Part shown: positions 1-64,000 of the stretch, one piece after another
How the letters are laid out: each line of letters begins with the position of its first letter
Position numbering within the stretch: the stretch's first letter is position 1
Source of the DNA: Bacteroidia bacterium
GTDB taxonomy: Bacteria > Bacteroidota > Bacteroidia > Chitinophagales > Chitinophagaceae
Length of the DNA: 64,000 bases
Assembly (NCBI GenBank): GCA_030427635.1
Contig: JAUIBA010000002.1
Coordinates: 124,001-188,000, forward strand
Reading direction: 5' to 3'
Made by a program: the position numbers and the translations under genes
Notes under the pieces: model-generated
The model's database searches: none
The model's input: the letters and a program-made list of their open reading frames with translations, nothing else
What the model was told of the DNA's origin: nothing

Positions 1-483
1 CACACCAGTAAACTCCTGTTCAAAGGCTACCAGACCCATATAGTTGCCGTTCGGCTGTTTGGTAAAGTTACTTACATACTGTGCATTGTGCCATGTTATA
101 CGCACCTTGTCATATTTCAGACGGTTCAGCCTTTTCAGGTAAGTGCGCACAGGCACAGTTTCCGGCTCTGCCTGGCTTCTGCGGGTTACACTCACTGTGG
201 CATACTCATTGTTGTTAAAGAGCTTCATTGCCTCATCCACCAGCTTCATGTCAGTCTCTTTCTTTTCAGCCAGTGCTTTTATATACTTTGTGAGTGTCTC
301 CGTTTTCTGCTCTACCCGCTCATTCAGCTCATTCTTGCTCAGCTTTATGTTGTCAGGAAAGTTAAACATTTCACCCGCCCTTTTTTGTTGGGTGTGTTTG
401 TCAGCCTTTACGGTTTCGTTTTGCTGTGCCATTGTAAAGAATGGCATTGCTGATATTGCCAGAAGGATTGCTGTCTTTTTCAT
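1..483 (-). CDS. Secreted protein of unknown function, partial (runs off the left edge)
   Basis: An open frame of 161 codons runs on the minus strand from an ATG at 483 to the window edge with no stop, so the C-terminus is missing. It begins MKKTAILLAISAMPFFTMAQ, a typical signal peptide with cleavage expected after MAQ, so the product is exported. The mature part is hydrophilic and rich in Lys and Glu, with a likely coiled segment over residues 45-85 (NELNERVEQKTETLTKY and following), then a more beta-like stretch. A TACTTTTG -7 box on the same strand at 508-515 lies 24 nt upstream. I do not recognise the family. Longer frames on the opposite strand here lack a signal peptide or any recognisable motif. 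Confidence 0.8.
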   Translation of the reverse strand, partial: MKKTAILLAISAMPFFTMAQQNETVKADKHTQQKRAGEMFNFPDNIKLSKNELNERVEQKTETLTKYIKALAEKKETDMKLVDEAMKLFNNNEYATVSVTRRSQAEPETVPVRTYLKRLNRLKYDKVRITWHNAQYVSNFTKQPNGNYMGLVAFEQEFTGV

Positions 484-507
484 TTTCTTTGGGTGGTTAT
501 ATTGTTG

Positions 508-515
508 CAAAAGTA
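508..515 (-). promoter_or_regulatory. Bacteroidota -7 promoter box (TACTTTTG)
   Basis: This exact TAnnTTTG match lies 24 nt upstream of the secreted-protein start at 483. I see no clear -33 TTG at the usual spacing. Confidence 0.5.
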
Positions 516-569
516 CCATACCGCTATACCATGCTTTATGACGCCGCTCAAGCCCATGCATGATATTTG

Positions 570-1028
570 TCAGTATCTGTCCGCTTGGGTAGTTACAAGC
601 TTTCTTAGCATTTCCAGCGCTACATTCCAGTAAAATGCCAGATGGTTATAAATGCCCTCATTGGCACATTGTGTTATGTTTATGGTCAGTTGGGTGGCAC
701 TTTTTTCCTGCACCAGACGGAAGGATATGATTGCATGATTTTCCGGCACATCATCCAGGCGGGATAAGGAGCTCAGGTGAGTATATATAAGTAGTTGCTC
801 CGGCTCACAGGCCAGTATAGTGCCCGTATTTATAAAGCGGGTCTTGTACCATGGTCCCGATATGCTGATGGCACTACCCGGCTTCCAGTCCGTTATTATT
901 TCCAGCGGCGTTTCGCTCATCCACAGCTGCATGTGTTCAGGTTTGGTCAGTGCATCCCATACAGCTCTTGGTGCCACGTCAATTAGCAACGTTTTAGAAA
1001 AATCCGGTTGTCGGGTCGAGGCAGTCAC
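570..1028 (-). CDS. SRPBCC / AHSA1-type ligand-binding protein
   Basis: The 152-residue cytosolic protein has the hallmarks of the START-like SRPBCC fold: a first strand FSKTLLIDV, then APRAVWDALTKPEHMQLWM (residues 10-37), a central beta sheet and a long C-terminal helix. The length is normal for AHSA1-like proteins, which bind hydrophobic ligands or, in a few cases, activate Hsp90; the ligand cannot be told from sequence. The start is a GTG at 1028, chosen because no in-frame ATG precedes the conserved first strand and because a TACTTTTG promoter box sits only 8 nt upstream (1037-1044). The transcript is therefore probably leaderless or nearly so. The gene runs in the same direction as the patatin gene upstream. 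Confidence 0.8.
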   Translation of the reverse strand: MTASTRQPDFSKTLLIDVAPRAVWDALTKPEHMQLWMSETPLEIITDWKPGSAISISGPWYKTRFINTGTILACEPEQLLIYTHLSSLSRLDDVPENHAIISFRLVQEKSATQLTINITQCANEGIYNHLAFYWNVALEMLRKLVTTQADRY

Positions 1029-1036
1029 GTTATACC

Positions 1037-1044
1037 CAAAAGTA
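1037..1044 (-). promoter_or_regulatory. -7 promoter box (TACTTTTG) 8 nt before a GTG start
   Basis: This exact TAnnTTTG match ends 8 nt before the GTG start at 1028 of the SRPBCC gene. With initiation expected about 5-8 nt after the box, the mRNA would start at or next to the start codon. Confidence 0.5.
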
Positions 1045-1082
1045 GTTATAAGGGGAGTCTTAATAGATATTGTCCGGCAGAA

Positions 1083-1859
1083 TTATTGTTTTCCTCCATC
1101 CAGCTTTCTTGAGGCATATTCATAGCCATAGTCATATAGCTTGCGTGCACTGCTTCTGTCAAACATGCTGAACCGGATAAGCTCCGGAGGGTCAAAGAAC
1201 AGATGACACCTGTGTGCTTTCATATACACCACACTGCTCATCAGCAGATGAAAAGAGCGCGATAATATCTGTGCTCTGCCCGGCATACGTTTGTGCAGTT
1301 TCCCTGCAGAGTTTACATGACAGCCTATCAGCAGGTCGCAAGAGTTTTCTATCGGCTCTATTGGCAGGTTGTTCAGTATACCGCCATCCATATAGTGAGC
1401 GCCATCTATGTTCATCGGCGGAAATATAAGGGGCAGGCTTGCCGATGCCATCAGTGCCGTATGCAGTTGCCCCGAGTTAAAGTAATGAGTGGTCCCGTTA
1501 CCAAAGTCAGTAGCAGCTACATGTAGTGGCTTTATCAGTGCCTCAAAACGGTTGTCGGGCAGGTAGCGCTCAAACAGCTGCATAAAGATATCCGTGCTGA
1601 ACCAGCCACCACCTCTGAAGTTGATAAGTGCGAAGAAGTTGGTTTCCCCGGCTATCTCCAGCATTTCTTCCGGTGAGTATCCTGCTGCATAGAATGCGCC
1701 CACTATTGCTCCGGCACTTGTACCTGATATCATAGCCGGGGCTAGTCCATGCTCTTCCAGTGCCTTTATTACGCCCAGGTGTGCTATCCCCCTCAGCCCT
1801 CCGCCCGAAAGGCAAAGTCCTGTCTTGTTGCTGTGAAGAGATGTATTGCCTGCTGGCAT
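1083..1859 (-). CDS. Patatin-like phospholipase
   Basis: This 258-residue patatin-family serine lipase or acyl hydrolase shows all family signatures. The oxyanion glycine loop SGGGLRG is at residues 18-24, the nucleophile elbow GTSAG at 46-50 (Ser48), and the catalytic DGG at 158-160 (Asp158). Together these form the Ser-Asp dyad that cleaves acyl chains from lipids. There is no signal peptide, so it is likely cytosolic or peripherally membrane-bound, like RssA/YchK-type bacterial patatins of similar size. It sits directly upstream of the SRPBCC gene on the same strand with a 54-nt gap, which holds that gene's own promoter box. Physiological substrate unknown. Confidence 0.9.
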   Translation of the reverse strand: MPAGNTSLHSNKTGLCLSGGGLRGIAHLGVIKALEEHGLAPAMISGTSAGAIVGAFYAAGYSPEEMLEIAGETNFFALINFRGGGWFSTDIFMQLFERYLPDNRFEALIKPLHVAATDFGNGTTHYFNSGQLHTALMASASLPLIFPPMNIDGAHYMDGGILNNLPIEPIENSCDLLIGCHVNSAGKLHKRMPGRAQILSRSFHLLMSSVVYMKAHRCHLFFDPPELIRFSMFDRSSARKLYDYGYEYASRKLDGGKQ

Positions 1860-1975
1860 TGTGCTTTGTATTCATGCCGCAGCCCTGTGGGGCAGCCGCT
1901 TTGTGTCAATGGCTAAATTATTCTGTTTTTACGATGCAACAAGTTAAATCTGAATGATGATAGTATCTGTTCCAT

Positions 1976-1983
1976 TACTTTTG
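1976..1983 (+). promoter_or_regulatory. -7 promoter box (TACTTTTG) 9 nt before ATG
   Basis: This TAnnTTTG match ends 9 nt before the preferred ATG (1993) of the acetyltransferase gene. It argues against an upstream start at 1954, which would put the promoter inside the coding region. Confidence 0.45.
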
Positions 1984-1992
1984 TCACATACC

Positions 1993-2520
1993 ATGTCTTA
2001 CTTATTTACATCCTCCCGCCTGGGTTTCCGGCAGTGGCAGCATACAGATATTGTACCTATGTCCACACTCAATGCCGATGCAGAGGTGATGAAATATTTC
2101 CCCTCTCTGCAGTCATTGGAGGAGACCTCCGGTTTTATAGTACGTATGCAGCAGGAGTATGCAGAGCGGGGTTACTGTTATTATGCGGTAGATACCCTGC
2201 ACAACCATGATTTTATCGGCTTCATTGGTCTGTCATGGAAAACATTTCAGTCACCCTTTACCCCATGTGTGGATATCGGCTGGCGGCTCGCACGCAGTGC
2301 ATGGGGGCAGGGTTATGCTACAGAGGGTGCTAAGGCATGTTTGTCGCATGCATCGGTGCTGGGTATTCATCAGGTTGTTGCAATGGCGCCTGCAGTTAAT
2401 GAGCCGTCTGTAGCTGTTATGCGCAAGGCCGGTATGCAGTACAGGGAGCGGTTCATACATCCCCTGTTGCTCAATGATGAGCGGCTGCGTGAGTGTGTGC
2501 TGTATGAGTGGAATGCATAA
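1993..2520 (+). CDS. GNAT family N-acetyltransferase (RimJ/RimL-like)
   Basis: The 175-residue enzyme resembles the RimJ/RimL branch of GNAT acetyltransferases, which move acetyl from acetyl-CoA to an amino group. It opens with the typical strand TSSRLGFRQWQHTD. It has the central DIGWRLARSAWGQGYATEGAK segment (about residues 91-111), whose G-Q-G-Y-A-T pattern is the pyrophosphate-binding loop of CoA. Near the C-terminus it has the usual NEPSVAVMRKAGM helix. The start at 1993 is preferred over 1954 because the family begins here and a promoter box lies just upstream. Acceptor substrate unknown. Monocistronic. Confidence 0.85.
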   Translation: MSYLFTSSRLGFRQWQHTDIVPMSTLNADAEVMKYFPSLQSLEETSGFIVRMQQEYAERGYCYYAVDTLHNHDFIGFIGLSWKTFQSPFTPCVDIGWRLARSAWGQGYATEGAKACLSHASVLGIHQVVAMAPAVNEPSVAVMRKAGMQYRERFIHPLLLNDERLRECVLYEWNA

Positions 2521-2582
2521 AAGCGCCATAAGGCGCCTCTATGCATTGTGTATAAGAGTATGCGGGATTGTGCCCTCCCGGC

Positions 2583-2873
2583 TTAGTTTCTTGTCATGGT
2601 AAAGCTGCGCAGGCTTGTTGAGATATCGCAGTCATGACCGCTTCCTTCTCCGGCCTCATGAAGGCCAAAGAATACTTCATTGATGTTAGGGTTTGTAGTG
2701 GATTTAGGCCACTGAAACATAAAGTGTCCGTCAGCAGCTTCTGCCCAGTTGCCGCTTGCAGTGCTGCCACCGTTAAATGTTATGTTTGCTGCGCCCGATG
2801 CTGCAAATGCTACTGTCATTACGCCGCCATTAGTATAGTTGACGGTCCATGTTGTGTTGGCTAATGTGCTCAT
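2583..2873 (-). CDS. Small beta-rich hypothetical protein
   Basis: This 96-residue protein has no signal peptide and is rich in Gly, Ala, Thr and Asn. It starts MSTLANTTWTVNYTNGG and alternates short polar strands with glycine turns, then ends LRSFTMTRN. The pattern suggests a small all-beta, lipocalin-like fold in which a tryptophan-containing first strand is followed by antiparallel strands. No catalytic motif is visible and I do not recognise a named family. It is flanked by the convergent acetyltransferase gene and 213 nt of upstream sequence in which I found no consensus promoter. Confidence 0.6.
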   Translation of the reverse strand: MSTLANTTWTVNYTNGGVMTVAFAASGAANITFNGGSTASGNWAEAADGHFMFQWPKSTTNPNINEVFFGLHEAGEGSGHDCDISTSLRSFTMTRN

Positions 2874-3086
2874 GGTATTGTATGTTTTGTTGTTTATTAC
2901 CTACTCTGTTTGGGGCTTTTCGGTTTCCGCCCTTCATTGCCGATGTAGCTACTATCAACATCACAAAGGAACGACGGTACACACCCCGTTTTAAGAGCAG
3001 AAATACCCGATTTCAAAAACAGGTGTTTTTACCTGCTTCAGGAAGTATGAAGGAAAGGAGTTCGTTATGGTAAGCACATAACAGGC

Positions 3087-3761
3087 TCAGAACGATTGTG
3101 GGTCAAAGAACCCATTATTCACGGCAAAGAGTACCAGCCCTGCCGTATTGCGGCACCCTGCTTTTGCCAGCAGGTTATTTCGGTGTCCGTCCACGGTTCG
3201 GGGGCTTATGTGCAGCCTGTCGGCTATCTCTACATTGGTCAGCTCCCGGCATATCAGCTGCAGCACCTCGGTCTCTCTTTCTGACAGTTCTATGGGTATA
3301 TTGGAAAATGAGCGCACATCGCTTCTTTTCGTCCTGTACCCGTTGCGCATAGCCAGCATTGTCCGCTCGTCAAAGTAGAAGCCCGATTTATGAGCAGTGC
3401 GTATTGCCTGCCGCACCTCCTCTATGTCGCAGTTTTTGATAAGGTAGCCTGCTACACCTGCCTCTATCATCTTTACTATGAAGCGCTCCTGGTTATGAAC
3501 CGTCAGTACCAGCACCCTGATGTCGGGATACTGTTTCAGCAGTACATCTGTCAGTTCCAGCCCGTTCATTTCAGGCATGTTCAGGTCCACAAGTGCCACG
3601 TTTGGTAGTTCGGCTGCCTCCTGTAGTTGCTCCAGAAAGTCGCGCCCGTTATCAGCCACCATAGTCACATCTATATCGCCGCTCTCACGCAGCAGGGCCT
3701 GCATCCCGTCACGAAACAGGCGCTGGTCTTCCACTATAGCTACTCTTATATGCTCTGTCAT
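3087..3761 (-). CDS. NarL/LuxR-type response regulator
   Basis: The 224-residue two-component response regulator carries an N-terminal receiver domain: acidic pocket ED at residues 11-12, phospho-acceptor Asp59 in VALVDLNMPEMNG, and a conserved Lys in YLIKNCD. A C-terminal LuxR-type helix-turn-helix follows (LSERETEVLQLICRELTNVEIADRLHISPRTVDGHRNNL in outline, about 160-198). It is expected to bind DNA once phosphorylated by the kinase encoded immediately upstream. The two genes overlap by 4 nt (ATGA at 3758-3761), so they are translationally coupled. It is the last gene of a four-gene operon starting at 5642. Confidence 0.95.
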   Translation of the reverse strand: MTEHIRVAIVEDQRLFRDGMQALLRESGDIDVTMVADNGRDFLEQLQEAAELPNVALVDLNMPEMNGLELTDVLLKQYPDIRVLVLTVHNQERFIVKMIEAGVAGYLIKNCDIEEVRQAIRTAHKSGFYFDERTMLAMRNGYRTKRSDVRSFSNIPIELSERETEVLQLICRELTNVEIADRLHISPRTVDGHRNNLLAKAGCRNTAGLVLFAVNNGFFDPQSF

Positions 3762-4552
3762 GTTGTTTCTATTGCAGTTGCGGGTATATTTATTCGCAGT
3801 GCATAGCCACCACCCTGCGGCGACTCCACAAGATACCGGGCGTCCAGCGTACTCAGTCTGCTCTCTATGTTATACATGCCTATACCGGCTTTGTGGGTAG
3901 CATCTCCCAGCCCTTTCCCGTTATCGGTATAGTGTAGCGAAAAGCTGTTTTCTTCCTGTGCAAGGGCTATCGTTATTGCCGATGCTCCCGCATGCTTCAC
4001 CGTATTATTCACCAGCTCCTGCACCACCCGCAGCAGCGATAGTGCGTGGTCAAAGGACAACTTATCCAGTGCATGGTTGGTATCGTCGGTTATGGTTATC
4101 GCAAGTCCGGTAGCCTTGGCAGTAGCTGCGCAGTAGGCCTCCAGTGCCTCATGAAAACCCCACAGCTCCAGCCCGGCTGGCGACAGCCGGTGCGATATAT
4201 GCCGCACATCTTCCAGTACCCGGTCTATACCGGCCCGGGCATCGGCCACAGCAGTATTGCCCTCTGTGGGTGCCTTGGCCAGCCATAGCCGCACTGCAGC
4301 CAGTGAGCTGCCTACATGGTCGTGCAGCTCCCGGCTTATGCGCAGGCGTTCCTCCTCCTGCGATTGTATCACGGCATTCAGCAGCGTTTGTTTATGCTCC
4401 AGTGCCGCCTGCTGCATAGCTGCCTGCTGCCCTATAAACCTCCGCTGATACCGCACATAAAACAGTATAAGCGACAAGGCCAGCAGCAGCCCCCCCGATG
4501 TGCCTATGAGCACTATGTAGTAGAGGTTGTCTCCGGCCGTTTGTACTTCCAT
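3758..4552 (-). CDS. Membrane sensor histidine kinase (HisKA_3 / DesK-NarX type)
   Basis: This 264-residue kinase has one N-terminal membrane helix (about residues 10-33) and a short linker helix. Its HisKA_3 dimerisation domain carries phospho-acceptor His77 in ELHDHVGSSLAAVR, and a C-terminal HATPase_c domain shows VVQELVNNTVKHA (N box), DNGKGL (G1) and GIGMYNIESR (G2). There is almost no extracellular part, so it probably senses through the membrane or a partner such as the upstream seven-helix protein. The start is placed at 4552 (MEVQTAGDNLYY) because the longer frame adds non-conserved residues. It overlaps the upstream gene by 40 nt and the downstream regulator by 4 nt. A run of seven Gs on the coding strand (4490-4496) falls in the membrane helix. 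Confidence 0.9.
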   Translation of the reverse strand: MEVQTAGDNLYYIVLIGTSGGLLLALSLILFYVRYQRRFIGQQAAMQQAALEHKQTLLNAVIQSQEEERLRISRELHDHVGSSLAAVRLWLAKAPTEGNTAVADARAGIDRVLEDVRHISHRLSPAGLELWGFHEALEAYCAATAKATGLAITITDDTNHALDKLSFDHALSLLRVVQELVNNTVKHAGASAITIALAQEENSFSLHYTDNGKGLGDATHKAGIGMYNIESRLSTLDARYLVESPQGGGYALRINIPATAIETT

Positions 4553-5184
4553 ACTGCGATAGCTATTAGTATGTACATTGTTAGCAGTAATGTTGCGTGT
4601 ACTGTCCACATAATAAGGCCCAGTTTTTCGTCCCTCCATGTAAGGTTATATATCGTAAACCAGATAAAGGAGCCGGAGAAATATATAAGCAGGCCAGCAT
4701 TTATATATGTCAGTGCGGCATTTCGTTTGTTTCCGGCTGCAACACTATCCAGTTCTCTTTTAAAGCAAACAATGCCCATAACAATGACAAAAAGTGCCTC
4801 AATAGATTTTGTGTGTGTGTTATACGTAAAAATGTTCTGAAAGAACAAAGCATTGATTACACATAGTACAGCAAAAAAAACAATAGCAGGGTGCACAAAG
4901 CGTTGTATCCATGAGCCGTGTAATACACTCTTGTAAAACATGGAAAGAAATACAAACTCAAGTAAAGTATACACATGCATGATTGGCATATTGTTGATGT
5001 AACTCATTGCCAATACGTGGGTGATAATACTTGTGAGTACACTTAAAACTAAATACCAAACAAGTATTTTCAACGAGTGAGTGAGTTTCTTGAATTTACG
5101 GACGCCAAAGAAAAGTGGCCCAACTATTGTTAGTGGGACAATAGAGCCAAAATATATGTGTAGAGCATTTTGAAATGCAGTCAT
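4513..5184 (-). CDS. Seven-helix integral membrane protein, operon partner of the kinase
   Basis: The protein has 223 residues and about seven hydrophobic segments spread over its whole length, with short polar loops and a Lys/Arg-rich C-terminus (WKYKRPETTSTT). The start at 5184 (MTAFQNALHIYF) avoids overlap with the preceding gene. No enzymatic motif is visible and I cannot assign a named family. It is translated just ahead of a histidine kinase that almost lacks a sensor domain and overlaps it by 40 nt. A role as membrane sensor or signal partner for that kinase is therefore a reasonable inference, not shown by sequence. Confidence 0.7.
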   Translation of the reverse strand: MTAFQNALHIYFGSIVPLTIVGPLFFGVRKFKKLTHSLKILVWYLVLSVLTSIITHVLAMSYINNMPIMHVYTLLEFVFLSMFYKSVLHGSWIQRFVHPAIVFFAVLCVINALFFQNIFTYNTHTKSIEALFVIVMGIVCFKRELDSVAAGNKRNAALTYINAGLLIYFSGSFIWFTIYNLTWRDEKLGLIMWTVHATLLLTMYILIAIAVWKYKRPETTSTT

Positions 5185-5189
5185 TGAGA

Positions 5190-5642
5190 TTAGGAAGCAC
5201 CTCCATTGAGTTGGTTCGCTATGCCACACATGTTCGGGCAGGGATGTGTGGTATCATATATCACACTGTTGCCTTCTACATCCAGTATATCATTGCCATT
5301 CATATCCACGGGCACCATGTACAGATGTAGCATTTCCTGGGCGTTAGGTCCGTTTTCTCCCGGAGGGCGCAGTGCAAAGTAGGCTCTCAGTCCGCTGATA
5401 ACCTGCATATCTATCTGCTCTACCTGTGGCATTTTATCTGAGCCATAAATGCCTATGTTTATGAGGTTAAATACATCGGCAATGGGAATAAAGTAGGAAT
5501 ACACCCGGTCCTGATGACCTGCGCCTTCCAGTTTGTCCATAAAGCTGCGCCATGCTGCAGTTTCGCCGGCTGCTTTGTTCAGGTCCACACCCATGGGGTT
5601 CAGTGGTTGCGGTTCGTTCTGTTCGGGGGATTGTTGATTCAT
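5190..5642 (-). CDS. Hypothetical cytosolic protein at the head of the two-component operon
   Basis: The protein has 150 residues and no signal peptide or membrane helix. The N-terminus is Gln/Pro-rich (MNQQSPEQNEPQPLNPMG). The rest is mixed alpha/beta with a conserved-looking core (VYSYFIPIADVFNLINIGIYG) and two Cys near the end (CPNMC), which could bind a metal or form a disulfide. The start at 5642 is chosen because the longer frame adds an unsupported leader. The stop lies 5 nt before the start of the membrane protein, so the four genes 5642-3087 look like one operon. A near-consensus TACTTTTA box (5696-5703) lies 53 nt upstream. Function unknown. Confidence 0.65.
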   Translation of the reverse strand: MNQQSPEQNEPQPLNPMGVDLNKAAGETAAWRSFMDKLEGAGHQDRVYSYFIPIADVFNLINIGIYGSDKMPQVEQIDMQVISGLRAYFALRPPGENGPNAQEMLHLYMVPVDMNGNDILDVEGNSVIYDTTHPCPNMCGIANQLNGGAS

Positions 5643-5834
5643 TGTAGTTGGTTTTAGTCTTTGGAGTAAAGAATGCAATTTGTTATTGCTGCTTATAAAA
5701 GTAAAAAAGTTCCTATGAAAATATAGTATTCACAATATGGTAATGGTGCATTACCCCGATGTTTAACCCTATTGAGGGGAATAATGGTTATCCGGGATGG
5801 GGTAGATTACATAAGATTATCAATCCGCTGATTT

Positions 5835-6644
5835 ATGAAGTATCTGTTATGTTCATTGATATTGTTTTTAGGGGGTTTCCGGGCAGTGGCGCAGGCACCC
5901 TCCGGCAGGCCATTTGTGCTGGGAGTTACAGATAAGGTGCACTCTGCCGCATTGGGCGAAGACCGCATACTGAACATTTATCTCCCCGATGGTTATAAAG
6001 AAAACGCAGGGCGCGCTTATCCGGTTATTTATCTGTTGGATGGCTCAGCCAATGAAGACTTCATACATGTATGCGGTTTGGTTCAGTTCCTGAATATGAT
6101 AGGGTATATGCCATCTACAGTAGTGGTAGGCATTGCCAATGTAGACCGTAAGCGGGATTTTACCTTCCCCTCTGCTCTTGCCGGAGACCTGCAGAAAATA
6201 CCCAATGCAGGAGGTGCGGCAAAGTTTATTCAGTTTATGCATGCCGAGCTGAAGCCTTACATCAGCAGTCATTACAGGGTTAATGACTCTACCACACTCA
6301 TAGGCCAGTCGCTGGGAGGTTTGCTGGCTACTCAGTTGCTGCTGGAGCAGCCGGGGCTGTTCCGGAATTACATTATTGTAAGCCCCAGCCTGTGGTGGAA
6401 CAAAGAGTCGTTGCTCACACGGGCTGTCGCATTAATGCCGCAGGCAGTGGCAGCTACCACTGTTTATATCTCTGCCGGAGGCAGGGAGCCCGGTTTTATG
6501 AAAAAGGATGCAAAACGTTTATCCCGTCTGCTGAAAAAAGGCACAGCCATGAATATCCATTGGCAGCCGGAGCCTCATGAGAGCCACCTCACCATACTGC
6601 ACAACTGTCTGTATCATGCACTGGTGCGGCTGAATGGTCACTAA
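5835..6644 (+). CDS. Exported esterase (Fes/IroE-like alpha/beta hydrolase, PF00756 type)
   Basis: This 269-residue protein begins with a signal peptide ending near AVAQ (residues 1-20), so it acts outside the inner membrane. The alpha/beta-hydrolase features of the putative-esterase family are clear. ILNIYLPDGY and YPVIYLLDG are the first strands, LIGQSLGG carries the nucleophile elbow (Ser159), and EPHESHLTI near the C-terminus supplies the probable catalytic His. Related proteins hydrolyse siderophore esters or feruloyl and acyl esters; the substrate here is unknown. No iron-uptake genes are adjacent, so a siderophore role is not supported by context. Confidence 0.85.
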   Translation: MKYLLCSLILFLGGFRAVAQAPSGRPFVLGVTDKVHSAALGEDRILNIYLPDGYKENAGRAYPVIYLLDGSANEDFIHVCGLVQFLNMIGYMPSTVVVGIANVDRKRDFTFPSALAGDLQKIPNAGGAAKFIQFMHAELKPYISSHYRVNDSTTLIGQSLGGLLATQLLLEQPGLFRNYIIVSPSLWWNKESLLTRAVALMPQAVAATTVYISAGGREPGFMKKDAKRLSRLLKKGTAMNIHWQPEPHESHLTILHNCLYHALVRLNGH

Positions 6645-6724
6645 AAACAGATAATGATTGTATTTTATTGCTGACCCCAACCAGATATGGAATTATAACC
6701 GTCTGTTTATCAGAAATACCCCTT

Positions 6725-7678
6725 ATGAAGTCAATACACAATACTGCACTGATAGTTGGGGTGGCAATGGTTGCCATATTCTGGACAGCCTGTAAGAAAG
6801 AGTCGGCCAATAAGAAAACCTGTAGCACATCGCTGCATGCATTTACAGCACCACTCCCTTTGAGCAGTATATCATACACCTGCAAAGCAGGGTTGATAAA
6901 TACATCCACCGGTGCTATAACTTATGTTGGCTCTTTTTCGGGACGCTTGCCACTTACCCAGCGGGCCACATTCAATACTACCGATAATTGTTATTATGTC
7001 TTTGGCGACACCGCCACAGTAGTAGGCGCTACTCCTGCTGTTCTTTTTCGTGTCAGCGCTTCCGGTACTTCTGCCTTCTTTCCGGCCACGGGCAGCGCTG
7101 CACTACATTATGGCATTGTGTACAACAGTTACAACAACCGTCTTTATACTATCAGAGACTATATGCTGGCAGAGCTTTCTATATCAGGTGGTTCTTATAC
7201 TTCATCTGCTGTGGGCATTGGTGACACTCTTGATTATTATGCTAACATGACGGTGAACACCACTACAGGGGAAATCTATTACGTAGCCGGTAGCGCAGTT
7301 AGTGGTCGTGTCCTTAAGCGGTTTAATCCTGTTACCGGAGCAGTAGTACCCATATCTGTTCCTATGGGAGGCAGTGTTGTTTCTGAGATCAGGTATAATA
7401 ACAATGATGGCAATCTGTACTGTGTAGCCATTGATACAGGCACATACGTGAAAAAGATGTCCAGGATAAATCCATCTGCAGGTACGCTTACCTCTCTGGC
7501 TGTGATTGATTCTTTGAACGTTGACTTCTATTCAGCTACCATGGACGAGTGCAATAACCGATATGTCATTTCCACAGGCTATATGTCAGTGCATCTGCTG
7601 CAGTATAGCATAACGGGAGCCCTGCTCCAGGACGATATAACATCTTCCTTCTATCAGGGTATGGACGCCACACACTGA
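6725..7678 (+). CDS. Lipoprotein with probable beta-propeller fold (paralogue of 42667-43632)
   Basis: This 317-residue protein has a lipoprotein signal peptide and lipobox (IFWTACKKE; Cys at about residue 22). The start at 6725 (MKSIHNTALIVG) is chosen because it opens the signal peptide. The mature part contains repeated blocks of the kind YNSYNNRLYTIRD, VNTTTGEIYYVAG and YNNNDGNLYCVA. These look like blades of a beta-propeller reading out a value. A second copy of the architecture, with the same opening (CxT...CG...ISLATI-type first blade) and a matching DDC or DEC near the end, lies at 42667-43632 on the other strand. No catalytic motif. Location inferred as outer membrane or cell surface. 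Confidence 0.75.
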   Translation: MKSIHNTALIVGVAMVAIFWTACKKESANKKTCSTSLHAFTAPLPLSSISYTCKAGLINTSTGAITYVGSFSGRLPLTQRATFNTTDNCYYVFGDTATVVGATPAVLFRVSASGTSAFFPATGSAALHYGIVYNSYNNRLYTIRDYMLAELSISGGSYTSSAVGIGDTLDYYANMTVNTTTGEIYYVAGSAVSGRVLKRFNPVTGAVVPISVPMGGSVVSEIRYNNNDGNLYCVAIDTGTYVKKMSRINPSAGTLTSLAVIDSLNVDFYSATMDECNNRYVISTGYMSVHLLQYSITGALLQDDITSSFYQGMDATH

Positions 7679-7732
7679 TAACGCTTACTGCCCTATCAAT
7701 TCACTTTATAAAACGGTACATGCCATTTGTGT

Positions 7733-7740
7733 TAACTTTG
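7733..7740 (+). promoter_or_regulatory. -7 promoter box (TAACTTTG) 5 nt before ATG
   Basis: This exact TAnnTTTG match has only 5 nt before the ATG at 7746, which predicts a leaderless mRNA for the reductase. No alternative in-frame start fits the conserved N-terminus. Confidence 0.55.
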
Positions 7741-7745
7741 TATGT

Positions 7746-8462
7746 ATGTTACCCTCATGGCAGCAAGGCATAGTAAAGCAGATAGAGCAGGTTACGCACA
7801 ATACCCGTAGGTTTTGGGTAGAGTTGCCTGAGGTAGAAGCGTTTCATTTCCGTCCCGGGCAGTTCGTAACGCTGGACCTCCCCATACATGAGCAGCGTAA
7901 TAAACGCTGGCGCAGTTACAGCATAGCATCCATGCCCGATGGTACTAACCTTATAGAACTGCTTATAGTAAATGTAGAAGGTGGTGCAGGCTCTGGTTAT
8001 CTGTTCGATGAAATAAAGGAAGGGAGCGCACTTACACTGCGTGGCCCACAAGGGGTATTTGTATTGCCTGAGCCATCAGAAAAAGAATTGTTCCTCATTT
8101 GTACCGGTACCGGTGTCGCCCCGTTCCGTAGCATGGTGGCATATCTGCACCGGCATAAGCTGGAGGGGTATAAGATAAATCTGATATTCGGCACCCGTAC
8201 TCAGGCCGATCTCCTCTATCATGATGAGCTCACACAGTTACAGGAGCACATACCAGGATTCAGATATCTGCCCACCCTGTCCCGCGAGCAGTGGGATGGC
8301 GCATCGGGTTATGTGCATGATATATACGAGCAGCTATGTGCAGAGCGCCAGCAGGCTACTTTTATGTTATGTGGCTGGAAGCAGATGATAGATGAGGCCC
8401 GTGAGCGTATCCTGAATATGGGATATGATAAAAAAGATGTGCAGATAGAAATCTACGGCTGA
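7746..8462 (+). CDS. FAD-binding oxidoreductase, ferredoxin-NADP reductase family
   Basis: This is a 238-residue flavoenzyme of the FNR superfamily. The FAD-binding beta barrel carries FRPGQFVTLDLP and the flavin-binding RSYSIAS (about residues 57-63). A GPQGVF element follows, and then the NAD(P)-binding half with CTGTGVAPFRSM, FGTRTQADLLY and FMLCGWKQMIDEA. It should pass electrons between NAD(P)H and a ferredoxin, haem or iron-sulfur partner; it lacks its own Fe-S domain. The end overlaps the convergent membrane-protein gene by 10 nt. The -7 box 5 nt upstream suggests leaderless translation. Confidence 0.9.
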   Translation: MLPSWQQGIVKQIEQVTHNTRRFWVELPEVEAFHFRPGQFVTLDLPIHEQRNKRWRSYSIASMPDGTNLIELLIVNVEGGAGSGYLFDEIKEGSALTLRGPQGVFVLPEPSEKELFLICTGTGVAPFRSMVAYLHRHKLEGYKINLIFGTRTQADLLYHDELTQLQEHIPGFRYLPTLSREQWDGASGYVHDIYEQLCAERQQATFMLCGWKQMIDEARERILNMGYDKKDVQIEIYG

Positions 8463-9325
8463 TGTGCGGGAGCTGCAGCTCGGTTTATAAACGGAATCAT
8501 TCCACTCAGCTTTTGCCACCCCTTCGCAGGTATCAGCGGGAATATTATTACCAGCAATTCTGCAAAAAATACATCTGAGAAAAGATAGATGCTGATGAAA
8601 ATAAAGAAAGCCATCACTATCAGCAGCGTATCATATTTGCGTGTAAAAAATCCTATGAGGAATGCACCCTCTGCCAGATACACCACTTTGTGTCCCACAT
8701 TCAGCAGCCATTGGTGCTGCAGAAAGAAATAGTAAATGTGTGCCAGAGTATTGTTCGGGTTATGCAGCAGGTATTCTGCCAGATTAGCTTTGAAGGTAAG
8801 CGTACCGGCTTCCCACTGAAACATAGAGCCTATTGCTACTTTCCATAGAAATGCCGTACCATACACCCAGCAGGCATAGTAGCGCATGCCATCCCACAGT
8901 AGTTCAAAATGTTCATCGCGCCGTGGCCAGAAAGCTACCGACAATACTACCATACCGCCCAGGTAATGAGCGCTGTGGCACAGGTACATGTTATACACCA
9001 CCGCCAGCAGAAAGAACCCCATGCTGAAGGGTATAATATAGCCCCTGCGGCGAATGAATATCATAGACAGTACACAGAGTGTTATCAGTATCCACCCAAA
9101 CAGCGACCCAGCCCATGTATGCTGCACCAGCCAGCCGTCAATACCACTCATCCGCACGGCCCAGAATGAAAGGTCGTAGTGCAGCTTGCTCAGTACCGGT
9201 TGTTGCAGTTGCCCCGGCAGCAGGTGGCTGTAGCCCCTCCACAGTAACGACAACAGATAGAATGCCAGTACACTGCGGGTTATTGCAGTACGGTAGGGGG
9301 CCATATTTCTAATTGTTGCTATCAT
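8453..9325 (-). CDS. Polytopic membrane protein, possibly HTTM-like
   Basis: The protein has 290 residues and about seven or eight hydrophobic helices across its length. Features such as YLGGMVVLSVAFWP and YACWVYGTAFLWKVAIGSMF recall HTTM (vitamin-K carboxylase-like) membrane proteins, in which a helix with a Lys follows a Tyr-rich helix. The resemblance is weak and the assignment is only a suggestion. The gene starts 3 nt after the stop of the single-helix protein upstream (9329-9880), so the two are co-translated and probably function together. Its 3' end overlaps the convergent reductase by 10 nt. Confidence 0.65.
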   Translation of the reverse strand: MIATIRNMAPYRTAITRSVLAFYLLSLLWRGYSHLLPGQLQQPVLSKLHYDLSFWAVRMSGIDGWLVQHTWAGSLFGWILITLCVLSMIFIRRRGYIIPFSMGFFLLAVVYNMYLCHSAHYLGGMVVLSVAFWPRRDEHFELLWDGMRYYACWVYGTAFLWKVAIGSMFQWEAGTLTFKANLAEYLLHNPNNTLAHIYYFFLQHQWLLNVGHKVVYLAEGAFLIGFFTRKYDTLLIVMAFFIFISIYLFSDVFFAELLVIIFPLIPAKGWQKLSGMIPFINRAAAPAHQP

Positions 9326-9328
9326 GTG

Positions 9329-9880
9329 CTAGCCCCTGAACAACAGTTCATTTCTGTGAACGTTTACCTTGCCGTCATTGCCAAACTGTACCCACTTACG
9401 GTACACTTTTATTGAGTCAATATGCTCTCCCATGTTTGCCTGCATATAGCGCTTCAGCCATGCAGGATAGGCCTGCATATCTGTGGCGGACGGATACAGG
9501 GATGGTAAAAACGTTGGGTTGTTTATATGCAGGCGTGCCAGTATGTGGCTTGCATGTTCCTCGTCGGGGTCTTTGTTACCATTATCCTTCAGCACACAAT
9601 ACTGGTCTATGGTGTAGAAAAACATCATGCGTTTATGGTCTTTCCATGTATGTGGCGCCAGAAATGTCTTACCGTCATTATACTCCAGTACATATACCGG
9701 AAATGTATCAGTGACCCGTGCAGGGCTGGCATACATAGACCATACAAAGAAGGGCGTTATCTCGTTACGGCTTGCATTTACAAGCAGTGTAAGTACGGCA
9801 AACACCACTACGGCATAGTACAGGCGCTTACTCCTGCCTTTCAGTATTCCCAGGTATGTTTTGCCTTCCTGTATATGCAT
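9329..9880 (-). CDS. Single-pass membrane-anchored hypothetical protein
   Basis: This 183-residue protein has one N-terminal membrane helix (about residues 20-37, LYYAVVVFAVLTLLVNA) preceded by positive charges. About 145 residues would face the periplasm. The soluble part has ITPFFVWSMYASPARV and a YVLEYNDGKTF strand pair, then mostly helical sequence. I do not recognise a family. It forms a tight two-gene unit with the polytopic protein that follows 3 nt downstream. Such pairs in Bacteroidota often consist of an HTTM-like protein and a small membrane-anchored partner, but I cannot confirm that here. Confidence 0.6.
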   Translation of the reverse strand: MHIQEGKTYLGILKGRSKRLYYAVVVFAVLTLLVNASRNEITPFFVWSMYASPARVTDTFPVYVLEYNDGKTFLAPHTWKDHKRMMFFYTIDQYCVLKDNGNKDPDEEHASHILARLHINNPTFLPSLYPSATDMQAYPAWLKRYMQANMGEHIDSIKVYRKWVQFGNDGKVNVHRNELLFRG

Positions 9881-9908
9881 GCCTTATATCAGGGGTGTTT
9901 GCTGTTGG

Positions 9909-10307
9909 CTACAGAGCCGCATCATCAGCGCTTTCCCATAGTTCTATCTTGTTCCCGTCAGGGTCCATGATATGGGCAAATTTCCCATACTCATATACCT
10001 GCATCTCTCCTATCTGTTCTATACCTTCTTTCTTCAGCTCTCCCAGCAGCCATTCCAGGTCTTCCACGCGTAGGTTCAGCATGAACTCCTTTTCCGATGG
10101 TGCAAAGTAGGTAGTGTCTGCTTTGAATGCATTCCATACCGTTTGCCCCATCTTCCCCGAGTCATCGGCATACTGCCAGTCAAATACGGTTCCGTATTGG
10201 CTCTCATCAAAGCCCAGGTGCCTGCTGTACCAGCTTCTTGCGGCGGCAGGGTCCTGACTTTTGAAAAAAATACCACCTATTCCGGTTACTCTCTTTTTTT
10301 CCGACAT
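9909..10307 (-). CDS. VOC (glyoxalase/bleomycin-resistance) superfamily protein
   Basis: This 132-residue protein has the paired beta-alpha-beta-beta-beta modules of the VOC fold. The first half (GIGGIFFKSQDPAAARSWYSRHLG) is typical of glyoxalase-like proteins. The second half carries FMLNLRVEDLEWLLGELKKEG and ends HIMDPDGNKIELWE, which supplies the usual metal-binding Glu/His positions. The start at 10307 (MSEKKRVTG) is preferred because the upstream extension crosses a terminator hairpin (10334-10361). Substrate unknown: family members isomerise, cleave or sequester small molecules. Confidence 0.85.
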   Translation of the reverse strand: MSEKKRVTGIGGIFFKSQDPAAARSWYSRHLGFDESQYGTVFDWQYADDSGKMGQTVWNAFKADTTYFAPSEKEFMLNLRVEDLEWLLGELKKEGIEQIGEMQVYEYGKFAHIMDPDGNKIELWESADDAAL

Positions 10308-10333
10308 ATAGATTGTTTTGTGCCGTAAAATAA

Positions 10334-10361
10334 CAAAGCTCCGGCATTGTCCGGAGCTTTG
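10334..10361 (-). terminator. Intrinsic terminator of the 10385-10777 gene
   Basis: An 11-bp perfect stem (CAAAGCTCCGG paired with CCGGAGCTTTG) encloses a 6-nt loop. On the minus strand it is followed by a T-rich stretch (TTATTTTA). It lies 24 nt after the stop of the exported protein ending at 10385 and upstream of the VOC start. Confidence 0.85.
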
Positions 10362-10384
10362 CAATGATATTTATCATCAGATAG

Positions 10385-10777
10385 TTACTCTATTGTTTCG
10401 CCAAATGCATTCAGCTTATCTATCATCTGGGCTCTGTTTGCTGCCATGTAACCATGTTTCAGGTTCATTACATCAGAAAACAGGCCACGCTGCTGCTTTA
10501 CTACTGCCCTGTATTTTGCTCTTACATCTTCATTGGCTGCATCACGCACTTTATAGCGTATTACTTTCATTTCAGCATTCACCAGAGTATTTACTTCACC
10601 GAACAGTTTATCGGCAGCCTCTGTATTACCATCGGTAATAGCATTATCCAGATCTTTTACTTTGGCGGCATATTCAGCTTTTGATACCGGCTGGGCCACA
10701 TCCAAAGGAGCAGACTGGGCAAAACCCGGTACAGATAGCGTAAAGCATACCGCAGCAGTGAGCAGTAGGTGTTTCAT
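10385..10777 (-). CDS. Small exported helical protein (paralogue 1 of a tandem pair)
   Basis: This 130-residue protein has a signal peptide (MKHLLLTAAVCFTLSVPGFAQ) and a fully alpha-helical mature part predicted to be a small helical bundle. It has the same length and layout as the next gene upstream (10821-11216). Both read signal peptide, then a PVS(K/A)xxxxAK-like opening, a D-N/Q-x-I-x-x-G-N motif, a middle helix with VNxxM or HDMMLNVLG, RxAxxxxxRAxxR, and a final helix with A-x-R-x-x-x-x-x-K-L. The pair looks like an old tandem duplication. No metal or catalytic signature is obvious and the function is unknown. A strong terminator follows. Confidence 0.75.
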   Translation of the reverse strand: MKHLLLTAAVCFTLSVPGFAQSAPLDVAQPVSKAEYAAKVKDLDNAITDGNTEAADKLFGEVNTLVNAEMKVIRYKVRDAANEDVRAKYRAVVKQQRGLFSDVMNLKHGYMAANRAQMIDKLNAFGETIE

Positions 10778-10820
10778 ATGGTAGATATTGTTTGTGCCGG
10801 AAGCTTGTCCGGATATCAGA

Positions 10821-11216
10821 TTAATAAATGGTAGCTGAAAACTCTCCCAGTTTGCTGTGTAGTGCTACGCGGTTTCCTGCCAGGTCAGGCTTCAGACCCC
10901 ATATGGTCTGATAAATTGCCGTCTGATTGTTCAGGATAGTGCGGAAAGAGGCTTCAGCTGTAGGAGTAGTTGCTGTACGTATGCTGTTTTTTGTAACACC
11001 CAGTACGTTGAGCATCATGTCATGTATCTCTTCCCATGTAGCCCGTGCTGCGGTAATATTACCAGCGCCTATCTGTGAGTCCATCAGGTCCACTTTGGCA
11101 TTAAAAACTGCTGTGGTTACTGCTGCCGGTGCAGGGGTATATGCCGAAACGGGCTCTACAGAAGTAATGCCTACTGTAGCCGTGAGCATGAAAAGGGCAA
11201 ATAAAACGCGTTTCAT
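10821..11216 (-). CDS. Small exported helical protein (paralogue 2 of a tandem pair)
   Basis: This 131-residue protein has a signal peptide (MKRVLFALFMLTATVGITSVE) and a helical mature domain matching the downstream gene in length and motif order. It shows FNAKVDLMDSQIGAGNITAARATWEEIHDMM, a central helix, and a closing ALHSKLGEFSATIY against DKLNAFGETIE in the paralogue. It precedes that gene by 43 nt, so both are probably on one transcript ending at 10334. Unknown function; periplasmic location inferred from the signal peptide. Confidence 0.75.
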   Translation of the reverse strand: MKRVLFALFMLTATVGITSVEPVSAYTPAPAAVTTAVFNAKVDLMDSQIGAGNITAARATWEEIHDMMLNVLGVTKNSIRTATTPTAEASFRTILNNQTAIYQTIWGLKPDLAGNRVALHSKLGEFSATIY

Positions 11217-11263
11217 TGCTTTTGAATTTTTATAAAGGTAAAAAAAATCTGATAAATAGCTTG

Positions 11264-13192
11264 TTACGCTCTATCAGTATCTAAGACAGCAGCACCCCCC
11301 CCGTATAGTTGGGTTTTGTACCGTAAAGACGGAGATTTTAACATCTCTCCCAGTCCCAGGGAGGCCCATTTGTCATCAACCTTACTTATAGTGACGTCAT
11401 CCGCTACAATAATGTTAGGCCAGTCACGGTCAAAACCATCGTATTTTTTAGTTTTCCTGGTGCCATCCAGTCCCAGTATGTTGTTGTCCTGGCCCCCGTA
11501 CAGGTGGTCTCGGCGCGGGTCCAGATTGTTACAGAAGCGCCATAGCACATCTGCTATATCATGGGCATCTACTGTATGCTCTACATATATGATCATTTTT
11601 AGCCCCACAGCTTCCGCTTCCATGCATATTTTTTTATGCAGGTCGGCTATATGGCCAGCTCTGTCTTTTTGTGTAGCTATAAACAGTACCGGAATATTAT
11701 GCCTTATCATAAGCTGTGCATTGATACTCGTTATTTCCGGGTATCCTTGCTGCAGTGCATCTGCCGAAAAGCCGGCTGGCAGGGTGTATGGCTTCCGGGG
11801 TTTTATAATTTCTTCTTCTGTTTTCCGGGTGCCATCTATACACATCTTTCCGCCAAATCCCATTTTAGAGCAGCTATGGTCCAGTACGTCCATAGGGCCC
11901 TGGCTGAAGTATACATCAGTTACAGGGTCCAGATTGTCAAATACTTCCTTTGTCAGTGCCAGGTAATTATCAATAGCAATACCGGTTGCAGCATGTCCGT
12001 CTGCAAGTACCAGTATTTTGTTGAACATCATCTGCCCGGCACCCCACATGGCATTCATTACTTTCTGGCCCTGTCCCGGGTATTCTTTATTGATAGTTGC
12101 AATTACCAGATTGTGAAACACACCCTCTACCGGCATATTCATGTCTGCTATCTCAGGTACCATGGTCATTTTAATAGGTGTAAGAAAAATGCGCTCGGTA
12201 GCTTTCCCTATCCATGCATCTTCCTGCGGTGGTATTCCTACTATGGTGGCCGGGTACACAGCATCGCGTTTGTGCGTGATGGCCGTTACATGAAAGCGGG
12301 GGTACCAGTCTGGTAGTGAATAGTAACCCGTATGGTCACCAAACGGACCTTCCCATATCATTTCCTCATTAGGGTCTACATATCCTTCTATGATAATATC
12401 GGCATCTGCAGGTACTTCTATTTCGGGCTGGGTAATGCACTGCACCAGTTCTACTTTTTTCTTACGCAGAAATCCGGCCAGCATATACTCGTCCACGTTT
12501 TCAGGCAGTGGGGCGGTAGCTGCATAGGTATATACAGGGTCGCCACCCAGTGCCACAGCTACCGGCATCAGTTTTCCCAGTTTCTTATACTCATTATAGT
12601 GCCTTGCCGATACTTTGTGCCTGTGCCAGTGCATCCCTGTAAGTTCCGGACCAAAAACCTGCATCCGGTACATTCCTATGTTGCGCATACCGGTATTAGG
12701 GTCCTTGGTGTGTATAGCGGGCAGGGTTATAAATGGTCCACCATCCTGAGGCCAGCATTTCAGTACGGGTAGTTTACTCAGGTCTGGCTTATCCATTACT
12801 ACCTCCTGGCAGGCGCCACGTCCACTCACCACTTTAGGCATCCAGGAGGCAAATTTGCCCAGTTGCGGCAGCATTGCCAGCTTTTCCAGCAGTCCGTTTT
12901 TGGGTGTGGACATTTTTTTTAGCAGCGCATCCACATCATTCATCGCATCATCCAGATGATTTATGTTCAGGGCCATGCACATACGTTTGTCACTACCCAT
13001 TGAGTTTATCAGCAGCGGAAACCCTGTTCCTGTATTCTCAAAGAGCAGAGCTTTGTTACGGTCTCCCGCCTTTGATATCCTGTCTGTAATTTCTGCTATT
13101 TCCAGCACGGGGTCCACAAACTCTTTTATCCGTATCAGTTCTCCCGCCTTATCCAGCGCATCTATGAATGCGCTGAGTGATTTATATGCCAT
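11264..13192 (-). CDS. UbiD-family decarboxylase (menaquinone-pathway type)
   Basis: This 642-residue enzyme belongs to the UbiD superfamily of prenylated-FMN-dependent (de)carboxylases. It begins MAYKSLSAFIDALDKAGELIRIKE, matching the family N-terminus closely and fixing the start. Central blocks include GMYRMQVFGPELTGMHWHRHK (about 180-200), a typical EGPFGDHTGYYS cofactor and metal region (about 280-290), and the catalytic-region TKEVFDNLDPVTDVYFSQGPMDVLDHSCSKMG. It is longer than E. coli UbiD (about 497), like Bacteroidota homologues linked to menaquinone synthesis. The pathway is inferred; no ubiX or men genes are adjacent. A C8 run (11295-11302) lies in the last codons. The -7 box is 4 nt before the ATG. 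Confidence 0.9.
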   Translation of the reverse strand: MAYKSLSAFIDALDKAGELIRIKEFVDPVLEIAEITDRISKAGDRNKALLFENTGTGFPLLINSMGSDKRMCMALNINHLDDAMNDVDALLKKMSTPKNGLLEKLAMLPQLGKFASWMPKVVSGRGACQEVVMDKPDLSKLPVLKCWPQDGGPFITLPAIHTKDPNTGMRNIGMYRMQVFGPELTGMHWHRHKVSARHYNEYKKLGKLMPVAVALGGDPVYTYAATAPLPENVDEYMLAGFLRKKKVELVQCITQPEIEVPADADIIIEGYVDPNEEMIWEGPFGDHTGYYSLPDWYPRFHVTAITHKRDAVYPATIVGIPPQEDAWIGKATERIFLTPIKMTMVPEIADMNMPVEGVFHNLVIATINKEYPGQGQKVMNAMWGAGQMMFNKILVLADGHAATGIAIDNYLALTKEVFDNLDPVTDVYFSQGPMDVLDHSCSKMGFGGKMCIDGTRKTEEEIIKPRKPYTLPAGFSADALQQGYPEITSINAQLMIRHNIPVLFIATQKDRAGHIADLHKKICMEAEAVGLKMIIYVEHTVDAHDIADVLWRFCNNLDPRRDHLYGGQDNNILGLDGTRKTKKYDGFDRDWPNIIVADDVTISKVDDKWASLGLGEMLKSPSLRYKTQLYGGGAAVLDTDRA

Positions 13193-13196
13193 ATGG

Positions 13197-13204
13197 CAAA
13201 GTTA
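13197..13204 (-). promoter_or_regulatory. -7 promoter box (TAACTTTG) 4 nt before ATG
   Basis: This exact TAnnTTTG match on the minus strand ends 4 nt before the UbiD ATG. The UbiD start is certain by homology, so this is the strongest case in the window for a leaderless mRNA. Confidence 0.6.
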
Positions 13205-13247
13205 GTGCCCCATCCGCCAAAAAAGACAGCATCTGATATGGCTGTAT

Positions 13248-13757
13248 TTATAGGTCTATAACCGGATTCACTACCATGCTCACAGGTGCCATTTGTTGTT
13301 CTGTTCGGGTGCTGTTATCCTCATAGGACAGAGTATAGCGCAGCTCCCGTACATGGTATCCGTCTGTACGGGATTGTGTACGCACACTTGTGCGCATCAT
13401 TGCTCCCATATAATCACCCGGCAGGCTCCATGCATGAAGTGCCATGTGCAGCTGTGCTTCCAGGTTATAGCACGATAGTGCTTTAGTGCGGTATGCTTCC
13501 GGTGTATTTTGCCCGGTTCCGCTCAGCGGCGCTGTTCCCAGGCGCAGCGCTATTGTGCCTGTGGCCATTTGTACATGAGCGCCCAGGTCACTGAAAGAAA
13601 AATGCTCAAAGTCAATGAGCAGACATGGCCATGATAGCTGAGGTCTGTTGCGGGTATTCAGCTGGCCCATATCCAGTGCTATGTGGGCTATTTCAGGTAC
13701 CTGATGGATAATTCTGTTCTGAATAGCTGAAAATATAACTATAAAAGGTGCTGGCAT
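13248..13757 (-). CDS. Phage tail-completion / gp37-like protein
   Basis: This 169-residue soluble protein shows a pattern seen in small phage head-tail completion proteins of the Mu gp37/DUF1834 kind. An N-terminal helix with IQNRIIHQVPEI is followed by strands with PCLLIDFEHFSFSDLG, a long TGTIALRLG strand, and a C-terminal RELRYTLSYEDN strand. The match is by pattern and position rather than by a unique motif. It is the last gene of the phage-like cluster, 43 nt after the portal gene. It would normally sit at the head-tail interface, yet no capsid or tail genes accompany it. Confidence 0.5.
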   Translation of the reverse strand: MPAPFIVIFSAIQNRIIHQVPEIAHIALDMGQLNTRNRPQLSWPCLLIDFEHFSFSDLGAHVQMATGTIALRLGTAPLSGTGQNTPEAYRTKALSCYNLEAQLHMALHAWSLPGDYMGAMMRTSVRTQSRTDGYHVRELRYTLSYEDNSTRTEQQMAPVSMVVNPVIDL

Positions 13758-13800
13758 TGGTGTTTCAGTTTTTCAAATGATTGGGTTTAATAATGATGCT

Positions 13801-14910
13801 TTATGCTCTCGTAGGTATTCCATACATCTGGTGCCAGTAGGCGTCTGGTATTTCCGTCATGCCGGCTATTTCTTTATCAATGGCTATACGCTTATACAGA
13901 TACTCTACATCCATATCATTACGGAATACAAAACGCCCCTCATTTACAGGATATCCATATGAGCGTAGTATGTTCAGGAACTTTTTACTGTTAAGCATTG
14001 CAGCCGTCCATGCTATGTCAGCTTTCAGTATTTCTGCCTGTTGTTCCTGATGTATCCGGCTTTGTGCATATCCTGCACTGCGGCTGCTGTTCGTAGTCTC
14101 TGTATTGCCCAGCACCGCTACAGATATTTCTTCATTCAGCGCTTTTATAAAAGAAAGCTGCAGGTCTCCGTCACTGTTAGACTGTTTGCCATCTACTATC
14201 TCGAAGTCGGCCTGCCGGGGTATCATCAGGGATAGTGAGCTACCGCTTTCATCCAGTATTCTGCGTAGCTCTGCCCGTGTCTGGTCGTCATAGGAGTCAT
14301 ACCTTATTACACGTACCGGCTGGCCAAACAGCTCTATATACTGTGCCCAGTCTGCCAGTCCGCCACGTTTATACAGGCAGTAAGGGGCACATCGCAGCAG
14401 CAGTCCCAGGTCATTGGGGTCACCGGTTACCCACACATTTTCCATTTCAGTATAGGGTATGCCATCCTGCCCGTTTTGTTCCCAGGTTATGATGCCGGTA
14501 TCAGGTTTTATGTGCTTTCTGGGTATCAGATTAAATGCCAGCTCACAGCCCGGTATGAATTCCATCGCTGATATACCCCATAATAATGTTTCTACCAGTG
14601 TGCGCACCACCTTGCGAAACGGTAATGATTGTATGACACTGTCCATTTCTTCCACATGTTTCCCTCCGGTTTCAAAGAATAGCTCTTTGTTAAGTACCGC
14701 ATTTATTTTCTTTGCCACTACACCAGAGAGGTGTCCATCAAGCATTATGTCCTCATACAGGTCATATAATCTGCTTCTGTTAGGGTTGTATACAGACTCT
14801 GCTGTGGTGAGCGCGGCTCTCCATGTGGCTATGTCCTTATAACCTCTGTCGGCGGAGCGTACATTAATTTCATTGATGATAAGAGGTTGTTGTTCTTTTG
14901 CTATATTCAT
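13801..14910 (-). CDS. Phage portal protein, DUF935 (Mu gp29-like) family
   Basis: This 369-residue protein resembles the DUF935 portal family of Mu-like phages. The N-terminus has DIATWRAALTTAESVYNPNRSRLYDLYEDIMLDGHLSGVVAKKINAV in outline. The middle has WGISAMEFIPG and a conserved GDPNDLGLLLRCAPYCLYKRGGLADWAQYIELFGQPVR region. The C-terminal part has VLGNTETTNSSRSAGYAQSRIHQEQQ, which is characteristic of the family. The portal forms the dodecameric ring through which the terminase drives DNA. The start is set at 14910 (MNIAKEQQPL); a longer frame would read back through a poly-C tract at 14987-14997. Length is shorter than Mu gp29 (about 512). Confidence 0.85.
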   Translation of the reverse strand: MNIAKEQQPLIINEINVRSADRGYKDIATWRAALTTAESVYNPNRSRLYDLYEDIMLDGHLSGVVAKKINAVLNKELFFETGGKHVEEMDSVIQSLPFRKVVRTLVETLLWGISAMEFIPGCELAFNLIPRKHIKPDTGIITWEQNGQDGIPYTEMENVWVTGDPNDLGLLLRCAPYCLYKRGGLADWAQYIELFGQPVRVIRYDSYDDQTRAELRRILDESGSSLSLMIPRQADFEIVDGKQSNSDGDLQLSFIKALNEEISVAVLGNTETTNSSRSAGYAQSRIHQEQQAEILKADIAWTAAMLNSKKFLNILRSYGYPVNEGRFVFRNDMDVEYLYKRIAIDKEIAGMTEIPDAYWHQMYGIPTRA

Positions 14911-14986
14911 GGCGGTTTTATTATGTTTTTTATTTGGTAATGTTGAAAAAAACTTATAATTGAATAACTTTACCGTACTGTTTTCA

Positions 14987-14997
14987 CCCCCCCCCCC
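14987..14997. repeat. Homopolymer tract (11 C) between divergent genes
   Basis: Eleven consecutive C bases lie 76 nt upstream of the portal start (minus strand) and 15 nt before the start of the membrane protein at 15013 (plus strand). Tracts of this length are prone to slipped-strand changes. Here it could alter spacing in either promoter or leader. Confidence 0.9.
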
Positions 14998-15012
14998 TTT
15001 ATCTGACACGAA

Positions 15013-15375
15013 ATGAGATCTATATTGTCGGCTAGTTATGCTGTATTCTTTCGGTTCAGCCGTTCTAAGGCCATTTCATATTGGTTAGGCATTGCTTATG
15101 TTTCGCTGCTTATTCTTTATGCAGCAGATGGGTTTACCATGCTCACTACAGGCTGGTTGTCTTTTATGTCTTCCCTGCGCATACTGTTTCGCTTCCCTGT
15201 TTCTATAGGAACATTTGCCCTTATCGGGTTTCTTTTGTTTCGCTTCGGCCCCAATATGCGCACAGTAGGTAAAGAAGCAAAAACAAATAAAAACTATCTG
15301 AACCTCTTGGTGATTACCGCTTTGGCCATACTCATGTTTGTGTATCTGAAGTATGGAGACAAAATCTTTATGTAA
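15013..15375 (+). CDS. Small membrane protein inside the phage-like cluster
   Basis: This 120-residue protein has three predicted membrane helices: about residues 24-45 (SYWLGIAYVSLLILYAADG), 58-78 (FRFPVSIGTFALIGFLLF) and 95-112 (LLVITALAILMFVYLKY). It is encoded on the plus strand while all phage-like genes around it are on the minus strand, so it is an insertion into or a leftover within the cluster. A holin role is possible from size and helix number, but the helices and charge pattern are not diagnostic. The start follows an 11-C tract by 15 nt. Family unknown. Confidence 0.6.
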   Translation: MRSILSASYAVFFRFSRSKAISYWLGIAYVSLLILYAADGFTMLTTGWLSFMSSLRILFRFPVSIGTFALIGFLLFRFGPNMRTVGKEAKTNKNYLNLLVITALAILMFVYLKYGDKIFM

Positions 15376-15388
15376 GGTTGTCTTACTA

Positions 15389-15823
15389 TCAGTAAAAATT
15401 ACTTCTTCGTTTATTGCTGTTCCAGCTTATGTTGTTTCCGGGAGGGATGTCTGTTATATCTGTTGTTGTAAGTGGCCATCCGTCAGGTTGTGCCTGTCCG
15501 GTCATGATTAACCGTAGCGTTTCCAGCGTGTCTTTGTAAGCCGTACGAAATCTGGTATAGTCGCCGGCTATGCCGGATAGGTGTATGAGATGCCAGCAGG
15601 CTATGTGCATTATCATGCGTTTCAGGTGCTCGTCATCTATTGCAGGGCTGCTGTGCCCATCGCCAAAGAGCTGTTCCAGATCATACCTGCCCAGGTACAT
15701 TTTAGCTTCACGTTCTGCAGCGGCTATTGCATGTTGTATTGTTGTATCATCACCCCGGGTCAACTCATCTAGTATTTCGGGGTACAGAATACCTGTCAGG
15801 TCTTCGGTCGATATCAGTGGCAT
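15389..15823 (-). CDS. Phage DUF1320 / Mu gp36-like head-tail connector protein
   Basis: This 144-residue soluble protein begins MPLISTEDLTGILYPEILDELTRGDD. It has AIAAAEREAKMYLGRYDLEQLF (about residues 33-54), followed by HLKRMIMHIACWHLIHL. This order is diagnostic of the DUF1320 (gp36) family: an N-terminal short helix, then the AxxEAxxYLxxRYD helix, then a hydrophobic helix with His and Trp. In Mu-like phages gp36 lies between the capsid genes and gp37. Here the capsid genes are missing and an exported protein plus the terminase genes lie upstream. Packaging or connector role inferred. Confidence 0.75.
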   Translation of the reverse strand: MPLISTEDLTGILYPEILDELTRGDDTTIQHAIAAAEREAKMYLGRYDLEQLFGDGHSSPAIDDEHLKRMIMHIACWHLIHLSGIAGDYTRFRTAYKDTLETLRLIMTGQAQPDGWPLTTTDITDIPPGNNISWNSNKRRSNFY

Positions 15824-15863
15824 AGGTAAGGGTTTAAGGGTTTTAGTTTGTAATTTCTATTAA

Positions 15864-16415
15864 TTAGTCGTCTTCTTCATCCGCATCTTTCTTTTTACTG
15901 CGAGTGGGCTGTTCTTCCTGCTCGTCATCTTCCTCTTCATCGTCATCATCACTTTTCTTTTTGGGAGTAGTTGCTTTCTTGCCACTACGCTCCTGCTTAT
16001 CTGACAGTGCTGGCTTTTCTATTTCCAGTGTATCTCCCGTGGGCTTAATTTTCACTATCTTTTTTTGTTTTCGGTCAAAAGTCAGCTCATAAACATTTAC
16101 AGCATCGTCTCCCAGTGTAAGGGTAATATAGCCCATCAGCATATTAGGGTCCGGGTGCTCACTCATGGAGTCTGCAACAGCATATATCTTCGGTATTGCT
16201 TTGGTTTGTTTTCTTATCTCAATCAGCTTTCTCCTTTCCTCGGCAAACTCCGGCAGGGTCAGTATCTGTCTGCGAAATACAGTTAGGTCTACTTTCTCAC
16301 TATTTGCCGCTCTGCGCTCTGCCTGCTCTTCCTTTCTGTCTTCTTTATCACGCTGGGCAAGAACTGTCTGCGCCATAAGGCATAGGCTTATTATTATCGA
16401 TAATCTGTATAACAT
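15864..16415 (-). CDS. Exported protein with highly charged C-terminal tail
   Basis: This 183-residue protein has a signal peptide (MLYRLSIIISLCLMAQTVLAQ). It continues as a charged helical segment (DKEDRKEEQAERRAANSEKV) and a compact middle domain (about residues 45-135) with MLMGYITLTLGDDAVNVYELTFDRKQKKIVKIKP. It ends in a low-complexity Lys/Asp/Glu tail with DDDDEEEDDEQEE. It is a normal-looking Bacteroidota envelope protein, not a phage protein, although it sits between the large terminase gene and the gp36-like gene on the same strand. No family recognised. The tail may be disordered. Confidence 0.75.
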   Translation of the reverse strand: MLYRLSIIISLCLMAQTVLAQRDKEDRKEEQAERRAANSEKVDLTVFRRQILTLPEFAEERRKLIEIRKQTKAIPKIYAVADSMSEHPDPNMLMGYITLTLGDDAVNVYELTFDRKQKKIVKIKPTGDTLEIEKPALSDKQERSGKKATTPKKKSDDDDEEEDDEQEEQPTRSKKKDADEEDD

Positions 16416-16464
16416 GTTCTTATTCAGTTATAAAGCAAATGTCAGAAAAAATACTATCCATTTA

Positions 16465-18066
16465 TCACCAGCCATTATTTCTCCCCGTTCGTATAGGGTT
16501 TGAAGTGTATATTCGGGTATCTGCCTGCTTATGCTGCCCTTTTAGTATCCATATAGCCCCCTCTACAGCATCCGGGCCATCATCATGGGCATTGCTGCCG
16601 GCTGCAAATGCGCGAAACTGCTCCACCAGGCGTAGCATATGTGGGTTGTGTCGTTCTTCCTCACTCAGGTACAGCTCACAGTTGCGTACCATAGGCTCCA
16701 GTAACCCTTCTATCCTCACATACTTATTAGGCTTTTTTCTGCTGTCTCCTTTTACCCACATTTTTATGCCTGCCCGTTTGCTGGCTTCATTCACTTCATT
16801 TATAATAACATCCTGCATAAATACCTCTTCCATATAAAAAGTACAAGCCATACCATTTACATATTCTGCTATGCGGTGTAGCCATGCTATCATTCTGGCT
16901 GTGGTGGTTTGCTCCAGATAGCATTTCAGCACATGATACGCTGTCCCTGCTCTGCCTATTAGCACCGTTGCCTTATAGTCACAGGTGTCTTTATATGAGG
17001 GGTCGGTATAGCATATCAGCGCATCATATTCATTCAGTGGCTTTGCTGGTTTCCAGGCCAGCTCGCTGAACACGCTGCCTTCCGTTAGCGGATTGTTGAA
17101 GTATTCCTTTTGTTGTGCAGCATAGCTTTTCTGGCTCAGCACCCGGTCTATATCAGTTTCACTGTTCTTCTCCGGCCATACCGATATCCCATTGCTGTCC
17201 CTTATGTTCACGGTTTCGGCATAGTCTGCTATATCTGCCGCTCTGGTTATGCAGCAGTCCTGAGCTATACGATTGCCACAGAAAATGATGGTGGTGGGCA
17301 TAGATACAGAGCGTGTGCCTATTGCAGCTTCCTCTATCCAGTGCCACTTTGGGGCCACTATTTGTGTATTCAGGCATTCCGCATCTGTATCTACGTCATC
17401 AAACAGTAGTATATCGGGTCTTGCCTCCTCATTTCTGGTTCCCCGGGGACTTTGTCCCGCCCCTACAGCTCTGAATGATGCCCCTCCTGTTGTTATAAAT
17501 TCCTGGCTGGTCCATGTTCCCGTTCCAGCCTGCTGTCCATAGTCCTGTATCAGCCGCTTGTTATATTGCAGGTTTGCACGGTAGGGCATCAGTAGCCGTG
17601 CAGCATTATCCACACTATTGCTTATCATGAGCACGCACCGCTTGCGCATACGGTTATGGGTATTGGTTCCTCCTCCGGCCCGGGTTATCACCCGGTGGCG
17701 CAGTGCATCAGTAACTATTGCAGGCGCCTCTCCCTGCTCTTTGTCTGGTAGCCTGTGCCCTGCGAAAACAAGGTAAAACACCTCCATCATAGTGCGGGTA
17801 CTCTTAGCCAGCTCCCTGCTCCACATCCGCACCTCACACCACTCGGCATTGTCCAGTACTCGCTGGCTTGCCGCTATATGAAAGGCCGAGGGCGCAGCAT
17901 ATGCAAACTTTGGGAAGTAATAGCAAAACCATGCTTCGGGGTCATTTTCCAGCGCTGCTCTCCGTCGGGCTATATCGTCCTTATGTTCCTCGTTTATTAT
18001 CATGGTGCCGCTCTGTATCATACGTATCAGCTCGCGCCACCTGTTTTTCATTGTGCTGTCTGTCAT
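16465..18066 (-). CDS. Phage terminase large subunit (Mu gp28-like)
   Basis: This 533-residue packaging motor has an ATPase half and a nuclease half. The ATPase carries a Walker-A-like SRELAKST (residues 83-90) and Walker B ILLFDD (219-224). A conserved GAGQSPRGTR and a coupling-type TTIIFCGN (259-265) are also present. The RNase-H-like nuclease carries the three acidic motifs CYTDPSY (Asp355), YMEEV (Glu413/414) and HDDGPDA (Asp495/496/499). All key residues are intact, so it is not decaying. It would translocate and cut DNA with a small subunit (18099-18533, just upstream) and a portal (13801-14910). Such conservation without capsid genes is unusual. Confidence 0.9.
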   Translation of the reverse strand: MTDSTMKNRWRELIRMIQSGTMIINEEHKDDIARRRAALENDPEAWFCYYFPKFAYAAPSAFHIAASQRVLDNAEWCEVRMWSRELAKSTRTMMEVFYLVFAGHRLPDKEQGEAPAIVTDALRHRVITRAGGGTNTHNRMRKRCVLMISNSVDNAARLLMPYRANLQYNKRLIQDYGQQAGTGTWTSQEFITTGGASFRAVGAGQSPRGTRNEEARPDILLFDDVDTDAECLNTQIVAPKWHWIEEAAIGTRSVSMPTTIIFCGNRIAQDCCITRAADIADYAETVNIRDSNGISVWPEKNSETDIDRVLSQKSYAAQQKEYFNNPLTEGSVFSELAWKPAKPLNEYDALICYTDPSYKDTCDYKATVLIGRAGTAYHVLKCYLEQTTTARMIAWLHRIAEYVNGMACTFYMEEVFMQDVIINEVNEASKRAGIKMWVKGDSRKKPNKYVRIEGLLEPMVRNCELYLSEEERHNPHMLRLVEQFRAFAAGSNAHDDGPDAVEGAIWILKGQHKQADTRIYTSNPIRTGRNNGW

Positions 18067-18098
18067 TTGTGTAGGGTCTGTAGGTTGGTGTTATTATA

Positions 18099-18533
18099 TT
18101 AAGCAGCATTACGCTCGGTAATAAACCGGTCAAACTCTCTGGAGAATAATTGCGCCATCTCCATATCCCTGTGGTACAGCCATGTAAGAAACAGCTCTGC
18201 CATTTCTATAATACCATATACACAGGTATCAGTTGCCAGATTCCTGATGGCAGTAGTGTATTTCAGCAGTCTGTCCAGGTCTTTTGTGTCTGCATTTTCT
18301 TCACTCAGATTCCGGTTTAGTTGTTCTATAGCAGCATATAATATTTCCAGTTGTTTGTCGCGCGACAGGGAAAGAGATGTTCGTATTAAATCCCATGAGC
18401 CTTCTGTGGCCCACTGTCTCAGCATGTTTTCATCAATATGCAGCAGCCCGGTTATTTCAGCAGCTGTGCTTCCGTATCGGGTATATAGTCTTCTCGCTAT
18501 GCTGCGTAGCAGGTCGGGTTCAGGGTTATTCAT
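18099..18533 (-). CDS. Terminase small-subunit-like DNA-binding protein
   Basis: The 144-residue protein precedes the large terminase by 32 nt on the same strand, which is the expected position of a small subunit. The N-terminal third looks like a helix-turn-helix (LLRSIARRLYTRYGSTAAEITGLLHIDENMLRQWATEGSWDLI, about residues 8-51), resembling gpP/DUF1804-type small terminase domains. The rest is helical and suited to oligomerisation. The function is inferred mainly from position and the HTH. A near-consensus box (GAACTTTG) lies just before the start codon. Confidence 0.65.
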   Translation of the reverse strand: MNNPEPDLLRSIARRLYTRYGSTAAEITGLLHIDENMLRQWATEGSWDLIRTSLSLSRDKQLEILYAAIEQLNRNLSEENADTKDLDRLLKYTTAIRNLATDTCVYGIIEMAELFLTWLYHRDMEMAQLFSREFDRFITERNAA

Positions 18534-18764
18534 GGCACAAAGTTCCGGTGTATCCTGCTACCGCCCAATCGTCTGCAACACGTTATGCACTCTGGTGCAT
18601 ATCATGTGTTGTAAAGTGCTGTGTCATGTAAAATAAAATAACACACAATGGTGCTATAACTGTTTGACAACAAGAATGAAATGAATGGAGATAATTGTTT
18701 TTTATTGTCATGCTCCACACACCGGAACTGGTTTATTCCTAAGTGGGCGGCTTCTGTTCTTCAG

Positions 18765-20282
18765 CTACCTGTTTCTGTTCTCTATGCGGTTTATACCAGA
18801 CTTTGCCTGTTGGTCTATCGAGTTTTGAAAGTCGTGGTCTGGCATGTTCAGGCAGTCATTATATGCTTTAAGCGCTTCACTGTGCATATTCAGCGTTTCA
18901 TATATAATGCCCGTATGTAGTGCTGCCCGTGCTGCATATTGCTCTCTTCTGCCCATACCGGCGGTTATTGCTTCCCTGTATTGTGCCAGTGCATCTTTGA
19001 AGTAGTGTCCTTTACCGGGCATGCGCGCCATTTCTTCATATACATTAGCATAGCGATAATGGTACTCCGCCAGGTCTGCAGCATTTTGCAGTTGCGTTTT
19101 TTGAATGCCCTGCAGTATTGCCAGTGCCCGCTCATAATAGCCTCCTTCGGTAAGCAGGCGCGCGCGTAGCACTGTTCTGTCAGGCCATGAGCCAGAATTG
19201 GCAAACCTTGCTGCCTGCTTATCTGCGTCTATACGTGCGGTCCCTTCTGTTGCCGCCATTTTACGGCAGTATGTGGCCTTTTCATTCATTCCGGCTGCAT
19301 ACCACGAAAAGGCGCTTTTTTGCCACGCATCTTTAATATATACATCACTCTGGTTTGCACGAAGATATCTGCCAAAGTGTGTTGCAGCAGCAGTATCCAG
19401 CTGTGTGAGCTGTGCATACCCCAGCTGGTACTCAAATATCGGGTAGTTATTAAATCCAGGTTCACCTGCAGCCTCTTTCAGTACTACCTCTGCCTCATGG
19501 CTGTGGCGGTTGTCCAGTGCTATATTGGCTTTCACAAAAGTGTTCAGCAGGTTTCCTTTGGTTACGTAAGCATCACTATTCAGTATCTGCCATACCTGGT
19601 CTTTCTCGGCCAGCAGATAAAACCGTGTGTACAGATAATAGAGAAAAGTTTCTGTATATAAAGGGTCATTGGCATTGTGGGAGTGTACAAATGCTGCCAG
19701 CTTGTCTGTTCCTTTCTTTACACTACCCTTCATCCCAAATACAGCTGCCAGCCATTTATAGCTGCCCGGGAGTGATCCTACTACAGCTTCCTGCAGACCA
19801 GATATGATATTGTTATGCGCAAAAGATGGGAAAAGTCGCTGATTTTCTCTTAATAACGCAAATGATTTTCTGAAATTAAATGCTGCTTTGTATTGTTCTC
19901 CGAAGCGGATATTAATGATAGCACGGTGCAGATGCATACCCGCATAGCAAAACCGGTACCAGGGCGATGATGATGTTCCGTTTGCCAGTATGCGCAGTCT
20001 TTCGTCCATTTTGCCAGCCCGTGCTTTGTATTCGGTAGCATCGCAGTTTATAAGTAGTAGTATACAGTCCTCATAGTCTGCCAGATACACAGCCATCAGG
20101 TTGTCAGGGTTTGCTTGCCGTTCCTGTGCTATTGCCAGCCGCCCTTCTGCCATATGCAGTGACATAAAGTAATTATAAGCCCGTGCACAGTTTTCTGTAT
20201 AGGTATAACTACCCTGCGCTGCACATGCCCACAGTGGTAATGTGAATAGAACTATAGTATGTAAAAGCGTTTTAAAGGGCAT
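18765..20282 (-). CDS. Exported TPR-repeat protein
   Basis: This 505-residue protein has a signal peptide ending near WACAAQG (residues 1-23), followed by an almost entirely helical array of TPR-like repeats. Clear units include DPLYTETFLYYLYTRFYLLAEKD, FEYQLGYAQLTQLDTAAATHFGRYLR and AALHTGIIYETLNMHSEALKAYNDCL. The middle hydrophobic region (SGLQEAVVGSLPGSYKWLAAVFGM) recalls the DUF3808/outer-membrane TPR family. TPR arrays bind proteins; the partner here is unknown. It lies next to the phage-like cluster but is separated by 231 nt and looks like a normal host gene. Confidence 0.8.
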   Translation of the reverse strand: MPFKTLLHTIVLFTLPLWACAAQGSYTYTENCARAYNYFMSLHMAEGRLAIAQERQANPDNLMAVYLADYEDCILLLINCDATEYKARAGKMDERLRILANGTSSSPWYRFCYAGMHLHRAIINIRFGEQYKAAFNFRKSFALLRENQRLFPSFAHNNIISGLQEAVVGSLPGSYKWLAAVFGMKGSVKKGTDKLAAFVHSHNANDPLYTETFLYYLYTRFYLLAEKDQVWQILNSDAYVTKGNLLNTFVKANIALDNRHSHEAEVVLKEAAGEPGFNNYPIFEYQLGYAQLTQLDTAAATHFGRYLRANQSDVYIKDAWQKSAFSWYAAGMNEKATYCRKMAATEGTARIDADKQAARFANSGSWPDRTVLRARLLTEGGYYERALAILQGIQKTQLQNAADLAEYHYRYANVYEEMARMPGKGHYFKDALAQYREAITAGMGRREQYAARAALHTGIIYETLNMHSEALKAYNDCLNMPDHDFQNSIDQQAKSGINRIENRNR

Positions 20283-20412
20283 GGTTTAGTAAAGATAGCA
20301 TCATATGCCTGGCGGGAAAAATGAAGCACATCACTATTATAGAATTATATTATAGAATTAATAAAAAAAAATTGTTTGTGATGCCGTTTGACGGTTAAAC
20401 AAGTAAAAATTG

Positions 20413-20420
20413 TACATTTG
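20413..20420 (+). promoter_or_regulatory. Promoter -7 box (TACATTTG) with upstream TTTG
   Basis: TACATTTG lies 22 nt downstream of a TTTG (20387-20390), close to the -33/-7 spacing of Bacteroidota sigma-A promoters. It lies 35 nt before the ATG of the EGF-like lipoprotein. Confidence 0.65.
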
Positions 20421-20455
20421 CACGACAAATTCATCGACTTAAAAACACAAAGATT

Positions 20456-20995
20456 ATGAAATCATTCAGGCAGATCGCGCTCAGCGCAGCACTCACTTTC
20501 AGCGCATTCGGCGCGGTATTGTACACATCTTGTAACAAGGATGAATGTAAAGATGTCGTTTGTGATAACGGTGGTACCTGCGACGCTGGTAAATGTACCT
20601 GCCCTACAGGTGTAGGCGGTTCTAACTGCGAAACAGTTTATCGCACAACATTTGCTAACACTTATGTAGGTAATGGTGTTGACAACGGCACTCCGGCAAA
20701 TACTTACACTGGTTTCAGAGCAGAACTTAAAACTGTAGGAACAGACCTTACTGCTATGGAAATGGCGTTCAAAGACAACGTTGGTAACGCTATTTTCACT
20801 GCACCCATTACTCTTTCTTCTTTCACTACCAGTGGTGCTGTAATTACTATTACATCTACTTCTGCTAATGGCTTTACATATACAGGCACTGGCAATATCA
20901 CAGCAACTAACATTTCTACACTTACTATCAATGAAAAAGATAACTCTGATGGTTCTGTAGTTGTATACACATTCACTAACATGGCTAAGCAGTAA
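20456..20995 (+). CDS. EGF-like domain lipoprotein
   Basis: This 179-residue protein has a lipoprotein signal peptide (MKSFRQIALSAALTFSAFGA and on; lipobox LYTSC, Cys26). A compact six-cysteine EGF-like module follows (CKDVVCDNGGTCDAGKCTCPTGVGGSNC, about 32-59), with the spacing C-x4-C-x5-C-x4-C-x1-C-x8-C. The remaining 120 residues are Thr/Asn-rich beta strands. It should be anchored in the outer membrane, where EGF modules usually mediate protein contacts. It is a single-gene unit with a clear promoter (20413) and a strong terminator (21018-21053). The codon pattern (GAA, AAC, ACT) looks like that of a highly expressed gene. Confidence 0.85.
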   Translation: MKSFRQIALSAALTFSAFGAVLYTSCNKDECKDVVCDNGGTCDAGKCTCPTGVGGSNCETVYRTTFANTYVGNGVDNGTPANTYTGFRAELKTVGTDLTAMEMAFKDNVGNAIFTAPITLSSFTTSGAVITITSTSANGFTYTGTGNITATNISTLTINEKDNSDGSVVVYTFTNMAKQ

Positions 20996-21017
20996 TTAAT
21001 ACTGACCATATTATTAT

Positions 21018-21053
21018 CGGGAGGCGACCTGTTCGGGTCGCCTCCCGTTTTTT
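21018..21053 (+). terminator. Strong intrinsic terminator after the EGF-like lipoprotein
   Basis: A 12-bp perfect GC-rich stem (CGGGAGGCGACC and its complement) has a 6-nt loop and is followed by TTTTTT. It starts 22 nt after the stop codon at 20995. Confidence 0.95.
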
Positions 21054-21098
21054 ATTCAGGTCTTATTATAAAGACTAATACATGATGTTTTATGGCAT

Positions 21099-21126
21099 AA
21101 AAAAGGGGCAACCGTATGGCTACCCC
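21099..21126 (-). terminator. Intrinsic terminator of the repeat lipoprotein
   Basis: Reading the minus strand, GGGGTAGCC pairs with GGTTGCCCC (9 bp with two G-T pairs) and is followed by TTTTTT. It lies 26 nt after the stop at 21153. Confidence 0.85.
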
Positions 21127-21152
21127 TCTATAATCTGTTTTACAGAAAGTTC

Positions 21153-21587
21153 TTAGTTACCCTGACTCTGGTCAGATCTGCCGCGCATACCGCCACCCTT
21201 GGCTGGTGCAGTAGATTTATCCTGAGTACCTATTTTTCCGTCCTGGCTCTGGTCAGACCTGCCGCGCATACCGCCTGATTTAGGAGGAGCTGGTGGAGGA
21301 GGAGCCGGAGTTACCGGTGGCTCAGACTTTGGAGTTTTTGTTGTTTTCTTTGTACTCTTTTTAGCAGCTTCAGCAGCAGCTATAGAGTCCTGCATAGCTT
21401 TTTCCGCTTCCATAGCTCTCAGCATAGAGTCGTTTTTACGAGCCATTTCTGCCTCACGCTCAGCTACCTGTGCATTTACAGCAGAGTCTATCTGTGCCTG
21501 GGATTGCCCCTGGTCTTCGTGGTTCTCGCCGCCGCATGATGCCAGCATCAGTGCTGCACCTGCTATCAGAAGGAATTGCTTTTTCAT
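21153..21587 (-). CDS. Lipoprotein with duplicated GGMRGRSDQSQ motif
   Basis: This 144-residue protein has a lipoprotein signal peptide (MKKQFLLIAGAALMLASCGG, Cys18). It continues with an Ala/Glu-rich helical segment (SAVNAQVAEREAEMARKND), a Lys/Pro-rich hinge, and a C-terminal tail in which GGMRGRSDQSQ occurs twice about 24 residues apart. The tail repeat is also visible as near-identical DNA. The start at 21587 opens the signal peptide. A TAATTTTG box at 21617-21624 and a terminator at 21099-21126 make this a single-gene unit. Function unknown; the layout suggests a cell-envelope linker. Confidence 0.75.
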   Translation of the reverse strand: MKKQFLLIAGAALMLASCGGENHEDQGQSQAQIDSAVNAQVAEREAEMARKNDSMLRAMEAEKAMQDSIAAAEAAKKSTKKTTKTPKSEPPVTPAPPPPAPPKSGGMRGRSDQSQDGKIGTQDKSTAPAKGGGMRGRSDQSQGN

Positions 21588-21616
21588 TTGTTGGTACAAT
21601 TTTATTGGTTTGAGGG

Positions 21617-21624
21617 CAAAATTA
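21617..21624 (-). promoter_or_regulatory. -7 promoter box (TAATTTTG)
   Basis: This TAnnTTTG match on the minus strand lies 29 nt upstream of the repeat-lipoprotein start at 21587. Confidence 0.5.
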
Positions 21625-21777
21625 TTGCTAATATTTCACACAAGAAAAAGTTTATTTTAAAACAATTGTGAAACCGTGAGGTGTCATAATGTGAATATAA
21701 TAAAATTTGTGCCAGGCAGGCAACGTTTTGCTTGTGCTGTGCATATAATAATCGTTAGCAGGCAGCGATAGCAAATA

Positions 21778-22311
21778 ATGACAGGACAAAAAGCTATAGA
21801 AGGGTGCAGGAAGCAGGACAGAATATGTCAGAAGTACATATTCGACCGCTGGTCAGAACCCATGCTTATGCTCTGTCTGCGATATGTGAAAGCACTCCCC
21901 GATGCAGAAGAACTGATGCTCAACGGCTTTTATCAGTTTTTTCGCTCAGTAGAGCGTTTCGTATATACTGCCGATGCAGGTATTACGGCATGGCTTACAA
22001 AAATCATGGTCAATGAGTGCCTTATGTTCCTGCGAAGGAAAGGCACACTTAAGATAGTAGAGGAAAAGTATGCCGCAGGTACTTATGTAGAAGAGACTCC
22101 TATTGGTAAAATGACCGCTGATGAGTTGTACCGCTTAATACTGGATTTGCCGGTAGGGTATAGTACCGTGTTCAACCTCTATGTTGTAGAAGGTTATTCC
22201 CATCAGGAGATAGCAGCAATGCTGGGCATAAGTGAGGGGGCATCCCGCTCACAGCTTAGTAAAGCGCGCGAAGCGCTCAGGAAAACAATATCAGTGAAAC
22301 AGGATAAATGA
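21778..22311 (+). CDS. ECF-type RNA polymerase sigma-70 factor
   Basis: This 177-residue sigma factor contains region 2 (CQKYIFDRWSEPMLMLCLRYVKALPDAEELMLNGFYQFF in outline, about 18-57), with a -10-recognition helix ending in WLTKIMVNECLMFLRRK. Region 4 (YRLILDLPVGYSTVFNLYVVEGYSHQEIAAMLGISEGASRSQLSKAREALRK in outline, about 118-170) supplies the -35-binding HTH. It heads a four-gene co-directional operon (21778-25624) with gaps of 7, 6 and 21 nt, in which it may control its own operon. The next gene is probably its membrane-bound regulator. Confidence 0.92.
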   Translation: MTGQKAIEGCRKQDRICQKYIFDRWSEPMLMLCLRYVKALPDAEELMLNGFYQFFRSVERFVYTADAGITAWLTKIMVNECLMFLRRKGTLKIVEEKYAAGTYVEETPIGKMTADELYRLILDLPVGYSTVFNLYVVEGYSHQEIAAMLGISEGASRSQLSKAREALRKTISVKQDK

Positions 22312-22318
22312 AAATGTG

Positions 22319-23080
22319 ATGAAAGACGGGCAGATAAAAGAAAAACTGGAATCCCTCACACCCCTCTCAGGCGGTATCGTCTTTGGGAAAGAGGAGGCAT
22401 GGGATAGGCTGCAGGCCCGGCTCGATGCCCGCCCTCCCCGTACCATACCTGTATGGTGGCGGTTGTCGGCAGCAGCTGCATTACTTGCCGGCCTGTTTCT
22501 TGTTGTACGTTACTACTACACTTTTCCCGATAGTCCGCAGTTGGCAGTACAGCATACTGCACCGGTACCGCCTGTACCCCCTCCTTCTGTTGTACCCGTA
22601 ATGCAGGACACTGTAATAGAGGAAGCGCCAGCGGTAGTCCGCCACTATACAGTGCCGGTAAGCAGAGAAACACTTTCAGTCAGTTATCCCGTTCAGGTGC
22701 CGCCATCAGTACCAGATACTTCATCGGATACCGTTTCAGCTGTTGTCGCTGTTGCTCCTCCGCCGGTACCCGCTCCGGTCTTGCCACACAAAATGAGGGT
22801 AGTGCATATCAATGACCTGAACAGGCAAAAAGCGACAATGCCAGATGAGTTTGTGTACACAGGCCCGGCGCTGGATATCAGTAAAATGAAAGTTGTAAGC
22901 CTTTATGATGTGCAGCGGGAAGAAGAAGCACGCCGCAGGGAAATGGAGATGATGACATTGGTGCGTCTCAGCAGGCCACATAGTGTGCTGGGGTTTTCGG
23001 CCACGCTCAGTCGTAGTGCACAGTATAATGCCCCTCTTACCTCCAACCTCTTTTCCATAAGACTCAACCGAAACAGATAA
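22319..23080 (+). CDS. Single-pass membrane protein, probable anti-sigma partner
   Basis: This 253-residue protein has a short cytosolic N-terminus (about 45 residues, with GIVFGKEEAWDRLQARLD) and one membrane helix (about 48-66, VWWRLSAAAALLAGLFLVV). A long Pro/Val-rich periplasmic stretch follows (PPVPPPSVVPVM and similar) and then a charged C-terminus. The layout (small cytosolic domain, one helix, periplasmic tail) immediately after an ECF sigma gene suggests an anti-sigma factor. The typical zinc-binding HxxxCxxC is absent, so it would be a non-classical one. A GTG three bases upstream is an alternative start. Confidence 0.7.
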   Translation: MKDGQIKEKLESLTPLSGGIVFGKEEAWDRLQARLDARPPRTIPVWWRLSAAAALLAGLFLVVRYYYTFPDSPQLAVQHTAPVPPVPPPSVVPVMQDTVIEEAPAVVRHYTVPVSRETLSVSYPVQVPPSVPDTSSDTVSAVVAVAPPPVPAPVLPHKMRVVHINDLNRQKATMPDEFVYTGPALDISKMKVVSLYDVQREEEARRREMEMMTLVRLSRPHSVLGFSATLSRSAQYNAPLTSNLFSIRLNRNR

Positions 23081-23086
23081 TATTAT

Positions 23087-24364
23087 ATGAAGAAGCTATT
23101 ATTTATGCTGGCGCTTGCAGTTGCAGGCACAGCCGGGAAGGCTCATGCCCAGATGCATGATGATATTCGGTATTCAGACCGTGAATCGCGCAGATATAAG
23201 GCCATGAGTGCTACCGAGAAGCATTTCAATGCCGGCACATGGGTCAGTGTCCGCGACTTCGTTTATCTGAAAAATGATACAAAGGCCATTTTTGAGCTAC
23301 GCAGTATACAGGATTACCCAATGTTTCATGGGATTGATACAATACTTGCTCACCTCATAGCAGACATCGGTTTTTATCATGACTCGCTCGACAATGGTTC
23401 TGGTAGCATCCGTATAGATTATTCTATACATAACGGGGATGCCCGGCGCGAACTTCGTTTCATAAAACACCCGCAGCCCGGCGACGCATTTGTTATTCAT
23501 AACGGCGACACACATCGGCTGAAAGTAGAGCATGATACAGTAAGGATTATCATACAGAATGTAAAGCCTGCCAAATATTTGCCTGCCACTTTGAAAACGC
23601 CGGATACTACCGTACACAATTACACAGGTAGTTATTTCTATCCTATACAGCTTACACTGATACTGAATGATTACCGTAACATTGGCAAGCTGCTGGCAGA
23701 AAAAGATATCATAGTACATGCCATAGATACACTTGCTTCCGTACGAACAGGAAAAGAAAACAATCCGTTTTTTCCTCAGCCGTCATCTGTTATATTCCGC
23801 CCTTATGGTGGTGGGGAGTATACCCGCTCTGCCCGTATGGTTAAGTTCAGAATGTTGTTGGAAGAGGAGTACGGACAGGTATATGCATATTCTTTGCCCC
23901 AGCATAGATTCGCTTTTTATGGCAATATCAGTACCGGACTTGTACGTAATACGCTGGCCCCCGGGGCAGAGGCCGGGATAACACTGCTCACACATTACCG
24001 GCGTGGCTATCAGCGCGACTATGCTTTTACGTCATTGTATAGTTCTGCGCTTTTCTTCTTTGAGCGCGGTGCCGGGCGTGAGTTTCATACACATGACAAC
24101 TGTTTTGTGAATCTGGAAACCGGCACTACCAACGATAAAGAAATACTGGGGGTGAAAATCAGGAGCATCTCTATAGGTGGTGGTTACCTGTTTGCACAGC
24201 AGGGCGATGTTTTCTCAGGCACTACCGTAAAACTATTTGCCGGCATACGCCTGCCCGTAGGGCTCACCCTTTATCCCGAAGTAATTGCAACAGACAATTT
24301 TGCTCATATTTTCCCCGGTATGTCGCTGAAGATATTTGGTTTCAGGCGGGAATCTTACATGTAA
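23087..24364 (+). CDS. Exported protein of the sigma operon (paralogue 1)
   Basis: This 425-residue protein has a signal peptide ending near GKAHAQ (residues 1-21). A mixed-strand periplasmic or surface domain begins EKHFNAGTWVSVRDFVYLKNDTKAIFELRS. The second half shows alternating aromatic strands ending in GISLGG-like turns (ISIGGGYLFAQQGDVFSGTTVKLFAGIRLPVGLTLYPE), which resemble outer-membrane beta-barrel strands. It matches the following gene along its whole length (VNIRDYIYLLGKAKLIVELNH, SGAGQYFKGTTIRTYTNIHL and so on), so the two are tandem paralogues. Family not recognised. Co-transcribed with the sigma factor. Confidence 0.75.
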   Translation: MKKLLFMLALAVAGTAGKAHAQMHDDIRYSDRESRRYKAMSATEKHFNAGTWVSVRDFVYLKNDTKAIFELRSIQDYPMFHGIDTILAHLIADIGFYHDSLDNGSGSIRIDYSIHNGDARRELRFIKHPQPGDAFVIHNGDTHRLKVEHDTVRIIIQNVKPAKYLPATLKTPDTTVHNYTGSYFYPIQLTLILNDYRNIGKLLAEKDIIVHAIDTLASVRTGKENNPFFPQPSSVIFRPYGGGEYTRSARMVKFRMLLEEEYGQVYAYSLPQHRFAFYGNISTGLVRNTLAPGAEAGITLLTHYRRGYQRDYAFTSLYSSALFFFERGAGREFHTHDNCFVNLETGTTNDKEILGVKIRSISIGGGYLFAQQGDVFSGTTVKLFAGIRLPVGLTLYPEVIATDNFAHIFPGMSLKIFGFRRESYM

Positions 24365-24385
24365 TCACATATAAATCACAAAAGC

Positions 24386-25624
24386 ATGAAAAAGCACATA
24401 ATGATATTGATTGCAGCCTGTACTATGGTGGCTGCACAAACTACAAAAGCACAGGAGTGGCCTGATGAAAAAAAGGAACGTCCTGCACAGACTCCCACAG
24501 AGAAAAGCTTCTCTATGCCTTACGATTGGGTCAATATACGGGACTACATTTATCTCCTGGGAAAGGCGAAGCTGATTGTGGAGCTGAATCATCCGGAGCA
24601 GTACGATGAACTGATGCATGTAGACACACTGCTACGCTCTTTCATGCAGGAGATTGCATTCTATCGGGACTCTCTGCAGTCTGCAGGTGGTAGTGTGCGT
24701 ATAGATTATGCGGTAGATGAGGTGGCGCCACAACGAAAGCTTCGCTTTAAAAAGCACCCTGCCGACGGGGATATTTTTATGAATCAGGATGGGGAAAAGG
24801 CACGCCTTAAGGTCGATCAGGATACGGTACACATATATGTGCGGCACAGCCCACTCATTCCCGGCGACCCTGTTAAGGGCCCATTCAACCATCGTGTGGA
24901 GTACCGCTACAGCCATGCAGAGTTTTATCAGCTCACCTTCTGCCTCAACAGCTATACCGACCTTGCAGCGCTCATCGCCGACAACCGCTTTCTGCTACAT
25001 GCATTCGATACGCTGAAGGGCACTATACGTAAGGGAACCCGCAACAACGCGTTCAAAGCCCCGTCTTCAGCTATATATGACCGCTGGCGGGAGCAAACCA
25101 GTACTGCCCGTGATGCTTTTACCCGAGGTACACAGGCCCGTTTCAATCGTTATAGTGGTTTACTTGTTTCAGAGTCTCCCAATAAGCTGGGTATTGAGGG
25201 CCGGTCAGATATCTTTACCATTACTGCCAATGTAGGAGCCGGCGTGCTGCGCAATACATGGGCGCCATATGCCGAGGTTGGTATGTCGCTGATTACCAGA
25301 CGTAAAAATCCATGGAGTGGCGACTTTGCCCATCGTGGCTACTCCCTTATAGCCTCCTCATGGTTCTTCTTTGAGCGCCAGCCCTCCCGCGACTATCGCA
25401 CGTACAATAACTGGTTTGTAAACTTCGATTTTGAAGCCAGCAAAAAAGAATCTGTTGGTGTAGGTTACCTTTTCAGCGGGGCCGGGCAATATTTCAAAGG
25501 CACCACCATCCGCACCTATACCAATATTCATTTGCTGAAAAGAGGACTTACAATTTGTCCGGAACTGATATTTACAGATGATTTCCGGCAGGTAATACCA
25601 GCCATTACCATAAAAGCATTCTAG
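24386..25624 (+). CDS. Exported protein of the sigma operon (paralogue 2)
   Basis: This 412-residue protein has a signal peptide (cleavage near TTKAQ). Matching blocks with the upstream gene include the RSFMQEIAFYRDSLQSAGGSVRIDYAV segment (paralogue: YHDSLDNGSGSIRIDYSI), LRFKKHPADGD (LRFIKHPQPGD), GVLRNTWAPYAEVGMSLI (GLVRNTLAPGAEAGITLL) and the final PxxxxKAF/KIFGF. The conserved C-terminal half suggests a small beta barrel or lipoprotein-like sheet at the outer membrane. It ends the operon. Function unknown. The pair may be the output of the sigma factor, which is inference from synteny. Confidence 0.75.
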   Translation: MKKHIMILIAACTMVAAQTTKAQEWPDEKKERPAQTPTEKSFSMPYDWVNIRDYIYLLGKAKLIVELNHPEQYDELMHVDTLLRSFMQEIAFYRDSLQSAGGSVRIDYAVDEVAPQRKLRFKKHPADGDIFMNQDGEKARLKVDQDTVHIYVRHSPLIPGDPVKGPFNHRVEYRYSHAEFYQLTFCLNSYTDLAALIADNRFLLHAFDTLKGTIRKGTRNNAFKAPSSAIYDRWREQTSTARDAFTRGTQARFNRYSGLLVSESPNKLGIEGRSDIFTITANVGAGVLRNTWAPYAEVGMSLITRRKNPWSGDFAHRGYSLIASSWFFFERQPSRDYRTYNNWFVNFDFEASKKESVGVGYLFSGAGQYFKGTTIRTYTNIHLLKRGLTICPELIFTDDFRQVIPAITIKAF

Positions 25625-25828
25625 GTTGCTGGTCGGGCAAAAGCGCTCCCGGTTACCCTGATAACCTGCAGATACTTTGACGGGTAAATTCATTCCGTCA
25701 AAGTGTCTGCTCTCTGTCAGCAGAGTACCAAACATATATCAACCCCAAAAACTACATATCTGTGTGTATTTTTTTTACTTTTAACTGTATAATGTCTGCA
25801 CCGGCCATTCTCTGCAGCCATTGCTTGA

Positions 25829-28477
25829 ATGATAGATACTCCCAGATATAAGGAACTACAGATAAAACTGTCGCAGCAGACCGACGAAAAAGGACGTATT
25901 GATACCCTTGTAGATATGGGTGTAGAGGTGCGTAGCATTGATGTGGAACATGCGCTGAAGATGGCCGAAGATATTATTCAGCGCTCCCGCACCATTGCTT
26001 ATCCGCGCGGCATAGGCCGCGGGCTCAATCTTAAAGGTTCCTGTTACTGGCTTACCGGCGACTACGATATAGGGCTTACCATACTTAAAGATGCCCTCCA
26101 CATTGCAGAGCGTATTAAGGATGTGGGGCTGGAGGCACGTGTGTTGCACAATTTCGGCAATATTTACCGGGACATGGGCGACCTTGCCAATGCGCTCACC
26201 CATTTCGAAAAGGCACTTATCAACAATGAGCAGATAGGCGATGAGTTTGCCCAGTCGGTTATCCTCACCAGCATATCTAATCTGTTGTATGACCTTAATG
26301 ATTATGATAGCGCCCTGGAGTATGCCCTGAAGTGCCTGCCTATATTTGAGCGCGCACATAATCGCACCAGCCTCATTAATGTGCACAATACACTGGGCAA
26401 TATCTACTTTAAGAAACAGCAGTTTGCTGATGCCCTGCACTATTTTCAGGAAAACCTCAAACATTCTGAGCCGGAAACAGCTGCCTATGTGATGGCAGAA
26501 AGCGGCATGGGTAAGGTGTATTATAAAATGCACGACTTCGGCAACTCCAGCCGGTATCTTACCGATGCCCTCCGTGAGTCTCAGTTGCTGGGTAATGTAG
26601 AGGTTCAGATTATCAGTCACTTCTACCTGGGCCGGTTATATATGGATGATGGTAATCACCGGCAAGCGTTACAGTCTCTTCAGTCGGCATATGAGCTGGC
26701 CGATGAATACCAGCGCCGGCACGACCTTATGAGCATTCATGAGGCGCTATCGCTGTTATATGACAAGCTGGGCGATGTGCCACAGGCATTCCATCATCTC
26801 AAGGCTTTTGAGAAGCTGAAAGAAGAGATTTTTCAGCAGAAGATACTGAACGAGCTGCGCAACCTGCAGGTGCGCCAGCAGATAGAGCTGGCCCGTAAGG
26901 AAAAAGAGGTAGCAGAGCGTACTGCCCTGCTCAAACAGCAGTTCATGGCCAATATGAGCCATGAGATACGCACCCCTATGAATGCCATAATTGGTATGGC
27001 ACGCCTGCTGCTCACCCGCGATCCTCGCCCCGATCAGTTACGGTATCTTAATGCCATTCAGATGTCGGCCGACAATCTGCTGGTAATTATTAATGATATA
27101 CTGGACCTCTCTAAAATAGAAGCAGGTAAGATAGTCATAGAAAACATAGACTTTTCATTACGTGAGGTCATGCAGAGTGTACGCGATATGCTCATGCTTC
27201 GTGCCGAGGAAAAACATATACAGCTTCGTATGGAGCTGGACGACGCCATAGCCCGCCGCATAGTAGGAGACCCCAACCGGCTCAATCAGGTATTGGTAAA
27301 TCTGGTAGGAAATGCGGTAAAGTTTACTGAAAAGGGGCATGTGGAGATGCGTGCTACACTGGCGCGCCAGGAAGGTACCCGTATATGGGTCCGGTTCGAT
27401 GTTACAGATACCGGTATCGGTATAGCACGGGAGCACCTCAACAGTATCTTTGACTCCTTTACGCAGGCAGGCTCTGATACGGCGCGTCGCTTTGGCGGCA
27501 CAGGTCTGGGGCTTACCATCAGCCGCCGGCTTGTAAATCTCATGGGTGGCGTTGTTTCCGTTACCAGCGAGCTGGGTATTGGCACCACATTTACGGTAAA
27601 CATACCATTCGATGAAGCCGCCAGTCAGGAAGAGCCGGTGCAGCAGTCCGCTTTGGACGATGCTTCTCTTCGCCGGCTAAGTAATCTCAGGGTACTGCTG
27701 GTAGAAGACAACGAGTTTAACCGCATGGTGGCCGAAGACACCTTGAAAGAGTTGCTGCCCGAAATCAAACTATATGTTGCTGTCGATGGGCAGGAGGCAG
27801 TAAATTGTTTGCGGACAGATGTTATTGATATTGTGCTCATGGATATTCAGATGCCGGTAATGGATGGGCTTACCGCTACCCGCATTATTCGTACAGAGTT
27901 GCCGGAGCCGGCATGCAATACCCGTATCATAGCTATGACTGCCAATGTGCTGCAGGAAGATGTACAGCGCTATTTTGACGCAGGTATGAATGGCTTTGTC
28001 TCAAAACCGTTTCATGCCGATGAGCTACTGCTTCGTATGGATGAAGTGCTTAGTGCAGGGCCCGCATTGGTTGCTGCCCCGCCATCCCCGCCGCCGGTAG
28101 TGGAGGTGCGTCCGGCAGTTCCTGAGCCTCCCCCGCTTCCGGAACGTGTTACAGATATGCAGTTCCTTCGCCAGCTTACGGGAGGTAATGCCGATAAGAT
28201 GAATAAATATATAGGCATGTTTCTGGACAATGCTCCCCGTCTGCTCGATAATATAGATAAGGCGCTTGTCATAGGAGACTACCCTACCATTAAGATAGCA
28301 GCACACTCGCTCAAACCACAACTTTCTTATATGGGTGTCAAAGAAGATGTGAGCAAAATATTTATGATAGAGCAGATTGCTGGTTCATCCGCGCATTATG
28401 ATGCACTTCCGGTATTGATTGTCAATCTGAAACACCTGTGTAAAAAAGCATTTGAAGAGCTGAATGAAGGTCGTTAA
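25829..28477 (+). CDS. Cytosolic TPR hybrid histidine kinase (TPR-HisKA-HATPase-REC-HPt)
   Basis: This is an 882-residue multidomain signalling protein. Residues 1-350 form TPR repeats (for example LEARVLHNFGNIYRDMGDLANALTHFEKALI), followed by a coiled helix (RQQIELARKEKEVAERTALLKQQ). Next comes HisKA with His378 in MSHEIRTPMNAI, HATPase_c (NRLNQVLVNLVGNAVKF, DTGIGI, GGTGLGL), a receiver domain with Asp672 in VLMDIQMPVMDG, a Pro-rich linker, and a C-terminal HPt with His826 in AAHSLKPQ. A complete His-Asp-His relay is therefore present, lacking only a final regulator. There is no signal peptide or membrane helix, so sensing is cytosolic and probably through TPR contacts. The receiver gene 74 nt downstream is a likely partner. 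Confidence 0.93.
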   Translation: MIDTPRYKELQIKLSQQTDEKGRIDTLVDMGVEVRSIDVEHALKMAEDIIQRSRTIAYPRGIGRGLNLKGSCYWLTGDYDIGLTILKDALHIAERIKDVGLEARVLHNFGNIYRDMGDLANALTHFEKALINNEQIGDEFAQSVILTSISNLLYDLNDYDSALEYALKCLPIFERAHNRTSLINVHNTLGNIYFKKQQFADALHYFQENLKHSEPETAAYVMAESGMGKVYYKMHDFGNSSRYLTDALRESQLLGNVEVQIISHFYLGRLYMDDGNHRQALQSLQSAYELADEYQRRHDLMSIHEALSLLYDKLGDVPQAFHHLKAFEKLKEEIFQQKILNELRNLQVRQQIELARKEKEVAERTALLKQQFMANMSHEIRTPMNAIIGMARLLLTRDPRPDQLRYLNAIQMSADNLLVIINDILDLSKIEAGKIVIENIDFSLREVMQSVRDMLMLRAEEKHIQLRMELDDAIARRIVGDPNRLNQVLVNLVGNAVKFTEKGHVEMRATLARQEGTRIWVRFDVTDTGIGIAREHLNSIFDSFTQAGSDTARRFGGTGLGLTISRRLVNLMGGVVSVTSELGIGTTFTVNIPFDEAASQEEPVQQSALDDASLRRLSNLRVLLVEDNEFNRMVAEDTLKELLPEIKLYVAVDGQEAVNCLRTDVIDIVLMDIQMPVMDGLTATRIIRTELPEPACNTRIIAMTANVLQEDVQRYFDAGMNGFVSKPFHADELLLRMDEVLSAGPALVAAPPSPPPVVEVRPAVPEPPPLPERVTDMQFLRQLTGGNADKMNKYIGMFLDNAPRLLDNIDKALVIGDYPTIKIAAHSLKPQLSYMGVKEDVSKIFMIEQIAGSSAHYDALPVLIVNLKHLCKKAFEELNEGR

Positions 28478-28551
28478 GTACTTGATTTTATATTGCAGTT
28501 TTGATTTTTGATTACTTTATATTATTTTTCTGCTGATTAAGCATCATACAC

Positions 28552-29064
28552 ATGGCAACAGAACAAGGTAAAGCAGTCGTTTTTCTCGTTGATGACGAGC
28601 CGATACAGAATGAAATGCTCAAGGATTATCTTGATGAGCGCTTCAACTTTGATATCCGTACGTTCGAAAGTGGAGAAAGTGCCCTGCGCGAAATGAATCT
28701 GAACCCACAGATTGTAGTGCTTGACTTCCACCTTAACTCTCACCTGCCCGACGCACAGAATGGAGTAGAAGTACTTAAAAAAATTAAGGAAGCCAGTCCC
28801 AATGCGCGCGTTATCATGCTGTCTGGTCAGGATAAGCTCGATGTCGCGGTTGATAGTATGAAGTTTGGTGCATACGACTATGTGGTAAAGGGCGAAACTG
28901 CATTCTCCCGTATGGAGAATATTATGAATAATATCAACGAACTCACCAGTATCCGCGCGGCCAACCAGAGCTATAAGCGGGTTATCAATTTCCTATGGGG
29001 TGCTATAGGTGTTGTGGTAGTAGTTTCGTTGTTCCTGGTGTTCAAGGTGTTCCGCCGCTACTAG
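28552..29064 (+). CDS. Receiver-domain protein with C-terminal membrane anchor
   Basis: This 170-residue protein has an intact receiver domain: acidic pair Asp14/Asp15, phospho-acceptor Asp58 in VVLDFHLNS, and Lys113 in YVVKGE. A linker helix (about 118-142) follows and then a single C-terminal hydrophobic helix (about 145-165, INFLWGAIGVVVVVSLFLVF) capped by KVFRRY. It has no DNA-binding or enzymatic output domain. The tail would anchor the receiver on the cytosolic face of the membrane. It lies 74 nt downstream of the HPt-ending hybrid kinase, so it is a plausible terminal phospho-acceptor. A tail-anchored receiver is unusual. Confidence 0.9.
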   Translation: MATEQGKAVVFLVDDEPIQNEMLKDYLDERFNFDIRTFESGESALREMNLNPQIVVLDFHLNSHLPDAQNGVEVLKKIKEASPNARVIMLSGQDKLDVAVDSMKFGAYDYVVKGETAFSRMENIMNNINELTSIRAANQSYKRVINFLWGAIGVVVVVSLFLVFKVFRRY

Positions 29065-29070
29065 ATTTTG

Positions 29071-29709
29071 CTACTTTCCGGTGTTTATGGGTTTGAAGAT
29101 ATGTTCTTCTATCGTCATCCCTTTTTCCAGATAAATGGTTTTTATGCCCAGCTTATCTGCTGCAGCTATGTGCTGTGGACTATCGTCTATAAATAATGTA
29201 TGAGCCGCTTTTAGACCATTGTCTTCCAGCACCCGCATAAATATTTCAGGCATAGGCTTGCGTAGTCCTACTCTGTGCGACATATACACCTTGTCAAAGA
29301 ATACCCCTATATTAGGGATACCATGTTCCCGCATCAGCGTGTTATTAAACACTTCTTCATGTATCTCATTAGTATTACTTAGAAGAAGCAGGTCATAATG
29401 ATTGCGCAGTTGCTGTAATATCTGCAGCCTTCTCAGGGGAAAGTCCAGCAGCATCGCATTCCAGGCCTTTAGTATCTGGGTTTCTGAGATGGGAACAGGC
29501 GAAAACGACTGCATTGTAGTAATGAACTCCTCCCTTCCCATACGACCTGTTTCCAGCCGGTCAAAGATGTCCGTCTGTTGCAGCTGGGAGTATCGCTCAC
29601 CAAAGTCAGTTATCCCAGCTGCTACAAAGGCTTTTTCCGTAAGTGTGTAATCTAAGTTCAGCAGCACACCTCCCAAATCAAATATTATATGTCGTATTCC
29701 CGTAATCAT
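29071..29709 (-). CDS. HAD-superfamily hydrolase (subfamily IA)
   Basis: This 212-residue protein has the HAD motifs in order. Motif I is IIFDLGGVLLNLDY (nucleophile Asp near residue 9), motif II is LLLLSNTNE, and motif III has Lys in VGLRKPMPEIF. Motif IV is LFIDDSPQHIAAADKLG. The cap between motifs I and II is helical. FDLGGVL is typical of YihX-like phosphatases acting on sugar phosphates, but the substrate is not predictable. The start is placed at 29709 (MITGIRHIIFD) because the upstream extension has no support. It is convergent with the receiver gene. Confidence 0.88.
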   Translation of the reverse strand: MITGIRHIIFDLGGVLLNLDYTLTEKAFVAAGITDFGERYSQLQQTDIFDRLETGRMGREEFITTMQSFSPVPISETQILKAWNAMLLDFPLRRLQILQQLRNHYDLLLLSNTNEIHEEVFNNTLMREHGIPNIGVFFDKVYMSHRVGLRKPMPEIFMRVLEDNGLKAAHTLFIDDSPQHIAAADKLGIKTIYLEKGMTIEEHIFKPINTGK

Positions 29710-29892
29710 ATTGCTGCTGCAAAAATAGTTGCTACGTCTGTATGTCATTGTTAATATCAGTAATAGTGTGCAAGCCCACTCATAAATATTATATACAGTA
29801 GTGTACAGATGCAATAAAAAATTGTTTTGACCCGTTTTTGAAAATAGACTTACCTTTAAACCCGGCATACACTCACGCCACTATTTCAGATA

Positions 29893-30861
29893 ATGACTAA
29901 CATTTCTTTCGACCTTATTGATGTAATAAGGACTATTCAGAAACAGAAAAAGTTTATTCTAATCGTTACCCTTGCCGGTGTTGCCCTCGCCGGAGCCGCA
30001 CTGGTAATAAAAAAGAAAAAATATAAAGCTGAGGCCAGATTTCTGGTAAATAACCCGCTTTACGGTGACAGGCATACTCTTTTCCGCTCATCAGAAACCC
30101 GCTATGTAGATTATTATGGTGGTGATGATGATGTAGATAAGATAATGGCCCTTGCTGCATCTGATACGGTACGTGACCAGATAATACGTCGTTGTGACTT
30201 CGATAAAATGTACAATCGTGATATCACAACAGCCAAAGGACATGACGACCTGATGATGATATTAAACAAGAACTTTAATATCAAACGTACAGAGTACAAA
30301 GACGTTCAGATTACATATGTAGCCTATAAGCCCGAAGATGCGGCAAACGTGGCTAATATGACAGTGAAAATTCTGGAGGAGTACTATCGTTATTACTATA
30401 CTAATGTAAAGACAGGTATATATAAATCTATTGCCGACCAGAAAGTAAAACTGGATAGTGCCATAGCATCACTTACCGATACCCTTGCCAACCTTCGCGA
30501 CCAGCATGGTATATATGCACTCATAAGCCCTGCACGTAAAGACCTCATAAGCGGTGAGCTGAAAGGTGGCGGTAAAGGATATGGCCGTGCTATAGAAGAA
30601 ATACAGAATATAGAGTCAGTAAAAGATCAGCTGGTAGCCGACCGTGCACATTACATTTCTATGCTCAATGAGTTTGATGCTACTACCAATAGTGCCATGA
30701 GCTATGTAAAGGTTATTACCCGCGCCACACCGCCTACCACGCCTGCTGGTTTGGGTAAGGTACTCACGCTGGTTGCAGTAGCACTCCTCGGCTTCTTTTT
30801 CAGCTCACTATATGTGCTGATGATGGCATATTTCCGCAAGTTAAACGCTGTAGAACGCTGA
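29893..30861 (+). CDS. Wzz/chain-length-determinant-like membrane protein
   Basis: This 322-residue protein has membrane helices at both ends: about residues 22-42 (FILIVTLAGVALAGAALVI) and 283-308 (VLTLVAVALLGFFFSSLYVLMM). A long helical periplasmic domain lies between. This is the Wzz/GumC (polysaccharide co-polymerase) layout. A Thr/Pro motif before the second helix (RATPPTTPAGLGKVL) matches the family's Pro-rich segment. It would control the length or export of surface polysaccharide with the ligase or polymerase-like protein that starts 1 nt downstream. A TACCTTTA box at 29851-29858 with TTG 21 nt upstream is a likely promoter. Confidence 0.85.
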   Translation: MTNISFDLIDVIRTIQKQKKFILIVTLAGVALAGAALVIKKKKYKAEARFLVNNPLYGDRHTLFRSSETRYVDYYGGDDDVDKIMALAASDTVRDQIIRRCDFDKMYNRDITTAKGHDDLMMILNKNFNIKRTEYKDVQITYVAYKPEDAANVANMTVKILEEYYRYYYTNVKTGIYKSIADQKVKLDSAIASLTDTLANLRDQHGIYALISPARKDLISGELKGGGKGYGRAIEEIQNIESVKDQLVADRAHYISMLNEFDATTNSAMSYVKVITRATPPTTPAGLGKVLTLVAVALLGFFFSSLYVLMMAYFRKLNAVER

Positions 30862-30862
30862 T

Positions 30863-32323
30863 ATGCCCGATTTGATTGCAAATATCAGAGACAGATGGTT
30901 TCATATTGCCTCACTTTCGGTCCTCTTCCTCACTATTCTGGCTGTAGGACTTACTGGCAATTATTATTTCCTTGCTGCTCCCTTTGGTTACCTGTACTTC
31001 GTGCTCATGGGTATCAACTGGAAAACCGCTTACTGGATATTCCTGTTCACGGTTCCTCCATCGGTACAGCTGTTTTTTGCAGGTGGTACAGCTTCTCTTT
31101 CCCTGCCCGATCAGCCTATCATGTGGCTTTTTCTGGCATTGTTCATCATCATGTATGTGCGCAATCCCCGCATCATTCCTGAATGGTGGTGGCGCAATCC
31201 TCTGGTATTTATTATCATCCTGCAGTTTTTATGGACCATCGTATCTGTAATATTCTCGCAGATGCCGTTTTTCTCTTTCAAGTTCCTGCTGGTAAAGACC
31301 TGGTTGCTGGTTTGTTATCTGGTATTTCCTGTCTGGATATTCAGGGAAAAGAAAGATTTCGTGCGTGGGTTTTTCGTTTTGCTCATACCCATGTTCCTTA
31401 CGATAGTTATTATCCTGGCCCATCACTCCATGTATCATTTTGCATTTCATAAGATACAGCGGGCCATTACGCAGCTATATTATAACCATGTTGACTACTC
31501 TACCGTTATATCTATGTTCTTCCCTATACTCACCGTGTCCTGCTGGCCACTGATAAGGAAAAGACACATCTTTATAAAGGCGGTCTATTTTACGGTAGTT
31601 GCCATTTTTATTGTCGGTATCATCTTTGCTTATGCCCGTGCGGCCGTTGTGGCGCTTGTATTTGCTGCTGCTATAGGTGTGGCCATGCGTATGCGTCTGG
31701 TAAACCTTGTTATGCCGTCATTTTATGCGCTGATTATTTTCTTCATTACACTGGCAGCAGGCAATAACAGGTATATCAATTACCGTCCCGACTTCGACCA
31801 CACATTCATGCGTCGCAACTTTACCGACCATATCATTGCCACATTCCGTGGTACTGATATGTCGTCCATGGAGCGTATATACCGCTGGATAGCTGCCGTA
31901 CGTATGAGTAAAGACAGACCCATAACGGGTTATGGTCCCCGCTCGTTCTATTATTATTACAAACCTTATGCCGTCACTTCATTCCGCACATGGGTGAGCA
32001 GGAATACAGAGCAGTCTACCACGCACAACTATTTCCTTTATATGCTGGTAGAGCAGGGATGGCCTGCCATGATACTATATGGCATCTTTATGGTAGTGGT
32101 ATTCCATCAGGCACAGAAGATATATCACCGCTTCCGCGATAAGTTTTATCGCTCCGTCACTATGGGTCTGGCTATGTGTATCGCTGCAGGTTTTATCAAT
32201 AATTTCTTTTCAGAGCTTATAGAAACACACAAAGTGGCAGCACTGTTTTTCATACCCGTAGTACTGCTTGTTATCCTGGACAAGAAGAGCCGCGATGAGG
32301 CTGCTGGTCTTGGGGTAGTTTAG
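30863..32323 (+). CDS. O-antigen ligase / polymerase-like membrane protein
   Basis: This 486-residue protein has about twelve membrane helices. A large periplasmic loop between helices (about residues 295-365) contains MSKDRPITGYGPRSFYYYYKPY and STTHNYFLYMLVEQGWPAMILYGIF. The conserved TGYG and the HNYFL-x-E-x-G segments are hallmarks of the O-antigen ligase/Wzy_C family, where the His takes part in glycan transfer. It is translated with the Wzz-like protein (1-nt gap), so the pair makes or assembles a surface polysaccharide. Whether it is a ligase or a Wzy polymerase cannot be decided from sequence. Confidence 0.88.
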   Translation: MPDLIANIRDRWFHIASLSVLFLTILAVGLTGNYYFLAAPFGYLYFVLMGINWKTAYWIFLFTVPPSVQLFFAGGTASLSLPDQPIMWLFLALFIIMYVRNPRIIPEWWWRNPLVFIIILQFLWTIVSVIFSQMPFFSFKFLLVKTWLLVCYLVFPVWIFREKKDFVRGFFVLLIPMFLTIVIILAHHSMYHFAFHKIQRAITQLYYNHVDYSTVISMFFPILTVSCWPLIRKRHIFIKAVYFTVVAIFIVGIIFAYARAAVVALVFAAAIGVAMRMRLVNLVMPSFYALIIFFITLAAGNNRYINYRPDFDHTFMRRNFTDHIIATFRGTDMSSMERIYRWIAAVRMSKDRPITGYGPRSFYYYYKPYAVTSFRTWVSRNTEQSTTHNYFLYMLVEQGWPAMILYGIFMVVVFHQAQKIYHRFRDKFYRSVTMGLAMCIAAGFINNFFSELIETHKVAALFFIPVVLLVILDKKSRDEAAGLGVV

Positions 32324-32537
32324 TGATGGCTGGATTCACACTTTTCTGACCTGTCATGGTCTTTAGTCACCGTATTTTATATGACATTATAGCTCCTGCA
32401 ATGGGTGGGTAAGCTATAGTTGTGATGTGCAGTGCCGTTATTTCCGGTATAAGGTTATAAGTATATCCTGATGGCACCATTGTTATAACCGGGCTATATT
32501 TCCAGCCGATGGCTGAGGAAGTATAGTTGCTTAAGAA

Positions 32538-32568
32538 GACACAGGCAGGCACAAAGCCTGCCTGTGTC
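32538..32568 (-). terminator. Hairpin terminator after the giant T9SS protein
   Basis: A 13-bp perfect stem (GACACAGGCAGGC and its complement) with a 5-nt loop lies 19 nt after the stop codon at 32588 of the minus-strand gene. The T tract is weak (TTCTTAA), so termination may be partial. Confidence 0.75.
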
Positions 32569-32587
32569 AGAGGATACTGTATTATAC

Positions 32588-35500
32588 TTACTTCACTATC
32601 ACTATTCTTCCTGTATGTACCTGACCGTCATTGCCGGTTACCTGTATCAGGTACATGCCGGGTACAGCGTCAGCGAGCATTACGGAGGTATGGTTACCTT
32701 CAAAACTGTGCAGTGCATGGTACACCTCGGCACCCAGTGCGTTTACTACCCGTATGCTTACGGCTTCAGCGGGAGCATTGCTTAGCTCTATGTTCAGGTT
32801 GCCATTACCTGGGTTAGGGTATAGTGTCATACCACCTGTAGTGCGGGTGAAGGTTTCTTCATGCTCAGGGGCCGCCGCCATGCCACGTTCAGCCGCCGCC
32901 GGACCACATTCGCTTATTTCAGCTACATCACCCCCACAGGCACCTGATGTACTTACTATCAGTGAGCCGGTACCATATGAGTAGCTTAGCTTGCTGTAAG
33001 GTATGTAACCGCTTGTGTCAGCTGCAAGCGAGTCGTAACGGAGGTATATAGGTGAAGAGTTGACATTGGTAGTGCCGGAAGGGTATAGTGCATATATGTT
33101 GGCGGCAGTCCATCCGGGGAAGTCAGAGCAGGAACTGCAGCTACCGGTGCATGCGGCACCTGTCCAGCGGTTGTCTGATGGGTTGCAGGCATCTCCCTGC
33201 TGGCCTATGGTGGCATCATACAGCCATGCACCCCATTTAGTGCGCCTTATTTCATTGTGATGCCAATTTACCGTGCTTGCGCCTCTGAAAAAGAAGCCAA
33301 CTTTCATATCTGCCGTTAGGTTGCACGATATATTGGTTGTACACGCAGCACTGCCTGCATTATACATTCCTATACCTACCGTTGCTGCATTATAAGGTGG
33401 TGTAAAACAGTTATAACCGGTTCCGGTTATCTGATTGCGCAGCACTTCTTTTATAGTAGGACTCTGGGACGTAGTGATACCATACATAGTAGCGGTTGTA
33501 CTATACTGATACATATTGATAATGTTATCGTTTATATGTACACCCTGAGACTTTGTATATACATCTGCACCTACCCGTGCGCCGGTAATGCTGTTACTGT
33601 CAATGAACATTTCTCCATTTGCCAGTCCGGTTGTACTTGGGAAATTGTCCATTACATATACTGCTGTTCCCATTTCGTCCGATGACTCAGGAGTAGGTTT
33701 ACCTACAAACGTATTATTCCTGAATATAGACAGGCCTTTTCTGGCTATTGTAGTACCTGCAGTGAACTGCTGTATTAATCCGGTATTGTAATTATGCACT
33801 CTGTTGTTTGAGAACTCATGTTTGTTGTGCTCACCGGTTAGCTGCAGGTAACACCCGTTTTGTGGTAATACAAATCCGCTTACACCACGAATGCCGTAAA
33901 AGTCCGCATTGATACAGGTAAAGTCCCAGATAGATTGTAATCCGCTGCCTACGACATGTATTCCTTCAAGGCTGTTATAGAAACGATTGTTAGTATTCGC
34001 TTCACGCGTTCCTGAAACAATGATGTCGTTATAAGTATATATTGAGTATACACCTGCGTTTTTGGTTGCCCTTACAGTATTGTTATACAATCGGGCATTG
34101 GTATTGGTAAGGTATATACCAAACGTAACACTATCATAAAGGTTTGTGTTTACAGAGTCCGGGTCTGCAGTATCATCACCTACATTCAGATAGTTGTATT
34201 CGTAGGTGGCTGGTGTAGACGTGTCACCTGCACTTGTCTGCTGATTGCTACCTACTTCTTTGGCATATACGCCCGAATGGCCTACAAATGTGATAGCAGT
34301 GTTGTTTCTGTATGCATTAATGCCATAGTATGGTATTGATGATATACTTGTTACCTTTTTAAGAGTGTTTACATCTGGCCATGCAAACGGATAGTTACCG
34401 GCCGATGTGCTTCCAGTATCATTATATGCCAGCTCTTTTGACCCGAATACGCAGTTTTTCACGGTGAAAGGTAATCTGCCTCCGGCTGGGATGTCAGATA
34501 TAGATGGTTTGTAGTGCTGTATGGCTATGCCATCATAGTTTTTATTGAAAAATACACTGTCAGTGTGCAGTATGTCCGGCATACCGGTAGCATAATACTC
34601 GCTGCTAATAGGTGCAACAGTTATACCGGCACTCCAGAATGCTCCGGAAGCATTATTGTATGTTGTAACTGCATTTTCAATAAGTGTATTGCCGGTTACA
34701 CGCAGCTGCCCCAGATGTGACTGACCCGGGATTATGTATATACCCGGCCATGGGCAGGCTGCACTGGAGAAGAAGTGACAATGATTGATATTTACCGCAT
34801 GAACAGTGTCTATGTTAAAGAAGGCACCACCCGCCATGAAAAACACATTGTTGTTCAGTGAAGCTTTAGTACAAACTACAGACTTAGGGATGTAGTAGTT
34901 TTCATTGTCGGCTACATTGTATTCAGTAACCATGCCGTTATAGATAGTATGGAATGGCTGAATGGTACTGCAGTCACTGCATCCGGCCAGTGTTCCCATA
35001 CTGCTGGCAGTACGGTACCCGTTTACAGAGAAGTAGGTATAGGGGGAGCAGCCGGTAGCAGGAACCACGATGGAATCTTTGATATAGGCCGAGCATCCGT
35101 TATAGGTAACAGTAACCGTATATATCTTCAGCTGCACAGATGAATTGGTTGTGAATGTGGGGCTGAAAGTCCCGGCAGAAGAAGAGTATGATGATGCCCC
35201 TGTCCATGCATAGTTAACTCCGGTAGCAGGTAGTGCAGGGGTAGTCACAGCCTGTATTGTGAATCCGGCTCCGGAATAGGTTTGTGTAGTTTCTCCGGTA
35301 ATAGTAATAGGCGCTGTCTGGTTTACAGATACGGCATAGCTGTGAGCACCTATGGTTACATCCAGTGTGCCGGTGGTGGTGCAGCCTGCTGCTGTGGTAA
35401 TCTGCAGGGTATAAGTGCCATTCACAGCTGTGGTTACAGAGGTGCGTTGTGGGTTCTGCTCAGTAGAGGTATAGCTGCCGGGCCCTGTCCAGAGGTAGGT

Positions 35501-37006
35501 ATTACCTCCCTCATCGTTTGCATATAGCTTCAGTGTCCCTCCCACACATACTACAGAGTCCCATGTGGGGTCTGCTGCCGGTGGTGTCGTTACGGTAAGT
35601 GTTGCAGTGGTGGTGCAGCCTGTTGGGGCCGTATAGGTAATAAGCGTTGTGCCGGTGGTGACCCCGGTTACTGTGCCTGACTCAGAGCCTATGGTGGCAA
35701 CTTCTGTATTACTGCTGCTCCATGTACCGCCTTCTGTGGCAGAGCTGAGTGTTGTGTTGCCTCCGGTGCATATGCTGAGTGTGCCCGTTATCTCGTCTGG
35801 TGCAGCATTCACAGTTACTACAGTAGTAGAGTAGCAGGAAGAGGTGTCAGACTTGTGGAAGGTTATTACAGCAGTACCTGCCGATACGCCCACCACTACA
35901 CAGTTGAGGTTTTTATTGTTGTCCGGGTATACGGTTGCTATAGCGGTATTACTGCTGCTCCATGTTCCATAAGGTGCCTGTACGGTAAGGGTGGTGCTGT
36001 CACCTTCACATATACCCGTATTGCCGGTTATATATCCGGTAGGCGATACGATATAGATATTGTCGGAAAAGGTACTGTCTTTACATCCTGGTGTGGAGTC
36101 GCGTGCATACCCTACGCGAATGATGCCGGCACTACCGGCGGTAAACTCACCGGTGGTGGCATCAATGGTACCTGTAGCAGCGCCTACAAGCAGTGCCGTC
36201 CAGCGCCATTCGGAGCCTGTATTATCGGCGGTCATGAAAGCGGTTTCACCTTCACAGAGGATGGTAGGATAGAAAAGCTCTACGAGCGATGTAAGCGTAA
36301 GGTCAACGCTGTCACGTATGCCGCATACTTCATAGTATACCGTAAATGGCCATGAAGCAGTAGCGCTGTTTTGTGGTACGCCCCATACGAGGCCGGTAGC
36401 GCTGTCAACGATGCCGTATATGGTATTGCCGGATGTCCATATACCACCAGGTACAGCGTTAGTGAGCGGAATATATGAGCCTTCGCATACATGGTTCACA
36501 CTGTAGCCAATAGTGGCAGGCAGGGGGTCTACGCTTACCGTGGCTGTAGTGTAGCATCCTGTGGGCAATGTGTAGGAAATGACAGCAGTTCCGGAACTGA
36601 TGCCACTAATTACCCCGGCAGTTCCTGCTGTAGCAATGCTGGCATTGGATGACGACCATGAACCACCCTCACTTTCGGAGGCAAGAGTAACAGATGAGCC
36701 GGAGCAGACGACGGCAGGGCCGGATAAGGCTGCCGGTAGCGGATTGACGGTTACCTCTGCGGTTTCTGTACCCATTCCGGTAACATAGGATATGGTAGTG
36801 GTGCCGGCGGTAATGCCTGTGACCACACCCGACCCGTCAATAGAGCCCACGGAGGGGTTACTGCTGCTCCATGTGCCCCCGGGGCTGGAATTAGCAAGAG
36901 TGGTGGTAGACCCGGTACACACCTCTGGTGTACCTGTTATGGGTTGGGCCAGGGCCAAGGTGCCACTGGCCAGCAATGCAAGGATTGCTGAAGAAATGTA
37001 CTTCAT
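32588..37006 (-). CDS. Giant surface protein: Ig-like (BIG2) repeats, parallel beta-helix and T9SS sorting domain
   Basis: This 1472-residue protein begins with a signal peptide (MKYISSAILALLASGTLALAQ). Residues about 25-500 contain roughly five or six BIG2-like repeats carrying the recurring pattern GGTWSSSN...ATI..SGVVTG..AGTT.ISY. A further Ig-like stretch follows. Residues about 690-1320 contain NN-rich, HSGVYAKE/NNTFVGK-like rungs of a right-handed parallel beta-helix, a fold common in polysaccharide-binding or -cleaving proteins. The last 80 residues are a type A T9SS sorting domain (MTLYPNPGNGNLNIELSNA ... GMYLIQV ... GRIVIVK). It is exported through the outer membrane and is probably an adhesin or enzyme. 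No catalytic residues could be identified. Confidence 0.88.
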   Translation of the reverse strand: MKYISSAILALLASGTLALAQPITGTPEVCTGSTTTLANSSPGGTWSSSNPSVGSIDGSGVVTGITAGTTTISYVTGMGTETAEVTVNPLPAALSGPAVVCSGSSVTLASESEGGSWSSSNASIATAGTAGVISGISSGTAVISYTLPTGCYTTATVSVDPLPATIGYSVNHVCEGSYIPLTNAVPGGIWTSGNTIYGIVDSATGLVWGVPQNSATASWPFTVYYEVCGIRDSVDLTLTSLVELFYPTILCEGETAFMTADNTGSEWRWTALLVGAATGTIDATTGEFTAGSAGIIRVGYARDSTPGCKDSTFSDNIYIVSPTGYITGNTGICEGDSTTLTVQAPYGTWSSSNTAIATVYPDNNKNLNCVVVGVSAGTAVITFHKSDTSSCYSTTVVTVNAAPDEITGTLSICTGGNTTLSSATEGGTWSSSNTEVATIGSESGTVTGVTTGTTLITYTAPTGCTTTATLTVTTPPAADPTWDSVVCVGGTLKLYANDEGGNTYLWTGPGSYTSTEQNPQRTSVTTAVNGTYTLQITTAAGCTTTGTLDVTIGAHSYAVSVNQTAPITITGETTQTYSGAGFTIQAVTTPALPATGVNYAWTGASSYSSSAGTFSPTFTTNSSVQLKIYTVTVTYNGCSAYIKDSIVVPATGCSPYTYFSVNGYRTASSMGTLAGCSDCSTIQPFHTIYNGMVTEYNVADNENYYIPKSVVCTKASLNNNVFFMAGGAFFNIDTVHAVNINHCHFFSSAACPWPGIYIIPGQSHLGQLRVTGNTLIENAVTTYNNASGAFWSAGITVAPISSEYYATGMPDILHTDSVFFNKNYDGIAIQHYKPSISDIPAGGRLPFTVKNCVFGSKELAYNDTGSTSAGNYPFAWPDVNTLKKVTSISSIPYYGINAYRNNTAITFVGHSGVYAKEVGSNQQTSAGDTSTPATYEYNYLNVGDDTADPDSVNTNLYDSVTFGIYLTNTNARLYNNTVRATKNAGVYSIYTYNDIIVSGTREANTNNRFYNSLEGIHVVGSGLQSIWDFTCINADFYGIRGVSGFVLPQNGCYLQLTGEHNKHEFSNNRVHNYNTGLIQQFTAGTTIARKGLSIFRNNTFVGKPTPESSDEMGTAVYVMDNFPSTTGLANGEMFIDSNSITGARVGADVYTKSQGVHINDNIINMYQYSTTATMYGITTSQSPTIKEVLRNQITGTGYNCFTPPYNAATVGIGMYNAGSAACTTNISCNLTADMKVGFFFRGASTVNWHHNEIRRTKWGAWLYDATIGQQGDACNPSDNRWTGAACTGSCSSCSDFPGWTAANIYALYPSGTTNVNSSPIYLRYDSLAADTSGYIPYSKLSYSYGTGSLIVSTSGACGGDVAEISECGPAAAERGMAAAPEHEETFTRTTGGMTLYPNPGNGNLNIELSNAPAEAVSIRVVNALGAEVYHALHSFEGNHTSVMLADAVPGMYLIQVTGNDGQVHTGRIVIVK

Positions 37007-37022
37007 ATGATATAGATTAAAA

Positions 37023-37030
37023 CAAAAATA
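37023..37030 (-). promoter_or_regulatory. -7 promoter box (TATTTTTG) of the giant T9SS gene
   Basis: This TAnnTTTG match on the minus strand lies 16 nt before the ATG at 37006. Confidence 0.5.
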
Positions 37031-37135
37031 ATTTCAGGAAGGATGTCAGTAAAGCATAATGATAATGATAACACAGATATAAGACCGATGCCTGCTATCT
37101 GTATGCGTTTGGGGTACCCGTATTAATGCTGTGCT

Positions 37136-37270
37136 TTAATGGCAGTGCGTGGCAATGGTTTTAGCGCCCGGTAGCAATGGTTCATTAGGGTAAGCACTTG
37201 AAGAACTCCTTCTGGCAAAAACGCTAACGGACAAAAGCAGTGCGAGGGTAGGCAGGGTGTATTTTTTCAT
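37136..37270 (-). CDS. Candidate 44-residue secreted peptide
   Basis: This short frame begins MKKYTLPTLALLLSVSVFA, which has every feature of a signal peptide (two Lys, hydrophobic core, V-F-A end). It is followed by about 25 polar residues (RRSSSSAYPNEPLLPGAKTI and on) and a stop. A TAAATTTG promoter box lies 18 nt upstream (37289-37296), and the giant T9SS gene follows 129 nt downstream on the same strand. No relatives are known to me. The signal peptide and promoter support expression, but a chance ORF of this size cannot be excluded. Confidence 0.45.
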   Translation of the reverse strand: MKKYTLPTLALLLSVSVFARRSSSSAYPNEPLLPGAKTIATHCH

Positions 37271-37288
37271 ATAGTGTGTATTTGACTA

Positions 37289-37296
37289 CAAATTTA
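37289..37296 (-). promoter_or_regulatory. -7 promoter box (TAAATTTG) of the 44-codon ORF
   Basis: This TAnnTTTG match on the minus strand lies 18 nt before the ATG at 37270. Confidence 0.45.
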
Positions 37297-37448
37297 TATT
37301 AAACATCAGCAATAACTATAAAATATTTATCAGAATATGGCTGAGAAAATCATAACAACAGTAAAACTTCCCATTTGCCGTGAAAAAATTTATCGTGATA
37401 CATTTTTGCATAAATGTTTGAAAATCAACATCATGAAAAATCAAAAGG

Positions 37449-37613
37449 TTACAAAAGCTGCGCAAAAATTGCTCGCGCGTTTTTTTGCATATGATAGTTT
37501 GTGAACTGTAGGAGAAAATGAGCGGAGGTTGAATGTGGGGTGGTGTGCATATGAAAAGGTTTGTGACTCAAAGGTAAGTGCCGGTGTGCTGACGCATGTG
37601 TTTTTGTGGATAA
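37449..37613 (-). repeat. Dispersed module copy A: TTATCCACA, 114 nt, ATG and the KNARAIF repeat
   Basis: On the minus strand TTATCCACA (37613-37605) is followed 114 nt later by an ATG (37490) opening MQKNARAIFAQLL and a stop at 37449. Within this ORF a 23-nt stretch (37463-37485, core ACGCGCGAGCAATTTTT) is identical to 51825-51847 on the other strand. That copy also starts with ATG at the same point and has TTATCCACA 115 nt before the ATG. A TACCTTTG box (37569-37576) could start transcription 78 nt before the ATG. It may be a short regulatory RNA, a micro-ORF or a protein-binding element; the role is unknown. Confidence 0.6.
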
Positions 37614-37732
37614 GTTGTTATATAGAAAAAAATCAAACAATAATTGGTTTATAGCCGTCATTGAATTTGAACAGCAATAACAGAGCTGAAAATTCAGTAT
37701 TTATACCTGGTTTCCGGGTTAATTATATAAAG

Positions 37733-37740
37733 TACTTTTG
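37733..37740 (+). promoter_or_regulatory. -7 promoter box (TACTTTTG) of the NHL surface protein
   Basis: This TAnnTTTG match lies 20 nt before the ATG at 37761. Confidence 0.5.
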
Positions 37741-37760
37741 CATATAGTCTTTTAAATATC

Positions 37761-40526
37761 ATGAAAATACCCGTACGCATATCTATATTATTATTTTTTG
37801 TTGCCTCATTAGCTTCACATAAGTTGTATAGCCAGGCTGGCCCGGTATATACTGTAGCGGGGGGCGGTACCGCAACCGGTGAGGGCATACCTGCTACATC
37901 GGCATCATTCTCAGACATAACCGGGCTGGCTATAGACCAATATGGGAATACTTACATAGCAGACAGGCTTGCAGGAAAAGTAATATGCATGAATGCTGTT
38001 ACCAAAAATATACATACGGTAGCCGGTAACGGCAGTATGGGCTATGGAGGTGATGGTGGGCCTGCTACAGCTGCAATGCTGGGGTATGGGGTACGCGGAC
38101 TTGCAGTTTCTCATACAGGTGATTTGTTTATTTCAGATGATGTACATATCCGCAAAGTAGATCTGGGTTCTGGTATCATTACTACAGTAGCAGGTGGCGG
38201 AACATCACTGGCAGATGGCATACCTGCCACAGATGCGGTGATAGGTGTAAATGACCTCTGTGTAGACTTTAATGGTAATCTTTATTTTGGCTCTGATAAC
38301 AGAATAAGGCGGGTAGATGCTGTTACCGGCATTATTACTACCGTAGCCGGAACAGGTACCCCGGGCGATGCAGGAGATGGAGGCCCTGCCACTGCGGCTC
38401 AGGTAGGTGGCAGTACAAGATGCATATCTATTGACAATAAGGGAAACCTTTATCTGCTATCATCTGTAGGAAACAGAATAAGAAAGATAGACGCAACTAC
38501 CGGGCTTATCCATACCATAGCCGGAGGGGGGACGTCTGCTTTTTATGAGGGTATCCCGGCTACATCCTTCAACCTATACTCAGTTCAAAGTTTTGATACA
38601 GATGGAGATGGTAATCTATTTATAGGTGACTGGGGAAACGACCGGATACTACATGTAGATGTCTCGTCAGGCGCTACCTACACTCTGGCGGGCTCCTCCG
38701 CCTCTACTGCCTCGCCGGCAGACGGCACTCCGGCATTGAGTGCGTTGGTTCATCCGTTTCTTGTTGCCGCCAATTCTGGAACAGGAAAGATAAGCTATTG
38801 TGAGGCAGGGGTAAAAGTAAGAGACTTCTTTCTCCCTTCTCTTGTACCATCAACCGGCATACATTATAGTGCAGCGACCGATAGCTTTCTTGTTTATGTG
38901 GATGGTAATTGTGCTGGCCCCCGTATATGTACCCGAACCCTTTCCTGGCATCCTGGACTGAGTATAGCTACCTCCTTTGGTGACGGAACATACGATACCA
39001 GCATTGTAGGACTCTCGTGGTACACTACCGGTTACATTGTTCAGGAGCATAGTTATGCGAGTGGAGGCTCTTACCAGATACTACAGGTATTGCTATCCTC
39101 AGGTGTGGCGGTGGACACATTGGATTATGAGTACACTCATCTACAGTGCGTAGACATGAGCGTTAATTTCTTCAAAGATCTGGACTTTGACGGGGTTAAA
39201 GGACCAACGGAAAGCTACCTTTACAACAGCCTGGTAACAGAAATAGACTCTAACGATGTGCCGGTAGATACCGTCGTGGCAAGTAGCGGATTTTCCTATC
39301 GTGCTCACGGATTACCAGGAGATGTATATAGGTTTCGTGTGATAGATGTACCTCCGGCTATATATGCTTCTATGCCTGCCAGCGGCGTGGCCCTTGATAC
39401 TATACAGGTGGCTACGACTACCAACCCGACAAAATGGATAGGGTTTGATTGCGCAGGGACCACTGATTATGATATTATGTCAGTTCTAACAGTATCTATG
39501 ACCAGACCTCATAGGCAACATGGAAAAATTTATGTAAAAAACAACTATTGTTTTCCGTCTGATGTAACAGTGGGGTTGCATTTCAATCCACACTACTTTT
39601 TCCTCTCCAGTTCGATGACCCCATTAGCCATTTCTACGGAAACCGTAACCTGGAATTTGCCTGCAATGTCCTCGGCAGACAACAATATGCGAGCGATACC
39701 TTTTTCGTTGCAACATATAACTTCACCACCTTTTTTGGCTGATGGCGATACTGTAGGCTTGCAGGTCTATGCGGGACCAGTGACCGGAGACATAAACCCG
39801 ATGAACAATATTATCATCCGAACAGATACGATAAGAGTATCTCACGATCCCAATGCAATATCTGTACAGCCTGGCTGTTTTGACAATGATACGGAGTTCA
39901 CCTTTCTGGTGCAGTTTGAGAATATAGGCAGTGGGCCGGCTGAGCATGTACATGTGATGGATACACTCTCCCCTCTGCTGGATGCAGGCAGTATAAGAAT
40001 CATAGCCAGCAGTCATACTATGTTTACGCAAAAGACAGAGCTGGGAGGGCGCACCATATACAAGTTCGATTTCCCCAACATACATCTGGCAGATAGTTCT
40101 GACCATGAGGGCAGGAACGGTATGTTTGTCTATGCCATTAAGAACAAGCCGGGTATGCCTGTGGGCAGTGTCATAAAGAGCCGCGTAGGTATATACTTTG
40201 ATCAGAACGATGTAGTGATGACCAATGAGGCCAGAAACCAGAAAGGCTGCCCTGTGGAGACAAACGTAAAGCAGGTAGCCGGCAATGCAGCGGGTGAGGT
40301 TAATGTATTTCCTAATCCTACAGAGAATGAGCTGAGGGTGTCTTTTGAAAAAGAAGGTAGCTTCTCAGAATATTCTGTGTATGACATGCATGGCAGGTTA
40401 ATAACTCATGCAGCATTTCACACAAAAATGGTAACGTTAAGTACCCGCACCTTTGCCCCCGGTATGTACTACATAGTACTCAGGGGTAGTAGTGGTGTGG
40501 TTACAAAGAAGTTTGTGAGGTTGTGA
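37761..40526 (+). CDS. T9SS-secreted NHL-repeat surface protein
   Basis: This 921-residue protein has a signal peptide ending near KLYSQ (residues 1-25). NHL beta-propeller repeats occupy about residues 28-330, seen as repeated YTVAGGG/ITTVAGTG...GDGGPATAAQ...IDNKGNLYL...NRIRKID blocks. Middle domains (about 360-690) include CVDMSVNFFKDLDFDGVKG. A conserved Bacteroidota domain beginning DPNAISVQPG with FLVQFENIGSGPAEHVHVMDTLSP (about 700-820) follows. A type A T9SS sorting domain (VFPNPTENELRVSFEKEG ... GMYYIVLRGSSGVVTKKFVRL) ends the protein. It is exported to the surface or medium; a binding role is inferred from the propeller. Confidence 0.9.
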   Translation: MKIPVRISILLFFVASLASHKLYSQAGPVYTVAGGGTATGEGIPATSASFSDITGLAIDQYGNTYIADRLAGKVICMNAVTKNIHTVAGNGSMGYGGDGGPATAAMLGYGVRGLAVSHTGDLFISDDVHIRKVDLGSGIITTVAGGGTSLADGIPATDAVIGVNDLCVDFNGNLYFGSDNRIRRVDAVTGIITTVAGTGTPGDAGDGGPATAAQVGGSTRCISIDNKGNLYLLSSVGNRIRKIDATTGLIHTIAGGGTSAFYEGIPATSFNLYSVQSFDTDGDGNLFIGDWGNDRILHVDVSSGATYTLAGSSASTASPADGTPALSALVHPFLVAANSGTGKISYCEAGVKVRDFFLPSLVPSTGIHYSAATDSFLVYVDGNCAGPRICTRTLSWHPGLSIATSFGDGTYDTSIVGLSWYTTGYIVQEHSYASGGSYQILQVLLSSGVAVDTLDYEYTHLQCVDMSVNFFKDLDFDGVKGPTESYLYNSLVTEIDSNDVPVDTVVASSGFSYRAHGLPGDVYRFRVIDVPPAIYASMPASGVALDTIQVATTTNPTKWIGFDCAGTTDYDIMSVLTVSMTRPHRQHGKIYVKNNYCFPSDVTVGLHFNPHYFFLSSSMTPLAISTETVTWNLPAMSSADNNMRAIPFSLQHITSPPFLADGDTVGLQVYAGPVTGDINPMNNIIIRTDTIRVSHDPNAISVQPGCFDNDTEFTFLVQFENIGSGPAEHVHVMDTLSPLLDAGSIRIIASSHTMFTQKTELGGRTIYKFDFPNIHLADSSDHEGRNGMFVYAIKNKPGMPVGSVIKSRVGIYFDQNDVVMTNEARNQKGCPVETNVKQVAGNAAGEVNVFPNPTENELRVSFEKEGSFSEYSVYDMHGRLITHAAFHTKMVTLSTRTFAPGMYYIVLRGSSGVVTKKFVRL

Positions 40527-40709
40527 TGGAATCTGACCCGGGAAGGATTTCTGCTGCTGTGTTCTGCATTTGTCGTAACAGTGTTCCTCTAGCCTTCTAC
40601 CCCCTTTTTACCATATCCCCAACATCCTCCGGCACGTTATTTGTAACAGCACATATGCCGGTGCGGAGGGGTATGTGGTAACATATATGGGCTGAAACTA
40701 TTATTTTAT

Positions 40710-40717
40710 TACTTTTG
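40710..40717 (+). promoter_or_regulatory. -7 promoter box (TACTTTTG) of dxs
   Basis: This TAnnTTTG match lies 22 nt before the preferred ATG at 40740. It leaves a short leader. Confidence 0.5.
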
Positions 40718-40739
40718 TAGCTATTATTTGCTTTTGTGC

Positions 40740-42662
40740 ATGGGTGAGATTGCCGCGGGTCCGTTGTTGAGTACTATCAACACTCCCGAAGACTTAAGAA
40801 AACTGGATAAGAGTCAGCTGCTGCAGGTATGTACAGAGCTGCGTCAGTTCATTATTGACTGCGTAAGTGTGAATGGCGGCCATTTCGGTGCCAGTCTGGG
40901 TGTGGTGGAGCTTACTGTGGCATTGCATTACGTATTCAATACGCCCGACGACCAGCTGGTGTGGGACGTAGGCCATCAGGCTTATGGTCATAAGATACTC
41001 ACCGGCCGCCGCAAGGTATTTCATACCAACAGGAAGTATGGTGGCATCAGTGGTTTCCCTAAGCGTAGCGAAAGCCCCTATGACACATTTGGCGTAGGCC
41101 ATTCATCTACATCTATATCGGCAGCGCTGGGTATGGCTATTGCTTCCAAGCTGAAAGGCGAGGAGCATCGTCGTCATATAGCAGTGATAGGCGATGGCGC
41201 TATGACGGCAGGCCTCCCTTTTGAGGCGCTGAACCATGCCGGTGTGAGCAATGCCAATGTGCTGATAATACTCAATGACAACAATATGAGCATAGACCCC
41301 AATGTGGGCGCGCTCAAAGAATACCTTACCGATATTACCACCTCACATACCTGGAACCGTTTCCGCGATGATGTGTGGCACCTGCTGGGCAAGCTGCCCA
41401 ACCGCGACTTCCAGAAACTGGCATCGAAGGTGGAGGCTGGCCTGAAAGGGGTAGTATCTAAAACCAGCAATCTGTTTGAAGGGCTGGGGCTACGTTATTT
41501 CGGCCCTATAGATGGCCACAACATACTGAAGCTTACAGAGACCCTGAAAGGGCTTAACGATATACCCGGTCCCAAGCTGCTGCATATAAAGACAGTGAAG
41601 GGCAAAGGTTATGACCTGGCCGAACAGGACCAGACGCTGTGGCATGCACCGGGCACCTTTGATAAGGTAACGGGACGCATAAACAAGAAAGTATCTACCG
41701 TGCCGGAGCCGCCTAAGTATCAGGACGTTTTCGGTCATACCATACTGGAGCTGGCACAGCAGAATGATAAAATAATGGGTATAACACCCGCTATGCCCAG
41801 TGGCTGCTCCCTGAAGATAATGATGGATGCCATGCCCGACAGGGCACTGGATGTAGGCATAGCCGAGCAGCATGCTGTAACGGTAAGCGCCGGCCTGGCT
41901 ACGCAGGGCATGCGCGTGTTCTGCAACATATACAGCTCATTCATGCAGCGCGCCTATGATATGGTGATACATGATGTGGCTATACAGAAGCTGCCTGTGG
42001 TCTTCTGCCTGGACCGTGCCGGTCTGGTGGGAGATGATGGGCCTACGCATCATGGTGCATACGACATAGCCTATATGCGCTGCATACCGGGCATGGTAGT
42101 GAGCGCCCCCATGAATGAGGCCGAGCTGCGCAACCTAATGTACACAGCACAGTTGCCAGACCTGCAGTATCCTATGGTGATACGCTATCCGCGCGGGCAG
42201 GGTGTAATGCCGCAGTGGCGCACCCCTATGGAGCCGGTGGAGATAGGCAAGGGCCGTGTGATAACAGAGGGTAGTGAAGTAGCTATCCTTACGCTGGGCC
42301 ATCCCGGAAACTTTGCCGTAGCAGCCTGCCGTATGCTGGCTACCGACGATATCTATCCTGCGCATTACGACATGCGTTTTGTAAAGCCACTGGATGAGGC
42401 AATGCTGCATGAGATAGCGCAGCGCTTCACCCGTATAGTGACGGTGGAAGATGGTACGGTAGTAGGTGGCTTTGGCAGCGCAGTGCTGGAGTTTATGTCG
42501 GCCAATGGTTACAGCCCTACGGTAAAAATGCTGGGCATACCGGACCGCTACGTAGAGCATGGCAAGCCAGAGGAGCTGCACCACGAGTGTGGCTACGATG
42601 CACAGGCTATAGCCGATGCTGTACGTGAGCTGGCCGGCGTAAAGCAGACAGTGACCATCTAG
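40740..42662 (+). CDS. dxs: 1-Deoxy-D-xylulose-5-phosphate synthase
   Basis: This 640-residue thiamine-diphosphate enzyme makes 1-deoxy-D-xylulose 5-phosphate from pyruvate and glyceraldehyde 3-phosphate, the first step of the MEP isoprenoid pathway. Clear motifs include WDVGHQAYGHKILTGR, GVGHSSTSISAALGMA, the ThDP/Mg site GDGAMTAG with NDNNMSI, and the pyrimidine-domain DVGIAEQHAVTVSAGLA and DRAGLVGDDGPTHHG. The length is standard. The start at 40740 is an ATG; a TTG four codons upstream lies inside the short leader. It is convergent with the lipoprotein gene, with only 4 nt between the two stops. Confidence 0.97.
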   Translation: MGEIAAGPLLSTINTPEDLRKLDKSQLLQVCTELRQFIIDCVSVNGGHFGASLGVVELTVALHYVFNTPDDQLVWDVGHQAYGHKILTGRRKVFHTNRKYGGISGFPKRSESPYDTFGVGHSSTSISAALGMAIASKLKGEEHRRHIAVIGDGAMTAGLPFEALNHAGVSNANVLIILNDNNMSIDPNVGALKEYLTDITTSHTWNRFRDDVWHLLGKLPNRDFQKLASKVEAGLKGVVSKTSNLFEGLGLRYFGPIDGHNILKLTETLKGLNDIPGPKLLHIKTVKGKGYDLAEQDQTLWHAPGTFDKVTGRINKKVSTVPEPPKYQDVFGHTILELAQQNDKIMGITPAMPSGCSLKIMMDAMPDRALDVGIAEQHAVTVSAGLATQGMRVFCNIYSSFMQRAYDMVIHDVAIQKLPVVFCLDRAGLVGDDGPTHHGAYDIAYMRCIPGMVVSAPMNEAELRNLMYTAQLPDLQYPMVIRYPRGQGVMPQWRTPMEPVEIGKGRVITEGSEVAILTLGHPGNFAVAACRMLATDDIYPAHYDMRFVKPLDEAMLHEIAQRFTRIVTVEDGTVVGGFGSAVLEFMSANGYSPTVKMLGIPDRYVEHGKPEELHHECGYDAQAIADAVRELAGVKQTVTI

Positions 42663-42666
42663 CACA

Positions 42667-43632
42667 TCAATACCTTACTGCAATACTCTGATACAGATAT
42701 GGGCTGCTGGTAGCACGCATATTGGTACCATCTGTATTTATCTGAAACAACTGTTGCTTATCCCACTTGTTGCCCGCTGTGGTGGAGAGTATATACACCT
42801 TGCGGCAGTCGTCCAGTGCAGCAGAATGAAATTCCCGGTTTACAGCAAAGGGTAGCGCCACTATATCGGTCAGCATTCCGTCTCTGCTCATCTTTACAAA
42901 GCGATAGCCTGTACCGTTGGTAACAGAGTCGCAGGCTATGCCATAGAAGCAGTCGTCGCTGCGGCTGAAGGTAAGGCCAAATACATCGGCAGCATATTGT
43001 ACCACCGTTTGTGTGTCCTGGCTAGGTGTGTATTTTATGGTTGCTCCGGTTGCAGGGTTTGCCCGGGCCCGGTAGCTCCAGTATATATCGCCCGTTACCT
43101 CATCTACTGCCGCATCAGGCGGGTATAGACTGCCGGTGGTATAGGTTGCGTTTTTCTGGTTTAGTATTACCTCGGTAAATGTAGCGTCCTGCAGTTGCAG
43201 CTCTGACAGCATAATGTCTGGTAATAGCTTAAATCCATACAGCCGCTTATTTACGCTGTTATAAAGCACACCTGTATATTGTGCGCCGCCCGGTATGGTA
43301 GTGGCAGATAAATAGCGGCTCGCATCTCCCGCAGGTGATATGCGGTACAGATATACCTGTGAGGGCTGGGTATAATGACAGAATACATAGTAGCTGCCAT
43401 CCCTGCGGTCAATAGTAGCAAGACTAATGGTGGATTCGGCAGATAAGGCAATGTTGCCCGCAGCAAGGGTAGCCTTGTCGGGATTTATGATGCCATAGTT
43501 TGCGCCTGTAGCAGCAGTGCCGCAGGCGCGTCCCGTCAGTTGTGTATCACAGGCTTTATTATTGGTTTTACGGCAGCCCGCTTGGGCAAGTAACAGGAGG
43601 CATACCGCCATGCAGCACAGTTGTCTGAGCAT
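42667..43632 (-). CDS. Lipoprotein with probable beta-propeller fold (paralogue of 6725-7678)
   Basis: This 321-residue protein has a lipoprotein signal peptide (MLRQLCCMAVCLLLLAQAGC, lipobox LAQAGC). The mature part contains blade-like repeats: YGIINPDKATLAAG, ATIDRRDGSYYVFC, LYNSVNKRLYGFKLL, VDEVTGDIYWSYRA and FSRSDDCFYGIAC. The same order, including an ACDT/CST opening and a late ALDDCRKVYILST against TMDECNNRYVIST, is found in the 6725-7678 lipoprotein, so the two are paralogues. It is outer-membrane or surface anchored by inference; ligand unknown. No terminator fits between it and dxs. Confidence 0.75.
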   Translation of the reverse strand: MLRQLCCMAVCLLLLAQAGCRKTNNKACDTQLTGRACGTAATGANYGIINPDKATLAAGNIALSAESTISLATIDRRDGSYYVFCHYTQPSQVYLYRISPAGDASRYLSATTIPGGAQYTGVLYNSVNKRLYGFKLLPDIMLSELQLQDATFTEVILNQKNATYTTGSLYPPDAAVDEVTGDIYWSYRARANPATGATIKYTPSQDTQTVVQYAADVFGLTFSRSDDCFYGIACDSVTNGTGYRFVKMSRDGMLTDIVALPFAVNREFHSAALDDCRKVYILSTTAGNKWDKQQLFQINTDGTNMRATSSPYLYQSIAVRY

Positions 43633-43787
43633 ATCAGGTGTGTTTGGGGAAGGCTATGTCCTGTCATAAGCGGTGTGCAGTGTTGTGTAGTAAGTAACGC
43701 ATCACTGCTCCGTTTATTGTCATTAGTCCTTATACATGTCTCTGTACTGCTCTGTGCTGTAGCTATAATACTTCCGGTATAGCCCTG

Positions 43788-44351
43788 CTATGCACCTGGT
43801 ACATGTGCTGCCGCACCCACGCACCACATCAGCTCTTTTATGAAGCCTGCTGCACGCTTATCGGTAGCAGTTTTGTCGGTAGGGGTGCCCTGCTCGTCAA
43901 ATGCTTCATGCACCTTAGGTACAGGAAACATAGCAGGTACTGTAAGTGCACGCATCTTCCACAATGTAAACTGCAGCGATATCAGCACCTGTGAGCCGCC
44001 AAAAGGTCCGGCCGACACGGTAGATATAGCTATAGGCTTGTGGTGCCATTCGTCATACAGAAGGTCGGTAACGTTTTTAAGGCTGGCGGGTATGCTGCCG
44101 TTATACTCTGGTGTTACTATGATAATACCATCGGCATTGCGCACACGCGCCGCAAAGTCCAGTGTGGCGGCAGTGGGTGCCGGCTGTAGCCGCAGCCGCT
44201 CTTCAAACACAGGAAATGCATACTCGTTCAGGTCCAGTATTTCGGTAGTGGCAATGCCCTGCTCTGTAAGATAGTTGCTGAAGTAGAGTGCTACCCGGTG
44301 ACTGTTGCGCCCCGTGCGTACGCTGGCCGATATGATGGCTATATGTGGCAT
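43788..44351 (-). CDS. NAD(P)H-dependent FMN reductase (flavodoxin-like)
   Basis: This 187-residue enzyme has the flavodoxin-like fold of NADPH-dependent FMN reductases. The FMN phosphate loop is IISASVRTGRNSHRVALYF (residues 5-23). The VTPEYNGSIPASLKNVTDLLYDEWHHKP region binds the isoalloxazine, and a glycine-rich SAGPFGGSQVLISLQ follows. It transfers electrons from NAD(P)H to FMN or quinone-like acceptors. It is transcribed divergently from the secreted protein at 44437; its box (44369-44376) leaves a 17-nt leader. Confidence 0.92.
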   Translation of the reverse strand: MPHIAIISASVRTGRNSHRVALYFSNYLTEQGIATTEILDLNEYAFPVFEERLRLQPAPTAATLDFAARVRNADGIIIVTPEYNGSIPASLKNVTDLLYDEWHHKPIAISTVSAGPFGGSQVLISLQFTLWKMRALTVPAMFPVPKVHEAFDEQGTPTDKTATDKRAAGFIKELMWCVGAAAHVPGA

Positions 44352-44368
44352 AATGTGTCGTGTTTATT

Positions 44369-44376
44369 CAAAGATA
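44369..44376 (-). promoter_or_regulatory. -7 promoter box (TATCTTTG) of the FMN reductase
   Basis: This TAnnTTTG match on the minus strand lies 17 nt before the ATG at 44351. Confidence 0.5.
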
Positions 44377-44423
44377 AGCATATGCACCTGCATCCGCCAT
44401 TGTGTTGTTGGCGGTGGTGGGTG

Positions 44424-44431
44424 TACCTTTG
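44424..44431 (+). promoter_or_regulatory. Promoter: TTG-21-TACCTTTG, 5 nt before ATG
   Basis: TACCTTTG has a TTG at 44400-44402, 21 nt upstream (consensus spacing), and only 5 nt separate it from the ATG at 44437. This fixes the start of the secreted protein and predicts a leaderless mRNA. Confidence 0.65.
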
Positions 44432-44436
44432 CGGCA

Positions 44437-45957
44437 ATGGTAAAGGTGATATTGTCGGTATGGTTGCTGCTGGGAGGGTTACAGCTTGCTTATGGCAGTA
44501 AGCTGTTCATTCCTATGGATGCTGCGCAGACCGATCATCTCAGGGCCTATGGTGTTGTGTACCGTGAGCTGGCTAAGGGTGTCAATGCCTCCTGGCTGCT
44601 CAACTATCGTGGGGGGAGCTTTGCCATGGACTACAGCTATGCGGCATGGGCTGCCTGCCGCAGCAGTGGAGTGGCTGCTGCCGAGATAAGTGATGCCACC
44701 TGGGCCGACATTGTAAAGCGCATCAAGGCACCCGGCAATAATGGCGCAGTGATAAAGCTGGACCGCCCACCACGCATAGCCGTTTACACCCCATCGGGCA
44801 AGATGCCCTGGGACGATGCCGTGACCCTGGCGCTTACCTATGCAGGCATACCATTTACTAAGGTATATGCCGATGAGGTGCTGGCAGGCGCACTCAGCCA
44901 GTACGAGTGGCTGCACCTGCACCACGAAGATTTTACCGGACGGTATGGCAAGTTCTGGATGTCGTTTCATGATGCCGAATGGTATAAGCGCGATGTGGCC
45001 CGTATGGAAGCGCTGGCCGCAAAACACGGCTTTGCAAAAGTGTCACAGATGCAGCTGGCTATAGCCCGGCGTGTAACCGCTTTTCTGGATGAGGGCGGTA
45101 ATCTCTTTGCCATGTGCTCTGCTACCGAAACAATCGATATAGCCCTTGCCGCCGCAGGCCTGGATATATGTGCCGCACCATACGATGGCGACGGCGAAGA
45201 TGAGGACGTACAGAAAAAGCTGCACTACGGGCACTGCCTGGCATTCAGGAATTTTACGGTATCTACTGCACCGTTTGAGTATGGCCACTCCGATATAGAT
45301 AATGTAAACGCACGCATAGGAAAGCTGCGCACCGACGATAGCTTTACCCTGCGCCGCTTTCAGGCGCGTACAGAGCCGGTACTGTCTATGCTGTGTCAGA
45401 ATCATGTGCAGCGTATAGCCGGCTTTATGGGGCAGACTACGGCCTTTCGCCGGGAGGTGCTGCGGCCCGGGGTCACCGTGCTGGGAGAGCGTCGCGATAT
45501 CAATGAGGCCCGCTACATACATGGCACACATGGCCGCGGGGTATGGACCTTCTACGGCGGTCACGACCCCGAAGACTACCAGCATATGGTCAATGACCCG
45601 CCTACCGACCTCAGCCTGCATCCGCACTCACCCGGCTACCGGCTTATACTGAACAATGTATTGTGTATGGCATCAGAGCATGCCCCGGTAAAGGCACAGC
45701 AGCCTGCTGCAGAGAGTCGCCCCTTTGTGAAAATTGCGCCCGGCACTTCAGGCTCTGAGCTTATGATATCGGCAGCAGAGGGTGCCGGCACGGTAAAGAT
45801 TACAGAAGTCACCTTTCATAATGCCGCAGGCAAAGTAGTACAGAGAAGTCCCTTTCAGGGAGGTAAAAGTGTGTCGGTAGATATGAGCCTTATACCTGCA
45901 GGTACCTATACGGTATATGTAAATGGCCGCTATGCAGGCATGGTGCGCCGCGATTAA
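44437..45957 (+). CDS. Secreted protein of the Bacteroidota 'asparagine synthetase B'-labelled family
   Basis: This 506-residue protein begins MVKVILSVWLLLGGLQLAYG, a signal peptide, and continues with the characteristic KLFIPMDAAQTDHLRAYGVVYRELAKGVNASWLLNYRGGSF. It shows KIAVYTPSGKMPWDDAVTLALTYAGIPF (a glutamine-amidotransferase-like alpha/beta core), WLHLHHEDFTGRYGKF and FAMCSATETIDIALAAAG. The C-terminal 90 residues resemble a T9SS sorting domain. Relatives are often labelled asparagine synthetase B, but no class-II amidotransferase or synthetase domain is visible, so the label is misleading and the function unknown. The 3' end overlaps the convergent 110-residue gene by 4 nt. Confidence 0.8.
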   Translation: MVKVILSVWLLLGGLQLAYGSKLFIPMDAAQTDHLRAYGVVYRELAKGVNASWLLNYRGGSFAMDYSYAAWAACRSSGVAAAEISDATWADIVKRIKAPGNNGAVIKLDRPPRIAVYTPSGKMPWDDAVTLALTYAGIPFTKVYADEVLAGALSQYEWLHLHHEDFTGRYGKFWMSFHDAEWYKRDVARMEALAAKHGFAKVSQMQLAIARRVTAFLDEGGNLFAMCSATETIDIALAAAGLDICAAPYDGDGEDEDVQKKLHYGHCLAFRNFTVSTAPFEYGHSDIDNVNARIGKLRTDDSFTLRRFQARTEPVLSMLCQNHVQRIAGFMGQTTAFRREVLRPGVTVLGERRDINEARYIHGTHGRGVWTFYGGHDPEDYQHMVNDPPTDLSLHPHSPGYRLILNNVLCMASEHAPVKAQQPAAESRPFVKIAPGTSGSELMISAAEGAGTVKITEVTFHNAAGKVVQRSPFQGGKSVSVDMSLIPAGTYTVYVNGRYAGMVRRD

Positions 45958-46286
45958 GCCTGCTCAAAGTAGCGCACAATGCACTCCTTCAGCATCTGCT
46001 CCTGCTGTGCCATTTCCCTTACCGGTATCTCCTGTGTGGCATTAAAGTGTGGCCAGCCGTCATCATCGCGGCCCGCAGGCTCGTAGTAGCCCATCTGGCT
46101 CAGCAGGGTACACACAGCTATGTGCATAAGGTCCTGTTTCTGCTCTTTAGAGAACTTGCGGCGCGGCATACGCCCCAGCTCATTTACCCCTATCAGAAAC
46201 AGAATGCCCTCCATATCAGGCAGCTTGCCGAAACGCTCCCGCAGCATCGTCTCCGTATTCACCCAGCGTTGTTCAAAGTTTTCCAT
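45954..46286 (-). CDS. Small cytosolic hypothetical protein
   Basis: This 110-residue, mostly helical protein without signal peptide has a core GILFLIGVNELGRMPRRKFSKEQKQDLMHIAVCTLLSQMGYYE and a polar C-terminus ending CIVRYFEQA. This looks like a conserved Bacteroidota family that I cannot name; homologues tend to lie beside the secreted protein found here at 44437-45957. It is convergent with that gene (4-nt overlap). A TATCTTTG box lies 8 nt before the ATG (46295-46302), again suggesting a leaderless transcript. Confidence 0.65.
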   Translation of the reverse strand: MENFEQRWVNTETMLRERFGKLPDMEGILFLIGVNELGRMPRRKFSKEQKQDLMHIAVCTLLSQMGYYEPAGRDDDGWPHFNATQEIPVREMAQQEQMLKECIVRYFEQA

Positions 46287-46294
46287 GAGGGTAG

Positions 46295-46302
46295 CAAAGA
46301 TA
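46295..46302 (-). promoter_or_regulatory. -7 promoter box (TATCTTTG) 8 nt before ATG
   Basis: This TAnnTTTG match on the minus strand is 8 nt from the ATG at 46286. Confidence 0.5.
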
Positions 46303-46511
46303 GGGTAGAAGGAGGGAAAGGGTCTCGTTCATCAGAATTTCAAGTGCCACATTGTTGATTCTTTAGCTAAATTGTACATTGCGATGATTAACTGTAGTTT
46401 GCTTAAATATTGCTGTAATATTTTGTGCTGCTGCATTGGGTAGTTATATCGTCAGTGTACAGAGAATGTTACGGACGCCCGATATTTTGAATCGGTGGAA
46501 AAACACATAAT

Positions 46512-48695
46512 ATGAGCCTTATAAACGAAGGAGTAAAGAGAGGTCTTATCTCAGTAATCACTGAAAACGAAGAGATCAGACAGATTACATATCTGAATCA
46601 GAATGTAAAACGAAGCTATTCTAATCCCGAAGAAAAAGTACAGGTTGAGACATTTCTCAAATTGATTATTGATTATGGTTACAAGCCTGGGCGTATCCGT
46701 CAGTTTGTTACTGTGAAAATGGGTGTTGACGCAAGACAGGCCGATATTGTCGTTTACAATGATGATGCGTGCGAACAGCCTCACATTTTAGTAGAATGCA
46801 AACGACAGGAGGTTAGTGAGCAGGAGTTTTTACAGGCTATAGAGCAAGCATACAGTTATGCCTATGCACTCCCGAATGATGTGAAATATGTTTGGGTAAC
46901 GTCTGAAATCAAGAATGAATATTTTGAAGTTGATAAGAAGAAAAACACCCGCGTTTCTCAACCGGACATACCACAGTATGGCGTAAAAAAGCTGGCTAAC
47001 TATAAGTATGTTTCTGAAGCAGAAACATTGACTCAGCAAGAGGGAAAACAAAAGTTCTTTGACCTTTCAATTATTAATCAGGATGAGTTAACCAGACGTT
47101 TCAAACAAGCTCATGATGCTCTTTGGGCAGGTGGGCAGTTAAACCCATCTGAAGCGTTTGACGAATTGGATAAGTTGATTTTCTGTAAAATCTGGGATGA
47201 GAAAAAACCACGTAAGGCAGGCGAACCTTACGACTTTCAAATCATAACGGTAGATAAAGAAGAAGAACCAGACGCCATTAAACGAAAAATAAAAGAAAAC
47301 GAAAATCTCTATAAAAGGATAAAAGCCTTGTATGAGGAGGGGAGAAAGAAGGATGCAGAAGTATTCCGGGATGATATACGGCTGTCGCCTGAAAAAATAA
47401 GAACGGTTGTAGGTTACCTCGAAAGTATAAATTTAGGAGACACTGACCTGGATAGCAAAGGCCGCGCTTTTGAGACGTTCATGGATTCATTCTTCAGAGG
47501 AAACTTTGGTCAGTATTTCACGCCTAGGCCAATTGTACAATTTACAACCGATGTGCTGCCAATAAAAAATGATTCTTTCGTTTTAGATACGTCTTGCGGT
47601 AGTGGTGGCTTCTTGTTATATGCGTTGAATAAGGTTCGCAGGCAGGCCGATGAGCTTTATCCAAAGCCAAGGAATAACAAACAATATGAAAAATGGAAAG
47701 CTTACTGGCATGACTTTGCCGAAAGAAATCTATACGGTATTGAAATCAATGAGCAAATTTCCCGGGCAGCCAAAATGAACATGATAATTCATGATGATGG
47801 ACATACCAATGTTATCACATCTGATGGACTCATTTCTACCAGTGACATAGAGAAGATTACTAAAAATACCGGGTTTAAATACAATCATTTTGATTTCATC
47901 ATTACTAATCCCCCCTTTGGCTCAACGATAAGAAGTAGTGAGAAGAGTTATCTTGCCGGTTATGACTTTGGCAAAAAAGAGCCTGATTGGCTGGATGTAA
48001 AAGGGAGGAAAGAATCGGAAAGAAGGGAGAATCAAAACACCGAAATCTTATTTATAGAACAGTGCCACCGGTTTTTGCGCGAAGGAGGATATCTCGCTAT
48101 TGTTTTACCCGATGGTATATTAACAAACAGTAGCCTGCAATATGTAAGAGACGGCATCGAGGATAAATTCAGGATTGTGGCTGTAGTATCTATGCCGCAA
48201 AGTGCCTTTACTGCTACGGGTGCTGGTGTAAAGAGTTCAGTATTATTTCTCAAAAAGCATCCATCTGGCCATACAGACTATTTGCGTAATAAAAAGGCTT
48301 TTATCCAGACCAGACTAAAGGAAGAGCATAATTATTATAAAAAGATTGAAGCCTGGGATAAGGAGAAAGCCCAAAAAATCAAAGATATGCAGGGGTTCAA
48401 TAACCCAACCCCAACTTTGAGCCTCTCAGAAGTAAAAAAGACCGAAGAGTATAAGGAGTGGAAGGCGGAAGTAAACAGTTATTATAATGACCTGCTGAAT
48501 GACTTAAAGGAGCAGTTACAGGATGCCTTTATTGCCGCAAAGCAAAAGGAACTCCCCGATTACCCCATTTTTATGGCAATAGCCGAAGATATTGGTTATG
48601 ATGCTACAGGAAAGAAAACTAACAACAATGAACTGGACTTCATAGGAAAAGAACTAATGAAGTTCATCAATGAAATAGAAAACACTACACTATGA
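46512..48695 (+). CDS. Nuclease-methyltransferase fusion: PD-(D/E)XK domain plus HsdM-type N6-adenine methylase
   Basis: This 727-residue protein has two parts. Residues 1-170 resemble the type I restriction R N-terminal (HSDR_N_2-like) fold, with Asp78, Glu95 and Lys97 (QADIVVYNDD...ILVECK) forming a PD-(D/E)XK catalytic triad. Residues about 190-660 are an HsdM-like N6-adenine methylase: GRAFETFMDSFFRGNFGQYFTPRPIV, SAM motif I VLDTSCGSGG (357-366) and catalytic NPPF (466-469). A charged coiled tail ends the protein. In type I systems HsdR and HsdM are separate; here nuclease and methylase share a chain, as in type IIG/IIB (BcgI-like) enzymes, with a separate HsdS downstream. The stop overlaps the next start (ATGA). 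Strikingly AT-rich, suggesting transfer. Confidence 0.88.
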   Translation: MSLINEGVKRGLISVITENEEIRQITYLNQNVKRSYSNPEEKVQVETFLKLIIDYGYKPGRIRQFVTVKMGVDARQADIVVYNDDACEQPHILVECKRQEVSEQEFLQAIEQAYSYAYALPNDVKYVWVTSEIKNEYFEVDKKKNTRVSQPDIPQYGVKKLANYKYVSEAETLTQQEGKQKFFDLSIINQDELTRRFKQAHDALWAGGQLNPSEAFDELDKLIFCKIWDEKKPRKAGEPYDFQIITVDKEEEPDAIKRKIKENENLYKRIKALYEEGRKKDAEVFRDDIRLSPEKIRTVVGYLESINLGDTDLDSKGRAFETFMDSFFRGNFGQYFTPRPIVQFTTDVLPIKNDSFVLDTSCGSGGFLLYALNKVRRQADELYPKPRNNKQYEKWKAYWHDFAERNLYGIEINEQISRAAKMNMIIHDDGHTNVITSDGLISTSDIEKITKNTGFKYNHFDFIITNPPFGSTIRSSEKSYLAGYDFGKKEPDWLDVKGRKESERRENQNTEILFIEQCHRFLREGGYLAIVLPDGILTNSSLQYVRDGIEDKFRIVAVVSMPQSAFTATGAGVKSSVLFLKKHPSGHTDYLRNKKAFIQTRLKEEHNYYKKIEAWDKEKAQKIKDMQGFNNPTPTLSLSEVKKTEEYKEWKAEVNSYYNDLLNDLKEQLQDAFIAAKQKELPDYPIFMAIAEDIGYDATGKKTNNNELDFIGKELMKFINEIENTTL

Positions 48696-50239
48696 TTATA
48701 AGAGGTATTCTAGACAAATCACTAAGTAAACAAACATGCATTCGTGGTTTTGCACGGATTAAAGAGCTTGCAAGAATTTCGAAGGCTAATCCTGAATATC
48801 AAAGGGAGTTAATTGATAAGCATATCGCAAAGACTTCCAACTTCCTGACGGAAGAAACTTATCTGTTTTTCCCAGAAGTAATTTTAAGTGCAAAATTAAA
48901 ATACGATTACACTAAAGTTGGTGCAAAGAAGGGGCCGTCTCCTATTACGTTAATTGAAACAAAGAAGCTCTTCAAATCAAATGTTGACGGGCTTTCGATA
49001 AGGACGTTTGAAAAGAAGAATAGCAAAGCATTTGATGTTGGAGGGCGTAATGAAGTCAAAATTGTAGAGTTAGAGTTTGATGAAGGTTTGTTGCTCCAAT
49101 TAATTGAAAGGAATGAACATCCACTGCATAGAGTAGATGGGAACCACAGATTGAGTTCCGCCGAACAGCTTAATGGAGATAGAATTAATCAGATGGATGT
49201 GCCTTTCTGTATTGTTCTATTTGAAGAACTAACACAGGAAAGATTCAATCCTGAAAAAAATGCGATGGAAATATATACAGATAGATCCTTTGAGAAATTT
49301 GAGCGGGTCGTGTTTTATAATATTAATTCTAAGTCAGAACCGTTGACGCTTGAACAAAACTTACGAGTAATAATAGATGATAAAGTCAATTTTTCTAGTG
49401 AGGATATCGAGAAAATATTTCCAACAACCGGTATAAAAATAAGAGAGCTGGTCAGCAGGATTGATTTTAATTTTTTTACAGGAATAAAACATCTTTTAAA
49501 CAACAACTTTAGAAATCTTTCGAAAACTATTTTCGAGAGTCTGAGGGATGAAAATCAAGAAACAATCGTAGAAAAGGTCATTGACTCTCTGAAGGCTGTT
49601 GAGCAATTATATATTACCGAAGAAACTTTGAAGGATAATAAAAGCGAAGGGCTTTTCACTACTTTCTTGTATTACAATATTAGAGACAAAGTTAAATATA
49701 GCTTTTTCAAAGAGTGGGTTTTAAAAAACCACATTTTTGATATAGAAGAAGTCAGATATCAAACTTTAATTCAAATTTTCGATAAAATAGCTGAAAGCAC
49801 AATCAAAATCTTTGTTGCAATGCCATACTTCAGCGATGATGAAGTTAATGAGTATAACTTAACTTACAACAGAGTTATTGACAAGATTAAAGAGCAGTCA
49901 CCGTTAATCAATATTGCTTTGTATCCTATCATGCAGCACAAGGGCGAAACGTATAACATTAATAACAAAATGATAGAGCAAATAAATGAAGCCTCTATTG
50001 TTATAGCGGACATTAGTAATAGGAATATCAATGTAGCTTTTGAACTGGGTTATGCAAGAAGTGCCAAGAAACCAACTATAATGGTAAAGAGAGAAGATGA
50101 TACAATTCGTACTCCTTTTGATTACGAACAGGATATGTGCCATACCTATAATTCAAAAGCTCACCAAACATTGGTGAACGTAGTGTATGAAAATGTTAAA
50201 GAAGAGCTGCTGAAGCGTGGATTTATTTTTAAGAATTAG
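48692..50239 (+). CDS. DGQHR/ParB-like protein with C-terminal NDT/TIR-like domain
   Basis: In this 515-residue protein residues 1-370 resemble DGQHR/DndB- or ParB-like proteins. The entry motif NPEYQREL is at 33-40, HRVDGNHRLSSAEQL at 146-160, and a FYNINSKSEPLT segment at 208-219, as in DGQHR/DUF262-type proteins. Residues 371-515 form a Rossmann-like domain: IKIFVAMPYFSDDE, then INEASIVIADISNRNINVAFELGYARSAKKPTIMV. The ADISxxNxNVxFELGYA pattern is shared with nucleoside 2-deoxyribosyltransferase- and TIR-like nucleotide-processing domains, some of which degrade NAD or nucleotides in phage defence. It overlaps the methylase stop by 4 nt and precedes HsdS by 35 nt. A defence effector role is inferred. 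Confidence 0.75.
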   Translation: MIIRGILDKSLSKQTCIRGFARIKELARISKANPEYQRELIDKHIAKTSNFLTEETYLFFPEVILSAKLKYDYTKVGAKKGPSPITLIETKKLFKSNVDGLSIRTFEKKNSKAFDVGGRNEVKIVELEFDEGLLLQLIERNEHPLHRVDGNHRLSSAEQLNGDRINQMDVPFCIVLFEELTQERFNPEKNAMEIYTDRSFEKFERVVFYNINSKSEPLTLEQNLRVIIDDKVNFSSEDIEKIFPTTGIKIRELVSRIDFNFFTGIKHLLNNNFRNLSKTIFESLRDENQETIVEKVIDSLKAVEQLYITEETLKDNKSEGLFTTFLYYNIRDKVKYSFFKEWVLKNHIFDIEEVRYQTLIQIFDKIAESTIKIFVAMPYFSDDEVNEYNLTYNRVIDKIKEQSPLINIALYPIMQHKGETYNINNKMIEQINEASIVIADISNRNINVAFELGYARSAKKPTIMVKREDDTIRTPFDYEQDMCHTYNSKAHQTLVNVVYENVKEELLKRGFIFKN

Positions 50240-50274
50240 GGGCTTAGTTTCGAATACACGAAGAAAAACTAGTA

Positions 50275-51675
50275 ATGTATCAATTGAAAGAAAATAGTAG
50301 GCGGAATATATTTGTTGTAAATCGTTCAGAACTTTTTGAACGATTTGATGCTCTGTTTTACAAAGAGAGGTTAAACCTAGATTCTTATATAAAACTATCG
50401 AAAATAGCAAAAATATCTGGTGGGAAAAGGATTCCGAAGGGGTTTGAATTTCTTACAGAAAAAAGCCCGTATCGTTATTTAAGAGTAGGAGATGTGAGCT
50501 GGGATGGAAGGCTAGATTATGACAGTTTTAAATACTTGTCTAAAGAGGTATATGATATTTTGAAAAGGTATGAGATATTCAAAGATGAGCTATTGATTGC
50601 TATCGTAGGTGCGACGGTGGGGAAAGTAGCGATATTAGATGTTGAAGATGACTGTACAGACAGAATTATCCTTACTGAGAATTGTGCAAAAATTTCGATT
50701 TCGAATAACAGCGTACTTCCACAGTTTTTGCTTTTAATATTGCAAAGCAACATAGTCCAACAACAAATAAAACTGAACTACATACAAACAACATTGCCGA
50801 AGCTTGGACTCGACAGGGTTGAGTCATTGCTCATTCCACCAATACCATCTATTGCAATGCAAACGGAAATAGTCCGAAAATACCAAGCAGCATTCAATGA
50901 AAAACAAAGAAAAGAAGCAGAAGCTAAAGAGCTGATTAAGAGTATTGATGCTTTTCTCGGGAGTGAATTGCAGTTGTGTGCAACAGAAAGCGGAAGTGGA
51001 ATCAGCGATAGGGTTTTCAGAGTAGATCGTTCGTTTTTATACAAAAGATTGGATGCAGCTGTTTATAAGCCGTCTTTCAAATTTAAGTCCAATATATACG
51101 AGGTTCACAAACTCTCAGATTTAGTATACATCAATCCTCAAACTTCTTTTAATAGGCTAAACCCTGATTCTGAAATATCTTTTGTTCCAATGGATGCAAT
51201 TGATGAAGAGAATGGAGTAGTTAAATATTTCAATAAGAAAAGAGTTTATCTGTCCAAAGGGTTTACAAGATTTAAAAATGGCGATTTGATTTGGGCAAAA
51301 ATAACGCCATGCATGCAAAATGGGAAGTCTGCTGTAGTTTACGATGCGTTACAAGGGTATGCATGTGGGTCAACCGAGTTTTACGTGATACGCCCAAAGA
51401 CCAATGATGTGATTGTAGAGTATGTGCATTTATTTTTACGTGACAGAAGGGTTTTAGAATATGCCCAAAATTACTTTGGTGGGTCAGCCGGTCAACAAAG
51501 AGTTTCCAAGGATTTTTTCGCCAACTTTCAAATCCCATTACCCCCGAGATTAAAACAACTAGCGATATTGAAACACATAGACGGGATCAATAAAAAAATC
51601 CTTCACCTCAGAAGTGAGGGAGATATTGGATTAGAAGAGGCTAAGCAAGAAATTGAACAAATGATTTTGGGATAA
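50275..51675 (+). CDS. Type I restriction specificity subunit (HsdS)
   Basis: This 466-residue protein has two target-recognition domains and two long helices. TRD1 is about residues 12-175 (NRSELFERFDALFYKERL ... LSKIAKISGGKRIPKG, PYRYLRVGDV), then a coiled helix (AFNEKQRKEAEAKELIKSIDAFL). TRD2 is about 245-430 (VDRSFLYKRLDAAVYKPSF ... VYINPQTSFNRL), then PLPPRLKQLAILKHIDGINKK and a final helix. The halves are visibly repeated (NRSELFERFDALFY / DRSFLYKRLDAAVY), as expected for a bipartite target site. It directs the upstream methylase-nuclease to DNA. It is the last gene of the island; no HsdR follows. Confidence 0.93.
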   Translation: MYQLKENSRRNIFVVNRSELFERFDALFYKERLNLDSYIKLSKIAKISGGKRIPKGFEFLTEKSPYRYLRVGDVSWDGRLDYDSFKYLSKEVYDILKRYEIFKDELLIAIVGATVGKVAILDVEDDCTDRIILTENCAKISISNNSVLPQFLLLILQSNIVQQQIKLNYIQTTLPKLGLDRVESLLIPPIPSIAMQTEIVRKYQAAFNEKQRKEAEAKELIKSIDAFLGSELQLCATESGSGISDRVFRVDRSFLYKRLDAAVYKPSFKFKSNIYEVHKLSDLVYINPQTSFNRLNPDSEISFVPMDAIDEENGVVKYFNKKRVYLSKGFTRFKNGDLIWAKITPCMQNGKSAVVYDALQGYACGSTEFYVIRPKTNDVIVEYVHLFLRDRRVLEYAQNYFGGSAGQQRVSKDFFANFQIPLPPRLKQLAILKHIDGINKKILHLRSEGDIGLEEAKQEIEQMILG

Positions 51676-51695
51676 GTTAGTACTTCCCCACTCAC

Positions 51696-51900
51696 TTATC
51701 CACAATCCAACCCCACACCGCCCATATCTTCGTAACTTGCAGTGATAAACCCTCATGCCTATGTCTGTTATGAATATTCTGTTAGCCCACAGTACTCCAC
51801 GCTATTGCCGGGTTAATATATGATAAAAAACGCGCGAGCAATTTTTGAGAAGAAATGCGCACTTTTTAGTTATCGTATTTGTTTCGTAAGTTGCTTGTAG
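51696..51900 (+). repeat. Dispersed module copy B: TTATCCACA, 115 nt, ATG and the KNARAIF repeat
   Basis: TTATCCACA (51696-51704) is followed after 115 nt by an ATG (51820) opening a 26-codon ORF (MIKNARAIFEKKCALFSYRI and on; stop at 51900). The 23 nt 51825-51847 are identical to the reverse complement of 37463-37485, and the ATG falls at the same point in both copies. The flanks share only the DnaA-like site and a CGGTGTG element near it. This suggests conservation of position and core sequence rather than a recent copy. A TAACTTGC sequence at 51733-51740 is a weak promoter candidate. Confidence 0.6.
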
Positions 51901-51928
51901 TCAATGTTTTAATGGCGTGATGGCAGTG

Positions 51929-51959
51929 AAATTGCGCACAGGAAAAATAAATTGCGCAC
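51929..51959 (+). repeat. AAATTGCGCAC direct repeat, 20-bp period
   Basis: Two perfect 11-nt copies (51929-51939 and 51949-51959) are exactly 20 bp apart, about two helical turns. A third TGCGCAC occurs at 51856-51862. The arrangement is operator-like and lies 121-151 nt upstream of the MoxR -7 box. Confidence 0.5.
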
Positions 51960-52079
51960 TGCGCAGTTTTATAAAAACAGCATTTTCACAGCATAGTTCG
52001 TTAACGTGTCACATTGCCCCCTGCCATTTAAAAAAAGTTAAAAGTGTACAGGTGGTTGCGGGTTTCTGGCAATCCGCTT

Positions 52080-52087
52080 TATTTTTG
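52080..52087 (+). promoter_or_regulatory. Promoter: TTG-22-TATTTTTG upstream of moxR
   Basis: TATTTTTG has a TTG (52055-52057) 22 nt upstream and lies 47 nt before the ATG at 52135. Confidence 0.5.
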
Positions 52088-52134
52088 AATTCGCACAGGT
52101 TTAAGAGCAACAAAGGAAAAACACTAAATAGAAT

Positions 52135-53139
52135 ATGGAAGTTTCTTCATCTTTTGACATCCGGGAACTGAATGAACGCATCCACCAGCAGAGCGCATTT
52201 ATAGAGCTGCTGAATATGGAGCTCAATAAGGTGGTAGTAGGCCAGAAACACATGGTAGAACGCCTTATGATAGGTATGCTGGCCAATGGTCACGTACTGC
52301 TGGAGGGCGTACCCGGTCTGGCCAAAACACTGGCCATCAAGTCTATGGCATCGGCCATTCACGCACAGTTTGCCCGCATACAGTTCACCCCCGATCTGTT
52401 ACCTGCCGATGTGCTGGGTACTATGGTGTATAATCCGCAGGAGCATAAGTTTGCCGTGCGCAAGGGCCCCATATTTGCCAACTTCATACTGGCCGATGAG
52501 ATAAACCGTGCCCCTGCCAAGGTGCAGAGCGCCCTGCTGGAGGCCATGCAGGAGCGCCAGGTAACCATAGGCGATAATACTTACAAGCTGGAGGAGCCGT
52601 TTCTGGTACTGGCCACGCAAAACCCCATAGAGCAGGAAGGTACTTATGAGCTGCCCGAGGCACAGGTAGACCGCTTTATGCTGAAGATTATCATCACCTA
52701 TCCCAAGAAGGAAGAGGAGCGTCATATCATACGCACCAATCTGAATCCTACCGGAGCGGCAAAGATTAATCCTGTGGTAACCACCGAGGATATTATCAAA
52801 GCCCGCAAGCTGGTGCGTGAGGTGTATATGGATGAGAAGATAGAGCAGTATATACTGGATATAGTATTTGCTACCCGCTTCCCCGAGGAGTATAAGCTGG
52901 GCAAGCTGAAATCATTTATCAGCTATGGCGGCTCTCCCCGTGCCAGTATCAATCTGGCCCTGGCATCAAAGGCTTATGCCTTCATCAAGCGCAGGGGCTA
53001 TGTGATACCGGAAGATGTGCGTGCTGTATGCCATGACGTAATGCGCCACAGAATAGGACTCACATACGAGGCCGAAGCCGAGAATGTAACAACCGAGCAG
53101 ATAATAAATGATATACTGAATGTGGTAGAAGTGCCATAG
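52135..53139 (+). CDS. MoxR-family AAA+ ATPase
   Basis: This 334-residue AAA+ ATPase has Walker A GVPGLAKT (residues 58-65), Walker B with FILADEINRAPAKVQSALLEAM, sensor-1 LVLATQNPIEQEGTYELPEAQVDRF, and a C-terminal lid with YGGSPRASINL. MoxR ATPases act as chaperones that help assemble or activate partner complexes, often with DUF58 and von Willebrand-domain proteins. In Bacteroidota they usually head a BatABCD cluster, but no such genes follow here: the gene ends in a terminator. Partner genes, if any, must be elsewhere. Confidence 0.95.
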   Translation: MEVSSSFDIRELNERIHQQSAFIELLNMELNKVVVGQKHMVERLMIGMLANGHVLLEGVPGLAKTLAIKSMASAIHAQFARIQFTPDLLPADVLGTMVYNPQEHKFAVRKGPIFANFILADEINRAPAKVQSALLEAMQERQVTIGDNTYKLEEPFLVLATQNPIEQEGTYELPEAQVDRFMLKIIITYPKKEEERHIIRTNLNPTGAAKINPVVTTEDIIKARKLVREVYMDEKIEQYILDIVFATRFPEEYKLGKLKSFISYGGSPRASINLALASKAYAFIKRRGYVIPEDVRAVCHDVMRHRIGLTYEAEAENVTTEQIINDILNVVEVP

Positions 53140-53165
53140 CAGTTATCACATAGCATATTACCAGC

Positions 53166-53195
53166 CCAATGCCGCGCCCTCAGGTGCGGCATTGG
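53166..53195 (+). terminator. Hairpin terminator after moxR
   Basis: A 10-bp stem (CCAATGCCGC paired with GCGGCATTGG) with a 10-nt loop begins 27 nt after the MoxR stop. The T tract is poor (TATTGTC). Confidence 0.65.
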
Positions 53196-53350
53196 TATTG
53201 TCAGAGGGGAGAAAAAGGCTTCTTATCCACATTTTTGCAGCCGTAGCAGCCCGGCATCCATACCCTGAAACCCGCTACAGCAGCCGCTTCCCTGTTATAG
53301 ATAGCTATGAAACAAAGACCTGCTATAAAACCAGCGCTATATGTGTGGTG

Positions 53351-53358
53351 TAAATTTG
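53351..53358 (+). promoter_or_regulatory. -7 promoter box (TAAATTTG)
   Basis: This TAnnTTTG match lies 18 nt before the ATG at 53377. Confidence 0.45.
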
Positions 53359-53376
53359 TGATAAAATCACTACGCT

Positions 53377-53682
53377 ATGAGAGGAAAGAGAATATTTGAA
53401 GAGCTGACAACGCTGGGCAAACGAAAACCGGAAAGAAAAGGACGAAATGTAAATCTGATAGCACTCAGAAATGAGTGCCTGCTGGCACGCTATTATTACT
53501 ATGCACACATGAAACGGAAAACCTATGACGACCTCCTGCAGCTACTCATGATGGAATTTTTTGTAGCGCCTGCTACCATTACCTATCTCGTGCAGGACCA
53601 TACCGATCACCTGCTGCAGCTGAAACAGAAAGCCCCGGGCCGGTATTACTTCACCAGCCGGTGGCCCCATCTGCGATGGTAA
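53377..53682 (+). CDS. Small basic protein with HTH-like C-terminal half
   Basis: The 101-residue protein has a very basic N-terminus (MRGKRIFEELTTLGKRKPERKGR). A helical segment with RNECLLARYYYYAHMKRKTYDDLLQLLMMEFFVAPATITYLV follows, whose end resembles a helix-turn-helix of small phage- or plasmid-type regulators. No signal peptide. The TAAATTTG box 18 nt upstream supports it as a real gene. Function unknown; DNA binding is a guess from charge and helix pattern. Confidence 0.6.
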   Translation: MRGKRIFEELTTLGKRKPERKGRNVNLIALRNECLLARYYYYAHMKRKTYDDLLQLLMMEFFVAPATITYLVQDHTDHLLQLKQKAPGRYYFTSRWPHLRW

Positions 53683-53732
53683 CCAGATATATAAACATTA
53701 GGTTATCTGTACCGGATAGCAGATACTTTCTA

Positions 53733-53740
53733 TAAGTTTG
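53733..53740 (+). promoter_or_regulatory. -7 promoter box (TAAGTTTG)
   Basis: This TAnnTTTG match lies 20 nt before the ATG at 53761. Confidence 0.45.
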
Positions 53741-53760
53741 CTTTATAAAATGTTCATACC

Positions 53761-54222
53761 ATGGCACTACCAGACATCTTTACTACTACCGTATCGGAAG
53801 GAATTATAGACCGTATCAATACCCTCACGCCCGAAACCCGGGCACAGTGGGGAAAAATGAATGTAGCGCAGATGCTGGCGCACTGCTGTGTGAGCTATGA
53901 ATATGTATATGAGCCGGAAAAGTATAAAAAACCTGCAGGCTTGATGAAGCTGATGCTGAAGCTCATGGTAAAGCCGATGGTAGTAAATGAAGCCCCGTAC
54001 AAACATAACGGACGCACTGCTCCCGACTTTGTAATAGCAGACACCCGCGACTTTGCCAGAGAGCAGCGCAGGCTTATAGATTATATACGCAGGGCGCAGA
54101 AAGACGGAGCCCCGGTTTTTGAAGGAAAAGAATCACACTCTTTTGGCAAGCTGAACGTTACTGAGTGGAACAATATGTTTTACAAACACCTGGATCATCA
54201 CCTGCGCCAGTTCGGCGCCTGA
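53761..54222 (+). CDS. DUF1569 family protein (DinB-like helical bundle)
   Basis: This 153-residue cytosolic protein shows RINTLTPETRAQWGKMNVAQMLAHCCVSYEY (about residues 18-48) with the WGKMNxxQMLAHC motif of DUF1569. The conserved C-terminal HSFGKLNVTEWNNMFYKHLDHHLRQFG follows. DUF1569 proteins are DinB-like four-helix bundles in which His residues of the AH and HLDHH motifs can bind a metal; the reaction is unknown. Single gene, convergent with the glutamine amidotransferase gene. Confidence 0.88.
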   Translation: MALPDIFTTTVSEGIIDRINTLTPETRAQWGKMNVAQMLAHCCVSYEYVYEPEKYKKPAGLMKLMLKLMVKPMVVNEAPYKHNGRTAPDFVIADTRDFAREQRRLIDYIRRAQKDGAPVFEGKESHSFGKLNVTEWNNMFYKHLDHHLRQFGA

Positions 54223-54228
54223 TGCCGG

Positions 54229-54804
54229 CTACATTGCAGCCCAGTTTTTAAGTATTTCCATACCATACGCTGTCCCCGCCGACTCCGGGTGATACTGTAT
54301 GCCCACACATGGGTACTGCTCATGTGCCACTGCCATTATTACCCCATCTTCGGTATGGGCTATGCTGTGAAGCCCGGTGTCCTGTAGCTCGTCTATAACC
54401 AGTGAATGGTAGCGCATAGCCTCAAATGATAGCGGCACGCCTGCATACAGTGGATGCCCGGTATGGTGTACCACACTGGTTTTGCCATGCATAGGGGCGG
54501 GTGCATGTAGTAGCCTCGCCCCAAAGTACATACCCAACGCCTGATGCCCCAGGCATACGCCCAGTATAGGTATCCTGCTGTGAAAGTGTGCTATGGCCTC
54601 CATGCTGATGCCTGCCTGATCCGGTGTTTCGGGGCCGGGGGATATGATAAGCCGCTCCGGTGCCAGGGCTATAAGCCCGTCCAGTGTTATGGCATCATTG
54701 CGGTACACCACACACTCATGCCCTGTCTGCAGCAGGTAGTGCTGCAGTATCCAGGTAAAGGAGTCGTAATTGTCAATGAGTACCCACATCGGCTGGTTGT
54801 GCAT
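54229..54804 (-). CDS. Glutamine amidotransferase, anthranilate / aminodeoxychorismate synthase component II
   Basis: This 191-residue class-I glutamine amidotransferase shows LIDNYDSFTWIL at the N-terminus and IISPGPETP (53-61). The nucleophile is Cys84 in GVCLGHQALG, and the His-Glu pair is in IQYHPES. It supplies ammonia from glutamine to chorismate, as TrpG or PabA. No trpE/pabB gene is adjacent, so which pathway it serves is open. It overlaps the upstream CvpA gene by 32 nt if the ATG at 54804 is used; MWVLIDNYDSF at 54789 is an alternative start. Confidence 0.9.
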   Translation of the reverse strand: MHNQPMWVLIDNYDSFTWILQHYLLQTGHECVVYRNDAITLDGLIALAPERLIISPGPETPDQAGISMEAIAHFHSRIPILGVCLGHQALGMYFGARLLHAPAPMHGKTSVVHHTGHPLYAGVPLSFEAMRYHSLVIDELQDTGLHSIAHTEDGVIMAVAHEQYPCVGIQYHPESAGTAYGMEILKNWAAM

Positions 54805-55324
54805 TTACCGTATCAAAGAAGTGGCTCAGGTTTGTAAAAGTGTCCTGCACAAAGGGCAGCAGGTGACCCGCTATACCAAAGAACCACGGCGCCAGGCCCG
54901 ACAGCATTCCATAGCTGTGCGACTCCGCAATGGTTTGTGCAGGTATTATCTGTGCGCTGGCGCCCAGCCATAACAGCGAGCTCCATATTACTGCCCCCAG
55001 AAATACATAGAGCAGTGCCCCCAGCAGCTTATTAATGGTGCCCAGCATCAGGCCCTCGGCGGCTTTTTCTATCATGCGCGCTATAAGCCGCACCAGCATT
55101 ACCACACCTATAAACAGTACTATATATGCTATTACCTGCGCCCAGCCCGACGACACATAGTCATGTGCCAGCAGCCAGGATGCAAACGCCTGGGAAAGCT
55201 TCAGCGCTACCAGCAGCCCCAGCAGAATGCTGATGACTGAAAATGCAGCCACAATAATGCCCTTCATGAAGCCACGCACAAAGAAGACAATAAGCAGAAC
55301 CAGTGTTATAATATCCAGCGGCAT
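54773..55324 (-). CDS. CvpA family membrane protein
   Basis: This 183-residue protein has four membrane helices in the first 130 residues. It begins MPLDIITLVLLIVFFVRGFMKGIIVAAFSVISILLGLLVALKLS, matching the CvpA family, with the GFxKG turn. CvpA proteins are inner-membrane proteins linked to colicin V production and envelope stress; the mechanism is poorly known. A polar C-terminal tail (LSHFFDTVNAQPADVGTH) overlaps the downstream gene. A TACTTTTG box lies 11 nt before the ATG. Confidence 0.85.
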   Translation of the reverse strand: MPLDIITLVLLIVFFVRGFMKGIIVAAFSVISILLGLLVALKLSQAFASWLLAHDYVSSGWAQVIAYIVLFIGVVMLVRLIARMIEKAAEGLMLGTINKLLGALLYVFLGAVIWSSLLWLGASAQIIPAQTIAESHSYGMLSGLAPWFFGIAGHLLPFVQDTFTNLSHFFDTVNAQPADVGTH

Positions 55325-55335
55325 AATCGGGAGCT

Positions 55336-55343
55336 CAAAAGTA
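55336..55343 (-). promoter_or_regulatory. -7 promoter box (TACTTTTG) of cvpA-like gene
   Basis: This TAnnTTTG match on the minus strand is 11 nt before the ATG at 55324. Confidence 0.5.
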
Positions 55344-55380
55344 AAACTAATGATGACAACATGCCCACCCTGCCGGGTGT

Positions 55381-55411
55381 AAAAAGGAAATGCCAGGCAT
55401 TAAGCCCGGCA
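55381..55411 (-). terminator. Intrinsic terminator after the YqeY-like gene
   Basis: On the minus strand TGCCGGGC pairs with GCCTGGCA (8 bp with one G-T pair) around a 5-nt loop, then TTTCCTTTTT. It begins 30 nt after the stop at 55441. Confidence 0.8.
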
Positions 55412-55440
55412 CCTGTATGCGTTGTATGATAAAAGTACTC

Positions 55441-55893
55441 TTACTGAGCCAGCAGTTGCTTTACCGCTTCCGATATGGCTTTACCATCGGCCTTGCCTGC
55501 CAGCTGCTTGCTGGCTACACCCATTACCTTGCCCATATCGGCAGGGGAGGTAGCGCCTACCTGTGCTATGATAGCTTTCAGCTCGGTAGCCAGTTCTTCT
55601 GCACTCATCTGTTTTGGCAGGAACTTTTCTATAATAGCCAGTTCTTCCCGCTCTTTGGATGCCAGGTCTTCGCGGTTCTGCTTTTCAAATATGTCCAGCG
55701 AGTCGCGGCGCTGTTTTGCCAGTTTCTGCAGCATTTTCAGTTCGGTGGCTTCATTTATTTCACCGTTTGCGCCTTCGGCAGTCTTTTCTATTATGATAGC
55801 TGCTTTTATAGCGCGGAGCGTACGCAGTGCTGCCTCATCTTTGGCACGCATAGCGTTTTTCAGCTCATCCATTACCTTTTGTTCCAGTGACAT
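55441..55893 (-). CDS. GatB/YqeY domain protein
   Basis: This 150-residue helical protein begins MSLEQKVMDELKNAMRAKDEAALRTLRAIKAAI, a standard YqeY opening. It has LEMLQKLAKQRRDSLDIFEKQNREDLASKEREELAIIEKFLPKQMS in its middle and DMGKVMGVASKQLAGKADGKAISEAVKQLL at the end. YqeY resembles the C-terminal domain of GatB, a subunit of the tRNA-dependent amidotransferase, and may bind tRNA; the role of the free-standing protein is unclear. Single-gene unit ended by the terminator at 55381-55411. Confidence 0.93.
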   Translation of the reverse strand: MSLEQKVMDELKNAMRAKDEAALRTLRAIKAAIIIEKTAEGANGEINEATELKMLQKLAKQRRDSLDIFEKQNREDLASKEREELAIIEKFLPKQMSAEELATELKAIIAQVGATSPADMGKVMGVASKQLAGKADGKAISEAVKQLLAQ

Positions 55894-55944
55894 CTCTTTA
55901 TCAGTTATATGGTTAAAAAGTTGAAAGGTGTATTAGCGTGGCTT

Positions 55945-56289
55945 TTACTTATTCTCAGACTGCTCCAGCGCATCGCCCGCCTTTTTCAGGAATGCTTTGG
56001 CAAAGTCCTTTATTTCGTTGGCCAGCTCGGTATTGCGTGTAGCGCGGGCATAAGTGTCAGCCATACCAAAGAAGGTCTGGAAATAAAAGTCGTTCATTTC
56101 GTCCACCATCATTTTGGTAGTCCAGAGGTCTATACGCATCGCCGATTTTTCATCGCCGTCCCACAGGCCCAGTAGTATGGCTTTAGCTTTCTGCCACTCT
56201 GGTACGCCACCATCCGGCGCCCGCCATTCTATTTTCTCAGGCATCTTGTCTTCAGCAAGCTCTACCTGTATGTTTATGTTCGATTTCAT
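55945..56289 (-). CDS. gldC: Gliding motility protein GldC
   Basis: This 114-residue cytosolic protein matches GldC closely. It begins MKSNINIQVELAEDKMPEKIEWRAPDGG and continues KAILLGLWDGDEKSAMRIDLWTTKMMVDEMNDFYFQTFFGMADTYARATRN. GldC is needed for full gliding in Flavobacterium johnsoniae and is found in many non-gliding Bacteroidota. It may work with the T9SS/gliding machinery, consistent with the two T9SS cargo proteins in this window. The start at 56289 is set by homology; a TACTTTTG box is 15 nt upstream (56305-56312), so a longer start at 56361 is rejected. Confidence 0.93.
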   Translation of the reverse strand: MKSNINIQVELAEDKMPEKIEWRAPDGGVPEWQKAKAILLGLWDGDEKSAMRIDLWTTKMMVDEMNDFYFQTFFGMADTYARATRNTELANEIKDFAKAFLKKAGDALEQSENK

Positions 56290-56304
56290 ATTGGTCAAGT
56301 GGGG

Positions 56305-56312
56305 CAAAAGTA
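56305..56312 (-). promoter_or_regulatory. -7 promoter box (TACTTTTG) of gldC
   Basis: This TAnnTTTG match on the minus strand is 15 nt before the ATG at 56289. It decides the start codon. Confidence 0.55.
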
Positions 56313-56397
56313 CGGGAAAAGCAAGAGAAGAGATTAGGCACTGTTGTGGTAAAGTAATCAAAATGGGTAAAACAGATAATGTCGCAGCAAATCCATT

Positions 56398-56405
56398 TAC
56401 CTTTG
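56398..56405 (+). promoter_or_regulatory. -7 promoter box (TACCTTTG) 6 nt before ATG
   Basis: This TAnnTTTG match ends 6 nt before the ATG at 56412 of the first GT-C-like protein. It makes an upstream start at 56379 unlikely. Confidence 0.5.
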
Positions 56406-56411
56406 CACGAA

Positions 56412-57737
56412 ATGAATATGCCTGGCATCAATATGTTTAATACAACACTTGAAAGTTTTACAAACTCATGGAAGAAGTATTTTTTCAAATACGTATTGAT
56501 AGTGTTTCCAATATTTGTACAATTTTTATTCATATGTAAATACTCTTTGAATATTCCCCGATATGACGATTATGATTCCATAATAGAGCTGGTAACAAAC
56601 TTCCAGACAACTGCATTTCCCGGGAACATATACCATTTGTTCGATCAGCATATTGAACATAGAATTTTTACAACAAGATTGGTATCTGTTCTTTATTATA
56701 AGGTTTTTGGGAATATAAACTTCCGGGGACTGATATTCTTTAATTTCTTTCTGGCTGTTTTACTATTTGGCTCGTTGATACATGTTATTAGAAAGATTGT
56801 TCCCAGATATTGGCACTATGTAGCCATTGTTGTCAGTTTATGCTGTTTTGATATGATAAATACAGAAAACAGTAACTGGGCAATGTCCGGTATTCAGAAC
56901 TATGGAGTTACGCTTTTCTTTATTTCCAGTATGATTCTTTATGGTCGTAATGGTAAGGGAAATACAATAGCTGCATTTTTATTGCAGGTATTATGTATAT
57001 ACACAAGTGGCAATGGTCATGTAGCCTCATTATTCATTGTTATATATAATCTTTTTTCGGGCAGCAGAAAGAAATTTGTCATCTCATTGCTTACCATGCT
57101 GGTTTTCTCGTCACTTTATTACTATCACTATAACTCTGTGAACTCAACATTTACAGATGATATGGAAAAGGTGCTCCCCTTCTTTTTACACGCTGTTGGC
57201 TCCCACTTCAGTTTTGATTATGGCATTCCGGCCGGTGTCGTTATTCTCGTTATCTTCTTTGCATTACTAGGTCGGGAAATAATAAAGTTACCCAGATTAG
57301 ATAAGACTATCCTGCCTTTATTATGCATTGCCGGATACGCAATTGCCTCCCAGGTTCTGATGTCTTTTTTCAGGGGAAATTTGCCGGTTGTTGTCTCTTA
57401 TTCCAGCAGGTATATAGGGTACTCACATCTGCTGTTGATTGTAATGTTTACCTATCTGGTATTCAGGATAGAAAAGGATAACTTTAGTTTGATGATGGTG
57501 GATAATACCCACAGGGCAAGGATTCCACTTATCCCAATTGTGATAATAATATGCAGTATTTCTTATCTGTATAATTATGACGATGGGAAAAAGGCGTATG
57601 AAGGTATGCACCATATCCTTGCAACAGAGAGGTATTACTTTCCTGACTCGGTGAAGGCTAAGAGGATAACTGATGATGCCTGTAGACTGAAGATATACTG
57701 TATTGAAAATCAGAGAATAGAACTTACAGAAGAGTAA
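56412..57737 (+). CDS. Polytopic membrane protein, probable GT-C-type glycosyltransferase (tandem copy 1)
   Basis: This 441-residue protein has about ten to eleven membrane helices. After the first helix the first outside loop contains PRYDDYDSIIELV, placing an Asp-Asp pair where GT-C glycosyltransferases carry their catalytic acid. It is followed by DQHIEHRIFTTRLVSVLYY. The next gene shows the same blocks (PREDDYDAILVFL, TQHNEHRIVPSRIVYAIYY, GMQN-FGV-type middle, SRYxxYSHLL near the end), so the two are tandem paralogues. Lipid-linked sugar transfer is inferred from fold and from the neighbouring epimerase and GT2 genes. A short soluble tail ends it. Confidence 0.7.
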   Translation: MNMPGINMFNTTLESFTNSWKKYFFKYVLIVFPIFVQFLFICKYSLNIPRYDDYDSIIELVTNFQTTAFPGNIYHLFDQHIEHRIFTTRLVSVLYYKVFGNINFRGLIFFNFFLAVLLFGSLIHVIRKIVPRYWHYVAIVVSLCCFDMINTENSNWAMSGIQNYGVTLFFISSMILYGRNGKGNTIAAFLLQVLCIYTSGNGHVASLFIVIYNLFSGSRKKFVISLLTMLVFSSLYYYHYNSVNSTFTDDMEKVLPFFLHAVGSHFSFDYGIPAGVVILVIFFALLGREIIKLPRLDKTILPLLCIAGYAIASQVLMSFFRGNLPVVVSYSSRYIGYSHLLLIVMFTYLVFRIEKDNFSLMMVDNTHRARIPLIPIVIIICSISYLYNYDDGKKAYEGMHHILATERYYFPDSVKAKRITDDACRLKIYCIENQRIELTEE

Positions 57738-57785
57738 CCCCGTTACTGTTTATTTTGTTCCGGCATATATAAATTGCTACGAAAC

Positions 57786-59066
57786 ATGCAAAATGCTTAT
57801 CGCATAGGGAATAAATTAATGCCCTACATACTTTATATAGCAATACTGCTCCCACTGGTGGTATTTTATTACTATGTATATAAGTATGCAACCAATATGC
57901 CCCGCGAGGATGACTATGATGCGATTCTGGTTTTTCTGACCAAATACAAGTATGCTGATTTTCAGGGCCGGCTTTCGTTACTGTTTACACAACACAATGA
58001 GCACAGGATAGTACCATCAAGAATTGTATATGCGATATACTACTCTATTACTGGTCAGATAAATTTCAGACATCTGATTCTGCTCAATGCCGGAATACTG
58101 ACATTGCTCTTTCTTAATATTTCGTTGTTTGTAAAAAAGGCAATCCCGGAGTATTGGCAGGTATGTGTTCTTGTCACAAGCATGTGTGTCTTTGATTTGA
58201 GTGGATTTGAGAATATGAACTTTGCAATGGCTGGAATACAGAACTTCGGTGTTATACTGGCATTTACAGCTAGCCTCTATTTTTATGGAAAAAATCCCAA
58301 AGGGTTTCTTGTACTGGCGTTGCTATTGCAGTGTATATGTACATTTTCAAGCGGAAACGGGAATCTTGGTTCTGCAATAATTGTCTTGTATGCCCTTTTT
58401 ACAAAAGACAAAACAAAAATCACAGTTGCTCTGGCTACATTTCTCATATCCGCCCCGCTTTATTATCTCCATTATATAAAACCCCAGACTAACTTTTTTA
58501 CACTGGACCCATTTAAGTTCATTCCATTTTTCCTGCATGCAGCAGGGGCACACTTTAGTCTTACTTATGGGATATCTGCAGGTGGGCTTCTTTTTGCAAT
58601 ATTAATAGCTGCCAGACCAATTGGAAAAAGGTTATCTATTGCGGCTAGTCGGCTACCTATTGTGTGTCTTGCTCTGTTTGCTATCGGTTCATTGGGAGTT
58701 ATGTCATTATTCAGAGGAAATATGCCATTGTGGTGTTCTACAGCCAGCAGGTACCATATATATTCTCATTTACTTACAGCGATTGCATTTGTATTTCTGG
58801 TAATAGAAATGAAAAATGAGCGGATAGTCAGGTCAATGATGTTTACCATTGTTGTAGGTTTATTCTTCTTTTATAACTGGAATGTGAAAGATGGTGGCTA
58901 TGGTATGAAGGCTTTCAGAACTGAACTTCGTTCAATGAATTACCACTATCCTGATTCATCACGGGCAAGAGTTATATCAGAAGAGGCATGCAAAGAAGGT
59001 ATCTACTGTATAGAAAAACATCGGGCAGATAAAATACCTGCGGTGTTCGGGTCGGTTGAGGAGTAA
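57786..59066 (+). CDS. Polytopic membrane protein, probable GT-C-type glycosyltransferase (tandem copy 2)
   Basis: This 426-residue protein has about eleven membrane helices and is paralogous over its length to the preceding gene, 48 nt away. Shared blocks are PREDDYDAI in the first outside loop, HNEHRI, SNENMNFAMAGIQNFG-type, SGNGNLGSAIIVLYALF, LFRGNMPLWCSTASRY and YHYPDSSRARVISEEACKEGIYCIE at the C-terminus. The start at 57786 (MQNAYRIGN) is preferred over an upstream TTG. The pair may add two different sugars to a surface glycan whose precursors are made by the downstream epimerases. Confidence 0.7.
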   Translation: MQNAYRIGNKLMPYILYIAILLPLVVFYYYVYKYATNMPREDDYDAILVFLTKYKYADFQGRLSLLFTQHNEHRIVPSRIVYAIYYSITGQINFRHLILLNAGILTLLFLNISLFVKKAIPEYWQVCVLVTSMCVFDLSGFENMNFAMAGIQNFGVILAFTASLYFYGKNPKGFLVLALLLQCICTFSSGNGNLGSAIIVLYALFTKDKTKITVALATFLISAPLYYLHYIKPQTNFFTLDPFKFIPFFLHAAGAHFSLTYGISAGGLLFAILIAARPIGKRLSIAASRLPIVCLALFAIGSLGVMSLFRGNMPLWCSTASRYHIYSHLLTAIAFVFLVIEMKNERIVRSMMFTIVVGLFFFYNWNVKDGGYGMKAFRTELRSMNYHYPDSSRARVISEEACKEGIYCIEKHRADKIPAVFGSVEE

Positions 59067-59224
59067 GCTATCCCTTTCAGGCTGGTAACTGTTACACCAC
59101 ACTGCAGGTGCAAATACATAGAAAACCACCGAAACATATTCATTAAATAGTGCCTGTTTTATGGGTCAGCACATACACATTCGTTAAAAGTGACATAAAT
59201 ATTCTTTTTGACGGGTTTTCGGCG

Positions 59225-59232
59225 TACTTTTG
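59225..59232 (+). promoter_or_regulatory. -7 promoter box (TACTTTTG) fixing a GTG start
   Basis: This TAnnTTTG match lies 17 nt before a GTG (59250) at the first residue of the conserved Rossmann strand. An upstream start at 59208 would put the box inside the coding region. Confidence 0.5.
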
Positions 59233-59249
59233 CACACCAAATTACAGAC

Positions 59250-60320
59250 GTGAGCATATCTATTCTTATCACCGGAGGGTGTGGGTTCGTAGGTTCTAAC
59301 CTGGCCCTCATGCTGAAATCAAAATACCCGTCCTACACCATTACAGCACTGGACAATCTGAAACGCAGAGGTGCGGAACTCAATCTGCCTAAACTGAAGG
59401 AGGCCGGTGTGGCTTTCATTCATGGCGATATCAGGAACCGGGAAGACCTGGAGCTGGATCAGGCATTTGATTATATCATAGATGCGGCAGCAGAACCATC
59501 GGTAATGGCGGGTATGGGCGCTATGCTCAGTTACGTAATCAATACCAATCTTGCCGGTACTATCAATACACTGGAGCTGGCAGCGCGTACCAAAGCTAAA
59601 TTCATATTCCTCTCCACCAGCAGGGTATATCCTATCCCATATCTGGAGCAGATATCCTATACTGAAGGTCCTACAAGGTTTGAGCTTACAGAGCAACAGA
59701 CACTGCCGGGTATGAGTGCTCGTGGTATTGCAGAAGATTTTCCGCTGGATAAGGCCCGTTCGGTATACGGCTCTACAAAGCTGGCATCAGAATTGCTGAT
59801 AGAGGAGTTCCGGGAGTTCTTTGATGTAAACTATGTTATAAACCGCTGTGGTGTCATAGCCGGCCCGCATCAGATGGGTAAGGTAGACCAGGGTGTAATA
59901 ACACTGTGGGTAGCCCGCCACTACTGGGGCCGCGATGTAGCCTATTTTGGTTATGGCGGTGAGGGCAAGCAGGTGCGTGATGCGCTGCATATCTATGACC
60001 TCTTTGACCTTGTAGATTATGAGCTGCACAACTTTGATGTGGTGAACGGGCGTACTATGAATGCCGGTGGTGGTGTGGAGTCGAGTGTGTCGCTGCAGGA
60101 GCTTACTGCTCTGTGTGCTGAGATTACCGGTAATAAAGTAGGAGCCTCATCAGTAATGGAGAACAGGAAAGGCGATATACCGCTGTATATCACAGACAAC
60201 AGCCGCATAACAGCCCTTACCGGCTGGGCGCCAAAGCGCAATGTGCGGGATATTGTTACTGATACCTGGAACTGGATAAATAAAAACGAACAACAACTTA
60301 AACCGATATTAAACGCATAA
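59250..60320 (+). CDS. NAD-dependent nucleotide-sugar epimerase/dehydratase (SDR), first of a pair
   Basis: This 356-residue extended short-chain dehydrogenase starts with ILITGGCGFVGSNLAL, giving the NAD-binding GxxGxxG near the N-terminus. It has FLSTSRVYP and a catalytic Tyr173-x3-Lys177 (SVYGSTKLASELL). The product is likely an epimerised or dehydrated nucleotide sugar. The GTG start at 59250 is chosen from the promoter box at 59225. It overlaps nothing and is followed after 3 nt by a second SDR. The gene set SDR-SDR-GT2 looks like a polysaccharide precursor module of the CDP-sugar epimerase type; the specific sugar is unknown. Confidence 0.85.
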   Translation: MSISILITGGCGFVGSNLALMLKSKYPSYTITALDNLKRRGAELNLPKLKEAGVAFIHGDIRNREDLELDQAFDYIIDAAAEPSVMAGMGAMLSYVINTNLAGTINTLELAARTKAKFIFLSTSRVYPIPYLEQISYTEGPTRFELTEQQTLPGMSARGIAEDFPLDKARSVYGSTKLASELLIEEFREFFDVNYVINRCGVIAGPHQMGKVDQGVITLWVARHYWGRDVAYFGYGGEGKQVRDALHIYDLFDLVDYELHNFDVVNGRTMNAGGGVESSVSLQELTALCAEITGNKVGASSVMENRKGDIPLYITDNSRITALTGWAPKRNVRDIVTDTWNWINKNEQQLKPILNA

Positions 60321-60323
60321 ATA

Positions 60324-61391
60324 ATGAACATAGCTATTGTAACCGGCTCAAACGGACTGATAGGAAGTGAAAGCGTGAGCTTTCTGGCAGATAAGATGGA
60401 CCTCGTGATAGGTATAGATAATGACCAGAGAGCATACTTCTTCGGTCCTTCTGCATCTACTAAGTGGAATAAAGAAGTACTGGAGAGCAGGTATAGCAAC
60501 TATAAGCCACTGAACCACGATATACGTGATTATGCAAGTCTGGAGCCTGTATTCAAGGAGTATGGCAACGACATAAAGATAGTAGTACACACGGCTGCAC
60601 AACCCAGTCATGACTGGGCTGCACGCGAGCCTATCACAGATTTTACCATCAATGCAAATGGTACGCTGAACTTTCTGGAGCTTACCCGTCTGTACTGCCC
60701 CAAAGCTGTATTTATCTTCACCTCTACCAATAAGGTATATGGCGATACCCCCAACTTCCTGCCACTGGTAGAGCTGGACAAGCGCTGGGAAATAGCAGAG
60801 TCTCACTCATACTTTACACATGGTATAGACGAGCAGATGAGCATAGATAACTCAAAGCACTCGGTATTCGGCGCATCAAAGGTAGCTGCCGACATCATGG
60901 TACAGGAGTACGGTAAGTATTTCGATATGAATACGGCCATCTTCCGTGGAGGATGCCTTACCGGCCCGCAGCACTCCGGCGCTCAGCTGCACGGCTTCCT
61001 TTCTTATCTGATGAAGTGCGCTATAACCGGCGACCATTACACCATCTTTGGCTATAAAGGAAAGCAGGTGCGCGACAATATTCATGCATGGGACCTGGTG
61101 AATATGTTCTGGCATTTTTATCAGAATCCACAACCCGGCGGACAGGTATATAATGCAGGTGGTGGTCGCTTCAGCAACTGCTCCATGTTGGAGGCTATAG
61201 ATATATGCGAGGAAATAACCGGCAATAAAATGAACTTTAGCTATACGGATAATAACCGCTCCGGCGACCATATCTGGTACATATCAGATGTAAGCAAGTT
61301 CAAAAATCATTATCCTGAGTGGGATTACAAATATTCGCTGGAGGTAACCATGCAGCAGATATTTGAGAACATGAAGGCAAGAGTAAAATAA
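60324..61391 (+). CDS. NAD-dependent nucleotide-sugar epimerase (SDR), catalytic Tyr replaced by Phe
   Basis: This 355-residue extended SDR has [16 protein letters not shown] (GxxGxxG) at the N-terminus. [33 protein letters not shown] and [24 protein letters not shown] follow. The usual YxxxK is FGASK here (Phe182, Lys186). The following blocks ([26 protein letters not shown] and [17 protein letters not shown]) are typical of CDP-tyvelose/paratose 2-epimerase-like proteins, which belong to the same subgroup. Whether the Phe is normal for the group or marks lost chemistry needs an alignment. Same operon as the genes on either side, 22 nt before the GT2. Confidence 0.85.
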
Positions 61392-61413
61392 GTAAGAACA
61401 GATATTTCAGCTC

Positions 61414-62169
61414 ATGAGTAATACCGACCCTGTACTGAGTGTAGTTATACCCGCCTATAATGAGGCGCTCAATCTGCCTGATACGCTGAATGCGTTTCAT
61501 GAAGAGTTGCGTGCCCGTAATATTCCGCATGAGCTGCTGGTAGTAAATGACAACTCAAAGGACAATACGATAGAGGTAATCACTGAGCTACAGAAAACAA
61601 TACCTACCCTGCGCACAATATTTAACCAGCCACCTCACAATGGTTTTGGTTATGCAATACGTAAGGGGCTGGAAAACTTTTCCGGCGACTGTGTAGCTAT
61701 TGTGATGGCCGATATGTCTGACAGTCCGGCGGATCTGGTGAAATTTTATGACACCTGGCGGGAAAAGAAGGTAGACTGTGTATTTGGCGACAGATGGTGC
61801 AAAGAGGGTAAGGTAATAGACTACCCTAAAAACAAGCTGTACCTGAACCGATTTGTGAACAGGATGATAAGTATCGTGTTCAAAATGAGGTATCGCGACA
61901 CTACCAATGCATTCAAGCTGTACAGCCGTCAGGCCATGGAGGGACTAAAGCCATTCATGTCGCCACACTTTAACCTTACGGTAGAGTTGCCGCTGAAAGC
62001 CATAGTAAGGGGGTATTCATTTACCGTAGTGCCTAACTCATGGCAGAACAGAAAACACGGCACATCAAACCTGAAGATAAGGGAGATGGGCAGCCGTTAT
62101 TTCTTCATTGTGCTGTACTGTCTGATAGAAAAGTTCTTTAGTCGCGGCGACTTTAAAAAGAAATGGTAG
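61414..62169 (+). CDS. Family 2 glycosyltransferase (dolichyl-phosphate mannose synthase-like)
   Basis: The 251-residue GT2 enzyme starts LSVVIPAYNEALNLPDTLNAF, has LLVVNDNSKDNTIEV, and the metal/nucleotide-binding VMADMSDSPADLVKFYDTW. Further blocks are CVFGDRW and RDTTNAFKLYSRQAMEGL. It resembles Dpm1-like proteins that load a lipid phosphate with a sugar using a nucleotide sugar. There is no C-terminal membrane helix, so it is soluble or peripheral. It ends the operon starting with the epimerases; a terminator (62211-62239) follows. Confidence 0.9.
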   Translation: MSNTDPVLSVVIPAYNEALNLPDTLNAFHEELRARNIPHELLVVNDNSKDNTIEVITELQKTIPTLRTIFNQPPHNGFGYAIRKGLENFSGDCVAIVMADMSDSPADLVKFYDTWREKKVDCVFGDRWCKEGKVIDYPKNKLYLNRFVNRMISIVFKMRYRDTTNAFKLYSRQAMEGLKPFMSPHFNLTVELPLKAIVRGYSFTVVPNSWQNRKHGTSNLKIREMGSRYFFIVLYCLIEKFFSRGDFKKKW

Positions 62170-62210
62170 CAGTAAGTAACATATAAACTAACTGTAAGAG
62201 AATGAACAAT

Positions 62211-62239
62211 GGCCGGCAGATGATGCCGGCCTTTATTTT
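62211..62239 (+). terminator. Terminator after the GT2 gene
   Basis: GGCCGGCA and TGCCGGCC (8 bp) with a 5-nt loop are followed by TTTATTTT. The T tract overlaps the stop of the convergent gene at 62233. Confidence 0.85.
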
Positions 62240-63708
62240 GCAGGGGCATCTTCATTCATCTGGCATAGGACAAAGCTATAGCCCTGTGGCCGGCGGGTAA
62301 GAGGGATGCCCATAAAGGTTCTGCGCTCCTTTGTAGACCAGTCATAAACGATTGTGCACTTGCCCTTTAACTCAGGAGGAAACTCATGGTATGCCTGTTG
62401 CACTACCACTACATCGCCTTTCTTATAATAGCGGAGGTCAAATACTTTTATCTCGTTAGGGTCATCAAAAAGGCACCACAGTCCTGTAAAGTATACCCGG
62501 GGGTATTTATTAAATATTTCGGCAGCTACCTGCCTGCCTGCCTGAAACGTCTTGCCATCCTGCATGTAGTCAATGAAAAGCAGAAATGTGCGCAGAAAAA
62601 GTAAGCCTCCGGCAGCAAATGTTAGTAACAGCACAGCTGCAGGTAGCTTTTCTTTAACACCCTGCCCGTAGCGTGCCAGGCTCATCATTACATATACTGT
62701 AATGGGAAGAATAAACTGAGTGGCATTGTACACAGTAGGGGCAGCATAGAGAATAAACTTATAAAAACCGGCAGCAATGACCAGATGTACTGCGGCTACC
62801 AATACTTTATGAAGTACGCTTAGCTGACGTAGCCGGCCGACCGTATACTTTATATGGAAAAAAGCTGCTGCCAGAAATACAATCAGAAAGCCAAAGTTCA
62901 GTGGTGCCAGCAACCAATAATAAACAAATAGCTTCAGGTTCGTATCAGAGCGACTTATAACATAGGCGGCATGCCGCCCTATACCAGTCAGGGTTTCTGT
63001 GAGGCCGATAGGGGACAGCATCAATGCCAGACAGAATACGAGTGCAATACCAGCCAGCCGTAATGTATTGATGACAACAGTCCTGCCTATGTTGCTACTG
63101 TTAAGAAGGTCATAGGCAATGAATATAAGGAAGCAGAAAAAGCACGACATGATTTGCGTGGCCAGCATAAGCCCCCACAGGGTACATAACACCGCATTGT
63201 ACAGCCACGGATTAATATGTGTACGGTTACGGTACAGTATATATACCAGCATAGACATAAGTACGGTAAGACTCTCTGGCCGGCCTACTGTAGGCAGCAG
63301 ATATATAGACAGATAGGGTAATGATAGTAACATCATCACCCTTGCCAGCCTGCCCGATGCACCAGAGAAATAAGATGCTATGATACGTGTGTATAACAGC
63401 AAGCCAGTGATACTAAACAGTGCACACCAGGTAAAAATGGTTCTGTAATCGGGCTTTATGCTGCTGAGAATGCCCAGCAGATGCGCCTGAAATGGAACAT
63501 AGTAATTGTACAGGTTCTGGTTGCTGGGGTCGGTGATTTGTGTTATGTAATAAAGCGGGTTAATGAGTCCATGCCCTTTGGCGTATAGATATGCTGTAGG
63601 AATATACACAACAGCATCAGTGCCGGGAATGGGAAAAATATGGTAGCCATACAAAAAAAGGATTATGGCTACTGCTGTGGCAACAAGGTAAAGTACCCGC
63701 TTGTTCAT
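62233..63708 (-). CDS. Polytopic membrane protein, probable GT-C-type glycosyltransferase
   Basis: This 491-residue protein has about eleven membrane helices and a C-terminal soluble segment (about 390-491). The first outside loop after helix 1 contains FPIPGTDAVVYIPTAYLYAKGHGLINPLYY, with Asp in the position of the GT-C catalytic acid. A PxTVGRPES loop and a YAAPTVYNATQFI stretch follow. The size, helix count and position next to epimerase and GT2 genes suggest transfer of sugars from a lipid carrier. It is convergent with the GT2 gene. A near-consensus TACTTTTA box ends 5 nt before the ATG, so the mRNA may be leaderless. Confidence 0.65.
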   Translation of the reverse strand: MNKRVLYLVATAVAIILFLYGYHIFPIPGTDAVVYIPTAYLYAKGHGLINPLYYITQITDPSNQNLYNYYVPFQAHLLGILSSIKPDYRTIFTWCALFSITGLLLYTRIIASYFSGASGRLARVMMLLSLPYLSIYLLPTVGRPESLTVLMSMLVYILYRNRTHINPWLYNAVLCTLWGLMLATQIMSCFFCFLIFIAYDLLNSSNIGRTVVINTLRLAGIALVFCLALMLSPIGLTETLTGIGRHAAYVISRSDTNLKLFVYYWLLAPLNFGFLIVFLAAAFFHIKYTVGRLRQLSVLHKVLVAAVHLVIAAGFYKFILYAAPTVYNATQFILPITVYVMMSLARYGQGVKEKLPAAVLLLTFAAGGLLFLRTFLLFIDYMQDGKTFQAGRQVAAEIFNKYPRVYFTGLWCLFDDPNEIKVFDLRYYKKGDVVVVQQAYHEFPPELKGKCTIVYDWSTKERRTFMGIPLTRRPQGYSFVLCQMNEDAPAK

Positions 63709-63873
63709 CGCAATAAAAGTAGTGCTTTACGCACAATATACAGAGTGTGGTTACTGTATAGCTGCTGTGCGCTACAGGCGTGATAGTAAATAATGTCTGA
63801 TAAAATATCATGGTCTGCACCAACATTTGCCGGTATTTGGTGCCGGTACTTTGCAGTATAAAAATCATCAGAT

Positions 63874-64000
63874 ATGAACAAGCAAAAAATGATTCGCAAC
63901 GCTGCCCGTGTATTTATGGGAGTATCTGCATTAAGTATGTTATCTGTAAGCCTTATGGCTTTCAGCAGTCCGCAGGCGGTAATGGACCTCGTGCATGTGC
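63874..64000 (+). CDS. Exported protein, partial (runs off the right edge)
   Basis: Only 42 codons are in the window. They start MNKQKMIRNAARVFMGVSAL and continue SMLSVSLMAFSSPQAVMDLV, a basic start followed by a long hydrophobic core, so a signal peptide or membrane anchor is likely. A TACTTTGC sequence lies upstream (63847-63854), close to but not an exact TAnnTTTG. No family can be assigned from this fragment. Confidence 0.55.
   Translation, partial: MNKQKMIRNAARVFMGVSALSMLSVSLMAFSSPQAVMDLVHV

Follow-up and report, generated by a model that had tools for sequence, protein, structure and literature searches.

PrrC, an anticodon nuclease kept latent, is encoded within a Type I restriction operon, and its chain joins an ABC NTPase to the anticodon nuclease. 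To our knowledge, few restriction enzymes possess a suicide arm of their own, and PrrC, carried on Type I enzymes, is the textbook case. Type IIB enzymes, as described in PMC11997821 and PMC3874165, restrict DNA without HsdR or a translocase, using a fused nuclease-methylase (RM) protein and an S subunit. The locus described here lies in a 64,000-nucleotide stretch of DNA from a Bacteroidia bacterium, the whole of which is referred to as the window. Judged from its sequence, it follows the known BsaXI/BcgI plan of RM and S without HsdR, and its restriction core is well supported in silico as a Type IIB-like enzyme. The new part of the locus is the middle protein; the nuclease-methylase and HsdS are already known. 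A claim that restriction without HsdR or a translocase is in itself novel is rejected, as this is the Type IIB plan in the same sources. The three-protein arrangement was not found in the literature searched.

Locus organization

The genes and the predicted domains of the RM protein are as follows.

46512-48695, + strand: RM gene, 727 aa; fused PD-(D/E)XK nuclease and N6-adenine methyltransferase, Type IIB RM-subunit type
46626..46973, + strand: HSDR_N_2 nuclease domain, residues 39-154 (E 1.3e-15), with D78, E95 and K97
47451..48401, + strand: N6_Mtase domain, residues 314-630 (E 4.8e-36), with NPPF at 466-469
48692..48695, + strand: 4-nt ATGA overlap between the stop of RM and the start of the middle gene
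48692-50239, + strand: middle-protein gene, 515 aa; DGQHR domain and NDT/TIR-like domain
50275-51675, + strand: S gene, 466 aa; specificity subunit of the HsdS type, bearing two target recognition domains

The open reading frame coordinates, all on the + strand, confirm the three intact genes of the initial annotation, with the ATGA overlap followed by a 35-nt gap. A 4-nt overlap is also given by the coordinates of the related loci L003, L004, L032 and L071. The AT-richness relative to the flanks is likewise borne out: the GC-content is 36.8% in 46512-51675 and 46.7% in the remaining window, and the lowest-GC stretch of equal length, sought in 100-base steps, starts at 46301 and overlaps the locus almost wholly. 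The description as a defence island is a loose one for a single three-gene unit, the flanks being ordinary-looking genes with no cluster of defence systems and no further defence genes seen adjoining. Only short, chance-like repeats were seen within the locus. No dnd or dpd genes were seen in the ORF lists of the window.

The restriction enzyme

The best solved relative of the RM protein is RM.BsaXI (E 7.9e-39), with which it is collinear across residues 29-702. D78, E95 and K97 align with the essential D90, E105 and K107 of BsaXI, which upholds the intact PD-(D/E)XK triad proposed initially; E73 of BsaXI, likewise essential, lands in a gap of the alignment. The triad is identical in nine of nine domain-bearing RM sequences (window included; 11 compared). 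The RM protein is shorter than BsaXI (727 versus 916 aa) and therefore probably lacks the C-terminal paddle of the latter.

The S protein is matched by Methylase_S in two stretches, is a separate subunit with two recognition domains and is close in length to BsaXI/BcgI-type S proteins (466 versus 476 aa). Its recognition domains are swapped among relatives. The locus resembles the Type IIB enzymes BsaXI and BcgI in the RM fusion, the S subunit with two target recognition domains, the lack of a translocase and the same catalytic D/E/K, and differs from them in having a third conserved gene.

No hsdR-like ORF was seen within the locus, in agreement with the initial annotation, and the HsdR translocase of a Type I system is thus not seen here. 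Elsewhere in the genome, two hsdR genes pass the family cut-off, and a further match, partial and weak, stays below it. These two genes adjoin an hsdS and a methylase gene of their own and so look like separate Type I systems; a supply of HsdR from elsewhere in the genome was rejected on account of these neighbours. An hsdR elsewhere, combined with the lack of a nuclease active site, had been named as counting against the initial annotation; the former does exist, and the nuclease site here is intact. Membership in the methylation-associated defence system (MADS) was also rejected: RM and S are only distantly related to MAD2 and MAD5, at 303 of 720 bits and 60.7 of 400 bits, far under the cut-offs.

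Domains of the middle protein

The features of the middle protein are listed below.

48785..49606, + strand: DGQHR (DndB/ParB-like) domain, residues 32-305
49130..49150, + strand: RVDGNHR motif, residues 147-153
49790..50236, + strand: C-terminal NDT/DNPH1/TIR-fold domain, residues 367-515, from the model, Foldseek and VIA-align
50042..50044, + strand: Glu451, putative catalytic glutamate, invariant in 10/10

The N-terminal part is, on profile evidence, a divergent DGQHR (DndB/ParB-like) domain. TIGR03187 (DGQHR) matches it at E 5.4e-6 with 26.3 bits, under the curated cut-off of 58.85, and matches three of eight middle-protein members at 0.01. R147 and D149-R153 are invariant in all ten middle proteins. 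The hhalign probability against 11 DGQHR proteins was 92.8, with five control pairings at 0.1-0.5. This comparison set comprised 11 of the 23 matches of a TIGR03187 search; L068 and L069 (middle-protein type), L050, L057 and L062-L067 (longer, by choice) and L059 and L061 (no frame with the motif) were left out. The search missed the window's own middle protein at its threshold, and the two middle-type matches among the 23 are therefore a lower bound. The full-length model of the protein, made from a three-row alignment, was useless (mean pLDDT 36.7). The middle protein resembles DndB and DpdB in the DGQHR domain and in sharing an operon with DNA-modifying enzymes, and differs from them in its extra C-terminal TIR/NDT-fold domain; moreover, the partner chemistry is methylation here and sulfur or deazaguanine in the DndB and DpdB systems.

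The C-terminal part models as an NDT/DNPH1/TIR N-glycosidase fold (pLDDT 79.6, pTM 0.80), and not as the unrelated fold that would have told against the initial annotation. The best Foldseek matches of the model are deoxyribosyltransferases; the fold comparison by Foldseek and VIA-align gives no separation of NDT from TIR. Nuc_deoxyrib_tr PF05014 matches the window protein at residues 373-472 with 30.3 bits (gathering score 28.8). It matches four of eight middle-protein members at E<=1; L032 falls under the cut-off at 23.6, and L009, L010 and L033 give no match. When the middle-protein alignment was searched as a profile against the PDB, three weak matches came up: deoxyribosyltransferases at E 0.24 and E 0.75, and a ribosomal protein at E 0.36. 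Together with the hhalign result, the model and the PF05014 match sustain the DGQHR plus NDT/TIR composition proposed at the outset.

In alignments, Glu451 falls on the ELG glutamate found in NDT and in Rcl/DNPH1. Phe374 is found in 10/10 where NDT and DNPH1 have a Tyr contacting the catalytic Glu, and Met, Ile or Leu occurs in 10/10 at the position that we take, partly by assumption and from a weak pairwise alignment, for Asp80 of human DNPH1. The Tyr, missing here, and the Asp, apparently missing, go with deoxyribose substrates, and Phe in place of Tyr is a pattern reported for NADase TIR domains. The residues found here speak against the usual deoxyribosyltransferase chemistry and in favour of a putative NADase-type site; nucleotide depletion by the middle protein is suggested by the fold and this pattern. 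In fold and glutamate position, the protein is like the NDT/DNPH1/MilB N-glycosidases, TIR NADases and the NDT-like effector of Retron-Eco1; unlike all of these, it is fused to DGQHR and partnered with an RM enzyme.

The same residues bear on a DpdB-like base exchange, in which the DGQHR NTPase, together with the domain of glycosidase fold, would exchange or take out a base at the sites of RM-S as a second DNA modification. NDT enzymes swap bases on deoxyribose, which speaks for such a role, whereas the replacement of the deoxyribose-linked Tyr and presumed Asp in all ten proteins speaks against it. Further in its favour, DpdB is presented in PMC12839542 as a ParB-like ATPase serving base insertion in Dpd systems. 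On the whole, base exchange is very improbable.

Conservation and genomic linkage

The middle protein was found at 10 loci, nine in the phylum of the window (Bacteroidota where named) and one on a Leisingera plasmid. In all ten, the middle gene is in one operon with an RM-type methylase, in the order RM-middle-S (five loci), RM-S-middle (four) or as an in-frame deletion fusion (one); no homologue distant from any RM gene was seen among them. Two divergent C-domain types are kept. In the L003/L004 pair, the only one for which dN/dS (NG86) was obtainable, most other pairs being saturated, the middle gene is under purifying selection, with a ratio as low in the C-part as in the N-part. The expected presence of the middle protein at homologous loci is thus regular and not universal: L021, a full-length close RM relative, has RM-S without the middle gene. 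This locus would suit the view of the middle gene as an unrelated hitch-hiker beside an otherwise ordinary Type IIB enzyme, a reading made very improbable by the linkage in 10/10 loci, held despite differing gene orders, and by the purifying selection.

Selection and conservation also bear on a DndB-like regulator, in which an NTP-sensing DGQHR protein would repress or pace RM expression or assembly, the C-domain being a nucleotide-sensing remnant and no toxin. DndB has the DGQHR motif, and deletion of dndB raises dndCD transcripts about 15-fold according to PMC4507180; PMC12704722 describes DndB as an ATP-dependent repressor. Autoregulation would fit the position of the middle gene, which follows RM or S within a single operon. 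Against this, Pfam recognised no DNA-binding domain in the middle protein, Glu451 is kept in 10/10, the C-part is constrained as strongly as the N-part, and two divergent C-domain types are unexpected of a remnant. We regard a purely regulatory role as unlikely.

One locus, L032, has lost the nuclease domain and yet keeps M, the middle gene, S and a DUF5655-type protein; such partners occur in 3/10 loci (domain named for two of these three). Both observations favour a methylation-marked abortive system, in which the nuclease would be weak or dispensable, RM-S would mainly recognise and mark sites, and the middle protein would be the real effector, with accessory nucleases as co-effectors in some loci. 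This combined reading is quite improbable, given the intact triad in every domain-bearing sequence; besides, L032 may be decaying, as its 5′ end gives way to an unrelated ORF on the opposite strand.

Proposed role of the middle protein

The reading that we prefer, and to which we give nearly even credence, is that of a Type IIB-like restriction enzyme with a dedicated third protein acting as a PrrC-like latent nucleotide-destroying effector. Its early steps have strong in silico support: the two target recognition domains of S would pick a bipartite site and two RM chains would bind, and RM would add methyl groups to adenine in the DNA of the host and, through its N-terminal PD-(D/E)XK domain and without a translocase, cut DNA that lacks them. 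The middle protein appears, by its conservation, to be a regular partner of this enzyme, with purifying selection in the one measurable pair. The guardian step, in contrast to the well supported core, is inferred. The DGQHR domain may bind NTP and/or the RM-S-DNA complex and keep the C-terminal domain inactive; when restriction is engaged and fails, or is blocked by a phage protein, the TIR/NDT-fold domain could be released or self-associate, and, once freed, might cleave NAD+ (or another nucleotide) at its N-glycosidic bond, leading to growth stop.

Such working would be PrrC-like, with another switch and another toxin. The likeness to EcoprrI/PrrC is one of position only, the gene of a putative effector being embedded in an RM operon, and of a nucleotide-binding-type and a toxin-type domain in one chain. 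Domain scans found other domains than PrrC's own; with DGQHR and a TIR/NDT fold, the middle protein is a possible analogue of PrrC and not a member.

A more specific version is tentative and, taken as a whole, rather unlikely: an undescribed RM-guardian class in which a Type IIB enzyme is in physical association with a TIR-type NADase under the control of NTP, inhibited or overwhelmed restriction leads to NAD+ loss and abortive infection, and two effector subtypes pair with two gene orders and two restriction-enzyme lineages. More generally, in a Type IIB enzyme regularly accompanied by a DGQHR-TIR/NDT protein, restriction, the DndB/ParB NTP switch and the nucleotide-destroying TIR/NDT effectors would be joined in one compact operon. 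The switch role of DGQHR proteins, disputed in DNA-modification systems, would become directly testable, and a small system to study the cellular sensing of failed restriction would be at hand.

Mobile elements and distant relatives

The middle protein had no match among 50,697 phage records, and none of 58 pattern stretches in viral contigs was confirmed. Among 72,556 plasmid records, it was found in one (Leisingera), the same single record that RM gave at E 1e-80. With no phage or viral match and a single plasmid record, a phage or plasmid origin was rejected.

Another RM relative, L022/G168, ends at a contig edge, its neighbour being outside view. In the more distant RM relatives L023, L024-L026 and L044 (33-43% identity), no middle gene was seen. 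L023 is interrupted by other ORFs. L024-L026 are methylases without a nuclease domain, with an S-like tail in L024 and L026, and L044 is one 841-aa frame, probably bearing its own recognition part.

Organization and Genomic Setting of the Operon

The locus comprises three genes, encoding a nuclease-methylase fusion (RM), a middle protein that joins a DGQHR N-part to a C-domain of predicted NDT/DNPH1/TIR fold, and an HsdS-type subunit (S).

Genes of the operon (window coordinates)
46512-48695, plus strand: RM, 727 aa
48692-50239, plus strand: middle protein, 515 aa
50275-51675, plus strand: S, 466 aa

The ATGA overlap between the first two genes and the 35-nt gap before the third, described in the initial annotation, were borne out, as was the AT-richness: the three-gene stretch has a GC-content of 36.8%, the remainder of the window 46.7%, and of all segments of this length in the window the one poorest in GC starts at 46301. 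The designation of the locus as a defense island was not retained, since the flanking genes look ordinary and a single inserted unit, not a group of systems, is present. No tRNA genes were found in the window by ARAGORN. A second low-GC region (56379-59066, about 38%) contains a tandem pair of similar-looking membrane proteins. Two minus-strand genes, one for a Mu-type portal protein (13801-15006; PF06074, E 2.9e-66) and one for the large subunit of a terminase (16465-18066; phrog_38, E 1.5e-60), represent a prophage or prophage remnant.

RM and S as a Type IIB-like Enzyme

RM contains HSDR_N_2 (E 1.3e-15) and N6_Mtase (E 4.8e-36) domains, its top PADLOC model is "Type I methyltransferase" (640 bits), and Methylase_S matches S in two stretches. 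The closest solved relative of RM is RM.BsaXI (residues 29-702, E 7.9e-39, or 3.9e-52 with an eight-row profile); within residues 29-585, the two proteins agree at 172 of 532 aligned positions. Cutting by BsaXI is reported to require E73, D90, E105 and K107 (PMC11997821). The proposed PD-(D/E)XK triad D78, E95 and K97 of RM is well founded: it aligns with BsaXI D90, E105 and K107 and is identical in all nine sequences retaining the nuclease domain, the window included, among 11 compared (two lack the domain). The position matching E73 falls in an alignment gap.

Type IIB enzymes are described as lacking a translocase, and BsaXI consists, like the present system, of RM and S, with 916 and 476 residues (PMC11997821) compared with 727 and 466 here. 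Restriction without HsdR, initially considered new, is therefore a known arrangement. Two hsdR genes that exceed the cut-off occur in the genome to which the window belongs, both with their own methylase and hsdS genes. Judged from sequence comparison, RM and S are a predicted Type IIB-like enzyme, the core of which is already known. A small 147-aa HSDR_N_2 protein is encoded elsewhere in this genome (G000:C22:66988-67314, locus L027).

The first target recognition domain (TRD1) of S is 45% identical between the window and locus L010, and TRD2 of the same pair 19%; among loci L009, L032 and L033, TRD2 is 46-63% and TRD1 22-24% identical. S subunits thus swap halves, a pattern expected of a working family with two-part site specificities.

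Distribution of the Middle Protein and Its Linkage to RM

Three starting points were used to look for the middle gene: its own product, RM and the DGQHR family. The middle-protein search yielded 2 loci in the genome-contig scan, 3/395 phylum genomes, 1/72,556 plasmid records and, in further, overlapping genome sets, 1/195, 3/296 and 1/248; none of 50,697 phage records matched, and no case was confirmed in viral contigs. The DGQHR family occurs in 23 of 164 genomes, with the C-domain on 2 of the 23 proteins, a lower bound because this search missed the window's own protein. Ten distinct loci were obtained: the window, seven via the middle protein or its profile and two via the DGQHR family.

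All ten carry an RM gene in the same operon. The order is RM-middle-S in five (window, L003, L004, L032 and L071) and RM-S-middle in four (L009, L010, L033 and L070, the last with one extra gene between S and the middle gene, L070:10329-11165, whose 278-aa product has no Pfam match at 0.01); the tenth (L008, Leisingera plasmid) is an in-frame fusion of methylase and middle-protein pieces. Annotated as "N-6 DNA methylase" (L008:6858-9101, NZ_CP109788.1), the fusion keeps the C-terminal and larger portion of the middle protein, has no S gene listed beside it and is evidently a deletion remnant.

Searching with RM gave matches in 9/395 genomes at E <= 1e-60. Five are at least 50% identical, with the middle gene present in three (G000, the window's own genome, G210 and G065), absent from G137 (locus L021), and the locus running out at a contig edge in G168; in the other four (36-38% identical) no middle gene was seen. 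Among 296 genomes, four match at 1e-100, three with the middle gene (G210 again, G550 and G600) and one without (G562, a single 841-aa frame of about 43-47% identity). Since these counts include loci without it (L021, G562), RM can dispense with the middle gene; at the ten loci, the middle gene was never seen without RM. In the comparison with other genomes proposed initially, the RM linkage stood throughout, and the order proved to be one of several layouts; absence of the middle gene from homologous loci, named beforehand as a refutation, occurs at the close relative L021 and is not the rule. Directly after this one close RM-S pair without a middle gene come a 206-aa membrane-like protein and a second protein that is KwaB-like (PF16162, E 1.3e-20), suggestive of a Kiwa system (L021:7657-10702).

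Predicted Active Site and Mechanism

Glu451 of the C-domain is invariant in 10/10 proteins and corresponds in alignments to the ELG glutamate found in NDT and Rcl; F374, Phe in all ten, takes the place of Tyr13 in the NDT of Trypanosoma brucei (2a0k). The position that we tentatively take to be DNPH1 Asp80 holds Met, Ile or Leu in 10/10. This residue pattern would argue against deoxynucleotide chemistry and fit an NADase-type site. In NDT and DNPH1, the Tyr is reported to contact the catalytic Glu, and 2'-deoxy substrates are preferred; Phe or Ala is usual there in NADase TIR domains (PMC11204291).

In silico analysis established that the parts are of Type IIB type, that they are regularly linked to the middle gene, that the motifs are conserved, and the fold. 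In the proposed mechanism, the DGQHR domain would be a switch that depends on NTP; binding of ATP and GTP is reported for a DndB-like protein (PMC12704722), and the authors of a Dnd survey suggest a role for DndB as a regulator or backup effector (PMC10853773). The C-domain would be a glycohydrolase effector, an NDT-like effector being described in Retron-Eco1 (PMC12887533, PMC12405507). Its release would occur when restriction fails, the model being PrrC in EcoprrI (PMC3874165, PMC12707154); the likeness lies in operon layout and two-part design, no homology being meant. A more pointed new reading, judged less likely than not, would make the middle protein an RM guardian whose effector is of TIR type. 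What appears new is the combination of the known restriction core with the middle protein: searches of an open-access library, covering titles and abstract openings, brought up no paper with the three proteins together, and no PADLOC-DB protein model spans the full length of the middle protein.

Two Putative Effector Types

The C-domain tree separates two types (support 1.000, branch 1.09) that track gene order: five RM-middle-S loci versus four RM-S-middle loci with the fusion. They may simply be two operon lineages, because the RM tree splits likewise (support 0.983), with L021 on the RM-S-middle side. The N-part tree conflicts at L071, which lies on a long branch apart from the other RM-middle-S proteins (0.950), hinting at exchange or a rate artefact. 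Between L003 and L004, with synonymous sites close to saturation, dN/dS is 0.036 for the N-part, 0.026 for the C-part and 0.031 for RM. Between L010 and L070, the middle gene has a dN of 0.659 and RM one of 0.155, so the middle protein evolves faster.

Accessory Genes and Unusual Loci

A DUF5655-domain protein with a nuclease-like N-part adjoins the operon in at least three of ten loci by BLAST, a lower bound because the flanks were unequal (only 5,964 bases for L003) and because lists of ORFs or genes were the basis for the window and L008. The domain itself was named for L004 and L010.

DUF5655-type proteins beside the operon
L004:12912-13814
L010:5021-5944
L032:12801-13709

The gene lies 3' of S in two loci and 5' of RM in one. 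L032 keeps it and has lost the RM nuclease domain: the first 43 residues of the RM frame (L032:7901-9697) are unrelated, and the methylase, middle protein and S are retained. In L071, an 8xMP (octameric membrane protein) family member follows S (L071:6520-7188, E 1.8e-22) and is possibly an additional effector. In L070, two ORFs adjoining RM (L070:14798-16595) resemble, by eye, an AbiEi/AbiEii pair. In L003, a small protein, HTH-like when read by eye, lies just 5' of RM (about 230-430) in the manner of a controller gene; in the draft contig of this locus, the initial RM codons seem not to be in frame.
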